Shown: one piece after another, positions 1 to 64,000 of the stretch
Layout of the letters: every line of letters starts with the position of its first letter
Numbering within the stretch: the first letter of the stretch is position 1
DNA from: Pachyseris speciosa
Lineage: Eukaryota; Cnidaria; Anthozoa; Scleractinia; Pachyseridae
Length of the DNA: 64,000 bases
Direction of reading: 5' to 3'
NCBI GenBank assembly: GCA_016490735.1
Contig: JAEMWC010000057.1
Location: forward strand, 824,501-888,500
The notes under the pieces: generated by a model
The model's input: only the letters and a program-made list of their open reading frames with translations
The model's database searches: none
What the model was told of the DNA's origin: nothing
Position numbers and translations under genes: made by a program

Positions 1-420
1 CCGGGGGGGTACTCCCAGAAAAATTGGGTGGGGGTGTGCGGCCCGCTTCTTGAAACCCTTACCCTATTTCAGACCAAAATCTGCGATTTTCCCTACCCCA
101 TTTCAGACCTGACCAAAAATCCGATACCCTATTTCAGACCTATTTCATGTACACAGTTGGCGTAAACATGATTAAAAGACAAAACATGAAGGGCTTTTGT
201 TGATGGTCTTATCGGCTATAGATGAAGAAGTAGCTTCTTCTAAAAAAACATACCGAATTCAAGACAAGTGTGCACAAACCATACCCTATTTCAGACCAAA
301 ATGGTCAAAATTGATACCCTATTTTAGACCAGAACGACTAAAAATCCATACCCTTTGGGGCCGCACATACCTATGTAGCTCATATAAAGCAGTACCCCCC
401 CCCCCCCCCCCCCCGCCGGG
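1..420. repeat. TIR-bounded repeat with internal degenerate tandem motif
   Basis: Begins CCGGGGGGGTACT and ends AGTACC followed by a C-run of about 20 and GCCGGG, so the two ends are inverted copies. Inside, the phrase ATACCCTATTTCAGACC recurs about five times with drift. No convincing protein. The left end may be cut by the window edge. The open frames here are frames through the repeat. Confidence 0.6.
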
Positions 421-649
421 ATTTTGGCCAGCTTGCAAAACGGCACTATTTGCCATCCGGGTGATCGTTTGCAGGGAGGCGAAACATGTACATGTGCACA
501 GACAACATGTTTGCACGTACGCAAGAAAACCGAAAGCTTTTTTGCTCCTATAAGCAAATTTTATGTTGATTTGAATACACTCTTGGTTGGAAGAACTTTT
601 CGTCTTTGTTATTCATAGCTGTGATCGGTAAGCCGGAAGCGAAGATGGG

Positions 650-770
650 TAGTGTCTAAAACGAAGTACTCGAAAACGAAGATCGAAGCACGAAGCACCC
701 CAAAACTTGAAAACAAAGCCCCCAAGGTCGAAAACGAAGCACTCTGCAAATGAAGTTGTAACGAGATACC
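650..770. repeat. Degenerate CGAAAACGAAG minisatellite
   Basis: Variants of CGAAAACGAAGCACC follow one another for about 120 bases, with substitutions in each copy. Nothing coding is visible. Confidence 0.55.
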
Positions 771-869
771 CCAGAGGTTTCAAGATCGAAGGTTACTTGA
801 TAGGCAACCACAGCTTGTAAATTAATTTTACTTGCACCACTTCGAACGCATTTTCTGAGCTTTGATTAT

Positions 870-950
870 AACTAGTGAGGGGCCCCCAGGGGTTTTTGGG
901 GAACAAGGGAACACGGGAACACAGACCCCCCCTGGGGACCCTCACTAGTT
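870..950. repeat. 81-bp hairpin element
   Basis: The arms AACTAGTGAGG and CCTCACTAGTT close a hairpin whose stem continues through GGCCCCCAGGGG and CCCCTGGGGACC. It is probably a very short MITE or MITE remnant. Confidence 0.6.
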
Positions 951-1015
951 TAAAACATTTCACTCCCTCCTTTGAGCTCCTTTAAAATTCCACTCCAATT
1001 CACGTCGTCAGTGAT

Positions 1016-1529
1016 ATGATTACAATGAAGAAAGCCACAAAATATAATTTGCCTTTAAACGACAGTTTAATTTTAGTAACTCCCAAAGGTAAATCACTTT
1101 CAACACTGGGAGACAAGCCTTTTAGTGTGGCGGCGTCAAAACTGTGGAATGAGCTTCCCAAATATATTAGGGAAGGTACTTGCATGAGTAGTTTTAAATC
1201 TTTTGTAAAAACACATCTTTTTTTAAGAACGCTTATTAGTTATTTTATATACTAGATTTTTTAAATAAGTTTTTTTTATTCAATCTTCACTATAGACTTG
1301 CATGAGTACTTTTAAATCTTTTGTAAAAACACATCTTTTTAAGAACGCTTATTGGTTATTTTATATACTAGATTTGTAAAATTAGTTATTTTTATTCAAT
1401 CTTCACTACAGTTATGCACATCTATGGAATATCTTTTTTTTTTAAGCATCTTGCACCTTGTAATGTTTAATTGTTGTAATGCGCATCTGAAAACTTTTGT
1501 TGAGATTTGCGCAATATAAATATAATTTC
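1016..1529 (+). mobile_element. LINE 3' end (RT ORF C-terminus plus 3' UTR)
   Basis: The open frame at 1016-1255 has the typical tail of a non-LTR retrotransposon ORF2: FSVAASKLWNELPKYIRE followed by SSFKSFVKTHLF. Downstream, 1444-1529 is a 3' UTR that recurs nearly unchanged at 25846-25932, where it ends in a (TTA)n tail. The two sites are copies of one LINE family. Only the last ~80 codons are present, so it is 5'-truncated and dead. Confidence 0.75.
1178..1410 (+). repeat. 118-bp tandem duplication in the LINE 3' end
   Basis: The segment starting ACTTGCATGAGTA at 1178 is repeated from 1296 with few differences, including the stretch TTTTATATACTAGATTT. The duplication covers the end of the LINE coding frame and the start of its UTR, and is younger than the insertion. 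Confidence 0.8.
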
Positions 1530-2948
1530 ATATAAACTCTTCTTCTTTGGCCATTTTAGCTTTAAGAGAATGAATTCAAGTTCTTAAAACATGCGTGGTT
1601 CGTTTGTCATGTTTATATCCGCAGTTTGTTTTCTTTTTCTCATAAATATAATTTATTAAGCTGTTGGCCTTGTCTCCTTCCTCACCACACGTAAAACTAG
1701 AAGGGGACGAAAAAGAACGCACAGTCAGTCCTGACATGTCTACATCTAAGAGCTAGGAAGAGGAAGGGGATGAGCTGATCACCTCTTCCCTAAAACCACG
1801 CAAACCAAAAGCCAAACCTGGCTTGTGTGCCTGTGCCGTCTGATGGAGTGGACAAGGTTCGAAGCATCTCATGAGCACAATTACTTGTGTGTGGCCGTTT
1901 GTTGATTAGTAGAAAAATCATTGTATTTTCGGGAGTAGTAGACTTCAGTTTTTTATCTCCATTCCTGTCAGCTTGGTAAATCGCATTGCTGAATTAACTG
2001 ATAAAAAGCTTAAAACCTTTTCTCTGGATCTGATTAACGACGATAACGGGCTATCTCTGGGGCAATATCAGTTTTGTGATCAGAGAAAATAGAGAATTGC
2101 CTGTGCAAAATCATCAAATTAGCATTCCTGGGTGTGTATGGGTGGGATAAACTATCCCTTCAATTAAGGTAGCAAAAAAATGAAGGTGTGTCCAGTTATT
2201 ATTAAAACAAGAGGCTACAATTAGCCTAAACTCGGGCTTGCAAAAAACAGTATTGTATCCCTAACTGGAAGTCTGTCTTTCTTACATCGGACGCATTGTG
2301 TTTAGCTTGTGTTGGAGTCTATTTCTTTAGACCCCTATCAACATATATTCCTCTAAAATACAGCTCAACCATTGAGAACAATAATTATAACACTTGTAAA
2401 AATATTTCTAAAAGAACAAGAAAAAGAGAAACAGAAAAAATAAAGCCCGTGATATATACCACTAAAGGACATCGAACCCGGTTTAGCTGCGTCACAGGCA
2501 GGAACAATGACCTTTGGGCCACAGAGGTTTATCATTATGCAAGGTGATAAAAATAGTGTATTGATTCCAAAAAAAAACTAAGCACACTTGTTTTCGCTTC
2601 GATGGATAATTGTTTGAGAAAGGAAACGCTTATCGAACGATGTAGGATTTTTTCGCATAAATGTGAATGGAGTCTCGTGAAATGTGAGTAGAAAATTAAT
2701 TAGCAGAGTGAAACTGTTTACAAATACGTCAATCCAGGGTCATTTGAAACACAAGAAAGGAACGTTTCTGGACAGTTTCAAGCCACTAGTACATTTGTAA
2801 AAACTAATCGCTTATCATTCAAAAATTAAAGTCCAGAAATTGAGATATTGTGGGAAAATAGTAAATTAACTACCTGTCAAACAAAATCTCAGGGGTGTGT
2901 GATATCCCGTACTTGAGTTATTCAACAAAATGTACATCTCAATGGAGC
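1530..2948. other. No gene seen
   Basis: AT-rich sequence without a credible open frame, splice-consistent exon, RNA gene or clear repeat. Confidence 0.5.
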
Positions 2949-2956
2949 GGATACGG

Positions 2957-3485
2957 GGAACACGGCAGTCCATCTGGAGTTAAATTTTGGTCATGTTAAA
3001 AGCTGTCTTCTCGCTGTTGAACTTGCAAACATTCGTATAGACACTTCTCTTAACATATTAGTTGTTCAGACTTCAAAGACACAAGGTGAATCGACGTTTT
3101 CCGATACGTGACAACAAGTATTATTCTTGCTGTTGATATGAGATTTATACTTCCGAATCACTCGGCCGTGAAAGGTCAAACTCCCTTTGTCTGTAGTCTC
3201 TAATTTTTGGCGCTCCCCTCGCGTCGCGTCTCCTCGCAACTTCGCGCGCGCACGTGTCTTTCGCCCGCCCCACAATCCATCGCCAAAATTAGAGACTACT
3301 CGCAGTCTACTGAAGCAGACACGAGGAAACACGGCAGTCCATCTGGAGTTAAGTTTACTCATGTTAAAAGCTTTCTTCTCGCCGTTGAACTTGCAATCAT
3401 TCGCATAGACACTTCTCTTAACATATTGTTTGTTCAGACTTCAAAAGACACAAGGTGAATCGACATTTTCCGATACGTGACAACA
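2957..3485 (+). repeat. Direct duplication of ~160 bp around a small GC-rich repeat
   Basis: 2957-3116 and 3325-3485 are the same sequence at roughly 90 percent identity by eye (both run from ACACGGCAGTCCATCTGGAG to CCGATACGTGACAACA). Between them lies a GC-rich block (3192-3301) that occurs again at 49537-49596 on the opposite strand. Confidence 0.75.
3192..3301 (-). repeat. GC-rich inverted-repeat element, copy 1
   Basis: Ends are inverted: TAGTCTCTAATTTTTGGCG at the left and CGCCAAAATTAGAGACTA at the right. The interior has CpG-rich GCGCGCGCACGTG and a GGGGCG-type motif shared with the half copy at 49537-49596. Confidence 0.65.
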
Positions 3486-3489
3486 GGCA

Positions 3490-5490
3490 TCACTCTGTTA
3501 AAAATAGTTAGCGCTTGCGCAGAAACGCCGGAAGTGCACTTTGTGGATGATACTCGACGACGAAAAAGAATAACCGTCGGTAATCTTAGACCCGGGCGAC
3601 GCGCGAGACGCGCGCAGCCCGAGTAAATAGCAGTTGGCGTTAACTTATTTGTCACAACCAGGTGTCATTGAAAATTCGGTTGACATACACTGGCAGTGAG
3701 ATGCGAATAGATCTGTCCACTGAGGTCCAACTAACATGGAAATCTCACGGCCTCAGTGACTTGCCACAGGATCATCAACTATGAATGAAATTAATTAGCC
3801 CTTAAGTTCTCTCGGTGCTATTAATATTTACTTTTGTATTTATCCGTGAAAGTATGAATGCCGCTCAACTGATCGCCTACAAATCTCCCACGGTCTCGAA
3901 TCTCGACAAGCTTGAAAGCATTTTGAACCTCTTGGGTGAACAGGGTCCTAACCAGCCAGCGCACGAACTTTTTATCTATTTTTTAAGAATCTGAAACGTT
4001 GCTATAATATAGTCCTCATAGTGCGTCGTTGGTGTGGTACGTGGTCATAGCCCATTCCGATATTTATGAATTTTACCACGGTCAAGGGCCGCGGAAAATA
4101 TAGATACCGCAAAAACCTCAATTATCAGACGCAGAAATATTATCCCCAAATATCTACTTCCCCGTGAAAAAAATTACCGTGCGAATGTCATCGTTTCCAG
4201 GATTTGATACTGGATGCTACTTATTTTCAGAACTGACAATTTCAAAAATGTGTTCTCTCCCCAGTCTCACTCTACGTTTTCACCCTCGCTCCAGACCTTG
4301 GCCTTTCACTTAACGAGACCTCGCATTCGACAAACGCAAAAATACGGCTGTTTTACAGTCTAAGTACGAACCCAATTTGTTACTTTCCCTGGATGTCTAA
4401 TTTGGTCCACCATCAATATCATAATTATGAACAACCCTTTGGTAATTTTAACAGGCACTTACTGAATCATCCAAGGGTCAGTTTGGTGGGCAATATCAGG
4501 TAACGCCTCGCGATAGGGGAAGGAAGCAAGACTACTACTTAAAGTTTGTAGCCACCGTAAAACAAAGTCTAAAATTAGCAAAATTATTTAATTAGCTTTC
4601 TTGGGTGTTTTGGGAGGGTTCCACTGTCCTATGTGATAAAACAATTTAGAATGTATTCTTAGGTGTGGCGGTTTTCAGCCGACTTAAAATGATCAATATC
4701 CTGATACTATCCTGAAGTAAACATGTTCACATAAGGCGCTATGATATTACTCTAGTATTGAAACCTCTGACATGCGCATATTGTGTGAGATCCCTTTATT
4801 TTCATAACACAGATAACAGGACAAAACTTTTTTCCCGGTTTCCTCGTTTGCTCACCCACGTATTCTCTAAATACACTGACGTGTCAGCTGCAATCTGTTT
4901 AATCCTCTTTTTCTCTGCAGATGCAGAGATTACTTACGTGGTCAGGTATTTAGCTGATAAGTTGGTTTTCCTGTCAAGTGCGACAAGGAGCTTTAATAAT
5001 TGTAGCACGACTTTCAGCGGTAGTTCACGCAAACTAACGGAAGAATGGGGATTTCAGCGGAAACAGAAGCGGTTGAGGTTGAGAACCTTTCAAGTGGAAA
5101 TCTATATTTTTTGCATGCACAAGATCAGTTTAATTCAAGGAGGGAAAGAGCTTGTTAACCCGTCATTCAGACACTGATTTAACCCAACCGGGAATAATCT
5201 TTCGAGATCGTGCGAGTCACATTTTTGAGCGATCCAACAGTCTTTTTCGTTTGTGCGCTTGGCAGGCTTGGTTTATAGTTTAGAAGAGCTGACGCTCTAA
5301 TAATTTATTTTCATTGCCACAATCCCATTCCGGTGTAGCGCAACACTTTCCATGCAATCCTTTGGGTGGGGTGGGAGGGGAAAGGTTGGTCTTATATTCG
5401 GAATTTTACATTATCTTATTTGAATAAGTTTGTGCCCTGCTTAGAAAGCAAAACCGTAACTTTGCCGGGAGAACTTTGCCAACGCCGGGA
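3490..5490. other. No gene confirmed; one unsupported 139-codon frame
   Basis: A frame at 4758-5177 (plus) is open for 139 codons but matches no family I recognise and has no compositional contrast with its surroundings. It contains a good-looking acceptor (tract ending TCTCTGCAG, 4912-4920) followed by a possible donor near 4945, so a small exon cannot be excluded. Nothing else was seen. Confidence 0.3.
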
Positions 5491-5495
5491 GAGAC

Positions 5496-5905
5496 ACCGG
5501 GGGGGAGGGGGGGGCACTCCCTATAATGGCCTATACGGGGAGGCTCCGCCCGAAAGGGGTACATTTTTCACGCTTCAGGTACATGAAAGGGTAGGGATTT
5601 CACGAGTCGAAGTATATGAAAGGGTAGGGAAATCAGTGATTGAGGTATTTAAAAGCGCCTTTCATTAAAATATTTCGAACACACATACCTTATGACTGTA
5701 CTGTTTTAATTTATTGAAGGCTACATGAAAATGACAAGAAGACGTCCTGTTTTAGGCATACGAAAAGGGTACTATTTGTCAAGGGAAGGTATACAAAAGG
5801 GGTACCTTTTCTGTCAAAAACGGTATATAAAAGCATAAGGGGTCGGACCTCGGGGCGGACCCTCCCCGTATTAAAATTTTTTTAGTACCAGCCCCCCCCC
5901 CCGGG
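5496..5905. repeat. Repeat bounded by G-run and C-run
   Basis: Starts in a long G-run and ends in TAGTACCAGC plus a C-run and G-run. Internal phrases such as ATGAAAGGGTAGGGATTTCA recur two to three times. Ends and style resemble the element at 1-420, so probably the same superfamily. Confidence 0.5.
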
Positions 5906-6476
5906 GGGGGCGTTCAGTTCCTGAAAGTGCAAGTGAACGGACAGTGCAGCAAGAGTTTGAGTCATTCGACTGCTTCCTTGTCCCCTTCTTCGTTTCCTGT
6001 TAGCCAAAACAAGTCCAACGTGCATTGAATTATTTATCTCAGCAGTGAACAGCTGAAACGCCACAATAACAGGAAATACCAGGAATAAAATCACTTCTTT
6101 GTTGTAGCCAAGGAGCACACTCCCGCCTACTTCCCAAAACACCGGTTCCGTGACGACATTTGGTAAAAGCGTGTTTATTTCTATAACAAAAGGTGCGAGA
6201 CTCATTGTATCGACAGATAAATACGCCCCCGTAAACTAAACTGAATGACGGAACAATCTTACGTGGACCTGAAGATTAAAACCCCACTCGTTTCCTTGGA
6301 AATTTGTCGAGAGCGAGGACAGACCACATTTCAAAGCACTATCAGTTATATATAACAACAATAGTGTGCCGGGATTTACAGGAAGATTACAGGAGTTTGA
6401 TTTTATCCCATGAATTTTCAATTCTGAGCCGCGCCGTCCGTCTCGATCTTTCACTCACGAGAAAGACCAGCCAGAA

Positions 6477-6802
6477 TTAAGGTGGCTCAAAATGGTTTCG
6501 TTATTTTTAAACACCAACTCTTTGATGGATCGATACTCCCACAATTTTTTATTTTCTTGATCATGGTATTAAAAAATTTCCCAATTATTTCTCAACAATT
6601 TGCAATCAATTTTTTTTACATATAAGGACCATAGCAACAATACAGCCTCTTAGAAACACCCTAAATTTTGGCTTTATGTGCCTATAACGCAAAACGAGTC
6701 CTGTGACCCCCGATTTTTATTATTGAATTGCAATCTGCATATGAAGATTCATCTTTCTACAGTCTTAAAAAAGTCAGAACATGAGGTTCAGAGCCACCTT
6801 AA
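6477..6802. mobile_element. MITE with TTAA-type ends
   Basis: The ends are TTAAGGTGGCTC (6477-6488) and GAGCCACCTTAA (6791-6802), perfect inverted copies. The outer TTAA on both sides matches the target site of piggyBac-type transposases. The interior is AT-rich and non-coding. Confidence 0.7.
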
Positions 6803-7772
6803 TTTTTCGATTATTTAGGGTAGCAAACTTACAAGAACCTTTGTAAATTGAGGCTAGGGTGTGTGCGCCTACTTTAAGAACAGAGCAACATTTTTTCGTG
6901 TTGTTAGGTAAAATGGTCGAGATGGATTTCACTTTCCATTCCGTGAAAAATAAGCGACCGCTAACACGTAGCCAATTTAGCGATATCTAGTTTCTGCTTC
7001 TTTGTTTTCTTTTTTCCTTCTTTTAATTAAACTTGTCTCGTTTTGAACTTTCGCGGCGAAATGGTCATCAAACATAGGGGCTGATTCTATCCACAGGGCA
7101 TGGACTCTTTCACGGGACTTGGACCCGGGGACTTGGAGCACTCAAAGCCCAATCGGAACAGTTGCAAAGCCTCAGCCCGGGGGAGGCGGGGTTGCAGATT
7201 CAGTTTCAGTGAAAATGAGATGCAAGAACAAAAAAAAAAAAAGGCAAAGAAAAGGAAATCAAAAGAAAACGGGACACATGAACTCACTTTTCTCAACCTT
7301 TAATCTCAACGATTAACCATGACTGCAGCATAGCAAATGTTGGACGTTTTTCCCTCGTAAAATTTCTTAACCATACGCCCTACACTGCCGTCTGTGCGAC
7401 AGTGGACAGGCTGTGGCTTGGCACAAAAAGCCTATCAAACGAAACAAGTACACACAACTCCGATAAATTTTCTATAAGATTATCCTGAAGACAAATGTCG
7501 GTACACGGAAGCTAAACATTCACACAAAAAAAGGGTAGACATCGAGCGGTTCATATTCCCACGCTTATCTCGCTCCGCTTTAAACGATTATCATCTTCTC
7601 GTTGCCTACGAACTAGCGATAAATTTTTAAAGGTAAAAATTAATCTAATAAAATCTCTGAGATAAGACATACTCTCCTCTTTCCTGGCGTCTCGTCTTAA
7701 AAGCGAAGACGAAGGTAGTATATATATGTACAAGGGATATTAATTAAATAATTTGCTATCAACACGACACAC

Positions 7773-8238
7773 TCAAACGAAGAAAGACGGAGTATCGTCC
7801 GATGCGAGATCAGGCACCGTTTGGTCGGCCAGTTTTTGGTCTATTTTACAAGGACTAGTAATATGGAAACTTGACACGAACCAAGGGTGCTCGAGGATTT
7901 CCCTGGCCGAGAGTCTTTCCGTAGGTTCCCGCCGCATCATCGACCGGATTAGACACTTCGCTTTCGAAGAAATAGTATCTGGTATTGCAAAATGGCCGCG
8001 CCTTATTTTGGTGAAAAGGACGCTGGGTTCGGTGTCGTGGAAAGGGTACCGGCCCACCAGCATAGTATACAACATAACACCGAGACTCCAGACGTCTGCA
8101 GCCTTCCCGGAGTACCCGCCACTTGCCTGCAAGATCTCCGGGCTAACGTAGGCAGGGCAGCCGTGTTTGTCTTCAAGTGTATCGTCTTGACCTTCAAGAG
8201 GAAAGGCGTCCTCCAAACCCTCGAGTTTCACGATTGTT
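7773..8238 (-). CDS. TRIB: TRIB coding exon 2
   Basis: The acceptor is TATCTTCAG before AACAATCGTG. It codes residues 174-328: the substitute for DFG, the APE-equivalent (YVSPEIL), the C-lobe ([20 protein letters not shown]) and the tail with both docking motifs. It ends SFFV-stop at 7773. A longer unspliced frame reaches upstream to 8426, but those residues are intron. Confidence 0.95.
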
Positions 8239-11200
8239 CTGAAGATAAAGAAACAAAAATGTTGGTTAACAGGAATGAAAGACTTGGACAGTATTCTCGC
8301 CAGAGTTTTGACTCGTTTCCAAGCAATGTAATTCGAAGTTTGTTTCTGATCAACTGCAGTTACAGAGAGTCCTCTACTGCGCTGCACTTCTATCATTAGT
8401 TGGTAGAAAAAAAAATCGAAATACACAAGCTGCGTTTACGTGTGAAAAGTTCTCCCAGGTGAAATGTCCTTTGTTTTCGTTTTACGAGATTCTTTTAACA
8501 TTCGCTTTGCGAGTCAAGAACGTTCGATGTCAAAATTGTGGCTAAAAGGCCGAAGACAACAAAGCAGAGAAAAACAATGAACAAAGGGAGTGGAAAACTG
8601 CGTTCCCACGTGCCACGTGCGTAAATTAGGCGGTGTCCGAGAATATGAAATCCACGCGGTAATCAAGTATTTTTCTAGCATGATGGACCTAAACGAACTT
8701 CAGTTTTAAACAAAGGTTTTAGGCTATATTTGTGGTTTCTTTACACACTGCGCATAGGCGTCGTGCTCAGTTCCCAGCTTTTTGACTTTTTTGTTTCAAA
8801 TAACTGAAAAAAGAGGACGAAACGAGCGGAACAAAGGCCCAACCGGAACGCGCGCTAACAAACGACAGTGTTTCAATTAATGTTCAACATATGGTGGTTG
8901 ATTTACGCCAAAAATATATATGAAAACACCCAAGTGGCGCTCAGGATTTGTTTTATAACATCGCCGAACTGAATGGCAACTGGAAATCTTGGCAGGAAAT
9001 CTAAACCGAGAATGATGCCAATTTTAAAACTGATCACTGCACTTTTTTCGCGATATGATTGGACACGACCACGTGGTACTGTGTAAGAAAGCACGTGTAA
9101 ACTTAGTTTTCTTTCACATGGATGACATTCAGCGAAGCAAAGCTGGTGTTTCTTCAGAAAATGAGACCACTAACTGTTAAAACATGTCAACAATAACAAA
9201 AGACGATAACACAACTGAACAACTTCCTTGATTGTAGAGAGATCGTATTCAATTTTACGGTCTTCTAGCCTGTCAGATGCTCTTGTAAAATGCTCTCCTT
9301 ATTTTCGTTCCATTTTGCTTCCGTTATCCCTCATAGAATAAATCCTTGAGAATGTCGTGATCTTTTAAGATGACAAGATTTCAGGGTTATGGGGAAAACA
9401 TTAAAAGCACAGTCAGACAATCAACATACTGAAATATTCTGAATTACTGATTCTTTGCCAAAGGTCCGAACTTTGATCAAAACCTTTATCTTTTCGTTTT
9501 TCTTCCGTCGTGGCCATTTCGGTTGATGTGTATTTTAATGGTAACATCTGCACCACATGTATGACAAGGTTTAGCATTCACCTTGATCAATGCACAATAA
9601 AATTCTTATTCCTCGTGCTGAAAGCAATACCTTAAGTAATTGCCATAAAAACACAAATCTCTTAACTCCTGGTTACCCGATTCGTATCGCTCAATCATAT
9701 CCATTAACGACACGACATTCAATATCTGATATTGTTTAAAGTGGCCTAAAGAAAGTCAAAATTCGTTTTTAATGCTGGCTCGATTTTCAATGTTTAGAAA
9801 TGTGCAATTGAAACTCGAACGAGAAAGTCTTTAAAACTTTCAAAGGTGGATGTTTTCTGTTTTGTTCCTCTTCAGGCATAAAGGAAATTTGAGTTCCCCT
9901 GAACAGCTGTATTTAAATTACGCATTCATTCTCATTTTTCCGGACGTAGGACAAAGTTTAATGATGACAATTAGCGTGAGTGACAAAAATAAAATCTAAA
10001 GAAATAGAAGAACAAACGTCTCGCAAAGGAAATAAAACTGAAACACGTAAAATAAATCAAGCTGATGGCTTTTGTTCTAACGTGGTAAAACAGTCAGAGG
10101 CTCCCCTACCCATATGGTGAACAGCCAAGGCGGCTCTTTAGACAAATCAATTCGCAATCTATCCTTTTTTAAAAGCACTTGAAAGCATGGGCGAATATCA
10201 AACACTTCTCTTACAATAATGTATATATCTTAGGCAACTCTAAACAAGACTTACTAAAAACAACCCACTTTACCCAGATAAAAAGATCCACTTCGTAAAT
10301 TTCCCAGAGTTTCGCTTTACCATTTCGAAATTCATATCCCGGCTACAAATCAAAGAACTGTCAACACGGAACGATGATCTTTTGAAACCAATTCGAACAA
10401 TGGGCAATCATCTGAACACGCCGTAAGTTTAGGAAATAAAAGCGTGCGATTTAATTGTGTTCCCACAATAAAAGCTTTGTCTTCCAAATAACGGCCTTGT
10501 CTTCTGGGCCAAGCACAATGAAGCGAGCTTGATTCCACGTGGCTGCACCGGCTTGACAAACTCGCAACGTTTAGAGATTTTGAAATGCCACGTGGAAAAT
10601 GATTTCATCTGCCAACGACTCAAAACTACCACATCATCCGATTGAAAACTAAATCCGATCGGTGGATTTTGAAACATTTTCTCGAAATCCAATAAAATTA
10701 ATTGCATTTCCTTTCGCGATAAGATCATACGTTTCGGGCAAACTGGGTTAACGGCGTCAGTGACAATAAAGGTTAAAATTTCCCGCCGCAAACACCCGCC
10801 ATTTCCGGGAGCGAACAAAAAAGAAAATGATTGCGGAGGGGGTGGTGAAAGAAAGAGAATGCTCAGGAACAACCTCTAATCGGAAAGGGGGAAAGGCCCA
10901 CGTAGTTATTTCCACCAGATTCATTTCTGTTTATTCCACAGCGACGCGTTGAACGACTGTATGACGAAAGCCTCGAGAATGACAAAACACCATCCCACAC
11001 AAAATTATCATAATTTGTTTTGTAGGATCCAGCGATTTGCCCTTCAATTTCGCTCTTAACTCCGGTAGTTCTTCTCATACAAGCCGACTTTCTATTCTTT
11101 GTTATTAAAAACTACGAAATTCGCTAAGAAGTGGATTTCATACATTCCAAGTGCAGGTGCCTCCAGAATGCTCCGAACCGGAAATGAACTGGAATATACA

Positions 11201-12077
11201 CGAACAGCGTTTTGTTATTACTATGAAATAAAATACATGAGAATATTGAAGCCTTTTGTCACGGTCATGTTCAAACTCGGTCAAAGACAAGCGTATCAGC
11301 GACACTCCAAGAGCAGTGAAAAGCAAAAAAAACTGAAACTCCGCGACCGTAGCTAAGAGATATGTAATAACAACAAACCTTGCAGTACCCGCACATAAGC
11401 CACGCTACAAGACTCACACAATCTAGCCACGAGGAGCGAAACGAACAATACTGAATAGATCAGAATAAAGCACATGGAAATCTGACATTAAACTAAGCTC
11501 TGGGTAATGCTAAGATCTAAACTTCTTACTTGCAGATCGAGAAAACACGCTCTTACCTCTCTGGGTTTTGAAACACGAATTTCCTGAGTTTCAAGTCGCG
11601 CAAGACAACACCCGAGTCGTGACAATGTGCGACCGAGCTCACGATCTGATGAAACAGTTTGCTTGCTTCCTCTTCTTTCAGTCTCCGTTTCGTTCTAACG
11701 TACGAGTGTAAGTCCCCATGGGATCGCTCGAAAAATACATAGGCGTATGAGTCACTGACCAAAATTTCAATAATCTTGTTGATGCCGTCGTGAGGTGGCA
11801 GATGAAACATTGGCGCTAGTGTCTCCCGGAATTTATTCACGTCTATTATCTTGCAAGCAAGTTCTGTTTTCGCTTCGGTATCGACCGCTTTATATAAAGC
11901 ACTTCCACCGGGTCTTTCCAGTAAAAGGTATTTTCCAACCTTGCATATCTGTGGTAAATCATTTGTCCGCTTCGTTGCTTGATGCGTTATAGTCAAGTTT
12001 GGTAATGGCGTAGATTCAATATTTGTTTTGGATGCATTGCGCTGATACGGATGGTAACGAATCGACGAAGAGTTCAT
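7773..12077 (-). CDS. TRIB: Tribbles pseudokinase gene (two coding exons, 328 aa)
   Basis: Exons 12077-11557 and 8238-7773 join at a GT-AG intron, splitting an Arg codon, to give 328 codons plus stop. Tribbles proteins are kinase-fold scaffolds that present substrates to the COP1 ubiquitin ligase and bind MAPK kinases. The VAIK-like Lys is kept (ACK, K76) and the catalytic loop reads LRDLKLRKF (160-168). The DFG metal-binding motif is replaced by GLED (181-184), the hallmark of the family. The C-tail has both family docking motifs: ILEHPWF (288-294, MEK-type site) and DQTVPD (313-318, COP1-binding). Length is near vertebrate TRIB2 (343 aa). An in-frame TAA directly precedes the ATG, fixing the start. 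TRIB1 versus TRIB2 cannot be assigned. Confidence 0.95.
8239..11556 (-). other. TRIB intron
   Basis: A 3.3-kb intron, AT-rich. I see no further exon, RNA gene or well-bounded repeat; the frames here (for example 10429-10872, 11099-11356) lack family signatures. Confidence 0.7.
11557..12077 (-). CDS. TRIB: TRIB coding exon 1
   Basis: Codes residues 1-173 plus two bases of codon 174: a basic, Ser/Thr-rich N-terminus (1-44), the modified glycine loop ([10 protein letters not shown]), the retained Lys and the catalytic-loop region. The donor reads AGAG|GTAAGA on the minus strand. The N-terminal half of the pseudokinase is in this exon and the C-lobe in exon 2. Confidence 0.95.
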
Positions 12078-12404
12078 TTAAAGCAACCAAATTTCCTTTC
12101 AAAAGAACTCTTTCTTCGTAAAACGAATCGAAAGAAATCGAGCCAACCAAATCAGCAAATTGCGTCCGTTTACGACAGAACGTATATTCCGTTTTTTGCC
12201 AAGTAAGAGGTATGACGTTGCACTGAAGTGGCGATGCGATGGCGTAAGTCAGCAGATAGCGCGACAACAATTACGATCGAAAATCCTTCGAATCGCTCTA
12301 ATTTCTACCCTCGTAGATGGTTTGATGCACTGGAAGGCCTCCCTGGCCTTCACCCTAGCAAGTAAGGTAGAAAGCAAGTGCCATGATGGTGTAATACTCA
12401 ACTA

Positions 12405-14209
12405 AATCCGATGGTGAACTTTCGCTGCGAAAATTACAACTGAGGACACATCAGAACGAACTGACGCAATGAAGGTTTTGTGTTTGGAGGTCCGCGCAGA
12501 CCCTCCTCTCCATATTTGGAGCTATTTCGTCAGCATAAGGTCATCTGATGTAATTTGCCGTATCTGATTGGTTAAGAAAACAAAAGCCTTTGTTTCAGAA
12601 GAAAAGAAACTTTTCCGGTCGGTTCTTTCGTTTTACTTAGCAAATTTGCATATTCGTGCGGCAACACATTTCGAACTCAACACGAAACCATCAGATGGTC
12701 AATAAATTGCATCATTTATGAGAAAAAAACTACCAAGAAAAAGGCTATAGACCAATTCCTGGCGAAGATTTGTTGACAAAAATAGATTTGATTGAGAAAA
12801 TTCCCGTCAGATGATCAATCGTGTTTTGAGTCACAGGACCCGTGCGTGAGCAGGGTATATTTTTCTCATGACGAGTCATATCTCCGACTTGTTAGGTCGG
12901 AAGTCGGGGTATAATACACAAAGACGAATAATTCGCATAATTAGACTCCAGGATGTGATGAGTCAGATCTTTAATCCCTCATGACTTTCAATGAGTTACT
13001 CTAAATTTTACTGAGTAAAGGCCACGACATCAGCAAAATTGAAATATGTATTCCTCGGTACGCAAGTCGAATTAAAATCAAATCTCTCTGGAATTTCTGG
13101 ATTTTTCTTCCGGGCATAACTAGATGAATTAAGTGACAATTCAAGGACAAAGATATGAAAGCTTAATGTCAGATCTACTACAGTTCACAGCTGTAGGCAA
13201 ACTGCCTACATGAAATAGTTTTTAAGTTGCGTAGCAAGGCATTGAAAAGAAAGTCTAGAAAAGTCGTGGAGTGTTCGTGTTGCTAAGACGACTAGCTTAG
13301 GGGCCGACCATTTAACTCTTGATGGGGGGGGGGGGGGGTGATTTTGAAAAAAAAATGCCTGCAAGCGCTTGTCGGAAGAAAAACATTACATGCAGCACAA
13401 AATGCAACATTTTTTGTTGTTGCTGTTGTGTTTTTTTTCTTTTTGTTTTAGTTTCTTCCACTTCGGCTTCAACTGAATAGAAATTGTGAACAGTTATCCT
13501 TTCCCGTCAGTAATTCACAAATTTTCGGTAAGCTCGAGACCTTCACGCTTGCGTTTCACCGCGCAATGACTTAAAGTCAGGGCACGGAGAAAGCAGATGT
13601 GTTACAGGCGGGATTCACTTCTGACCAAAAAATTGCTTTGTTCTAAATTCATTCAATTATTTGGGTAAGAAAAAAAATAGTTTGGAAATGAATCAAGAAT
13701 GGAGTTAAATTTTAGCAACACAGCAAAAGCGTCGCGTTTTTTTTGGTTTTGTTTTGTTTTGTCTTTCGTTTATCGAGTGACTGCTGCGAGTAAGAGACCA
13801 GGTAAGCGATCCAGTGACTAATGGCTTCCTTGCCGTTGAAATCTTTAAAATTTTTACATCGGCCACCAATTCATTGTGCAAAAGCCACATTAAGCTTTGA
13901 TTTCCTTCCAGTATAGCTCGAAGCTCTTTCTTATTCCACCCGGCATAGATCACGACTGCGCTATCCTTTAATTCTCTCCGTCCCTTTGTTCGTGACTCGT
14001 GGGCAAGTAATATTTTAATTATTGGCGGATGACTCAAAATCGTGGCACTTCAAATGAAATAAGTTCGAGTCATTGAGCAATACGCTCTTTTTAATTGTTG
14101 TACACTTAATTACGCTGCAACGTGACTGAGGGCAGACGCCATGCTTCAGCCGGATCATTAGCAGATCGGCCGTTTTGAACAGCGAAATCGGCTGGGGGTG
14201 GTTACATTA
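12405..14209. other. No gene seen; G-run at 13323-13338
   Basis: Upstream of TRIB. It holds a 16-base G-run and AT-rich sequence. A 110-codon frame on the minus strand (13705-14037) has no recognisable domain. Confidence 0.5.
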
Positions 14210-14433
14210 GGGCCGTTTAAACGAGAGAAAATAATCCGCTGCTTACTCTGGCCGCGGCTTACATAAGACGAGAAAGGAACCTTTTATACGAGTAAAAATT
14301 CCTAGGCCAGGATAAGCCGCAGCTTGAGAAAGCCGTGAACGTAGATTTTGTTCCATTTATACGGAGTGTTCGCGTCTTATGTAAGCCGTGGCCAGAGTAA
14401 GCCGCGGCTTATTTTCTCTCGTATAAACGGCCC
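14210..14433. mobile_element. 224-bp MITE with ~60-bp TIRs and TA target site
   Basis: Starts GGGCCGTTTAAACGAGAG and ends CTCTCGTATAAACGGCCC. The inverted arms extend about 60 bp through the GCTTACTCTGGCC region. TA is found immediately outside both ends, as expected of a Tc1/mariner-type insertion. No coding capacity. Confidence 0.85.
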
Positions 14434-14819
14434 TATTATCAAGTTGCTTCTTCAGAAAAAAAAACTTAACTCCACGTTTTTGTTACTCGTCCGGCTATAG
14501 GTAAACGGCAACAGGGACAACGTGTTGAGGGTCGCCTTGTTAGTCTCCCCAATTAGTAGAGCATCTGTGCTTGGCTAAGTACATTTGAGACTTAAATAAA
14601 GTGATTATAATTATTAACTGGCGAACATCCCACCCAAGAAACAATCCGGCAGGCTGCTTTATGATGCTAAAACAGGATTCATGAGCCCTGGCAGTGTGAG
14701 CCGCGCCACCGTTTACAAGAAGGTAGAGCCCGCGGACGTGGGCATTCAGACGAGAACTACTCAATTTGTCTGCTGAGTTTACTTTGCTATAGTTCAGTTC
14801 AATGTGATTGTGCAAGGTA

Positions 14820-14956
14820 GCCTGTTCCAGGCTCTAAGATATTTGGGGCGAGCGAGAACGAGCGAAGGAAAATGATGAGGGGCTGATGGAGAGGGAAAGT
14901 TCTTCGCTCCGTTTTTCGCTCGCCCCACAATATCTGCATAAGAGCCTGGAACATCC
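14820..14956. mobile_element. Inverted-repeat element (GTTCCAGGCTCT family)
   Basis: The left arm CCTGTTCCAGGCTCTAAGAT pairs with the right arm ending GAGCCTGGAACA, and inner blocks GGGGCGAGCGA and TCGCTCGCCCC pair too. Half of the same element recurs at 21715-21816. Confidence 0.7.
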
Positions 14957-14991
14957 AAGGTGGATGTGACAACATCTGAATCATGACTACA

Positions 14992-15105
<114 letters not shown>

Positions 15106-15179
15106 ACTCATCTTTACGCTTTTTCTTTCAAAACGAAAACAAAGATGGTATTCCACAGTTTCCGGGCCACACGCAGTTG

Positions 15180-16560
15180 TTAAAATAGTGATATCTTTTT
15201 AGTAAAAGGTATCTTATTTCCATTCGCTTCTAAAACGGAGTTTCTAAAAAAAATCACATCATTAAAAGCAGGAAATGTTTACCGGATCAAGCAGCCTACG
15301 CCTTGCTTTTAATTCTGAATTAAGGGTCGTGCTTTTCATTTCATTAGCCGTAATTAATTTCATTTGTTTCTTTACTGGACGTTTGTTTTCCGTCAGAGAA
15401 ATTTCTCGAACTGGCCACCAGCCGTGTCCATTGTAAGCATGTGCTCAGCCACTTCCGTCGCCCTTCGCTTCATCACGCGCACGCGTTCTGGTCTCAGGGG
15501 AAAAGTTACGCTGGATGAAATCAGACAAGAAAGAAACGGATGAAGAGGAGGGCATGGCAAAACAAAAGGCAAGAAAGATCACATTTTTAATATGACAAAT
15601 GCAAGGCTGATACTTCGTGCAAAATATTGACTTACCAACATGACCGAAACTCGATAAAGTAGGGTTGTAACCGTGGACAGCTGTTTCGCCCTTCTTGGGG
15701 CTATCAGCATTATTGCTGGTGGTCCTTTGCTTATTATTTGTACAGTTTTAATGAACTACCGTTAAAATAGACAAGGGAGTCTGCGAGTTTAGAACAATTC
15801 AGGCCGACAAACAAAAGCCTTTAAGTGTTTTGTCGAGATTTCGGTTTCACAATTTGGTAGCAAAACAAATCAGTAATGCTACCAAGATGTGAAAATACGA
15901 TAAAACTGATAATAAAAGATTTGGGGGTAGACCTGTGGATATTCAATAAAATTTTCTTCCAAGTAACAACAAGTCACCAAGACAGCAAGGTACAAACTGC
16001 CAAAGACGTTTTTGGACCGCTGATCTTCCTTAGGTCCTTAAAATTAAACCACTCGCGAAAAAGAATCCATACACTGATAAAAAAAATTAAGCGGTATCAC
16101 GTCCTTGCTTGCCGTAAGACATATGTACCAAGTCCTACTAACTTTTACCTTAATTGGTTTTGCAATGAGGGTGGGGGAGGCGGGCGGTTTTTGCGACGAA
16201 AGCCTATTATCATTTCTAATCCGCGACTATTTGTCAACTGAAGGTTTCAGTCTCGCTCGTCTGAACTAATAAGTTGAATGCTAACTTCACGCGTTAGGAA
16301 AGAAAAGTGCAAACCACTGAAGTGGGACGCAAAAAATTGATCTTTTGAACAGAATCTGTGATGATTATGCAATTACACTTGAACTGACCCTGAATTAGCC
16401 TCATCGTTGCTTGGACGACAGGTCCCGGCCTGGCTGCATTTTCTAGTCATTTCGAACTTTAAAGAGTAGCAAATGGAACGTTCCAGGCTCAAAACATGAA
16501 AAAACTAACATTTAGTCTTGGCTCAGCCTCACGCACCCCGAAAATAAGACCTTCTTATTG
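15180..16560. other. No gene seen apart from a hammerhead relic
   Basis: No exon could be supported. A 121-codon frame at 15876-16241 has no recognisable domain. Confidence 0.5.
15668..15722 (-). ncRNA. Eroded hammerhead ribozyme relic
   Basis: On the minus strand: CTGATA, then stem II GCCC/GGGC around CAAGAA, then GAA, then the palindromic stem III ACAGCTGT and the cleavage C. Stem III and the sequence GAAACAGCTGTCCA match the two hammerheads near 55.2-55.5 kb. The core CTGATGA has lost its G (position 8) and stem I no longer pairs well, so it should be inactive. Confidence 0.55.
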
Positions 16561-16570
16561 AAATAATAAC

Positions 16571-16616
<46 letters not shown>
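16561..16616. repeat. (AAT)n microsatellite
   Basis: AAT trinucleotide array of about 17 units with one early AAC. Confidence 0.9.
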
Positions 16617-16619
<3 letters not shown>

Positions 16620-16750
16620 GAACAGTCAAGATGAGTTGAGAACTGTGTCTGGCCTTATAGATATGTTGCCCCGCATTCACAACCTATTCCAATTTAGTTT
16701 GAAGTAAATTATGCCACTTGCTGTTTGTGTGCCAGTGCGTAGGAATGCTA

Positions 16751-17209
16751 CAGGGGCACCCAACGAGCGAAATCAACCAAAAGCTGTAGAAAGGTATTTT
16801 CAAGTACCTTATGGTGTTTGAAGTCTCTTTAAAGTGATGTTTTCGTTAGCCAGAAGAATTTGATCTGTTCGGATTCCGTAGCTGAAGTTTCAGTTGCCCG
16901 AAAATGTTAGGGAACAAAATCTTCCTTTGAGAAAATGCTAGCTGAAATGAACTTTCAACGAACTTTAAAGGGAACTATTTTCTTTTCGAAAATGCTAGCT
17001 GACGTTTTTGACTGCCAAAAACAGCAATTACGACCTTTCCGAAAACCTCGAGGGCTATGATTTCCCCATTGCTAATCTTTTAGGCCACGTTTTAGTTACG
17101 AAAATTCGAGTATACACTCTTTAATCTACGGCCGAAAGCCTAAGGCGAACTACCCTCCACCGAACAGATATTTACCGAAACTTGTCAGACTTGTCGTTGG
17201 GTGCCCCTG
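16751..17209. mobile_element. 459-bp MITE (CAGGGGCACCCAACGA ends)
   Basis: The left end CAGGGGCACCCAACGA and the right end TCGTTGGGTGCCCCTG are perfect inverted copies. TA precedes the left end. The interior has repeated GAAAATGCTAGCTGA. Non-coding. Confidence 0.8.
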
Positions 17210-18060
17210 ATGCTAGTTAAGTAAAAATAAAATGAGCTAAAATGATTCTAACATTCAAAACAGGAAATACATAATGTATTTTTTATTTTATTTCCTCTAC
17301 TAAGAACAAACCGAAGTAGACAATTAGCAGTTTTCTGGATAGCTAGCCAAACATGAAGCCATCACCGCAGCGAAACTTACAGCAGAGTTACAAGCTATTC
17401 AGTACTTAGAAATGTTTGTGCGTAGAAATGTAATGGTTTAGGGCTTGTCCAAACGGAAGCTGGATAACGTACAAATTGTACCAACATCGACCGGACGAAG
17501 TCGAATCAGTATAGGAAGAATTCATCACATCAACCGGTAACCACAATTTCTATGACAGGTACCATATGACGGCCTTTTCAACTGCAATGTGCAGATTAAA
17601 TGTTTAAATGGAGCACTCAGTAAATGGAAGCACCCACGTATTTCCCGGCACGCTTCTTCCGTAACACCCCAAGAACTTCTCGTTCCAGATTTCGGATAAA
17701 ATATAATTTTTGGCGCGCCCTCTGAAAAAAAAAAAAGCTCAAGGGTGTCTAAATGCTTTTACTTGAGGAAACCAGTTGGCCCACGGTTTGTGCCAAACTG
17801 TTCAATTGGAAACACAGATTTGCCATTTCAGTTACGCACTCATGCACTGTAATCCGACCGGTACAGAGGGAGTCTAAAACCGATAATTTGACAGTTTGCC
17901 AAAACTCCAGTTAAACTCTGCAGTTGGAAAAATTCTGGAAAATTTGCGGTTGGGTACAATAAAACAGCCTTACATTTATATTCCAAACGAAATTTCCAGA
18001 TCCGTTTTGCAAAGCACGGTGTAATAATTCCGATTTTCTCATTTGCAAGGAGATTCGGAA
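17210..18060. other. No gene seen
   Basis: AT-rich, no credible exon or bounded repeat. Confidence 0.5.
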
Positions 18061-18069
18061 GTATTATCT

Positions 18070-19425
18070 CAGGGGCACCCAACAACTGTTTTCTGCAAAA
18101 TATCTGTTCGGAGAAGGATAGGTTACCTAGATGTTTCGATACCCCCAGATAGGTTGCCTAGAATTATTGGTATCTCCAGAACACCTAAAAAATTCGCTGT
18201 CTCTGATCTGGTCTCCTAAGATTTACGGAGAATTTTCGATTTTTGTAGCTTGACCCCTAAAAATTTAGAATAAGCTGCTACACTTTTTTTGATTTTTTTT
18301 TTATAAGAATATTGTTTTTTCCGGCCCAGGCTGAATATTCCTATTTTTCTGTCGATTTTAGACTGAAAATATTCTTGTAATATTCTTAATTATAACTTAT
18401 GACATTTCCGGCCGTTTAAGGACGTATTGGGGTATCCCATTACAAGTAAAGTGTTTGCTATTGTGTACTGCACAAATACATTACATGTACCGCTCATTAT
18501 TGAACATTTGGCTATTGCTAGCTAGTTAAAGTAAAAAGTTAAGCAAAAACATATCATTATATGGTATTTACAGATTTTCAACGCACGAAATTATATTCTT
18601 TTCGCAATTTCAGCCTCAGATTTATTCTTAAAATATTCTTAAAATCTCGCAAATTTCAGCCTCGATATTCTTATAAAATATATTCTTATAAAAAAAAGAG
18701 TGTACATCATCATCATCATTCTTCAGAAAAAAAACGACTGAAACGACTCAATTCAGCTTTCAGTTTGCGGTGCTGTTAATGGTACTACGGAGACTGATTG
18801 AACGAGATTATACTGAGTGAGATGGAGATCAGACTGAGAAGGAAGATTTTAATCCACCGGACGGCCATTGATAATCACGGACAGGAATCGACGCTTGTTA
18901 ATTTTATTGGAAAATTAAATAAAATAAGGAGAAAGAGAATTTTTAATCTGTTTTACTTTTCGGAAAAATTGGGCGATGGGTAACGAAACATTTTATGTCT
19001 TTTATGGAGACGGCCCCATCAACTTCTGACAGTTAATAGCTTTAGGCAGCGATTCCAGTTCGGCTTGGTACCAAAACTATTATCGGTTCCCTGAAAGCTA
19101 GTGTTGATCGTGATCGTTCACAGCTGTCACAAAGAAATAGCAAAGAGCTGTGTTGAAACCATTACATTCCGTTTTTGGTACACCTAGAATTTTCGGGACA
19201 TGTTCTGTTGCCCTAACAAATTTGATACCACAAGTACAATCGGTAGGGTTTTCGGATAAATATCAAAAACGATCCCTATAATTTTCGTCTGTCCGATGGA
19301 GTCACTAGGTAACCTTTCGTTTTCGTGCAGCTTCTATGCAAAGCTGCTATTTTCGGAATATTCAAGAACAAGTCCTAAAAAATTCGAGAGGACTTTGTCC
19401 CCTTGAACGACCGAACAGATCAAAT
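18070..19425. mobile_element. Second element of the CAGGGGCACCC family, interrupted
   Basis: Its left end CAGGGGCACCCAAC (18070-18083) matches the element at 16751. Inner inverted blocks (GGTTACCTAG near 18125 and CTAGGTAACC near 19310) support a second arm ending near 19425, but the final TIR is not intact. A different palindromic element (18278-18705) sits inside. Confidence 0.5.
18278..18705. mobile_element. AT-rich MITE nested in the preceding element
   Basis: Left arm CTACACTTTTTTT ... TTATAAGAATAT, right arm ATATTCTTATAAAAAAAAGA ... GTGTAC. The arms are imperfect and AT-rich. Confidence 0.5.
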
Positions 19426-19441
19426 GTTCATAGCGCTGCAC

Positions 19442-19513
19442 TCATCGTAAGATGACACGTTTATCCTGTTTTACCGCGTCATCGTAAGATGACACGTTTA
19501 TCCTGTTTTACCG
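19442..19513 (+). repeat. 37-bp tandem duplication
   Basis: The unit beginning TCATCGTAAGATGACACG is present twice (19442, 19479), identical by eye over its length. Confidence 0.9.
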
Positions 19514-22290
19514 CCCCAATACAAAAATCACTAAATTTTATTGAAATAAATTCTCTGCACGTTCTTGCCTCAAATTATCGATGAATGATGAATAATTAAC
19601 ACGTTTTACTAAGTTGAATTTCCTTTTGGTCTCATGGTAATTAACCGCCCTTCGACATTTTGTATCAATAAGCAAGGTCAAGTTCAATACGTTGGGATTC
19701 AACAAGGCAAGCTCTTAAATTCTCGGCACTGTTAACCTTAACAGCAATAGGCCATTATACCTTTTTATTATGTTATAGACAACTGAATGAAAATAAGGTA
19801 GCTTCCAGGGATTATTTAGTACCCAACGGATCACGGTAGCTTTCCCGTATGATTTGGCGCAGTGAATTCCGCTCGATTCTCCAAATCGCGTCTTTGTTAT
19901 AAACCAAAATACGTTATTCGGACCTGCCCTTAAAAAATCCATGCAGCAAATCGCACTTGGGGAAAACGAAATTTTTGGTGACTTTATATGTAGTGAAGCT
20001 ATAAATATACGTTTACAAACGCTAGTGTATTTTCGCAACAAAACAGCGAAAAATAAAGGCAGCTTTAACTCTTTGGGGCGGGTGACATCGGGGCTTCAAC
20101 ACAGCGAAAGAACGTCGTTTACACAAACCGTAATAGACCACCCACGATCTGTAATGAGTTCTCTTGTTAGTATATTGGCTGTTATAACCACCAAGCCACC
20201 ACAATACAGCTCAAAGAGGTTATTTTATGGGTGGTGAGAACAAAAGCCCCCAGAGCGCCGGATATTCATTCATTTTCAAGGTGCAGCGGGCGTGTTCTGT
20301 AATTAGAAATTGTCATGCAAATAGATGTAAACAAAAGCTGGAGGTAGTAGGCTAAAAGAATTGAAAAACGGACATATTTTCTTGCTGGCGTAACCACTCC
20401 ATTTCGCAGCAAAACAGCGGTAGTATCTGGGAATCGAAAATAAGAGAATTAAATGAAATAAAAAGGTACATGTTTGGGGAGGCAACTGGGCCCCCTTGCC
20501 CCTATGCTAGCTACGGCCTTGATATGGGTAGGTCATTGACCAGACAACGGCCTCGACTGTTCCTTGCTGTGTATCTTGTCGTGGCTACGCACAGGTAACC
20601 GAAGCTCGGGGGAGGGGCCGGGGTATAATGACCGTTGAACCGTTTCGTACAAGCGTTGATTACAAGGGTCTGTATGAGAATTTAACAGCCGGCAATTATG
20701 TATAGGAATCAAAAGTTATGTAATATAAATGAAATAATTTCATGAAAACTCTTAGGAATCGCCCTGAAATGGTCAAATACATGACAAGCACCTCAAAGAG
20801 AAACCACGCATTTAAGGTTGTTGGAACAATTTTTTAAGGTCCTCTCTTGCTGGAGTGTTGGGCAGATAGTTTGAACTTTAATGATATCACCTTGAAACTT
20901 TTCACAACCGATTCGCTCAGCAAACAAAAGAGAAGCAATATTCAAACAAAATAGACTGTTAACATTTCCCTACAGTTTTCCATGTGAGCGAAACCCGGAA
21001 AAAGTGAGGATTTAACGCCAGGCGATAATAATCTGCAAACTCACGGAACTGCCAAGGCTACAAAAATGACAGGTGCGTTAGCCAACATCATCATGGCAAA
21101 AATTGAAACCAAACCTTTTCGTCAAAGCAATATCAAGCCAAGAGAATAGAAACGTTACATCGATGGCGTTTCTCCCTTTGGGATCATGAAAGCAAGACAT
21201 TTGTCTGTTTATTACATTGAACAAGCCAACAAATTTCAGCTGAAATCTCAGAGAACGAAATAACTTTCCCAGACACAGTGGTCTTACTACAAAGGAGATA
21301 GATTTGATAATGAATCTATCCTGGACATCAGAAGTAATGAGACTTCTTAGAACAGACTCATCATAAACAATATTTACTGGTGCCTCTCTAACTTCAAATA
21401 GCGCTAAGAGCGCGTGGCTATCTAAACAATTCGTATAGAGAGATCAATAACAGGAGTGAACTTCGCCAATAGAAAGTTGGCACTCCAACAAGGCAAAAAA
21501 ACTGCACAAGAAAATATTGCCATGTTTGTCACTACTAACATACCATCCATCAGTGCGTGACCTTAAACAAGCATTAGGAAAAAACTGGGGTTTAATACAA
21601 AAGCAGCTGTTGCCGAAAACTATCTACACAAATCCTCCGATTATATCATATAAGAGAAGTAAATCTTTCAAAGACCTGCTCGTCACAGCAAAAATTTAAA
21701 TATAGGCTAAAGAGCGTCGCAACTGCAAACCCTCTAAGACACTCATTTTTTTCCCTCGTTCTTCGCTCGTTTCGCCCGCCCCAAATATTTGAGAGCCTAG
21801 AACAGGCTACCGCAAACCACGAGGGTAGTCTGTGTAAGCCTGTCATGACTATTCTTTAAATAGAGCGATATATCAATCGCTTACAAAACCTTAAGCTATA
21901 AAAATACCTATCATTTTAAACTTGGACTAATTAACATTTACTTTTGAGGAAATATCTATGAAAATAGCATTTCCGAGTCTTTAGATTTCAAAATGTTCGT
22001 TCAAAACCTTCTAGCTACGGCCTTGCATATCCGTTGGAAATGCAGCCAAAACACGCTTTACGGACACCACCTCAACAGGGCGGGGCACGAGCAGGTTAGT
22101 GAGCCCATATATTTTCCCAACATTATCTTACACAAAAACGTTACAGAAGATACATAGAGCAGTCACAAAAGTAACACTGAGAGATGTGGCGAGGGAACCC
22201 AGTACAAGCTGAAAGCTTATTAACACTGGGCACCTCAAGACAATACATGCTGTAGATGGAGAGAGCAAAATATATCAAGGTGGGTGAGTT
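19514..22290. other. No gene seen; 15-bp repeat at 20507 and 22011; half repeat at 21715-21816
   Basis: No exon supported. CTAGCTACGGCCTTG occurs at 20507-20521 and 22011-22025 and could flank an insertion of about 1.5 kb. At 21715-21816 there is half of the GTTCCAGGCTCT inverted-repeat family seen at 14820. Confidence 0.4.
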
Positions 22291-22294
22291 AAAT

Positions 22295-23475
22295 TTAGTA
22301 TTCTAATGAGAAGGAGTTTTTTAATGTAATCTTATTACTCGAGTATCTGGGGGACAGGGTCAAATCACTCGGTAGGGAATTCCAAACCTTAGGACCTAGA
22401 TGGAGGATCGTAAATTGTTTAATTTTAGTTCTACAGAAATGAGAACGATAAGTGCTAGCAATCCGTGTCTCATAGGTATGAATTTGTTGATGGGTTGAGA
22501 AGAGATTATCAAAAGTGTCAGAAAGAAGGTGACTGTGATAAGGGTACATAAAACAAGCCACAAGAAAAGTGTTAATGTTAAATATGTCCAGGATATTAAG
22601 ATTGTAAAACAACGGTGCGGTATGAGCATGAGATTCAGCTCCGCATATGATTCTGACGATGCTTTTCTGCTGAAGAAGAATCCTATTTAAATTACAAGGA
22701 TAGGTTGAGGATCATACAATATTACAGTAGTTAAGATAGGGATACACAAAGGTATAATATTAATAAGAACAACAGAGATTTCGATGAAAGAAGAAAACGA
22801 GATTTACTTATAATTCTAATAGTTTTCGAGATTCTATTGACAACGTGGCTTATGTGGAGCTTCCACGAAAGGTGCTGGTCTACTAATACACCAAGAAACT
22901 TCGTCGCTTCGACCTGTTTTATACAAATATTGTCTAGTAAGATGTTGTCGTTGACAATAAAAGTTTTTGGGTTTGGGGGCAATTTGTTTTGGCAATGTTT
23001 AGCGATAATTTGTTGGCCAGTCCGTTATCGTTTCTAATTCACAATTTACTAGTATGGCCTGATTGGGATCTTTATGGGAGTAAAAAAGATTATTGCCATC
23101 AGCAAACAAAAAGGTTTTTAAAACTTTAGCTGCATTAGGAAGGTAGTTGATATAACTGGAAGAAATAAAAGGGGACCCAAAACTGATTGATCCTTGAGGA
23201 ATACCACAAGTAATTGGTTCTAGCTGTGCACAAACTGTACCAAACTGAACAGACTGTTTCCCATTAGTCAGGTAGCTGGCAAGAACCGATCCTCGAAAAG
23301 CATAGCGCTCAAGTTAATCAAGAAGAATGTGATGGTCAATAGTGTCAAAGGCTTTACTGAGAGAAGTCTAAGAAAACTCCGACGTGACAGTGGTTTCTTA
23401 TTGTCCATCGAAGAAGCAATGTTATTAGCCAATTGAATCAAAGCCATTGAAGTGGAGTGGTTCATGCGAAAGCAA
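22295..23475 (-). mobile_element. LINE reverse-transcriptase relic
   Basis: Reading the minus strand from 23475 down gives, in broken frames: HSTSMALIQLANNI, then DTIDHHILLD, then CGIPQGS (the GVPQGS motif), FADG where FADD is expected, then KFLGVLVDQHLSWKLHI, and finally GPKVWNSLPSDL. This is the order of a non-LTR retrotransposon RT domain and tail. The second catalytic Asp is lost and several frames are broken, so it is a pseudogene. A TIR element (23485) interrupts its 5' side. Confidence 0.85.
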
Positions 23476-23484
23476 AACAGATTA

Positions 23485-24056
23485 TTAACCCATTGGCGAC
23501 CGTGCCGGCCAAAATCGGCCGCGCAGAACCACGTCCCTTGTACCTCTTGTAACGTCATAATTTTTAATGGTCATGGACAACTTTTACATGTAAAATGTGT
23601 ATGGGGGAAGAGGTATTTCAAACCATACCCAAAGGAGCACGATTCCGTCAAACAGGCCGGAGAAAACGCGAAAAAACCAAGTGACGTTGAGCCGAAAATT
23701 TGAATGAAAATCTTGTTCCACTACTCACCTGCACTTCCTTCCACCTATTCCTATGATCTTAAAAGTTCTCCACAAATCTTTTCCCACTGAAAGGAAGCCC
23801 AGGAAGTGCCCAGCAAGAGGAAAAGAAAGCGAGGCAAGAAAAGAAAAAGAAAAGGGGAGGAGAGGAAGCGAAAAGTAGAAGGAGTTTTCTGCGCATGCCC
23901 GATCATAAGCATCAGGAACAGAAGGGTGCGATGAACTCCACCAGCAAACAGAGTTTTGCGCAGTTTTGGTTCTTTTTGGCAAGAATCTGGCCAGAAAATG
24001 GCTCAACGACTTCAAAAGGTGTTTTTCGGGAAAAAGCTCGATAGTCAATGGGTTAT
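23485..24056. mobile_element. MITE with TTAACCCATTGGC ends, copy 1
   Basis: The left end TTAACCCATTGGCGACCG and the right end AGTCAATGGGTTAT are inverted, imperfect copies. The same termini bound the 1-kb element at 40756-41760. It carries a 138-codon frame (23725-24141, minus) that I do not recognise and treat as non-coding. Confidence 0.65.
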
Positions 24057-24416
24057 ACAAAAGATTGTGATCCGTTAATGTCTGCCAATAACGGGATTTG
24101 TCTGTAATTCTTTCGGTAGGTGGAGGGGGTGCTTTAAGCAACTCTACGCAAGCGTAGCCAAAATCTATCTATTGAGCTTGAGGTTTCAAACCAAAATGGC
24201 GTTGTTGTTTGGAAAATCCTTGTAGTATGCCTTAGGATAAGGTGGTTAAGACTCTAAATTACACTCAAAGTTAGATGTAGAACCCCGAAATACAAACAGA
24301 GCTAGGCCACCAGCGAATACTACCAACACGTTTATTCTACGAGGTCACAACACACCAACGAATACTTAACGCTAACATTTATACCCTTCGAACAGTAGCT
24401 AACTAATTACAGTAGA

Positions 24417-24460
24417 ACAATTCTCACGCTTCGACAACAATTCTCACGCTTCGACACAAC
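24417..24460 (+). repeat. 19-bp tandem repeat
   Basis: CAATTCTCACGCTTCGACA occurs twice back to back. Confidence 0.8.
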
Positions 24461-24798
24461 AGTAGAGCAGAAATCAATTGTTGAAGAATGTAGCTGTTTG
24501 TTTGTTCAAGGAAGGACTTTTTAGGGGTTTCACTCATGTTTGAGTAACCCACGCGCTATGAGTTCAGTTTGTCGCGCGTTCCGAGTTGGTCAATCAGAAC
24601 GAATTTCCTTGTTTCAACTGATAACCAATCAGAGCTTGAGGCTTGCGAAGAGTTGTCCAGAGCTCTTCCCGCCCTCACTGCCGTTAGACATGCGCAAAAG
24701 GGAAGAGCTCTGGGGTCGAGAATGTCTGAGTTAGTCAACTCTCTCTAAAGCGGACACTCTCGGGACCAGTTCCAAGTGTCCGCCTTAGAGAGAGACAA

Positions 24799-25168
24799 TA
24801 GGGAGCTTTAGCAACGACGACGGCGACGGCAACGAAAACGTGATTTCAAAATAGAACTTCTCGTTTACGTAACGCTTACGCTATTATTTCAATTTGTTTA
24901 ACTTGGAAAATACTGGCGAACTATTCAGGGACTAAATTGTTATGAACGCCGTTAAAGTAAGGAAAAAGAAAGAAAACTTTACATTCACACGCTCCCGTTC
25001 TCGAGAAAACCTAAAATTTGGTCATTTCACGTTGTTGTTTTGCAGAGGACGGGAAAGAAATGTACCAAAATGTAAAACGCACGTGCAGAGCCATTGTTTT
25101 TGCTCATTAACGCTATTGTTTTGTGGCGTTCTCGTTGCCGTTGCCGTCGTCGTTGCTAAAGCTCCCTA
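24799..25168. mobile_element. 370-bp MITE with ~42-bp TIRs, TA target
   Basis: Left TAGGGAGCTTTAGCAACGAC and right GTCGTTGCTAAAGCTCCCTA are perfect, and the arms continue through GACGGCGACGGCAACG. TA at both ends is the target site. The interior (24942-25169 frame) is not a known protein. Confidence 0.88.
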
Positions 25169-25432
25169 ATGCAACTTCACACTATATTTATTTTTATTTA
25201 TTTTTATTTTTTATTTTATTTATTTTTATTATTTTTTTTAATTAACTTTTTATGCTTTTTATAATTGTTATTAGTAGTGATTTTCGATAGTCATTTGTCG
25301 ACAATTCTCTTTCGTACACAAGAAGAACGTACATAGGGTATATGTTTTATTTCATATTCTTGAACTTGTAAATAGTCTATTTGTTTTATTTGTTTTTTTT
25401 AATCTATGAATAAAGTTTGTTTATTATTTTAA

Positions 25433-25765
25433 AAAAATTATTATTATTATTATTATTAATATTTTTTTTTTTACTTCACTTTATTACTTGTCCACATTTA
25501 CCTTCTAGGGCCAGAACCAAACCATGGTTCTAAGGCACCAGAGGAGTGTTTGTTCAATTTACTTGATTGAAAGGACCTTTCTCAGAATGTGTGCTGTTCC
25601 CAGAAGTGCTGTTTTCTGGATTTCATGTGGGTTATTGTTGCCTGGGATTTCGCGCAGCTGTTTTTCAGTGCCTTTCCTAATAACTCCAAGGGCACCTACG
25701 ACAACAGGGATTATCACTGTTCTCATCTGCCACATACGGGCTATTTCTATCTCCAGATCTTTGTA
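25433..25765 (-). mobile_element. LINE ORF C-terminus with (AAT)n tail
   Basis: The minus strand reads KDLEIEIARMW ... IIPVVVGALGVIRKGTEKQL ... IPGNNNPHEIQKTALLGTA ... and a stop at 25559-25561. This is the conserved end of a non-LTR retrotransposon polyprotein widespread in invertebrates. The 3' UTR ends in an (AAT)n tail (~25433-25460). Only about 69 codons remain. Confidence 0.75.
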
Positions 25766-25777
25766 TTTATTATTATT

Positions 25778-25809
<32 letters not shown>

Positions 25810-25845
25810 TATTTTTTTTTGTTTGTTTTTTTTTGTTTTTGTTCT
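25766..25845. repeat. (ATT)n and T-rich tract
   Basis: Array of about 14 ATT units followed by T-rich GTTTG sequence, at the junction of two oppositely oriented LINE ends. Confidence 0.85.
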
Positions 25846-25927
25846 AAAGCATCTAGCACCTTGTAATGTTTAGTTGTTGTAATGCGCATCTGAAAACTTT
25901 TGTTGAGATTTGCGCAATATAAATATA

Positions 25928-25980
<53 letters not shown>
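25846..25980 (+). mobile_element. LINE 3' UTR with (TTA)n tail
   Basis: It is nearly identical to 1444-1529 (CACCTTGTAATGTTTA, GAGATTTGCGCAATATAAAT) and ends in about 18 TTA units. It is a severely 5'-truncated copy of the LINE at 1 kb and shows that this family ends in a (TTA)n tail. Confidence 0.85.
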
Positions 25981-25981
<1 letters not shown>

Positions 25982-26007
25982 ACTGTATGAAATCGGTTTG
26001 ACGGTTT

Positions 26008-26237
26008 GGGAGCAGGGATGGCGTAGTGGTGAGAGCTCTCGCCTTCCACCAATGTGTCCCGGGTTTGATTCCCGGACTCGGCGTCATATGTGGGTTGAGT
26101 TTGTTGGTTCTCTACTCTGCTCCGAGAGGTTTTTCTCCGGGTACTCCGGTTTTCCCCACTCCTCAAAAACCAACATTTCTCCCACACGGCCCCACAAAAA
26201 ATCTTAACCGTGTATAAATAAAGTTTCTTTTTTTTCT
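26008..26237 (+). mobile_element. tRNA-derived SINE, family A
   Basis: The tRNA-like head starts GGGAGCAGGGATGGCG; the A box is around TGGCGTAGTGGTGAGAGC (26019-26036) and the B box is GGTTTGATTCCC (26062-26073). A tRNA-unrelated body follows and the end is AT/T-rich. A minus-strand copy lies at 45737-45908. No CCA-ready acceptor stem closes, so it is not a tRNA gene. Confidence 0.8.
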
Positions 26238-26529
26238 TTGACATTTAAGTGTTGCTGTAGTAGTCCCAGGGTGGGATGGTAGCTCAGTTAGAAATAATAT
26301 CCAGGCCATAATTCATCGATTGTATAAAGAATGCCATTCTAGTGTCCGCCTTGTTTTTTCTACCAACGTTTGCTAAAATAGATGTCCGCTGTCCGCTTTA
26401 GGGAGGTGTCCTCTTTATTGAGATTTGAGTTACAGAGAAACATGGGAAACTCGGTCGGGACTAGCCATCACTCACACTGTCCGCCATAAATTAAGAGGTG
26501 TCCGCTTAGAGGGAGTTGACTGTACATAT

Positions 26530-27170
26530 GTGCAAATGCAAGGACTGCGTGTGGGGATGTGCTACGAACACAAGGGCCACAAACCCTAAGTATCTAGGCT
26601 GAAACTAAATTCAAAACATATCAATGGAACACAACTAAGCCTAAGGGAAAATGATACCTTAAATGCTAATTCCAGAAAAAATAGAAGAAACCAGCGCTAG
26701 CAGCGAACAAACCAACTGTATTTTCGAATCCGCCGAGATCCTATCCACCTTCCCTACCTACGCGGAAAAGACGTCACTCAGCAAGTGGAGTAGTTTATTT
26801 GAGGGGTGGGTGATAAGCCGTTATCGATTGTGCTGGTAAATGTAGCATATGATGCCACTAGCAGGGCCCGATTTTTTTCCACATTTTACCCAAAATTATG
26901 CTCATTTTTGAATGCTACTTTTTCTTAAAGTATGCTTAAAAAAACAAAAAACAAAACACAAGACATAAAACACACAACAAAATCCAAAATATATATTTGT
27001 TGTCAATAAAGCACGATTAAGTTACACATTTGCTCTGATAAAACACAATTTGAGCGGGTTGTTGCCTATTCTCCTTCTTTGTTCGACGCAAATTTGCTTC
27101 CTGTGAAAGCGGGAACTGGGACCAACGCAATCTTTACTTCCGGTGTACCCAATCCTCTGGACAAGGAACG
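26530..27170. other. No gene seen
   Basis: AT-rich filler without supportable features. Confidence 0.5.
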
Positions 27171-27176
27171 ACGCAG

Positions 27177-27335
27177 AATAGGCTAGTTTCGAATTGTGGG
27201 CGAACTAAAGAACCAAGTGGAGGCTCAGAGGAATAATTTGCATTTTCTTTTGCCAAAACCAAAGGAAAATGCAAATTATTTCCCTGAACATCGACTTGGT
27301 TCTTTCGTTCGCCCACTATTCGAAACTATCCTATT
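27177..27335. mobile_element. 159-bp near-perfect palindromic MITE
   Basis: The arms begin AATAGGCTAGTTTCGAAT and end ATTCGAAACTATCCTATT. Pairing runs nearly to the centre, where GCATTTTC and GAAAATGC flank TGCCAAAACCAAA. It would fold into one long hairpin. Confidence 0.85.
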
Positions 27336-27914
27336 GAGATAACTTTCTCCCCCCTCACCAGGACGAATGAAAATAAACTGAATCATGGACAGAACTTGTA
27401 AATAATCAATCTTAGACCAAGAAAGTCATGACTCTGGTAATGTTCCCTTAGAAAAAAACTAAAAATATACCGATTATGCTGGCAGTGCTACTTTAATAAA
27501 AAATACAAAAGTTGTACCGTTTTTTAATTACCAAATTGTGCCAAAGCTATTATGCTAGCCTTAACAAGCTCCTGCGTGTGGCTAGCACAATTAATAAGGG
27601 TCTAGTGGGTGAACCAAAACCCTCCCCCTTTACAAACTCTCAGCTAAAAACTAGCCAGTATTCAATGCAGGTCACCACCTTGTTTCCCTAGGGTCTCCGC
27701 CTCTCGCGAACAAAGTTCTGTCCCAGTCAATAAAACGGATCAATGTTTACTGACTTCTAAGCGCCTTCCTTCTTTCTCTCTCTCGCACTCGCGAACATCC
27801 CCTTTTCTTCCAATTTCGGCGCCGGCCACACAGGCTAATTAAGCTCGAGGTCATTGGTTCTATTGGTTGATACTCCTGGCTGTAGGTCACGAGGTCCCGA
27901 GTCAGCTATCCAAA

Positions 27915-27960
27915 GCCGAGTGTAGCCGAGTGTAGCCGAGTGTAGCCGAGTGTAGCCGAC
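27915..27960 (+). repeat. 10-bp tandem repeat (CCGAGTGTAG)x4
   Basis: Four exact copies of a 10-mer followed by CCGAC. Confidence 0.95.
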
Positions 27961-28214
27961 ATACCGAGTGAGGCGGCTAAATGAGCGAGAGGAGGGAGAG
28001 CAGCAATGTTAAAGGCACCTTATTTATCGGAGGCGGGAAAACGAGAAAAACATCAGGTCCGAAAAAAGAGCCCCCATCCCCTCCGCGCGCCCACCCAACA
28101 ACACAGTGAGTGATCTGTTCAAAAGCCGAGTTTACTGATGCTAATTGCATCCAGACAAAAGATATAGAATCTTTCAGAATGTCCTGCTCTAACTATAAAT
28201 GATATAACCGTGGA

Positions 28215-28870
28215 GCAAGTGGCATCAACTCAAGTCTCTTGGTGTCTTTATCGATCAAACTTTAAATTGGGAATGTCAGAAGCACATGGGAATGCCATAT
28301 AGAAAATATGTGCCAAAAGATTGCTTTTGCTATTGGTGCAATTAAGCGCATACGACATGAAATCCCAGTTAATACTGTAGTCAATGTTTATTAGTAATAG
28401 CCTTGTTCAGCCTCACTTCAATTTTAGTGAGGTGTGGGGAAACTGTAACAAAGGCCTTTCTGAGAGACTTCAAAACTTCAAAATCGCGCAGCCCGCATTT
28501 TGATGTCTGCCTCTCATATAAGAGGGTCTCAATGGGGGGTCCCTTTGACGGTTGACGGTAAAAATTGGCTCGCTCATTTGACGGTTAAACGCTTGGCCAT
28601 TTGACGGTTGACAGTTAACCTCATTAAAGCGTTTTTTGACGGTTGACGGTTAAATTTTTGGCCATTTGGTGGTTGACGGTTGACCCCATTGAGACCGTCT
28701 TATAAGCCTTGTGGTTCCTGAGGTCTCCTCGCCACTAACTTAGGTGTAATAGTTCTAAATATTATGAAGATGGCAAATAAATAATGCAAATAAATAAATA
28801 GTAATTTAAATAATCTGTTCCGGGCACTAGGGTGGCGAAACTCTGTATAAAAACCTCATATGACATGGCA
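28215..28870 (+). mobile_element. LINE reverse-transcriptase C-terminal relic
   Basis: The plus strand, across frame breaks, reads LKSLGVFIDQTLNWE, IAFAIGAIKRIRHEIP, SLVQPHFNFSEVWGNCNKGL, RLQNFKIAQPAF and, after an insertion, NNLFRALGWRNS. These are the usual last blocks of a non-LTR RT ORF. It is split by the small TIR element at 28517-28704. Confidence 0.8.
28517..28704. mobile_element. 188-bp MITE nested in the LINE relic
   Basis: Left end TATAAGAGGGTCTCAATGGG and right end CCCATTGAGACCGTCTTATA are inverted with one or two differences. The interior is a degenerate tandem of TTGACGGTTGACGGTTAA. The LINE reading resumes after it, so it inserted into the dead LINE. Confidence 0.75.
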
Positions 28871-29769
28871 CCAGTATATTTAAGACCGAATTTTGTTTTT
28901 CGCGATATATAATGTGAATTCTTACCATTTTAGGAATACTGCAAGCCCACTTTAGCTCTTCCAAAATTGACCCCGCACTGATTATCTAAAGAGAAGCTTT
29001 TCATACAGTGGAGGTCAGTTGTGGACGAGTGACCGTCCTTGAGAGAATAAACTGAATAAATTGAGTCACCCCACAGTTTTAATTTAAACACGGCCTCCAA
29101 GAAAAGCAGCCTTAATTTGTTGTTTTTAATTTTTTAATTTTTTTATACTTGTAATTAAGCAGATAACATAACATAACATAAAACCTTTATTTAAACACGA
29201 TAAGATTTAAAGCTTACAAGCTTGTGGGATCGTGTATGCTAACTACGTCATAATGAAATATATCAGGAGCCGATTACCCTGAATATATACATGTAAAATG
29301 TTCGATAAAAACTAAAATATCAACAGTAATTAATTTAAATACGAAATATATACCTATAAAATTAATAAAAGCTAAAAGCAGAAATACCGTGTCTAAATAT
29401 AAAAGTTATCATATCATCCTTAGCTGCGGCTGGTTGACTTGTGAGGCCCGCCCCTTCTCATCTCACGGCAAGTTTTCGGAGTGAGAACGCGAGGACCGGC
29501 TTTCGGGCAGCTCAAGGGGAAGCAGATGATATCAATATTATCATCAAAACAACCGAAGACCTGGAATACATATTGGCAGCTGTATATATATGTTTAGTAT
29601 GTGTCAATTATAATATTAGGAGACTTAAAAAAGGAAATGATATTATAAAACCCAGCCTTATATCAATTCAACATAGGAGCCTGTTATAATGGCACTTTTA
29701 AATAAATTCAAATTACCCAACGAAGCTTTTGTTTGGGGTGTATAATTTTTGCTTCCCGTAGCAGCATAG

Positions 29770-29846
29770 ATAGATTGACAAAAACTAGTTTCTAATTTTA
29801 GACCTTTGAAAGGTCTAAAATTAGACGTTAGTTTCTGTCAATCTAT
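29770..29846. repeat. 77-bp hairpin
   Basis: ATAGATTGACA ... TCTAATTTTAGACCTTT pairs with AAAGGTCTAAAATTAGA ... TGTCAATCTAT, with almost no loop. It is probably a minimal MITE. Confidence 0.8.
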
Positions 29847-29849
29847 ATG

Positions 29850-30780
29850 CAGTATCGTGACTGAAAAGTTACCATATTTCCCATATTTACATATCACTCG
29901 GGTTTGCGGGGTTTTATCGTACTGAAATAAATCAAATTTGTTTTTCTCTTAGCACTTTGAGTGCGAAATTTAATGGGAGTTAAAAGAAAGAGGTCAACGC
30001 AGACTGCAGAGGCTCACAAACGTCACTCTTGCTCATTTAGCCCTAGAACTTAAGAAACCCATCAAACTGTGTTTCTTGCTCAGTGCTGAAAAAAAAAAAA
30101 TTCTGTCCTCGCTAGAAAACTGTATGGTTGGCACTAGAGAGGGGTAGTGAGAAGGGAAACTGGTCGCCCGGAGAGAGCGCCTTTATCCCAAGGTCAACGG
30201 CCCCTCTTGACTTCCGCTGGTGGAACGTTTGACCGGAAGTCGACTATTCCTTCGATCGAACGCCGTTGTTTTGGCGACTTCGCGAAAAGAGCAAACTGTA
30301 TTCTATTCTAATACCTTTCTGAATTTCTCAGAAACTTGCGTAGATTATCAGTATTATTATTAATTTTTTTAGCTTTAAAATTATTGAAAATTATTCATGA
30401 TCGTTAAGTTTGTTGCCGGGAGTCGGCCATAGTTTGAAAGAATTTTAACGGATTTGTATAAAAGTCAAGAGCACATTCATTGACGTATATGCCGGAGTTT
30501 GCTTCAAATATCAGGTGATAACTTTAACGCAAGGATAATATTTTGTACATATATTATAGTGTTCAACGATTCCGAACAGGCATTATTTCCCGCCATGGCC
30601 AAGAGCCAATCAGAATATTGTATTCCATGAATACCACGTGACTGACATCATTCCTTCAGTGAGGTCGCTTGCGGCGGTTACGTTTGCGGAATAATCTACA
30701 AGCCGTGTCTTTGTTTACGCAGATGGTTGATGGCTTGTTGTGAGCTTCTGTTTTGGTCTGGTCGCTGTAAATTTTGAACC
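29850..30780 (+). other. Presumed KCNQ promoter and 5' UTR
   Basis: No gene of its own. In-frame TGA at 30775-30777 lies directly upstream of the KCNQ ATG. No TATA box or initiator can be placed with confidence. Confidence 0.35.
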
Positions 30781-31112
30781 ATGACTAGACCCGTTACAGC
30801 AGATTTACGGCGTGAAAGCATTGACATGCTCGGAATTAGTGGCTTGTTGAATGAGAAACACAGTGCGACGAACTTTGTTGACGATGCCGAACGAGAAAGT
30901 GTTCCCATGCGAAGACTTGATCCTGATTCGAAGAAGGCAGGAGAATTTATACAACAGAATGGGCACAGGGGTAGAGACGATAAACGCAGCGAACGGTTTG
31001 TGGAGAAAAGATGGGGTTTGTTCCGTGAAAACTATCGAAAAATGCAGAACTACTGTTTCAGATTTCTGGAGATGCCTCGAGGCTTCCTCTCATGTTCTTA
31101 CCATGCTCTTTT
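30781..31112 (+). CDS. KCNQ: KCNQ exon 1
   Basis: Codes residues 1-110 plus two bases. The cytosolic N-terminus is charged and ends with the pre-S1 block [16 protein letters not shown], matching the FLERPRGW block of Kv7 channels. Donor TTTT|GTAAGT. An in-frame TGA just before the ATG sets the start. Confidence 0.93.
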
Positions 31113-34100
31113 GTAAGTATACAGATCTTTATTCTTGCTGTGGATTCCAGCTTGTCTCTAGCCAATTAATATTTTATCATGTGAAAGCGAAGAGATTATA
31201 ACCTCCAGCTTGTTTTAACAGGTCTCAAATGCGAGAATTCGTTGTGCGAATTAGCACGTTGTTTGTGTCGCTGAACCATCGAAAATTTTACGCATTGAAT
31301 TTACACTTCTGTTTCCGCTTTTAAGCGCTCTGTCTTTCCCCAGGGTATTTTAGTGTGATGTTTTAATGTTTTGGTTTTATTCTTCTTCACCGTTCCTAAT
31401 TTTTCACAAGTCGTAGCAACTTAAGTAACAGTTTTTGAAACGTATGACTAATGTATTTTCTATTTGTCCTTATTTCTTTCCGTGAGAGGAGTTGACTCAT
31501 ACGTGCCTTCTGTCAAATTTTTTTGTGCCCCTTTTATCGAGATAATACATCTCAATCAACCTTAAAATTAAGACGTAATTAGTTCGCCTCGACTTATATT
31601 TTCTTATATGGGAGTTCTTACTCTTCTGTTAACACTACACTGTAGTATTGAGTGATACAAATTATTTTGCGTCTGTGGAAATATCGTTTAACCTAACAAG
31701 ATGTTGCATTGTATATTAGTTTAGAAGCTTAACTCTGCAATTTCCTCGCGTAAAACTTAACAGAACCGTGCGTTGTCACTGTTATCGAAATTGTTTTCAT
31801 TATTCTTGTAAAATTTTCGACGGTTACTTAAGCTTATAAGTGAAAAAAATTTCGTCTCTGCTGTTATTACCCTCTTGGGATCAACTTCTAAGATCACTTA
31901 GACGGTCGTTATAGAAAACACTAAATCTGGGACTAATACCTTATCCTCAATTTTACCAAAGAACATCCAAGGCGATTTACTGACAACAATCTTGCATTTT
32001 CAAGTGTTTTGGCTGAAGAACAAAATGCAAAATTTTCCTGTTAGGATCCTAATTAGCTTTTAGAGCACCATGCAAGGAACGAATTTAAAAGCAGGTAATT
32101 AACAGATATTTATTTTCGATGAAGTTTTTTGTGTTTCAAAGAATATTTCAAGCTGTTGAAAACTAAACGTGCGAGACGTTAGTGTCTTAGATATGCGATC
32201 CTTGCAATTTTTTTGCCAAGTTGTCAATAAAAATTATGCGTGAATTAACTATCAATCACTACCCCCTAAGTATTATTGTCCACCGAAAACAAAATAATCA
32301 TTAAGCACGACTCCATATTGTGTTAGCATATTTTACATGCATCCCCGCTGAAACCACTTCACCATTTTTTCGTACAAAAGAACATTTTTAATGCATTATT
32401 TCAGTGTTAGTGTTTGTTGATCTCATGTCTGCATTTAAAAGAGATTTCTCTGTTGACAGACGTCGTTTTTGGATCACAGATCGGCAGATTGAATTGCCTA
32501 AATTTTTCTTCATGTCCCTTGCTGTGTGTTTAGCAACTCATAAAGTACACAATATTGTTCTTTGATCTTGTTAATCATTTTCAATTAATGCAGTGATTGA
32601 TAGCTTTCAACAAAATCAAGTCCATACAGTCAAACAAAAACTTAAGGTTTAAACATTTCTGTTTCAACATTATGATTAGATGACTTTTATAAACTAAAAA
32701 AATTTATGCTATAATAAGAGAGGCGACTTGAGTTCTGTAAGGCTGGTGTCTTTTTCTGGTATAAAACGAAAAAAAAGGTGTAAAGCTGTTACTTATTTTT
32801 TCTTGTGGGATGCATGTTTTTCTTCGGGAATTTGATAAAGCCTTAAATTAGCTAGGTAATAAGGAAAGTTTGTGATCAGACAAATAAACGAAATCTGATT
32901 AAAATCTTGGAGTTCAAGAAAACAGGTCATCTGGTCAGAGTTAAAGCACAGTTTAATCAACAAGATCAACTCTTTTCATTGTTAGTTGCCAAGTTTTCAG
33001 AAACTACAGATGGAAAATATTGAAAAACAGCCAACATCACCAAAATGTTCTGCTCGGTAAATTTGATCTAAATTGTTACACTTAAGGATATCATCCACTG
33101 ACATGTGACTTAGAGTCATTTTCACATGCGGCAGCGCTGCATTTGCATTCATTGGATGGCTGCACTGTAGTATTTCATCCACAGACTGAACATCGTGCAG
33201 CATAATAAACAACAATGCCACAAAGTTCTGCTCAGAGGTTTACTTTTGATTGGTTGGTGTGATATCTAAGGGTATTTAACTCCCTTTTATATAGATATAG
33301 ATATAGATGTACTGTAGATGTAGATAGGAGGTCACACTTGATGATTCCATTAACATTTGGAAGCAGTCTGTTCAGCATAACCAACAGTGCTAAAACTGAA
33401 CAAGAAAGGACCATTCTGCCATGCGTCTTTCTTTGAGAAGTGTCATCCATATAACTACATTGTAGTGTACATTTAAATAATACCAGAGACAAGCACAACT
33501 TGTACTGTTCATTTCGATGGTTGTAGGTAAATGATTTCACCCAATCTCTTGAAAGCCACAACCATCTTAAACAGTATAATGAATCAATAACACCACAATG
33601 TTATGTTCAAATCCTGTTGTTTAAAGTAATGATTGCACTTTTGATAACAGATTTAGAATTTAGAACCACATTATGTCACATTAGTCAAGCCAGGATAAAA
33701 TAGGATTTGGAACTTTCTCCACCACAAGTGTTCCATCCGTTCTAATTGTTTTGATCAGTGGGATCCTTTCATTTATCAGTGGGCATTTGTTTTGTTTACG
33801 CCCATTTGACTCCAGAAGTATTATTGGAGCCATGATTAGCCAGGACAACCCTCTAGTGTGTTGTTATCATGGAACACTTTAGTCGCAAGTGATCTCAGTG
33901 CACAAACATCTGCATGCCATGAAGAGTTTGTGGGGGAGGGAGTATCCTGTAACATCTGTGCTGTGAAAAATGCAAAGGGAACCTCCACCCTCACAGAAAA
34001 TTGATGCTGAATTGTTGGAAATAATTACTAGATTCCAAATTTTGTTTTTTGTGGTGGTCATTTAGAAAGCCTTCACTACTTTGGCCACCATACACATTTT

Positions 34101-34160
34101 ATAACCTGTACTGTAATTATTTTATCTTGTAATCATCTGTTGTAACTATACTTTTCTTTG

Positions 34161-34191
<31 letters not shown>

Positions 34192-37100
34192 AATGAACCT
34201 GAATCTGATATAATATTTGTGTACAAAACATTATTCTCGCCTATTTTCACTTTTAAATTTCTTAGGTGTGGCCATTTTGGATTGATGACGTGTAAGGGTT
34301 GCCCTATTGTTTTACACAAAGGATTTTCTGCTTCATTTGATTCCTGGCAATAGATGCAACCAGTTGACAACACAAAATCAAAATTGGCAGTGCAGTGGAA
34401 ATTTGAAAGTGAGAAAAGGTGTCAGTGATACCCAATTCTTTGTGCACTTTAAATGTCATTCCCAAGTTATAAACTAAATTTTGGAAACTACTTTAGGGTC
34501 AACTTGTTACATAAGAGTGGAGGTTCCCTTTAAAAAACTGCCATTAACTAAAATTTAATTGCCGTTTGTAGATGCCAGGTCAGTACAGTACAAAGTTGAA
34601 ATAATTATTTTTAAAATAAAACTGCAAGAAAAACGACCCAAAATCAGAATCTGTTATCATAATGAAGTGAAAATGCTCTCCTCTTCCCCTCACATGCCCC
34701 AAGTACAATTTTATGGTTAATTGAGAAAAATGCTTCTCTACCTATTTGCTTTTGATGGTGCAGAACATTTATTAACTTTGTCAAACTTAAGGAAGTTAGA
34801 CTGTGTTTTTCATGCCTAAGGTGTGACGTAATTTGAACTTCATTATCAACGTATTATCACACCAGTAATGTTGTGACAAAAGAGGGATTTAAAGCTATTT
34901 TAATTACAGTAATTAATATGTAGATTGTTTCTCTGTGTCTTCATTTTTGTCATTGTAAAAAGTCTTCTGTGAATACATGCATGTGCAATGTTAAATTTAA
35001 CATGATTGCATTTAACATCATTGCTGCTAGTTTTCAAGTAGTTAAAAAATAATAGTTTGGCCTTCACAATTTCCTACTAAGAATACAAAGTCAGTAGATA
35101 ATTATCTTGAATATGTTATACAGGTATAATTTTTTGTTCTTATGGAAGTCCTCCTGGTTAACTTTCAGCTAACTAATAATGCAAACCCATAAACAGTAAG
35201 GCAAGAGCTACAAGTATTCTTGAGCATTGCTAGCTGTTACTACATTGTCAGAACAAAGTTTTCAAAGCTCTACCTCTCCTAATAACTGTTTGGGATTGAT
35301 ATTTTGCTCTGGCCAAGACCATTATTTAAACATGTCTAGATATGCCTGGGTAATCTTCTGAAAAGAGTTTAAGAAAACTACAGCATATCCTTGAAGAATG
35401 CCTTATTTTAGCGGAAGTTTACTTGTGTCTGATAGAATGCACTGACGTTTCTATAGATATCAACGTTGTAGTACAATTTAAACGGTTTTGATGACAGTGT
35501 AGCACTAGAGTTAAATGATGCTGAATAAAACATTTTTTGTTGTTGTTGTTTTTGGAGTACTGAAATAAACGGTAAGTTAACAGTCAGATGTTTTGGGAAT
35601 AACTTCTTCACCAAGGGAGGCTGAATGGTCAAGTGGGTGCTGAACTTGTAATCTGGAGGTCCTGGGTTCAAATCCCACTCTGACCACTAGCTGGAATTGT
35701 TTCATGGTAGTCCCGAGTTCAACTCCTTGGCCACACTTGTAAATAGCCAACTGGTCTGTGTTGAGCTCCAGCCAGTTGGGATTCTTAACCTTGGCCCAGT
35801 GGCTCGAAGCATGGTTAGCACTATCAAACCAGGGTTAAATACAATGACAACCTACAGGTTTTAATACATCTTAATAACTAATGGTTAGTGCTAACCATTC
35901 TTTGAGCAACTGGGCTCTTATTATTTTGATGTCAGTAGTGAAATTCAATTTTTTACATCAGTTTTAGTCTCAGAACCATCAAAAGTAGTTATTTTAAATA
36001 GCAATGAGTGAAGCTGGGAAAAAGAGCCACATGAAACATCAGTTGAGTTTACTTTTTTGTTGTTTTCAAAGCTAAAAGAAATGATTGTCTGATGAACTCT
36101 CTTTATTACAAGCCACATTTCCTGGCTGTGTTCAACAAAATTTCATTTGTTGCTGCTATTAGGTGTCCATACAATTTCCCAAAATGTTTGGTTTATAACT
36201 CTGAGTTTATTCTTGTTTCTTTGTTTTTTTCCAGATTTTTCCTTGTGATTTCAAGTTTAATTTTAACTGTGTTGAGCACAGTTCATACAGAAGATAAGAA
36301 CTTTGAAGTTATTTTGTATATACCTGTATTAGTTGTGGTGAGTCTTGATCAATTTTTTAATTGTGTTCATTCTTTAACTCATGAAGGCTATCAAGCTGTT
36401 TTAACAGTAGCAGTAGGAGTAGTGGTAGTAGGGAGTTTAAGATATGGTATGGCATTATACTATGGCAACCTTGACAAAGTGGAACTGGGTTTTTTACTCC
36501 AAACTGAAATGATTAAGATCTTGCTAGTATGGCAACATCCTGGATTATTGTAATGTACACAAACTTTGCTTCATGCTTTCTCTTAATCTTTCTTTCTTAA
36601 TCTTTGTAGCTCGAAAGAGCAAAGTAAGGGTTAAAATGACTACAAAATGACAGTTAATACTCACATAGTCAGGAGTCCGCCAAACAAGGCTCGTTACCAT
36701 AGTAGAAGACAAGGTTATGGCAAAAAAGCCATACTGTGAATACGAGCTTTGACGTCCCCAGAAGTGATTTTTACCTGCCTCTGCCATACAGTACTGGCCA
36801 CAGGAAGAGCATCACCTACATGCGCAGGAAATGTGTGCAATATGGCAGATTTACGTGCAAAATATGTGCGCATACTATTGCTGTGCCATACTGTATCTTA
36901 AACTCCCAAACTCTAGTACTAGTGGTAGTAGTAGCAGCAGCAGTACATTGTAGTATGACTGTAGCAATTTGTAATAGATGGTTTTCACGTGATGTCACAG
37001 CCACCATGTTGGAGGTACAAAAGAAAAGAATGATTTGCCTTCGGGAAATAAAATTAATTTAACTGTTGTGTAAATAATTTTGATTGTTTTGTACCTCCAA

Positions 37101-40100
37101 CTTGGCTGCCATGAAAACCCTCTATAGATGTAATATGTCTAACCATTACCTAATAAGAAAATTAATATTTATTTTTCTTGCTTTTGCAGGAGATTATTTT
37201 AATAATTATATTTACAGTAGAGTACATAGTACGTATTTGGGCAGCAGGTTGCCGCAGTGCTTATGTAGGATTAAAAGGAAGACTTCGGTTTGCTATAAAA
37301 ATTTATTCCATCATAGGTATGATGCTGAATTTTTTTTCAGTTAATTCTGTTATATTTAACTTCCCTCCAATAAATGCCCTGATTCTAATGAGCACCTCCC
37401 CACATTGAATAGTTGTCTATTAATTTTCCCTTTTCAGTTGGTTGTCCCCCATACTGAAAGGTACATGTATGCCCAACTGCTGAAACCCCTAATTCTAATA
37501 ACAGGGTTCGTACAGGACTGGGAAGTTCTTGAAAATGGTAGGAAGTCCTGGAAAATCCTGGAAATCTGTGAAATCAGTCTTAAAGTTTTCTTAAAAGCCA
37601 TCTATGAGAAGCCAGATGGGAAGATCCAACATCATATCCTAACATTAACATTTAAGTGATATTAATAATAACATTTAAGTGTATAAAAAAGTTGATATCA
37701 TTATTGCCTATTTTCGCTTTCACTTTTCCCAGGCACGGCCAATTTGGATTTAATGACGTGTAATGGTTGCAGCTATTGTCAGGAAGCAAATGAAGCAGAA
37801 AATCCTTTGTGTTAAACAATAGGGCAACCATTACACATCATCAATCCAAAATGGCCGCACCCAGGAAATTTAAATGCGAAAATAGGTGGTGATGATATCA
37901 ATTTTTTTGTACACGTAAATGTTATATCCACATTTTAAAACAAAATTTGAAATCTAGTAATTATTGCCTACAATTTAGCGTCAATTTGTTGTAAGAGTGG
38001 AGGTTCCCTTTAAAACGGATAGTTTTCTGGAAGTCATTACCCTGAAATTGTATTGTCCTCATTCTTATGCCATTCCCCCCCCCCCTCCCCTGGACATATG
38101 TAATTTTGTCAGTTCCTAAGGTGCAGCATTATTTGTCAATTATTTCAACAATGGAGAACTTCCACATTTTTTGTTCACTCTGTCAGTGTTTTATACTTAG
38201 AAGTTTTTGTCAAAAAAGAAACAATCACCCAAGAAACAAACACCTCGGGCAGTAAATTGAGTCTTAAGAAATTAGTCTTTGGGGAGACTGGTCATATGTT
38301 CCAAAACACTCTGCCTTACTAAGGAGGGCTGTATAGCCAAACAAAAATTGCTCCTTACAGGAACCTGAAAAAATATGCTCACAGAGCTCGTTCATATTTT
38401 TCTTAATACGAACAAACACAAATAAAAAAGAAATAAACAAGACTTACAATAAATGAATTCAAACATTTTGTCGAGGCAAGTGTCTTGGTTTGCCTCATAC
38501 TAAGACTGATTGATGCATGATTTTAAGGGGGGGGGGGGGGGGGAAGGGGTTAGAAATATTTGATTTCCAAGGGAGATGCTCACACTTTAAACATACCAAA
38601 AGTTATATTATTGTGAAGTTGATTTTGTATGTTTGTTTCATCTTGGCAGATATGATAGTTATTATTTCTTCAATTGTGGCAGTGTCTTTAGCGAGCAATG
38701 TGTCTACTTCTCCAATTAGGTGAGTCAGAGTGTTCCCTATAGAAACCTGGTCACTTTTTGAAAAAGTCGCAATCCACATCTTTGTGACTCAATCGTGAGA
38801 CAAAAGATTAAGTAAACTCAGCTATCATTTGAAACCACGATGATGAACACCTTTCATAATAAGGTCATTTTTGTTTCTCTTTTGTTACTCAAGGAGCAAC
38901 ATTTACTATTATTTGTCACCTCTTTTCCAGGTTGTTGCGATTTCTTCCTCTTCTTAGAGTCTTGAGATTTGACCGGCAAGGTGGAACATGGAAACTTCTT
39001 GGTTCTGTGATCTATGTTCATCGTCAGGTGTGAAAAAGTAGATAGCAATACATGTTGTAATGTTTAATTTTAGTTTGCAAATGTTGTTGAGTTTTTGAAG
39101 AAAACCACCTGCTTGAAAAAAATAATGTGATCTCTTATGAGTCTAGTTTAACAAGGCACAAGGAATCTCATTGTTTGGACTTTTCTCACTGTTCAATGTG
39201 TTATAAGAGTCCATGCCTTGTAACCTCATTATATGAAAGGCAGACCTGCTTTGCAGGTTGGCTCTCAGACACAATTGGGATGCATTCTCCTTCGTCGAAT
39301 GCAATAATAATAAGAAAAATAATAATAGTAATAGTAACAGTAATAATGATAAGTTATTTATTGTTATTTAGTAATATTTTTATAATATTTATACGGATTA
39401 TAATTATGAATATCATTTTTTAGCATTCTAGTAGATCATATATTGTAAATTTAAGATTGTTTGAGAATTTGTTAATAAAGATTATTATTATTATTATTAT
39501 TATTGTTATGAGTGCATTTCAAGTCTCCATTCACTTAAATGTCACTAAATCATATAATACAAAATAACTCGCACCACTAATTCTTTGAATTCTCTCTCTC
39601 TCTCTCTCTTTATATTAGGAGCTCCTTACAACATTTTACCTTGGTTTTATCAGTTTAATATTTGCATCATTTGTCCTCTACATGGCTGAAAAGGACAGCC
39701 ACAGTGAGAAAGATTTTAAAAACTGGCCAAGTTCTTTCTGGTGGGGAATTGTAAGTACAAATATTGTGTTCAGCCTTAAGTCAAGTCTGAAAGCAACAAG
39801 GCTGAATGATCTCATTTCATGCTTTTTGTTATGCAACCTATGAAATGAAAGCCATTGATTGGTACTCAGTTAACCATGAAAAAGGAACTTGGAGCAAGTG
39901 TTCTTCAAAAGATACACTGGCATACATGTTTAGTTCCTCTTAACCCAATTAATATTACAGTAAAAAGCTGTGTGTAAGAACCTACACTTTTTGAAGTGTG
40001 GCAAAATAGGTTCTTGTATTGTGGGGTAGTTATTGGTAATTTAGGCTAAGTAGGTTCTTAATTAGGTTCTTAATTTCTATGAAGGAGATAATTAGATATT

Positions 40101-43100
40101 GATGACCAGAAAAATAAATAAACTTGGTTTCGGTCCTGAAATATACAGTATTATTCACAACTGTATGATGATAAACCTAGCAATTTACAGAATGTATAAT
40201 TATGTAGTGTCGCAAACCTCCTTTATGCAAGGTCCATGAAGACAATTACAGTCTGTTCTTTATATAAACCTGTTTTTGTTGTGGGAATCAGTGGTTTCAA
40301 TAAGCACTGACATCCGACGAAAAGCGTCGGCTACTTCGATCAGAGACGTAAGCTACTTTTGCCTTAAATTGAATTAATTAAAGAATGATTCTTTATTTTT
40401 TTCTTTCATACCAACAACAACAACAACAACAATCTTTATTTGTACTCTTTTTCTTGCAAAAAAAATTTACAATAAAAAATTAAAGGTAAAAGTTTAGAGT
40501 ACTGGCTGCCTGGAATAACCATAAGGGCTAGTGGAGCCAGGCAGCCAGAATACCGTCGCCTAGTCTACTCCAACTCGCTGCCTACTTCAAATTTGAAAAA
40601 TGTTTATCATAATTTTAACTGAAACCCACAATCATACACATGTATAAGCACCTGCTTGGTCTTTCTTGGCTAAACATGCTTTTATATTTTTGGGTATTAA
40701 AATGGCAAATTTAGCCTTTTCAGTGTCTCAGTCAAATAATAATAATAATAATAATTAACCCGTTGACTACCGGCTGTTTTTACATTTTCGGAGTGATTTT
40801 CCACCTATAAACAATGAATAGCAATTCGTGACTCTTTATTTGAACTACCAAGGAAAACTGGTGCTGTCCTAAGCCACTGGAGGCTCAAGGTTTCTGAAAA
40901 CGTCATTTTGATGTAGCTATTTTTTATCCGTGAAGCGACAACAATGGCCCAAGTTCGGTTTGCTTGCAATTTCTGCTAAATTTACAGCCATTTTTCATCT
41001 TTAGCGGCTGCCTGATGAGCATCATTAAGCGTGACGGTAGCTAAGAGTCCACTTTCTCAAAGAATCGAGCAAGGTGATGTACTTTGTTGTTGAATTTGGC
41101 TTGTTACTCGACGAACTGGGAATTTGGCCGGTCGAACACTTAGTACCTTTGGGACTCGACTATTGATGAATTTCTTGACCTACCGCCACATATTTTGGAA
41201 TTTGTGAGTACTGAAGATGACCACAAGCAGGAATTTTTGGCAGTAGGTCGGAGCGGCTGTTGAAAGAATTGGGAGAAGGAACGGGTGCTGTCAAAAATTC
41301 TCGTCATTTCCCAGCATGCAATGTGGTCTAGATGTTGAAAATGGCGGAAACGCACGAATGCACTGGAACAAAAGGCTGTATCTACGCTCGGGAGAAGAAT
41401 ATGAAAAAAAAAGTCATTTCTAAGCTAGAAAAAGGACTGAATTTTGTTATGATGGTTGAGGTTTGGTTTTTCGGCGATGATTTCCTTAAAAAACATGAAG
41501 GCAAAAAGGGGCATTTTTGTCGTTTCTCTTTGACGTTAAAAACGGTCAGTTTCGTTCTTGTCCAAACTCAAAAGGCCATATTTGGTAAAAATCGCTACGT
41601 TTATTGCATTTATTGGATATCCAAATTTAAAGGGCATTCCATTTCGTGCTCACAACTAACAGTTAAGGCAATATTCGTGCGATTGAGAAAGTTGCAATGT
41701 TTTGAAGCATGGGAGTTTTTTACGTCCGGTTTTGGCCAGCACGGGTGCCAATGGGTTAACATTTCTATTAATAGTGCAAATTAAAATGTAGATATGATCA
41801 AATGCACTTTACAAACTATTTGTAATGATCAGAAACAAATAATTCAAATAAACATAACATGATAAGAATCCCAACTGGAAGGAGGCATTAACTGGTTGGC
41901 TATTTACAAGGATGGCCGAGGAGTTGAACCAGGGACTACCTAGAACAACATCAGCTAGCAGCCAGAGTGAGATTTGAACTTGGGGCAGCGGCATTGAAGT
42001 CCAACGCCCTAACTGCTCGGCCTCCTTGCCTCCTGTGAAAGGTGGCTATTAATCTGTAAAATTTACATTAACACTAAAAATTAATATTTACATTAAAAAA
42101 TAATATTTACATTAACATTAAGAAAAGTGCCCTTAGAATTTTGCTTTCAACCTGTGCATGCTTTTGTATAATAGTTCACCTTGTCCCAGATTCAATGCAT
42201 TTGAATTGGATACAGGCTTTGTTAACAGGTGCACATACATGACAATGTTTTGAAATGATTATTGCCATGGTTACATTTGCAGGTTACCTTGACTACAGTT
42301 GGCTATGGTGACGCTGTACCTGAGACATGGTATGGCAAGATGTGTGCATCTGTTTTTGCTCTTTGTGGCATCTCATTCTTCGCTCTACCAGCGGTAGGTC
42401 ATGTGTTAAAAATATTATTGTCTAGTACTGTATGTGTTGATGAATACTCCAAATCAGCTTTTGGTAGAAAATCAAAAACTGCAAGACCCGTGGAATAACA
42501 TTGAAATTTTGTAAGATGTACATTTTACACTTTATTAATAAAGACTCCTAATACTGTCTATTAACATGAATAAATACCTGTAATATTGATGTTTTTGTGC
42601 TGTAATTTCATTAATCTAGGGTATTCTAGGATCAGGGTTTGCTTTGAAAGTGACACAGCAGCAACGCCAGAAACATTTTCACAGAAGAAGGAGGCCTGCG
42701 GCAATTCTTCTCCAGGTAGAAATGGGTTCTCTCCATACATTTTTGTACCAAGAGATACAAAGGGGAAAAACCATAGGGATACAAGAGGTGCTGTTCCTGA
42801 CGATTTGCTGTACAAACACAAAAATGAATGTTTCCAATCTTATAAGGCTTGTTGGAAAAGAGGCAAGAATGTCATTACTTGTCTCAATGCCACAAATTTC
42901 TCCAAATTCACCCCTCTGGCCTGAAGACTGGTTATTGCCCTAGAATTATTTTGTTCAACAAGTGAGTATACAGGGAGGAGCACAAATATTATGTTACTAA
43001 AATACTAATAGGCAGGGTTTTCAATAAAAGCCAGTTACTGGCTGTCTACCTCTGCATACAGGACCTCTTACCGCAGTCTGTTAAGATTTTATTTATAAGA

Positions 43101-46100
43101 ATCATAAAGGGCGATTTAGACGGTACAATTTTTGCTTCTGATTGTTGCATGTAACTTCTGTAGCACACACTGCTCACACCATGGAAAAAATCGTATACGA
43201 CACTTGCCATTCAATATTACCTATACCTACGACTGTCGTATGGTTTTAAAACATGATTCAAAATCCTACGACAAATTTTAGGCTATGTGCGTCTGTGGTA
43301 GAGAAGTTGTAGGAGCATTCACACAGCACAACTTTGTTCTAGATCGTGTCGCATATGGCAAGAGGCACGACAAATTGTACCATCTAAATCACCCTTAAAA
43401 GTTATCATAAACATCACTCTTGTTATGCCTAGAATGCTGGAAATTGCATTTCCAAGCTTCCAGATTTTCAATTTTTTATAGGGAGCATGCCCTCAGACCT
43501 CCATAGTGGGAACCAGCCTAACCACCGCTTTGGTGGTCACAGCCGCCTATTCCACCATCGGCAGCTGCTTATGAGAAAAGTTTTTGAAACCCCTGAGTAG
43601 TATTAAACTGAGTGTTTTTTCTCTGTATTTTTCTAAAGTCATACTGGCGCCTGTACTGTGCTGATCTCAACTCCAAGTCGGTGGCAACATGGCTGCCATC
43701 AATCTACTACAGTCGTCAGCAGCACTTGTTAAAAAGTGTTATGGAGAAAACTGGCACCACAGGTACGGCAGGAGACAACAGTCCTGAATTAGATTCACGT
43801 AAACGGAAACGTTCCATATGGAGCAAGCCACAGAAAGGGTTGAGGCGGGGCTCACTTGACGTGCTCTCCAATAGATCAGATTCAAACCTCCCAAGCAATC
43901 TGAACAGAAATTCTAGCACCTGCAGCGCTTTAGCTGATAGTGATTTCTTTGGTGAGATTTCTGTCGGTTTTGTCCAAGCATGCACTTGACATTAAAATGT
44001 GACCAGATTTGGGATCAGCTGTAACATCATTTGTCACCAAACTGTTAAAAATTGATGGCTTCTTCGCAAACCTTTACATCCAAACTGACAAGTGGCATTG
44101 CATTCTTTGAGGTATACTGGTGCGGGTTATGGGCACTACTATAGCTGCCAAATGTAAGTGGAGCTATTGGTAAAACCCCAACCCACTACTCTTGTTCAGA
44201 AAAGCTAAACATTCGAAATTACTCTTTGGGCAGAGGATTTACACCATCAGGTTTTAAAAGTTTGGTAATAACCTTTGATGTTCCATTTGTTGCTGAATTA
44301 GATCATGTTTTTGTGTCATTTTTTTTACCAATTCACCACTAACATTTAATTATCGCATGGCAAAGTGTAACCTTGTAGAAAGACCTCTGATAGTATTGAT
44401 GTGAAGCATGTTCAAGAATGTTATTTTGTGATTTATCTGATTCTGTTTTGTTTACTTTTCCTCAGTATTATTGCACTTGTGATGAATGTCACCTGTACAT
44501 GTGTGGCACCTGCAAGCCGTAGACTCTAAATTGGCTTATTATGCACCTGCAATTGCACAGAAAGAGTGTTAACAGTAATTCCTCAGAACTAACTGGCAAG
44601 ACTACATGGTGGGGGTGGGCTGGGGAGGGTCTTGGGATCACATAGGAATGTCATTGGCTTCAATAAATTTTTGTTTTTTATCCCTTGCTACTGTACTTCA
44701 TCCTCTCAACTTAACCCTTTGAAGTGGCATGTGCATTCTTCATTTTATAGTGACTTATTTTTAAAAAAAATAAATGTATTATTTTGTAAACTGTTTTCAT
44801 GAGGTGTAGTTTATTATGTAAACTGAATGGACTTGAGTAACTTGTTTTCTGTTAACTGTAACCTTTTATTTTTTGCAAATTTAACAGGTTTTTTTTTTAT
44901 TTTGATAAATTACAATTACTTAAACAGCTAAACAAACAAAAGTACATGTTAAGAAAAATAAACTTAAATATCTGCTGATGACAAATCAGAGGTGCAGCCA
45001 GTTAAATCAATTTGCAAGCTTTCATTTGATCAGCTATCCATGGCAATCAATTTGCCTGCATTTGACTTTGAATTGAACCACGTTTGGCCCAATTTAAGGA
45101 GTGGAGAATGGTCTCTCAAAACATGTGGTACAAGATAATAGTCAAATTTGATGGACATTGCAGTTCTGACCTTTTCATGAAGCTGTTTAGGCATTTCAGT
45201 CAAAGGAAGTCTCAGACTCACTGTGAAATGCTGCGTTTATTCTGACTGGATTGCATTTGCACCGAAGTCTGTACATTGATTAAATGCTGTCCCTCTTGTG
45301 CGTCAAACTGCAGTTGCTAACTGATAATGCATGTGCATTCCTTTTGACAGTAAAGAATTAATTCTTTTGCTCAAGCACTGAAACTTAACTCTAAATGAAT
45401 GTATAAAAGAGTTTGTCTTTTTAGCAGATGGCCGATCTAAGCATGGTTTGTACAATAGTCATGATGCTTTAGTGACGATGTTCTCATCCCAGAATATTCA
45501 CTGTTCAATTGTGCACCCGCTAAAGTCGTCTAATCCAGCCTCTCTTTGTGGTGGTAAGTGCATGAGTTTATGAGAATTTCAGCATTAAAAAATAAACGTA
45601 AGCAAATAAGAATCACTCAACATACGGTAGTCAGGGATGGTGAAATAAAAAGCCCTCTCAAAACGTGTTGGAAGTGAGCGACACTATTTTCTAATATACA
45701 TGCTTAATGTATGGTCCCGAGGGAAACAGTTAGTTTTGTTTTTTGAGGAGAGGGGAAAACCGGAGTACCCAGAGAAAAACTTCTCAGAGTAGAGTTCAAG
45801 AGAACCAACAACAAACACAACCCACATGTGACGTTGAGTCTGGGAATCGAACCCGGGCCACATTAGTGGAAGGCAAGTGCTCTCACCACTGTCCCATCCC
45901 TGCTCCCCGATGTTTCTCAATGTTTCCCGAGATGAAGTCAAGGGGAAACATCATGCTCAAGGGAAAACAAAACTGACATTGTACTGTTATCAGTTGACAG
46001 TGAACCTTTTTGCATGAAAACATGACCTTAGCAAGTGGACACCAAACGTGGGAATTATTGTTGCTCGAAGGGAGTTCATAGGCGAAAACAAAAGAGAAAA

Positions 46101-49100
46101 ATTTAAATTGCCAAAAATAGGCCTGTGAAATAATTCATACCCGGCCATGCATTTTAACATACGCTGTAAATCTTAATTATGTAAAGCTATTTTGACTTGA
46201 TAAACTTGTTGTCGTTACTACAAAACCGCCTATCATGACATTCTTGATAAGATTACATGTAAGTTTGAATGTACACATTTTTTTCGTGCTAAGACGCAGC
46301 CGATGAAAGTTTAAAAACGGTGCAATTTTTTCCAACATCTCATTGACTCTTGCTAGTTTAAATATAGTAAAGCCATGTTTGATTAAAAATCAACTTAACC
46401 CAATGATGTTAAAATGTTTCATTTCATCCAATAAATAAGAAAGCTTAAGAAATTGATACATTAAGTTCTGCTTAATGTTTATAACCTTATTAAACAAAAT
46501 CAAGTTTCATACCGGCATGTCACAGTTCTAAATTGTTTTTGGCGACATGACTGGGGATTTAGTGTTTGGGATGATAATCATAGAATGATATAATATACTG
46601 TGCATGTACCAATTGCTACATCAGGTACTGTTTGTAAATATTGTGTTGTTTTGTTTCTATTTAGCTATATTTGTTTTTGCTTCTTGCAAAACTCTGTAGT
46701 GACATCGTAGACAATTTAGGGCCTGTTCACATGGAGGTGGGGGACCCCAGGAAGGTGAGGTACCCCGCCTCGGTAGGGTTACCGATCTCTCCATACAATC
46801 TCTCTTTATTTCTCCATCACGTTCACATGTGAAGTGGGGTACCTCACCGAGGCGGGTTGCCCGGTCAGCCTGAGTGGGTAACCTGCTTAGCTGGGGTCAG
46901 TTTTCTCCATGTGAATGGTGGAGGTGGGGTGGGGTGATGTTCATCCGGGCAATTGTCTCTGAATTCTTTGTTGATATAGGTTCTTAGCAACCATGCGATA
47001 GCATTTTAAACCTCATCCCAGTGCCCCGGAAGTGCATGTGAAGGCCAGCTTTTTTTTACCACTGGTAGGTGGGGTACCTCACCTACCCGGTGCCCCCCAC
47101 CACCATGTGAACAGGCCCTTAGTCGTTATTCGCATCCTTTGTATTGAGCTGGATCTAGATTGCACACTGGACTTAAAGTGCTACTACGATCAGAAAATCA
47201 CTTGTCTTTTTTCTTCAAATTTCGAAAGTGTGTTTGCTTAACACCCGACTTGCGAAATTTCAAGCTTTAATTTTAAGCAGAAGACTGTTAACTTTGAGTG
47301 CAACTTTTTAATTTAACGGTCTGCCATTACTCATGTTCGTAACTGACCGATTAGGCCTCGGAGAGCTGGATCCAAGATAAAATGACCTCATATGCGCACT
47401 GGTTTAAAATTGCAGTGTGTGAATGCAGGTTATTAACTATGCAAAACACAAGTTTGAGAGTCTGAAAGCTCAAAATTCCCGTGCTGCATACTAAATCAGC
47501 CGGGTTTACACACACTGCATTCTTACTCTTTTGAGCTTTTTGTCATTTCGTCCTCGATCCAGTTCTCTTAAGATTTTGAAGTTAGTAATGGCGGACTGTT
47601 AAATTAAAAAGTTGCACTCGAAGTAAACAGTCTTCTGCTTGAAATTAAAGCTTAAAATTTTCGCGAGTGGGGTGTTAAGCAAACATACTTTCGAAATTTG
47701 AAGAAAAAAGACAAGTGATTTTCTGATCGTAGTAGCACTTTTAAGCAGGGGAGTGTATGTAAGTGTTCCATCATGTATGGCCCGCAAGAGACTCCTCTTC
47801 ATGCTAGATCCAGTTGAATACTGAGAATACTAGTATGGTCTATATTAGGCGTTTTGTGGTAAAGGTTTGATTGAAACAGCATTTTAACTTAAGACTGTTA
47901 AGTTTGAAGAGACTAACAGCTTTTCTGTTCAATGGTGGATCTTTGCAGATGAAAATGCGTTGTTAGCATTTCAGCAGGATGGAGAGACTCCTTGCATTGA
48001 GTGAGTTTTGACCTATTTATTTCATCGGACAGTAGAGCGGTTTTCAATTGAGTGTCGAAAGTAATTATGGCTTTGCTTTGGTTTTGCATTGCTTCGCTCC
48101 GTGATTGGCCAGGAAAACTCGCGCCACTTTCTTAATCAATGAGAAAGCAAAACCAAAACCAATTGTGATTTGCACGCGCGTATTTCCCGCGCTTTGCACC
48201 TGCTACATGTAATTTCTTTATATTCTGATTGGCTCATTGCACTGCTTACTTCTGTTGTGATTGGTCAGAGTAATTGCCTTGGTTTTGGTTTTACGACACT
48301 CAATTGAAAAGTGCTCTATTAATGCCAGTAGTCCTCCTGTGTCTCAACGAAAACAAAAATTGAAATCTGCAACATTTAGCATAAAATACAGCGATAACCC
48401 GTGTTTAAGATTTTAGATTTTTCCAGGTTAGCCAAAAAAGGCTCATATATATTTGTTATCCAATGGATAGTGGATAGTCTCAAAGAACTAGCAGATTTTC
48501 AAAACTAAATTTAGGAAGGGATATACGTTAATAAGTTAGGATAGTTCATGTTTGAAAGCGTGAAAATAACTTTTTTTTTCTTTTTTTCCGCAGGTTGAGT
48601 AAGGCTCAAAAGCTGGCGATTCGTCTCATTAGAATATTAAAACTCAGAGTAGCAATTAGAAAATTCAAGGTGAGATAACTTCTCTTTAAACAGGCGTAAG
48701 TTTTGCCTTGCGCTTAAGTGATGTCAACTGTCACGTTAACGCCCCATTACACTCTTGCAAGTTATCTGGTAATTATGTAAGAAGTAAATGCTCCTGGGGC
48801 CACATACCCAGAAATGTCTTTATACTTTCTTTGTTTTTCAGGAAGCAAGAAGACCGTATGATGTTAAAGATGTGATAGAGCAGTATTCAACAGGACACGT
48901 GGAAATGTTAGCAAGAGTGAAAAATCTTCAGGCAAAGTATGTGACGTTTGTCTTGTGACGTATTAAAAAAGTGATTGTCTACATTCATTCTCGTATTAAA
49001 AAAGTGATTGTCTACATTCATTTTCGTATTAAAAAAGTGATTGTCTACATTCATTCTCGTATTAAAAAAGTGATTGTCTACATTCTCAAACGTACTGCTT

Positions 49101-49650
49101 CATTTTATTGGTTTTTTCATTATTATTATAATTTTCTTTGATCATTTCAGGATGGATAAAGCCCTCGGCAACAGGGCTGAGAGTGGAGGTGGGTACCTTA
49201 ACGCTATTTACATTGCCGTTATTCCTACGCAGTGCTCGCCAAAAATCTCTCCAGTCACCATGAAGCAGTAGATTGATATGTCTGTGCAACGACTAATCGC
49301 AAGTTTACTGTTGTGTAATCTATTACACAAGCCTTGGTCGCTTGAGTCCTTGAGTGAAGCGGACGCTCTTGTGAAAACCCGTAATATTCGTCGTATTCTT
49401 AAGACGAATAGCGTGTCTGCTAGGCTCTGCAAGAATACCCAGGAAAATTTGGATACTTAATTAGACTGCATGATGTTAAAAGTGAAATGGTGAAGGGTCT
49501 CCCAACAGTCAGCACACCTCAGGTCTCGGGTAGACCGCGAGTAGTCTCTAATTTCGGCGATGGATTGTGGGGCGAGCGAAAGACACGCGTGCGCATAGAC
49601 TTTCAGTTAACAGAAAACGTTGTTATAAATCGATAATAATGATGATGATG

Positions 49651-49690
<40 letters not shown>

Positions 49691-51688
49691 TGATGATGAT
49701 GACTGGTCCGCCTCGAGTAGCTCAAAAGGCTATTTGTGGCCCAGTCTACGTTCAATTTCATAAAAAAGTATTGATTGAAAGAAACTTAAAAACTTGATTT
49801 TTTCAATGCTTAGCAAACAATATTAAAAGACGTTTACACTCCATGGGGAAATTGAAGTTAATTTTCTCTTGGACTTTCCTTGTAAACTTTTATAAAGGAC
49901 CCCACTTGAACAGTACAGTAAACACCCGCATATAAGAACACACGATTTCGGAGGTCAGGCTGATTGAGTTCTTATTTATCGGGTGCTTAGTGACAAATCA
50001 GCGTCAAAATGTTCTTAAATTTTATTTAGTAATACTATCCAAAACATGTGGCTAGAGGTATAATTAGCATATTTTAGGAAAATAAACTAGATAATTTTTG
50101 CAGGAAAAAAGTACTCAATACCAAAACAAGACAGCTTGACAGCTGATAGAGTTATGTAGTTATCTGACAGCAAACATAAACTTACATGTTTTGTAATTAT
50201 GACACTTTTTCCATTTTTATAAGAGCATGTTACAATTTTCAGGCTGATCTTGTTCTTAAAAAATGGGGCTTTATTGGCAAAATTTCAGCCTGGTGTTCTT
50301 AATCCATTTGTTCTTATATGCGGGTGTTTACTGTATTAGAATTTCGATCAAACTTGCGGATCACGAAAATGAATGGAATGATCATTTACCATTTAAACTT
50401 TTTCTCTCAATTCATAACCTAAGAATTTTGAAGAGAAAGATCAGTAGAATATTAATGTTCACAATTGTTTAAAGGCTTGAAAAAACAGGCCTCGTCCACA
50501 CCCATGTTTTCGACTTTGATTGGGTAAAACATGACCAAACCTAATGAATTTGCGATAAAATAATTAGAAAGCAAAGACTTGTTTGTGCCAGCATGTATGG
50601 TGTACTTCCAGTGTCTAATTTTCCCTTTTCACTTTCCATTCAATTCTCATCTCATTTCAGATGATGGAAGTGCGACAAAAATGGGATTAAGCAGTCGGCT
50701 GACACGAGTGGAACAACAGGTAAATGTACTGGACACCATTTTACTTAAACACGGCAAAATGGAACGCAAAATGTGATCTGTCGTGTAAAAAACTGTTTTG
50801 GTATAAAACTCAATCTTGTTACAAACCCCAAATCAAGGCACGAAAGTGGAGCTAGTTTTGGTAACGGATCTCAAAGCGCGTTACATGTAAAGCCAACTCA
50901 ACTGAAAGCTGTATTTTGCAGTTTTGTAGTTGTTTTTTTTTTTTTGCAGTGTTAGTTACTTCTTGTTTGTCTGGTTTAGAAGTTTAGCTTACCGCCATCC
51001 GCAGAGATTACTCCATTTCTCTCTCATTCGTGTCACATTTGGTTTTCAGGTAAATTTAATGGATTCTAAACTAGAGACGGTACTACAAATACTGCGTAAC
51101 ATGCAGAACACGCGAAGCTGCCCTTCCGGCGGAAGCAACTCTTACGACTTGTTTCGTGGGAACGCTGACGGCGTGTCTTCAAGGCGTTCGTCCGTATCAC
51201 GTGCACATTCCGACCCTCTGGACGTGCGGACCCAACTTGGCATGGGAAATAATTGCGTTACTACCCACGTGTCACAAACTTCGGACATACCTTGCGTGAC
51301 ACTGAGTGACCCTGAATCAGTGCTAAGTTCGTTGTCAGAGTGCGATCGGTCCCAGGGCTCCCGACCAGTTTCTCAGAACTCATTACATGGGAGTCTGTCT
51401 GACGGAGATCATCAGAATATTAGCCAATTAGATGGCTCGCACGTCAGTGACGTAGGTGCTCTGAATGCGCCATTGTTGTCACGTGTTCTTGCCACGGATA
51501 AGAGGCAGTTGTCTGACGTGACCGAGGAAAGTCTAACTGGTTCAAAAGAAACTCTCGGTGGGTTAACACCCCCCGGACCAATATCTCAACAAAACTCGAC
51601 CGCATCTGAAACAGACCCAGTTCCGGGGGTGCAGATACTGAGCCCTGCCCAGGGGGAGTTGATACCGAGCCCGGGCCGCCGGAAATAG
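30781..51688 (+). CDS. KCNQ: KCNQ (Kv7) voltage-gated K+ channel gene, 16 coding exons
   Basis: All sixteen exons join in phase at GT-AG sites to 2,466 coding bases (821 aa). Kv7 channels are plasma-membrane tetramers that carry slow, PIP2- and calmodulin-dependent K+ currents. Visible in order: S1 (about 108-127), S2 with E146, F153, E156; S3 with D188; S4 with R211, R214, P217, R220, R223, R226; the Kv7 hallmark [10 protein letters not shown] after S4; pore TTVGYGD (291-297); S6 with the PAG hinge; then an IQ-like helix A, helix B and [19 protein letters not shown], all specific to KCNQ. A coiled-coil helix D and a long Ser-rich tail follow. The frame seems to shift one base near 51625, see the tail entry. 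Kv7.1 versus Kv7.2-5 type cannot be decided. Confidence 0.96.
33974..34531. mobile_element. MITE (AAAGGGAACCTCCAC ends) in KCNQ intron 1
   Basis: AAAGGGAACCTCCAC at the left and GTGGAGGTTCCCTTT at the right are perfect inverted ends. The right half recurs at 37690-38011 within the same gene. Confidence 0.75.
35611..35795 (+). mobile_element. tRNA-derived SINE, family B
   Basis: A-box-like TGGTCAAGTGGG (35626-35637) and B-box GGTTCAAATCC (35665-35675) head a body that includes TTGTAAATAGCCAACTGG. An inverted copy of the same family lies at 41885-42033. The acceptor stem does not close, so it is not a functional tRNA. Confidence 0.8.
35793..35916. mobile_element. 124-bp palindromic MITE
   Basis: GGCCCAGTGGCTCGAAGCAT with GGTTAGCAC pairs with GTGCTAACC and TTTGAGCAACTGGGCT. 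Some mismatches in the stem. Confidence 0.7.
36235..36337 (+). CDS. KCNQ: KCNQ exon 2 (S1)
   Basis: Acceptor TTTTTTTCCAG. Reads [16 protein letters not shown] then [18 protein letters not shown]: transmembrane segment S1, the S1-S2 loop and the beginning of S2. Donor GTG|GTGAGT, phase 0. Confidence 0.93.
37190..37316 (+). CDS. KCNQ: KCNQ exon 3 (S2)
   Basis: Codes [20 protein letters not shown] and on to the S2-S3 linker [11 protein letters not shown]. The charge-transfer-centre residues F153 and E156 and the first acidic residue E146 are all present. Ends in phase 1 inside the codon of D188. Confidence 0.95.
37502..37600 (+). repeat. Fragment of the CAGGGTTCGTAC repeat
   Basis: CAGGGTTCGTACAGGACTGG followed by repeated TCCTGGAAAATCCTGGAAA. 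Its inverted counterpart (TTCAAGGACTTCAAGGAG ... CACAAACCCTG) lies at about 62890-63009. Confidence 0.6.
37690..38011. mobile_element. Partial MITE, same family as 33974
   Basis: Ends GTGGAGGTTCCCTTT; contains an inner palindrome in which GCCAATTTGGATT pairs with AATCCAAAATGGC. The left terminus is missing. Confidence 0.65.
38521..38549 (+). repeat. G-run in KCNQ intron 3
   Basis: Eighteen or so G residues then GAAGGGG, about 100 bases upstream of exon 4. Length is likely variable. Confidence 0.85.
38650..38719 (+). CDS. KCNQ: KCNQ exon 4 (S3)
   Basis: Completes the D188 codon and reads [20 protein letters not shown] then PI, ending in a split Arg codon (R211). This is S3 with a short S3-S4 linker, about three residues shorter than in human KCNQ1. 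Confidence 0.93.
38760..38870 (+). repeat. Interspersed repeat, copy of 60451-60545
   Basis: The stretch with CAATCCACATCTTTGTGACT and GAGACAAAAGATT through ATCATTTGAAACCAC and CTTTCATAATA is shared with 60451-60545. The upstream hammerhead-like part seen at 60412 is absent here. Confidence 0.8.
38931..39027 (+). CDS. KCNQ: KCNQ exon 5 (S4)
   Basis: Codes the voltage sensor [17 protein letters not shown] followed by the Kv7 signature [16 protein letters not shown]. Arg or another charge sits at every third position except residue 217, where Pro replaces the Gln common to Kv7 channels. Confidence 0.95.
39481..39505. repeat. (ATT)n behind a small LINE-like tail
   Basis: Follows TTGTTAATAAAG, a typical 3' end of a truncated LINE. 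Confidence 0.6.
39619..39750 (+). CDS. KCNQ: KCNQ exon 6 (S5 and turret)
   Basis: Reads [20 protein letters not shown] then [20 protein letters not shown] and WWGI: S5, the turret and the start of the pore helix. The acceptor's polypyrimidine tract is a (TC)n microsatellite (39591-39609) ending TTTATATTAG. Confidence 0.95.
40405..40480 (-). mobile_element. LINE tail with (TTG)n, minus strand
   Basis: ACCAACAACAACAACAACAA followed by TCTTTATTTGTA reads on the minus strand as a polyadenylation-like AATAAAGA and a (TTG)n tail, the usual 3' end of a truncated retroelement. Confidence 0.5.
40756..41760. mobile_element. 1-kb TIR element, TTAACCC family, copy 2
   Basis: Left TTAACCCGTTGACTACCGGC and right GCCAATGGGTTAAC are inverted. 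It contains a 150-codon open frame (41332-41784 plus) rich in Lys and Phe that I do not recognise; the frame runs out through the TIR, so I doubt it is a protein. Confidence 0.65.
41885..42033 (-). mobile_element. tRNA-derived SINE, family B, minus strand
   Basis: On the minus strand the A-box region CCGAGCAGTT (42011-42020) precedes the B box AGTTCAAATC (41971-41980); the body shares TTGTAAATAGCCAAC with the SINE at 35611. Confidence 0.8.
42283..42393 (+). CDS. KCNQ: KCNQ exon 7 (selectivity filter and S6)
   Basis: Reads [20 protein letters not shown] then [17 protein letters not shown]. The filter is TVGYGD; Kv7 channels usually have Ile in place of this Val. It ends within the S6 PAG hinge in phase 0. 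Confidence 0.96.
42620..42715 (+). CDS. KCNQ: KCNQ exon 8 (end of S6, helix A start)
   Basis: [11 protein letters not shown] then [20 protein letters not shown]: the lower S6 and the basic start of calmodulin-binding helix A, nearly residue for residue as in vertebrate Kv7. Confidence 0.96.
43107..43396. mobile_element. MITE in KCNQ intron 8
   Basis: AAGGGCGATTTAGACGGTAC and GTACCATCTAAATCACCCTT are inverted ends. The interior has paired CGTATACGACA and TCGTCGTATGG-like stretches. Confidence 0.8.
43639..43951 (+). CDS. KCNQ: KCNQ exon 9 (helix A end and linker)
   Basis: Starts [18 protein letters not shown], the rest of the IQ-like helix A, then a 75-residue hydrophilic linker with basic KRKR and RRGS (a possible PKA-type site). 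Ends in phase 1. Confidence 0.92.
45428..45553 (+). CDS. KCNQ: KCNQ exon 10 (linker)
   Basis: Acceptor TTTTTAGCAG. In phase 1 it codes about 42 residues including [20 protein letters not shown], the A-B linker. No conserved motif; the call rests on phase agreement, splice sites and an open frame. Confidence 0.7.
45737..45908 (-). mobile_element. tRNA-derived SINE, family A, minus strand
   Basis: Minus-strand copy of the SINE at 26008: B-box complement GGGAATCGAACCC (45842-45854) and the head complement CCATCCCTGCTCCCC at the right end. Confidence 0.82.
46719..47118. mobile_element. 400-bp MITE with TTA target site
   Basis: Left GGGCCTGTTCACATGGAGGT and right ATGTGAACAGGCCC are inverted; TTA flanks both ends (46716-46718 and 47119-47121), as for PIF/Harbinger-type elements. 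GC-rich inner repeats GGTGAGGTACCCC and GGGGTACCTCACC also pair. Confidence 0.85.
47172..47745. mobile_element. 574-bp long-TIR MITE in KCNQ intron 10
   Basis: The left arm starting CTTAAAGTGCTACTACGATC pairs with the right arm ending GATCGTAGTAGCACTTTTAAG; homology continues about 160 bases inward on each side. The middle is not repeated. Confidence 0.85.
47949..48000 (+). CDS. KCNQ: KCNQ exon 11 (small linker exon)
   Basis: 52 bases coding [16 protein letters not shown] between CTTTGCAG and GTGAGT. It restores the phase needed for the helix B exon (phase 1 in, phase 2 out), supporting it despite its size. Confidence 0.8.
48033..48318 (+). mobile_element. CCAAT-rich MITE, copy 1
   Basis: TAGAGCGGTTTTCAATTGAG at the left and CTCAATTGAAAAGTGCTCTA at the right, TA target sites. 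Several ATTGGCC, CCAAT and ATTGGT pentamers lie inside. Other copies: 54215, 57761, 60976. Confidence 0.9.
48594..48669 (+). CDS. KCNQ: KCNQ exon 12 (helix B)
   Basis: Reads [20 protein letters not shown] then IRKFK: the second calmodulin-binding helix. Acceptor TTTTTTTCCGCAG, donor AAG|GTGAGA. Confidence 0.94.
48842..48936 (+). CDS. KCNQ: KCNQ exon 13 (helix C)
   Basis: [20 protein letters not shown] then [11 protein letters not shown]: the most conserved block of the Kv7 C-terminus, leading into the tetramerisation helices. Confidence 0.97.
48961..49092 (+). repeat. 33-bp minisatellite, four units, in KCNQ intron 13
   Basis: Units start at 48961, 48994, 49027 and 49060, each beginning TATTAAAAAAGTGATTGTCT. 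It fills most of a 214-bp intron. Confidence 0.97.
49151..49188 (+). CDS. KCNQ: KCNQ exon 14
   Basis: 38 bases: [12 protein letters not shown] between ATTTCAG and GTGGGT. Linker between helices C and D. Phase 2 in, phase 1 out. Confidence 0.82.
49537..49596 (-). repeat. Half copy of the 3192-3301 element
   Basis: GAGTAGTCTCTAATTTCGGC and GATGGATTGTGGGGCGAGCG match the complement of 3240-3301. Confidence 0.7.
49632..49702. repeat. (GAT)n(AAT)n(GAT)n microsatellite
   Basis: Compound trinucleotide array, GATGATGATGATAATAATAA then back to GATGATGATG. Confidence 0.95.
49914..50335. mobile_element. 422-bp MITE in KCNQ intron 14
   Basis: Left TACAGTAAACACCCGCATAT and right ATATGCGGGTGTTTACTGTA are perfect inverted ends, then GTTCTTA motifs. 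TA-type target. Confidence 0.88.
50661..50719 (+). CDS. KCNQ: KCNQ exon 15 (helix D start)
   Basis: [19 protein letters not shown]: the beginning of the coiled-coil helix D. Donor CAG|GTAAAT. Read-through into the intron stays open to a TGA at 50774-50776, see findings. Confidence 0.9.
51050..51688 (+). CDS. KCNQ: KCNQ exon 16 (helix D end and tail)
   Basis: [20 protein letters not shown] completes helix D, then a 190-residue Ser-rich, probably disordered tail. As read the frame stops at 51686-51688 after PSPGRRK. Translation of the same exon in the next frame continues from about 51625 to 52011. Confidence 0.88.
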   Translation, partial: VNLMDSKLETVLQILRNMQNTRSCPSGGSNSYDLFRGNADGVSSRRSSVSRAHSDPLDVRTQLGMGNNCVTTHVSQTSDIPCVTLSDPESVLSSLSECDRSQGSRPVSQNSLHGSLSDGDHQNISQLDGSHVSDVGALNAPLLSRVLATDKRQLSDVTEESLTGSKETLGGLTPPGPISQQNSTASETDPVPGVQILSPAQGELIPSPGRRK

Positions 51689-52011
51689 AAGTTGTGTGGG
51701 AAAAACAAGAACCGATCTTAAAATCACCTCGTAGGAAACGGAGTCAGTTGAATTTAAGTGAAACAAAATTAACGGACGATGAAGCTTCATCGGAACAAAC
51801 TTCTCTCTTGAACGAACAAAAAATCGACGAGCGTTATGCGGGAACGCCAGATCGCAAAAAAACCAGCAATGGACATAGAAGCCGTACTAAAGACGAGCAA
51901 TCCTCTCTGGATACTGAAGCGAGTCATTTTGATGACTCAGCCAGGTCAGCGCCGACCAGAATATCTGCAAAAAGGCGCCCGCTAGTGAAATCAAACCCCG
52001 TGGAAGTGTAG
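51610..52011 (+). pseudogene. KCNQ: Continuation of the KCNQ tail in a shifted frame
   Basis: This frame is open from 51610 to the TAG at 52009-52011 and reads [26 protein letters not shown] and on through KSPRRKRSQLNLSETKL to KSNPVEV. It is Ser/Lys/Glu-rich like the rest of the tail. A single missing G in the G-run 51625-51629 would join exon 16 to it and make the protein about 929 aa. I cannot tell a sequencing error from a real frameshift or allele. Confidence 0.6.
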
Positions 52012-52307
52012 AACGAGTTGAAATGTTCACGGTGTCCAAGAAATAGCGATGTGTCGCTTACCCTGTCGTTCCTGGACCGCCTGGGATCTGGCAGCTGGAT
52101 TCCATGATGAAGGGAAAATTACGAGTTGTGGTCATCATGGGCAAGGTTATCAGTGCTCTTTTAGCCGTAGGTGATTTGGTTATTCCAGGTCAAACAAAAC
52201 GTACGATCATTTTAGGCGGTGATGACTATCACAACCTACACTCCAAGACAAATTAGTTGTAACACCCACTCATAATTTTTTTGGCATACCTGACGTCAAT
52301 TCAACAT
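52012..52307 (+). other. Presumed KCNQ 3' UTR
   Basis: No coding sequence. The first AATAAA-type signals after the stop are near 52836 and 52852, beyond the minisatellite. Confidence 0.4.
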
Positions 52308-52570
52308 TGGGGTTGGGTGGGAGTGGGGGGGATGATAGGAGTGGGGGGGATGGTAGGAATGGGGGGGGATGACAGGAGTGGGGGAGGGGGGATGATAGGA
52401 GTGGGGGGGATGACAGGAGTGGGGAGGGGGGATGATAGATTGGGGGGATGACAGGAGTCGGGATGACAGGAGTGGGGGAGGGGGATGATAGGAGTGGGGG
52501 GGATATAGGATGGGGGATATAGAGAGATAGGAGGGAGGGGAAGATAGGAGTGGGTGGTGGGATGATAGCC
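52308..52570 (+). repeat. G-rich minisatellite
   Basis: Irregular tandem of GGGGGGATGATAGGAGTG with unit length varying about 17-28 bases; complement is C-rich (CCCCACTCCTATCATCC). Strong strand asymmetry and runs of 5-8 G make G-quadruplex formation plausible. Confidence 0.92.
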
Positions 52571-54200
52571 ATGGGTTTAGGGAGAATGTCTTAAGGAACA
52601 CCTTGCCATGCAGTGACGTGAGAATTCGCGACTTTTCGTGTAGTGTTAGAGATAAATTTGGCGAAAGTGTAGCTTTCAATCGACTATGCCACCGAGTGGT
52701 GGAAGGAGCCTGAAAGAAACACCCTAGAAAGGAGCTTGAAAGGGGTAGGTTTGGCGCATGTGCAAGCTATGACGTAGCCCACTCAGTGTCATTGTTCAGA
52801 AACCAATGACGTAACTTGTGCGTCCAGTCCGGAAATAAAACCTTCGGCCGAAGAATAAATTCGATGTTTTAAGTTCAACATTTTCTGTGTAAATCGGTTG
52901 ACATCTTCCGTTTTGCTAGCCTTCGTATAACCTTATGGCTGCACGATTACTGAACTACGTGTGGTTGATACGAAAACTAAAACGTACTGTGTGCATTGGG
53001 TAGGAACATTTTAAACGCTTTAGCGACGGACTGCGAAATTTTCAAAGAAATTTACCGCGAGAGTCATTGTTTTATTAAAAAAAAACCAGAATTTATAGTT
53101 TGCACATGCGCCGAGCTGTGAAACCCTTCCTTGAACAAGTTTGAAACAGTATAAAAGTATGGAAAACATTTTAAAATCAAGGTGGGCACATATCCTCTTG
53201 GTTGTATATTTATAGTTTCAAACTTACACCGCATAAATTATAACTGACTGGAATCACCAAATGCACCGTGACCTTGCCCATTTAAAGCCCAAATATATGT
53301 GCACGAGAAAGTCGGTGACTTCGGGCCACTCGAGACGGCATTTGCAAAAGAAAGACAACCTTGTACGAGGGTGAACTTGTAGAGCTGCTTAGATACCTTC
53401 CAACGGGTTGGTTAAAGATTTTTTGGGAAGCTGGACTTCCAAAGTAGTGTGATGCTTTGAAGCTTTATTGCAGCTGAAACTCGAGTTTTATAACACTAAG
53501 CTGGGAAGCTGGACTTCCAAATTAGTTTGATGCTTTGACGAGTGCTGCATGTGAATAGTGGATAGGTTTGACGCTTAAGCTTTTATTGCAGCTGAAACTC
53601 GAGTTTTTAATAACAAACTAAGGAGGGTGTGATTGGGGCAAATTACGTTTGATGGAAATTTTTACTGTCCATCGTTTCTCGCCATCGATAGCTTGGTGCT
53701 ACAAAATCGCACCTAACAAGCAAAAGATTATTTTAGCTTTCCTGATGTTAAATAACGAATGGAAAAAAAACGGATCTCAAGGCTACCTTAGGAAAAAGAT
53801 CAGAACAAAAGTTTGTTTTGGGGAAAATGATGTCTTTCGTTCCTTTCTGAGGAACATTGCTTTTAAACTTTTATGAATATTTAAAGATTCGAATGGTGTA
53901 CTTTTTAACATGAGGTGTGTCTAGCTCAAGATGTATTTTTATATTTTTTCAGAAAAGGAACTGTGAAACAGCCTATACACGATGTACAGTTGAATATTAT
54001 CTAAAGTGAAGTTGAATATGATAAAAGATAATGTTTAGCGAAACTCGTAAAACTAGAAATAAATTTATCGCAGAGAACATTTTGTGTTTGCGATGGTAGA
54101 AAACGTGAGAGGAAATGTTGGAATTGGAAATTAATAGGTACTCGTGATTTTGAGAGTTCTCAAAAAGGCTCGTAAATTTGAGAACTTTCGAAATCACGAG
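52571..54200. other. No gene seen; small duplication at 53424-53625
   Basis: Between KCNQ and the retroelement region. GGGAAGCTGGACTTCCAAA and TATTGCAGCTGAAACTCGAG each occur twice within 53424-53625. No exon supported. Confidence 0.5.
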
Positions 54201-54214
54201 TACAAATTGTACGA

Positions 54215-54416
54215 TAGAGCGGTTTTCAATTGATTGTCGAAAGTAATTCTCATTTTGCTTTGGTTTTGCATTGCTTCGCTCTGTGATTGGACAGGAAAAC
54301 TCGCGTCACTTTTTCAACCAATGAGAAGCAAACCCGAAACCAATCGTGACTTGCACGTGCGTATTTTCCCGCGCTTTTCGCCGGCTAGATGTAACAGCTT
54401 TGTATTCTGACTGGAC
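54215..54416 (+). mobile_element. CCAAT-rich MITE, copy 2 (truncated)
   Basis: TAGAGCGGTTTTCAATTGAT opens it and the body matches 48033-48230; the right end is missing. Confidence 0.85.
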
Positions 54417-54808
54417 TAAAAACAAAATAGTGCGATTCGTGAATAAATTGCACTGTTGAGAGTCAATCAGATTGCAAAGATCACTAGTGATTTCAAAATG
54501 GGTGTAATTAATCGCGTAATCTACCAATTACGCCCGCGCCCAAAACATCATTCCAGAGAATCGCAACTTTGATCAGTTAATGTGCCCTTTCGTCCAATTT
54601 CACCCGTCAAAACACCACAAAGATTTGCCACGTCTGGCTGTGCTCATTGGCCGTTGCCATGGAAACTCCTATGGAGTACAATTTGGGATTAACTGTACTG
54701 CTCTCGACCAATCAGGATTGAGTAATTCTATTGAATTGAGTGAACTATAAGATATGGATATTTAGTAAATAACCCCTTTCGGCGGCAGGTATAACTGTGG
54801 ATAATGCC

Positions 54809-54881
54809 CTTGGCTGATAGATTGTCCGATAAATCGCTTCGAGGGCAACTGTGAAATTTTAAGGACAATCTATCAGCCAAG
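54809..54881. repeat. 19-bp perfect stem with 35-base loop
   Basis: CTTGGCTGATAGATTGTCC (54809-54827) and its exact complement (54863-54881). Confidence 0.85.
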
Positions 54882-55185
54882 AACATTCTACTCCAATATA
54901 CCAGCAGGCCAGAAAGGGTTTATTTATTTCATAAACCTCCGATTAATTTTGATTTCGCGTATACACAGTTGAAAGTGTTGAAAAAGAGTGATCTGACGAC
55001 GATCACGATGACGCAAACAACTGCATTGATTGCAGTGAAAACGTAAAGCTTGTGGGATGTGGCTGGAGTGACAAGGATACTTCATAAATTAATGTGATCG
55101 AGTAAGCTGAAACCACTCTAGGGACAATAAGGCCACAAGGTAGCGGGCATCACCCCTTAAATTTACCAAAGAAAAGATTGAACCC

Positions 55186-55254
55186 GAGCATTAGCAGCCA
55201 TGGACAGCTGTTTCGGCCTTGTTAGGCCTCATCAGCATAGCATAGCTAATGCTC
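55186..55254 (-). ncRNA. Hammerhead ribozyme 1 (intact core)
   Basis: On the minus strand: stem I 5' strand (55254-55236), core CTGATGA (55235-55229), stem II GGCC/GGCC with loop TAACAA (55228-55215), GAA (55214-55212), stem III ACAG/CTGT (55211-55204, a loopless palindrome), cleavage C at 55203, stem I 3' strand CATGGC then GCTAATGCTC (55202-55186). Outer stem I has a 10-bp pairing. All invariant core positions are present. A palindromic stem III suggests cleavage as a dimer, as known for Penelope-type hammerheads. Confidence 0.85.
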
Positions 55255-55468
55255 AGGCTCAAGTACCCACATATCAATAAAACAAGCAGTGAAAACGTAA
55301 AGCTTGTGGAATGTGGCTGAAGTGACAAGGATACTTCACAAATAAATGTGATCAAGTACTGTAAGCTGAAGCCAGTCTAAGAGCTCTAAGGCCATAAGGT
55401 AGCGCGCATTACCCCTTAAATCTACGTTTCACTGCTTGTTTTATTGATATGTGGGTACTTGAGCTTCA

Positions 55469-55533
55469 GCATTAGCTATGCCATGCTGATGAGGCCTAAC
55501 AAGACCGAAACAGCTGTCCATGGCTGCTAATGC
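55469..55533 (+). ncRNA. Hammerhead ribozyme 2
   Basis: Plus strand: stem I 5' strand GCATTAGC, bulge, GCCATG (55469-55485); CTGATGA (55486-55492); stem II GGCC/GACC around TAACAA with one C-A mismatch; GAA (55507-55509); stem III palindrome ACAGCTGT; C (55518); CATGGC and GCTAATGC (55519-55533). The core is complete; the stem II mismatch may weaken it. Confidence 0.82.
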
Positions 55534-55703
55534 TCGGGTTCAATCTTTTTGGTAGATGAAAGGGGTAATGCCCGCACCTCAATCTTTTCTTTGGTAGATT
55601 TAAGGGGTAATGCCCGCTACCTTGTGGCCTTAGTGCCCTTAGAGTGGCTTCAGCTTACTTGATCACATTAGTTTGTGAAGTATCTATCCAACTGCATTGA
55701 TTG

Positions 55704-56370
55704 GTTGAGTTTATCTTATTTAACCTGTAATTGGATTTTCCCATTTGAAATTGAAGCTTTGAAAAGACTGGCTTTTGTGACCGAAAACTCTGAAGACAAA
55801 TATCGACGCGGGCGGGATATTGCCTGATACCCATCCTCTGATTTGCACCACGTGATCCAAAATAGCCAATAAAATCGCGCAAAAATGTATCGGTGGGTTA
55901 ATAAGTATCTATAGAATTCACTTTTACTGCATGCGCGCCACATTTGGGATGGGTAAAACGCTCGGGGATGAGTACTCATGAAGCTTTGGCAGTGGTGGTC
56001 TCATAATAAATAATAATAATAACATATTTAACCAGGGTAAACCCGTCAACTGAAGCTGTTATAAATGGGTGCCCTGGGCAAGTTTTCGCCCAGTTCTCCA
56101 AACCCTGAACTTTTTTCAGACCAAAATACTCGACTGTCCATCCATACCGGTTTATAGAACGCGTCCGTGTTTCAAAACTCCGAAAGCATTTCGGGCCCGA
56201 AAAAACTATTTTACGTGTATTTGGTTCATACCCAGAAATTCGATTTGTAATATGTTATAAGTATGCTATAAAATTAAGAAATACAGTGGGCTAGCTTGTT
56301 CAAAAAGCTAATACCAAGCCGACTAGAAATATACTTCTCGTGTCCGAAATGGTTTCCGAATTTTGAGAAA
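55704..56370. other. No gene seen
   Basis: AT-rich intergenic sequence; frames present lack signatures. Confidence 0.5.
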
Positions 56371-56380
56371 CGCATGCCAG

Positions 56381-56467
56381 GCCCCCGTTCAAAGAGCGGA
56401 TAAAATATATCAGTTGCAATACGTTTTATCCGCTATATGGCGTCACCCACTCTTTGAGCAACTATGG
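56381..56467. mobile_element. Small palindromic MITE
   Basis: GTTCAAAGAGCGGATAAAAT pairs with ATTTTATCCGCT-like and ACTCTTTGAGCAAC segments. Related in style to 35793-35916. Confidence 0.55.
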
Positions 56468-56865
56468 TCAGGCCTCTAAATTCCACACTCGTTTGCAAAC
56501 TTACAGAAATTGCCCCAGTGGCTTTGTTGTGGTGAAATTGACCGTGGAATCAATGCCGAAGGTTGGAATGATATTCTTGGTGGTTTTCCATCCTCCCTTT
56601 TGCATTCCGCGATAAACAAGGCACAAAATACACTACTTCCATGGAAAAACCTGAAATCCTCTTTCAAACACTTTACGCTGGTTAGGGTGCCGTGCAGTGG
56701 TAGGGTGCAGTGCCATCTATAGCTAGCTCCCTTCATTTCTCCGTAAAAAGTCTGCGGAATTTCTGATTTCAAAAATGGTGAACGTGAAATAGTTTTGTGG
56801 ATTTTTTAGAAGCGCGAACCTAGAGCCAGTTCGTTGAAAATCCCGATTGTAAGGGCACAGAGGTT

Positions 56866-56871
56866 TTTATT
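56866..56871 (-). terminator. Possible ERGIC3 polyadenylation signal
   Basis: AATAAA on the minus strand, about 470 bases past the ERGIC3 stop. A second AATAAA near 57070-57075 is an equally good candidate. Confidence 0.35.
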
Positions 56872-57334
56872 TTATGTGGAGTTGGAAACCAGCAAATATT
56901 AAATTCATCACAGTTTTATCTAAGACCAGGCAAGTTTGCGCGAAAAAAAAAAACCCGATGTAATACGAGTTTAAAAAGAACAGGCGCAGTTATTTATCGG
57001 ATCTTCTGAGAAATAACCCCCTGCAGGTTAGAAAGTGCCTTTGTACCAAAGGAATTTAAAATACCATATTTTTATTTTGTAGGAATTACAAATTGTAGTG
57101 AAGGACGGTAAAACTGTTCGCTACACAGCTAGTAACCGCTGAACACTTGCGGTTTGATTAGATCATATATTCTCTTTTTTTTCTAAAACCGCAGCCTTGC
57201 AGTTAAAATGTGCGCACCAAAAGGCGATTAATACAGTGATCACAAGTTTATGTTGAGAGAGTCACGCAGTTGCCGCACGTAATAGTCACGTGATATCCAT
57301 CTCGGTATCACGTGATAGCACAGCTCTGGAATCG

Positions 57335-57414
57335 TTAGGTGGCCTTTCCCAAGTCGATTTTCTTCTGTAGTGCTCGTGAAGAGTGGTAAATCATGGAATC
57401 TATAAGTCCAGCCA
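57335..57414 (-). CDS. ERGIC3: ERGIC3 last exon
   Basis: Acceptor TCTTTTTCAG; reads VAGLIDSMIYHSSRALQKKI then DLGKAT and stop. End of the second transmembrane segment and the short cytosolic tail. The longer open frame to 57619 runs through the intron. Confidence 0.96.
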
Positions 57415-60400
57415 CTGAAAAAGAAAACGCGAGAAAAGTTCTGATTTGAGGAAGGACAGTTGAATGCCACAAAAAGGTACAAAAAAGAGAGAAAGGTTTA
57501 ACACACAAGGTGGAAACAAAAGTGGACAAAGCAATAGGCGACTGACCTGTAAAAATACCGCCGACAATAGCACAAACTCCGGTCAGGAAATGCATAAATG
57601 ATCTGAAATTCAAAATCAAATAGGATAAAAGAACGTTTCAAGACGGGACCCCTGGACACCCTGGGGTGATTTCATGCAGCTTGACTAAGTCAAACAGAAA
57701 ACTCCGGTATACAGACGGACATTTACTATCTCACCTTCACTTGTCAATCATTTGCCATAGCAATTTCTACAGCCAATCACAACAGACACAAACAGCGTAA
57801 TGAGCCAATCAGAATAAGAAGCAAGTCCCGATTGGTTTTAGTTTTGCTTCTCATTGGCCGAAAAAGTCGCGCGAGTTTTGCTGGCCAATCACTGAGCGAT
57901 ACGAAGCAAACGCAATTTACTTTCGATTCGTTAACTTTAAGTTCGTTTACTTTAAATTCGTTGAATTTTTGAAAAAAAAAAGCACTTGTTAAAATATTCG
58001 GTCGCCCTTAGCATCAAACGGATTTCCATTAAGAGGTCGTAAATAGAGCGGGCAGCTTACGAACTCTAATTTTCGCCTTATCGCATACCTAATTCTCACG
58101 AAGTGAGGCAGAATACCGTAGCTAACAAACAACTCACCTTCGGCTTTCTGTGTACTGTACAACCATTGGAGAGAATTCATACAAGACGAAAACGCCTACA
58201 GTGAAAGGACAACAACGAAAAGGAGATGAGAACCGAATTTGTTTAAAGTTTTTAAGGTAGAATTTTTTTTACTTGCTTGATCCAAATTTTACGGTGTTGC
58301 TAAATGGAAATCGAAAATTTTTTCCTAAAAAAGATTCTCTTCCCGCAAGTTTCCGGTGGGGTACAATACCGCGCGAAAGACTGGAGACGAGATTACGGAG
58401 CTGTGACGTCAAAACAAGGCTTGTTTTGACATCACAGCTCCGTATTCTGGTCTCCAGTCTTTCGCGCGGTATTGTACCCCACCGGAAGTAAACTTTCACG
58501 TTTTTTCCAAAAGCGGGGAAGGACACTTTTTTTTTCGATTTCCATTCCGCAACACCGTTAAGTTTGGAACAAGCAAATACACAATTTCTGAAATATTCAC
58601 TTAAAAAAGAAAACTTCTGAATGACCGTTCAATACGCGTTCAATTACCTGGGAGGCCATGTTCACCAGAGACTTGCCGGACAATTCTCTTGTGCTTTGTC
58701 ACTGAGAACTGATTTGTGTTCACTACCTGCAAGATGAAATGATGCCATCAGAAAAAAAAATACCATGGAAAGGCTTGAAGGCTTGTGTGTGGAAATCCTC
58801 TCAAATCACTTCCCAAACAATCCAAGGATGGGCGGGCCATGAGAAACGTCGCGGAGAAGCGCAAACAAACAACCAACCAGCAAACAAGAAACTGAATAAA
58901 CGTAGGTCCCGTCTCACAGTACTTTCACTTAATCTGACACTGTGGGACGTAAAACAACCACAAAGGACGTAACAAAACAAGTGTCTCTCCTAATTCGAAA
59001 TTCACGTTACGGGGGCACTCATTAGTAACTTCATTGATTGTAAACTGCACAAGCAGTCTGGTATAGTTCCCCGGCCAGTGTTGTAAGCCGCCATGACACT
59101 ATGTGATATATGAGCGGCATATGAATACATTACCATTACCATTCTTATTCTCCAAAAGAGAAAGTGCGGATAATAAAGAGGAAAAACTACCAAATACCAA
59201 GGTAGCTTTAGAATAAATGGTGCTCGGACCTATAACCCTACCGAGAATCATTAGACAAGTAGATACCCTCAGTGAATTCAAAATCAAGCTAAAGCGCCAC
59301 TTTAAACAGTAACACCTGCGTTACATGTTGTCTTAACTTAATTAATTGTCTAACTTTAATGTTTTAATGTCTTTGTTTTTGTGTTTTGTCAGGTCTCCAT
59401 TTAAACTAGCTCTGCTAAATTGGATGCCCCTGGATAAATAAATAAATAAATAAAAGAATACTGCTGCTGCACTTTGATTTCAACCTGAAAATAAATTAAA
59501 ACTGAACGAGGAGGAATTTAGCACTCACCTCGCCGTTTAACTTGCGGTATGTTGTCGGAACTATCTTCACAAAGTATTGATACATAGTTCCAGCTATCAA
59601 AATCAAATAGAAATTAACAGGTAAACAATGCTTTCGCTTCAAGAACAATTTGTAAAAAGGGGAATCACTTTGAGAAGAATTGTCGATGCAAAAGGAGCAA
59701 CTCTTACTCTGCTGATAATTCATTCTCAATGTACCTAGAAGGTAACAACGAAAGGAGAGCTAAGTTTTGAACAACTTATGGCATAAAAGTTTCTTAGCGA
59801 TACCAGCGAATTTTCAGTCAAGGATCCTTGAAAGAGTGGATTGCGCAAAAACTAATTACCTTCATTCCGCAAAAGTGTACTGCACAAAACAGCATGTCAG
59901 TGTTGGTATATATCAGCAATAATACTACAGCTTGGCCGGCATAGACCGCCTTCAAAGGCCGTAATCTCTTAAAACTGTAACTTGACAAACGTGCCCCTGC
60001 CCCTTTTTTATTTATTTTCATTTTTTGACGATTTCAGCGATCTTAAGGATATCGACATGTGTAATACTTAAACTTTGCAGCAAGTATTTCTTAACGTATC
60101 CTAAGTCCTAACGTATCCTAAGTCAAGTTAAAGCAACACTCAGCCATCAACACGGGCAAACACTATTCAATCTTTCGCCTTTGTTTGAGTACTTACAATC
60201 TTCAGCAGCGACAAATGTGTCATCGAGAGGGTGTTTGATGCCGGGATATTCATGGCCAAACGACAGATGGCGAATATGGTGAGTCAGGTTAAACTGCAAG
60301 CAAAGATAATATAAACTGGGTAAATAACTGTGCTGTTTATCTTATGTACGTTCAGCTCAGTAACTACCGAGGAGGCAAGGTGCTTCTTATACTCACACGC

Positions 60401-61458
60401 AGCCAATCGACACCATCGCCTGATGAAGACCAGCAGTATAGCGGTCGAAACGTCGCGATCCACATCTTTGTGACTCAATCATGAGACAAAAGATTCAGCT
60501 ATCATTTGAAACCACAGATGACGAACAGCTTTCATAATATGGTAAAATCATTATTGCAAAAGACAAGGAAAAAGTCCACAAATCTTCAAAATCCGTATCG
60601 CCCACGTGGCAGGCCAAGAAAGCCAATGAGAAGGAAGAACGCGGAACGTGCAGTGACGTTTATTCCTCCCACACGCGCGATAAATTCTATCCTTTCCTCT
60701 CTTAAATCTAAATTACGAAATCTGTTTCTTTCACGCCTATCCTCTGCTGAACATTTGGAGGATTTATTGCGCTCAATTTGCCGCTATTCTATTTATTGTA
60801 ACTGTTCTTCGTAGTGTCAACCACAGCTACATTAAATCTTTTTATATATATCTAACTTATTTTCTTTAGATTGATACATTCATAATTATACTGCGTGCTT
60901 TTGTAAATATTCATTAACCTCAAGCAAATTTGTATTTATAGTTTATTTGTTCTTTATATATTATTCCTTTTGCATTAGAGCACTTTTCAATTGAGTGTCG
61001 TAAAACCAAACCAAAGCAATTCCTCTGACCAATCACCACAGAAGTAAGCAGTGCAATGAGCCAATCAGAATACGAAGCAATTACATGTAGCCGGCGCAAA
61101 ACGCGGGAAAATACGCGCGTGCAAGTCACGATTGGTTTTGGTTTTGCTTCTCATTGGTTGAGAAAGTGGCGCGAGTTTTCCTGGCCAATCACAGCGCGAA
61201 GCAATGCAAAACCAAAGCAAAACCATACTTACTTTCGACACTCAATTGAAAACCGCTCTAACATGTATATGTATATTTTTTCCTTTAATGTACTTTTGAG
61301 GGCCGTAAGTTAGAAACTGTAAAAGGTTATCTCATCTCCCTCTTTAAGTTATTGTTGCACAATAGGATAGTGATTCTTAGACTAACACCACATTAGATGA
61401 GCTTTGCAAAATAGCATACAGTTTACCTGAGTAGAACCAAAGGGCTGCAAATCATGCA
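57335..61458 (-). CDS. ERGIC3: ERGIC3 (Erv46-type) cargo receptor, last seven coding exons
   Basis: Seven exons on the minus strand join in phase to 467 coding bases (about 155 residues) ending in a stop at 57335. The protein cycles between ER and cis-Golgi as part of the Erv41-Erv46 complex. Blocks in order: VHDLQPFG; FNLTHHIRHLSFGHEYPGIK; MYQYFVKIVPTTYRKLNGE; NTNQFSVTKHK; GLPGVFVLYEFSPMVV; then the second membrane segment FLTGVCAIVGGIFTVAGLID and the tail QKKIDLGKAT. All agree closely with human ERGIC3 (383 aa). The N-terminal 60 percent, including the first membrane segment, lies beyond 64 kb. Confidence 0.95.
57547..57602 (-). CDS. ERGIC3: ERGIC3 exon (second transmembrane segment)
   Basis: Reads SFMHFLTGVCAIVGGIFT; phases 2 in and 1 out. 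Donor ACAG|GTCAGT. Confidence 0.96.
57761..57930. mobile_element. CCAAT-rich MITE, diverged copy 3
   Basis: The body (AGCCAATCACAAC, ATGAGCCAATCAGAATA, GATTGGTTTTAGTTTTGCTT) matches the other copies; the termini are gone. It lies in an ERGIC3 intron. Confidence 0.75.
58138..58195 (-). CDS. ERGIC3: ERGIC3 exon (lumenal end)
   Basis: VFVLYEFSPMVVQYTES between TTTCACTGTAG and GTGAGT; matches the GVFVLYELSPMMV block of ERGIC3. Confidence 0.95.
58270..58580. mobile_element. 311-bp palindromic MITE in an ERGIC3 intron
   Basis: Inner arms TTCCGGTGGGGTACAATACC and GGTATTGTACCCCACCGGAA are perfect and extend through CGCGCGAAAGACTGGAGAC; outer arms (TTGCTTGATCCAAATTTTAC, CGATTTCCATT) pair imperfectly. 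Centre AACAAGGCTTGTT. Confidence 0.88.
58648..58726 (-). CDS. ERGIC3: ERGIC3 exon
   Basis: VVNTNQFSVTKHKRIVRQVS then GEHGLP; acceptor CATCTTGCAG, donor CAG|GTAATT. Lumenal domain. Confidence 0.94.
59210..59455 (+). mobile_element. LINE 3' end fragment with (AAAT)n tail
   Basis: Reads PRIIRQVDTLSEFKIKLKRH then FKQ and stop, the style of RT ORF ends, followed by a UTR and AAATAAATAAATAAATAAAA at 59437-59455. Confidence 0.6.
59529..59593 (-). CDS. ERGIC3: ERGIC3 exon
   Basis: GTMYQYFVKIVPTTYRKLNG E; acceptor GATTTTGATAG, donor GAG|GTGAGT. Strong match to the MFQYFVKVVPTVY block. Confidence 0.96.
60197..60293 (-). CDS. ERGIC3: ERGIC3 exon
   Basis: FNLTHHIRHLSFGHEYPGIK then HPLDDTFVAAED; the NLT sequon at its start is a likely lumenal N-glycosylation site. 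Confidence 0.96.
60412..60465 (+). ncRNA. Hammerhead-like motif
   Basis: ATCGC, then CTGATGA, an extra A, stem II GACC/GGTC, GAA, minimal stem III ACGT, cleavage-type C, then GCGAT which pairs exactly with ATCGC. One extra A before stem II departs from the consensus. The same DNA reads as an open frame DEDQQYSGRNVAIHI, so a coding explanation remains possible. Confidence 0.4.
60451..60545 (+). repeat. Interspersed repeat, copy of 38760-38870
   Basis: GATCCACATCTTTGTGACTC and ATCATTTGAAACCAC shared with 38760-38870. Confidence 0.8.
60506..60814 (+). CDS. Unrecognised 102-codon frame with AT-hook-like RPRGRPRKP
   Basis: Antisense inside an ERGIC3 intron. The frame is basic at first (KKSTNLQNPYRPRGRPRKPM) and then amphipathic (SSLKSKLRNLFLSRLSSAEH). 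The start lies in the interspersed repeat, so it may be the end of a mobile-element protein. I give no function. Confidence 0.25.
   Translation: MKPQMTNSFHNMVKSLLQKTRKKSTNLQNPYRPRGRPRKPMRRKNAERAVTFIPPTRAINSILSSLKSKLRNLFLSRLSSAEHLEDLLRSICRYSIYCNCSS
60976..61260 (-). mobile_element. CCAAT-rich MITE, copy 4
   Basis: Complete: TAGAGCACTTTTCAATTGAG to CTCAATTGAAAACCGCTCTA with TA ends, in the reverse orientation of copy 1. Five CCAAT/ATTGG pentamers. Confidence 0.9.
61427..61458 (-). CDS. ERGIC3: ERGIC3 exon (32 bases)
   Basis: TG then HDLQPFGSTQ; TTATTTCACAG acceptor and GTAAAC donor. It supplies VHDLQ-F, which directly precedes the next block in ERGIC3. The exon upstream is not in the window. 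Confidence 0.9.
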
Positions 61459-61823
61459 CTGTGAAATAAAAATACAAAGAATTCCTCAGGCTACAGCTTA
61501 AAAAATACAAGACGTTTACTTAAATGAAGAATGATCCACGCCGTTGTGAACGCAATTTATGCAATTATGAAAAGAAGCCTGAATGAGAATGAAAATGCGA
61601 AAAAAAAGAATTTGAAGGTTTATAAAAAAAAACTTATTGCAAACTCCAGACAGTCCATTACAAACCTGCAGTGTCCCAGGCAAACTATTTGGGTCAGCAA
61701 AGGTGACTTTTCCCCCTTATTTAACAATTACTCTTTATATAAACACTCAGGTGTAACACCCCTTCATTGTGTAACACAAGATAACCCAGTCTGAGCAGAA
61801 CACTAGTCCTGTAATATTATCAA

Positions 61824-61983
61824 TTATTATATAAACACCAATGAAATACCAGGTAAGCTTTCGTGCAAAAACATATCTTCACACCTGAAAAGATCACTGT
61901 TGCTATGGTTACATAATAAACCGTGCCTTTCGCAGCGGGGAAAAAATATTAAAGTGAAATATTTCATTGGTGTTTATATAATA
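61824..61983. mobile_element. 160-bp MITE
   Basis: TATTATATAAACACCAATGA and TCATTGGTGTTTATATAATA are inverted ends. Confidence 0.82.
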
Positions 61984-61989
61984 AATAGA

Positions 61990-63720
61990 ACATTACGTGA
62001 CCACTTGGAGATATAAAACTTCTCTTTGAGTGTTGAAAAATATTGCACAAGTGAGCGCAGCAAACAGGTGAAATATTTTGTGCGTACGTTTATTTAGTGA
62101 AAGTACAAGGATTAAATGTGTACTAAAACTGACTTTTAAAAATAGACGTTTAGGATTAATTAATTGTTGAAACCTATCATGTAGAACAGTATTTAATAAA
62201 TTCCTTTCTTGTTTAAATTTTATGGTTTAGACAAATCATAAGTGCTTTTTACTTACTATTCAGTCTTATTATATTTCCCCCTGTGCCTAACTTGAGAATG
62301 GCAACTGAAAAGTGCAAAACCGTCGCATATATTAGAGTTGTTGACACCCTTGAACGGTGACCTCATGCCAGAAATGCTGTGAACTGTTAATGTGTAATTC
62401 TATTAGCAGTTGTCATACAATATTTAACTTTTGAAGTATTTTATTTGAAGTTCATTTAAGACAGTGTGTTTATAAATGAGATCACTTAATTTTTATCATA
62501 CAAATTTTTTACACATACATGCTACACAGAGAACTCAACACAAATGTTTTACATTTAGCTCAGTTATTGTTATTGCTGGGGTACTTGTCCGAGTCATATT
62601 CAGTGCTCACAAAAATGTGTCAAATCTCCATTCCCTAACTTTGTGCAAGGATGGGAAAGACAGAAGGATATATCATAGTTCATGCTGGTTTGTGTACATA
62701 AAATTCAAGGAGTCTTCAAGCACCAAAAACTGAGTTTTCAAGAAGTGTTCATAGCAAGTTTATTTTGTCTTGCACTATGTTTTGAAATGTTTTCATTGGT
62801 CGATAGCAACTTTAAAAAAGCTCATCCTGATATAACATGGAACATAAATTTACCAACTTTGGTATAATCCTATATTATTTCCCGTCCAAACAAAAATTCA
62901 AGGAGTTTCATTATTTTCAAGCATTTTCAGCAGAAATTCTTCTTTTCAAGGGCTTCTAAAATTAAATTCCAGGGCTTTTCAAGGACTTCAAGGAGTAGCA
63001 CAAACCCTGATATACAATTTGTGTGACATAAAATCTGCAAAATCATTTTCAAAAAACTTCTTGTGACCATTCCAAAAGACATAGTGAGCAGAAAACCACA
63101 GCGTGCTTATGAAAGACAAAGGGTGTGATATGAATAACTTTAGGAAATGGAAGAACAACCCTGGTTAGTGTACCACGTCTGCATGAACCTAACCACCAGC
63201 AATAACGGCTACCGTATTATTTAAAGTGATGTGCACAAAGCAAGGAAGTTTGAACATTTAATGCTGAGTTCTACTCAGACTGAGCTGGCCTTAACTTTCA
63301 CACCTGGTCTAATAAATTTTCTGCTTTTATGTTTATGAAAATTAATGAATCAAGACTACCACATACCAACTTATGTGACACTGTTAAAATTTTAGAAAGG
63401 TTAACATGCTTAATTTTATTTAATTAAGAGTCACTGAAAAATTATTTAGCATGTCTTTATAATTATTGTTTATTGACTTATTGATCCAAATAATATTATT
63501 CTGTTTAGTTTTTTTTTCCGTTATCCACTTGAATGTTAAAAATTCTTAACATTTTATATGAACTTATTTGTTCTTGATTTGTTTATAACTTATTATTTTA
63601 GTTATTTAATTTATTTATTTATTTCCTTGTACATCCATTTGGTCAGTCACTTGATCATTTATTTGTTTATTCAAAAGCATTCATTTGCTTATATCATTTC
63701 TTTCCTGTCTGCAATTTAAT
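61990..63720. other. ERGIC3 intron; no exon found; repeat fragment near 62890-63009
   Basis: I looked on the minus strand for the preceding ERGIC3 block (GNFHFAPGK-like) and did not find it. The sequence near 62890-63009 ends CACAAACCCTG, the complement of the repeat at 37502. Confidence 0.5.
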
Positions 63721-63724
63721 ATAA

Positions 63725-64000
63725 AGCCCTAAATCAAATGCTACCTGGCATCAGCAGCTTTATAGCTCTGACTCTGATCATTCAACCCTGTATAATAGGT
63801 TAAATGATGAGCTTTCTATAGCGACGGAATGGTTCAAGCAAAATGGCTTAATGGCTAATCCCACGAAGTTTCAATCGTTAATCCTAGGAGATACAGACGA
63901 GGCTTTTATCTTCACCGTTGATGGTATACAAATCGAAAGGCGTGATGATATTAACCTACTGGGTGTAAATATTGATTCTAGGCTTACTTTTCACAAGCAT
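63725..64000 (+). mobile_element. LINE reverse-transcriptase fragment, cut by the window end
   Basis: Open frame reading YNRLNDELSIATEWFKQNGL, then ANPTKFQSLILG, then DDINLLGVNIDSRLTFHKH. This is the segment after the RT catalytic box in non-LTR elements. It continues past the window and may be intact on this stretch. Confidence 0.85.

Follow-up and report, generated by a model that had tools for sequence, protein, structure and literature searches.

Retrozymes of the coral Pachyseris speciosa: head-to-head copies with two fixed outer ends and a probable Penelope-type mode of insertion

Retrozymes in the genome of the stony coral Pachyseris speciosa are built in a regular way. The copies sampled are single insertions bounded by one target-site duplication (TSD), their outer 3' ends fall at two fixed sites – one of each per head-to-head insertion – and the arms of one insertion are alike and hold several units per arm. 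The starting point was an insertion in a stretch of 64,000 nucleotides (contig JAEMWC010000057.1; hereafter the window), an old and defective copy of a metazoan non-LTR retrozyme, an element type already described. The pattern is probably the product of retrozyme circles copied in trans by the machinery of Penelope-like elements (PLEs). What may be new is the mode of copy construction, the retrozyme kind itself being already known: in the texts covered, neither head-to-head retrozymes nor a two-site end rule for them is described.

The window insertion is a single insertion of 656 bp (55033-55688), enclosed by an exact 15-bp direct repeat, CAACTGCATTGATTG, at 55018-55032 and 55689-55703 (plus strand). 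The first-pass annotation had reported this duplication with a length of 14 bp: the duplication holds, the length is 15 bp, and one of these bases is possibly common to element and target. The 14-mer occurs at only two places in the window, the two flanks (0.00 expected; 100 shuffles). Phases are counted from the hammerhead cleavage site (phase 0). The left arm (55033-55425, minus strand; 393 bp, 1.5 units) terminates on its outer 3' side at the long site (phase 166 by the automated call), and the right arm (55427-55688, plus strand; 262 bp, about one unit) at the short site (phase 126), followed by TATC, which is repeated at this end. A tail-like extension between the short and long 3' sites, 43 nt by direct reading (55033-55075, minus strand), is found on the left arm only. 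The 5' ends of both arms meet at an inversion junction (55425-55427, by direct reading of the sequence) where a few bases (TAC) are, by eye, common to both, and the right arm contains an internal tandem duplication of 39-42 bp (55540-55622, plus strand). Direct copies of the unit are spaced 254-259 bp and are followed by an inverted copy; the inverted-repeat arms match at 97% over 123 nt and at 92% over 106 nt, bearing out the original description of a 254-bp unit that begins twice in one direction and once inverted. The GC content of the arms is 44%, and no reading frame of 130 aa or more overlapping the insertion was found in the window. A DNA transposon or MITE was rejected on the grounds that the outer termini are not inverted repeats; the idea of a nested second insertion was likewise rejected.

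Type I hammerheads are present on both strands, as first described. The minus-strand copy (55186-55254) has a complete core (55235-55203), an outer stem I of 10 bp and a predicted cleavage point between 55203 and 55202 – the cleavage point had been given correctly – and the plus-strand copy (55469-55533; core 55486-55518; predicted cleavage at 55518/55519) has a mismatch in stem II. The core pattern matches twice in the window against 0.00 expected in 100 shuffles, which rules out chance. At relaxed Rfam level each copy is matched: the minus copy by Hammerhead_1 (30.1 bits against a gathering score of 34, E 2.9e-5 in 901 bases) and the plus copy by Hammerhead_HH9 (27.1 bits). At gathering level Rfam reports zero hammerheads in the window, and zero in loci L009 and L034; less diverged copies elsewhere reach 33.9 bits, 0.1 bit below gathering. 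In the fold of minimum energy, stem II and the outer stem I are formed, with the core GCUG predicted to pair with CAGC in place of the catalytic junction: for this reason folding alone would lend no support to ribozyme activity of the window hammerheads.

The first-pass annotation left the family unnamed; it can now be called a metazoan non-LTR retrozyme, as in corals according to the portion of PMC7229834 considered here. Across the whole genome the hammerhead-core pattern has 6354 matches (3219 on one strand, 3135 on the other) and the reversed pattern, used as a control, none: the earlier reading was staked on the existence of other copies of the unit, and there are thousands of core matches. 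The unit is exactly 254 nt in 63 of 78 full units, retrozyme units being defined by a size of about 170-400 nt and by multiple copies, often in tandem. Besides this small multi-copy unit, the family has a type I hammerhead (scoring below gathering), a GC content under 50%, TSDs of more than 4 bp and a unit RNA predicted to form a stable self-paired circle (-77.3 kcal/mol, z -3.7 against 200 shuffles, 65% paired). The core had no matches in viral contigs or in contigs of prokaryote genomes, and the whole insert none in phages, as expected for an animal element. Between the arms of one retrozyme insertion (L033, positions 2075-3028) a 25-nt piece (phase 112-136) is repeated at least eight times, so that the sequence close to the short start site is locally expanded.

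Two samples of 40 loci were compared. The query-ranked sample consists of the loci most like the window insertion, its own (L048) included. The genomic-order sample consists of the first 40 clusters of the core-pattern list (contigs C1-C3 as listed plus the first three clusters on C4); selection required an intact core but was independent of inversion, and about 1.4-2.8 kb were taken for each locus, so that longer insertions may have lost their ends. In genomic order, 21 of 40 loci are head-to-head (minus then plus), 19 have a single orientation and none is tail-to-tail. Over both samples, the window copy included, 43 of 80 loci contain both orientations, every time minus then plus; the same order was seen by eye in all of at least nine both-strand clusters among 100 places listed of the 6354 core matches. 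One TSD surrounds both arms in the window copy and in 28 other loci. A TSD of at least 9 bp (9-16 bp) is present in 14 of the 40 genomic-order loci, 13 of them head-to-head, and in these 13 it measures 12-16 bp; 60 random pairs of positions gave one 7-mer.

The outer ends of these 13 loci follow a simple rule. In every case one end lies at phase 124-128 and the other at phase 159-170, the short and long sites being 34-45 nt apart (mean 39); if ends were independent and equally used, the probability of 13 out of 13 would be 0.5^13 = 1.2e-4. Among the 16 TSD-bounded head-to-head loci of the query-ranked sample, 12 are one-of-each by program and one more by eye, four pairs having no such classification: the right end of L025 is short by eye ('other' by program), and L013, L015 and L033 are the remaining exceptions. 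A further locus with a TSD, L011, has ends at 127 and 164 by eye and falls outside the TSD rows of the program's tally. Head-to-head loci of the genomic-order sample without a TSD are clearly one-of-each, by their alignment ends, in two of eight cases (L057, L084), and single-orientation copies with TSDs use either site. There is no association between arm length and type of end (the long-end arm is the longer in 6 of 13), and no poly(A) was seen at those TSD-trimmed retrozyme ends that were inspected.

The likeness of units was assessed for 246 units of at least 80 nt from 60 loci. Divergence is 1.10% inside a single arm and 0.88% from one arm of an insertion to the other, against 3.35% when different insertions are compared; random re-pairing of arms over 26 insertions gave no value as low as that observed (0 of 2000), and in 25 of the 26 an insertion's own plus-strand arm is closer than the mean of the others. 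Least diverged are L009, with no differences in 13 unit pairs, and L034, with 13 unit copies (0.15% and 0.26%). Divergence within the arm is not below that to other insertions in 8 of 53 loci (L027, L040, L042, L044, L045, L048, L060, L062), nor is divergence between arms in 3 of 26 (L012, L014, L048); loci without excess likeness may be older copies. The window copy is among the most diverged sampled (11.9% within the left arm, 7.7% between arms, 7.3% to other insertions), its left units being separated by 14 differences over 91 sites and by a 5-nt indel. Tests of a uniform template on this copy gave p 0.07-0.12 overall and 0.014, 0.028 and 0.089 for parts; it is too diverged to display a single-template signal. 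Arms alike within an insertion are what one circular template would give, and a uniform linear multimer is also compatible with them. Inner 5' ends are not gathered at the cleavage site (1 of 42, with 1.8 expected, and 2 of 44, with 1.9 expected), their phases fall short of perfect uniformity (p 0.014 and 0.11), and 31 of 43 inner junctions overlap by 1-11 nt, a count that carries no null for chance overlap. The pattern of inner ends agrees with two cDNAs having read a circle and been joined at their ends by microhomology.

We propose that a multi-unit transcript would cut itself at its hammerheads, and that the unit-length RNA would close into a circle; retrozyme RNA circles are known, from the part of PMC7229834 considered, for another coral, Acropora millepora. 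A Penelope-like GIY-YIG reverse transcriptase would nick both target strands some 12-16 bp apart, and each nicked 3' end would serve as primer on one shared circle, at the short site (phase 124-130) for one strand and at the long site (phase 158-170) for the other. Each cDNA would go partway or several times round the circle, and the cDNA 3' ends would join via microhomology, leaving units head-to-head inside a TSD. We infer that the template was circular rather than a uniform linear multimer, and that the Penelope protein acted in trans. The original idea of an element retroposed head-to-head from a circular or multimeric self-cleaving RNA is strengthened by the TSDs, end sites and arm likeness found at other loci.

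Under twin priming one 3' end should be fixed, with a second, internal start that varies. A LINE reverse transcriptase acting in trans, with the second strand primed internally, would produce an inversion, and LINE-1 insertions of this type are like the retrozymes in having that inversion inside a TSD and microhomology at the inner junction; they differ in that retrozyme outer ends are both fixed – and of opposite kind in all 13 TSD-bounded head-to-head loci – with no poly(A) seen. Because both outer ends lie at fixed sites, LINE-1-type twin priming fits less well than a Penelope-type process. It is distinctly unlikely, even given the few bases of overlap at most inner junctions, the TATC repeated at the right end of the window insertion, and TSDs of 12-16 bp, which are LINE-like (Nematostella retrozymes have 15-bp TSDs, which are compared with LINEs in the section of PMC4918200 considered). 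The first-pass annotation had offered twin priming or a Penelope-like structure; the fixed ends and the likeness to PLEs favor the latter, and the former recedes.

A closer competitor to the circle shares the Penelope-type machinery and differs in its template, a linear multimeric RNA transcribed from a homogeneous tandem array. In vitro, the Anolis protein uses mainly unprocessed Penelope RNA as its substrate (PMC11167929), the two left units of the window copy differ more than expected, and the 8 of 53 loci without excess likeness within the arm point the same way. Against it are the likeness between arms relative to that between insertions and the near identity of the least diverged copies, up to the 13 units of L034; homogenisation after insertion could mimic likeness within an arm, less easily between arms. 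On balance a linear template is rather improbable. That the arms are two adjacent independent insertions, or the outcome of later rearrangement (inversion, gene conversion or assembly artefact), is scarcely credible: inverted repeats can indeed come from rearrangement or read artefacts, but a single TSD encloses both arms at 29 loci, the window's among them, and both orientations, wherever found, stand in the one order. A foldback read was rejected for the window copy because its arms differ by 3-8% and one contains the internal duplication. Copying of a circle by Penelope-type machinery remains the preferred reading.

The genome was searched for GIY-YIG elements, of which 150 of 5249 candidates were scored. 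One frame of 853 aa, open at the edge of the stretch examined, contains RVT_1 and GIY-YIG. At least 20 opposite-strand GIY-YIG pairs lie within about 5 kb of each other among the 150 scored, all of them minus then plus by eye. The ends of seven PLE insertions were analysed, three whole (L089-L091) and four by end windows: in six of the seven, one end is short and the other long, at a spacing of 86-92 nt, those of C56 being ambiguous. TSDs are 11-12 bp in the three whole insertions (in L091 the TSD lies 17 bases inside the alignment end) and 11-13 bp in three of the four others. The spacing and TSDs of the examined PLE family thus do not match those of the retrozyme (34-45 nt; 12-16 bp). A minimal hammerhead-like motif was recognized by eye upstream of the PLE ends and was not found by a script pattern requiring GAAAC. 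Blastn found no match between this PLE family and the retrozyme unit; the best local match, 22 nt and outside the start sites, is borderline (15 of 300 shuffles score as high). The comparison of paired ends covered retrozymes and one PLE family of this genome. Two 225-bp GIY-YIG matches (L092, L093) were considered as a second PLE family or partner and dropped because the similarity between their 3' parts is confined to the coding end, no hammerhead motif was found in either stretch by script, and their best matches to the retrozyme unit span 21-22 nt at E 0.03-0.11. They represent another GIY-YIG family with long open frames of 894 and 1299 aa.

In published work, nicking and extension of both strands were shown for purified Penelope protein from Anolis, with reverse transcription starting at two adjacent sites that correspond to the ends of a 30-40-bp tail (PMC11167929), a range that the spacing of retrozyme ends overlaps. 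The start sites in this assay are the same on top and bottom strands (PMC11167929), and the one-of-each rule is therefore not predicted by it. For rotifers, the portion of PMC3846280 considered describes Penelope copies in which direct and inverted pLTRs lie inside one TSD and one of them bears a 31-bp tail. A possible extension of our proposal, to which we give somewhat less than even weight, is a Penelope-type dimer: two reverse transcriptases on two nicked strands would copy one 254-nt circle simultaneously from starts about 39 nt apart, the short-and-long pairing would be the footprint of two seats, and retrozymes would be circular-RNA parasites of Penelope as SINEs are of LINEs.

The window copy itself has one hammerhead per strand, and release of a unit by any transcript of it is therefore impossible. 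Transcribed from either strand, the insert is predicted to fold into a long hairpin in which the hammerhead pairs almost wholly with the inverted copy (63 of 65 and 68 of 69 hammerhead bases in the predicted fold of the insert), and transcription of a head-to-head insertion invariably reaches the antisense arm first. For these reasons the locus is best seen as a dead footprint, which may yield double-stranded RNA.

Other features of the window include a tribbles-like pseudokinase gene of at least two exons (7773-12077, minus strand), which marks the DNA as that of an animal, and a long hairpin at 29764-29850, for which both strands give a weak plant microRNA precursor score short of the gathering level and which is perhaps a small palindromic transposon. 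A decayed hammerhead-like stretch (15671-15710, minus strand) has a core with a deletion (CTGATAG...GAAACAGCTGTC) and resembles the retrozyme unit at 85% over 41 bp only; its Rfam E of 3.7 is not significant alone, and it is perhaps from another retrozyme lineage. A MITE-like imperfect inverted repeat (54785-54905; 50-nt arms, 76% complementary, 21-nt loop) lies directly upstream of the retrozyme insertion, and at 60415-60460 (plus strand) there is a Penelope-type minimal hammerhead-like motif without stem III (CTGATGA..GGTCGAAACGTC) and with a stem I of 5 bp by eye.

PLEs are regarded as strong candidate movers of animal retrozymes (PMC7229834), and retrozymes may rely on them (PMC8969392); within the parts of both papers considered, the mover and the role of circular RNA as template are left open. 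The two-site, one-of-each, head-to-head footprint is genomic evidence on both, and it can easily be looked for in any animal genome. The footprint bears also on the mechanism of Penelope, because the one-of-each rule suggests a two-seat complex that primes both strands.

Among known systems the nearest are the metazoan non-LTR retrozymes of PMC7229834, reported there for Acropora millepora with both linear and circular RNAs. So far as the main text goes, these share with the present family the type I hammerhead, a non-coding unit of a few hundred bp with GC below 50%, tandem units, a TSD exceeding the 4 bp seen in plant retrozymes, a predicted self-paired circle, PLEs in the same genome and a stony coral host. 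The difference is that this main text describes tandem repeats, with PLEs as a candidate only, whereas here the head-to-head arrangement accounts for 21 of the 40 genomic-order loci and the outer 3' ends lie at two fixed sites. Plant LTR retrozymes, as presented in the section of PMC4918200 considered, are alike in that hammerhead-flanked non-coding RNA circles are proposed as template, but have type III hammerheads, an LTR, PBS and PPT, and a 4-bp TSD. With Penelope-like elements (PMC11167929 and PMC3846280, as far as the portions considered extend) the retrozymes have in common direct and inverted units arranged head-to-head in one TSD, hammerheads, two start sites with a tail on one end, and cDNA starts on both strands. 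They differ in lacking an ORF – a 254-nt unit is too small to hold one for RT and GIY-YIG – and in having a fuller type I hammerhead instead of the minimal Penelope form; from the local PLE they differ further in the closer spacing of their ends, with no clear sequence similarity found between the two.
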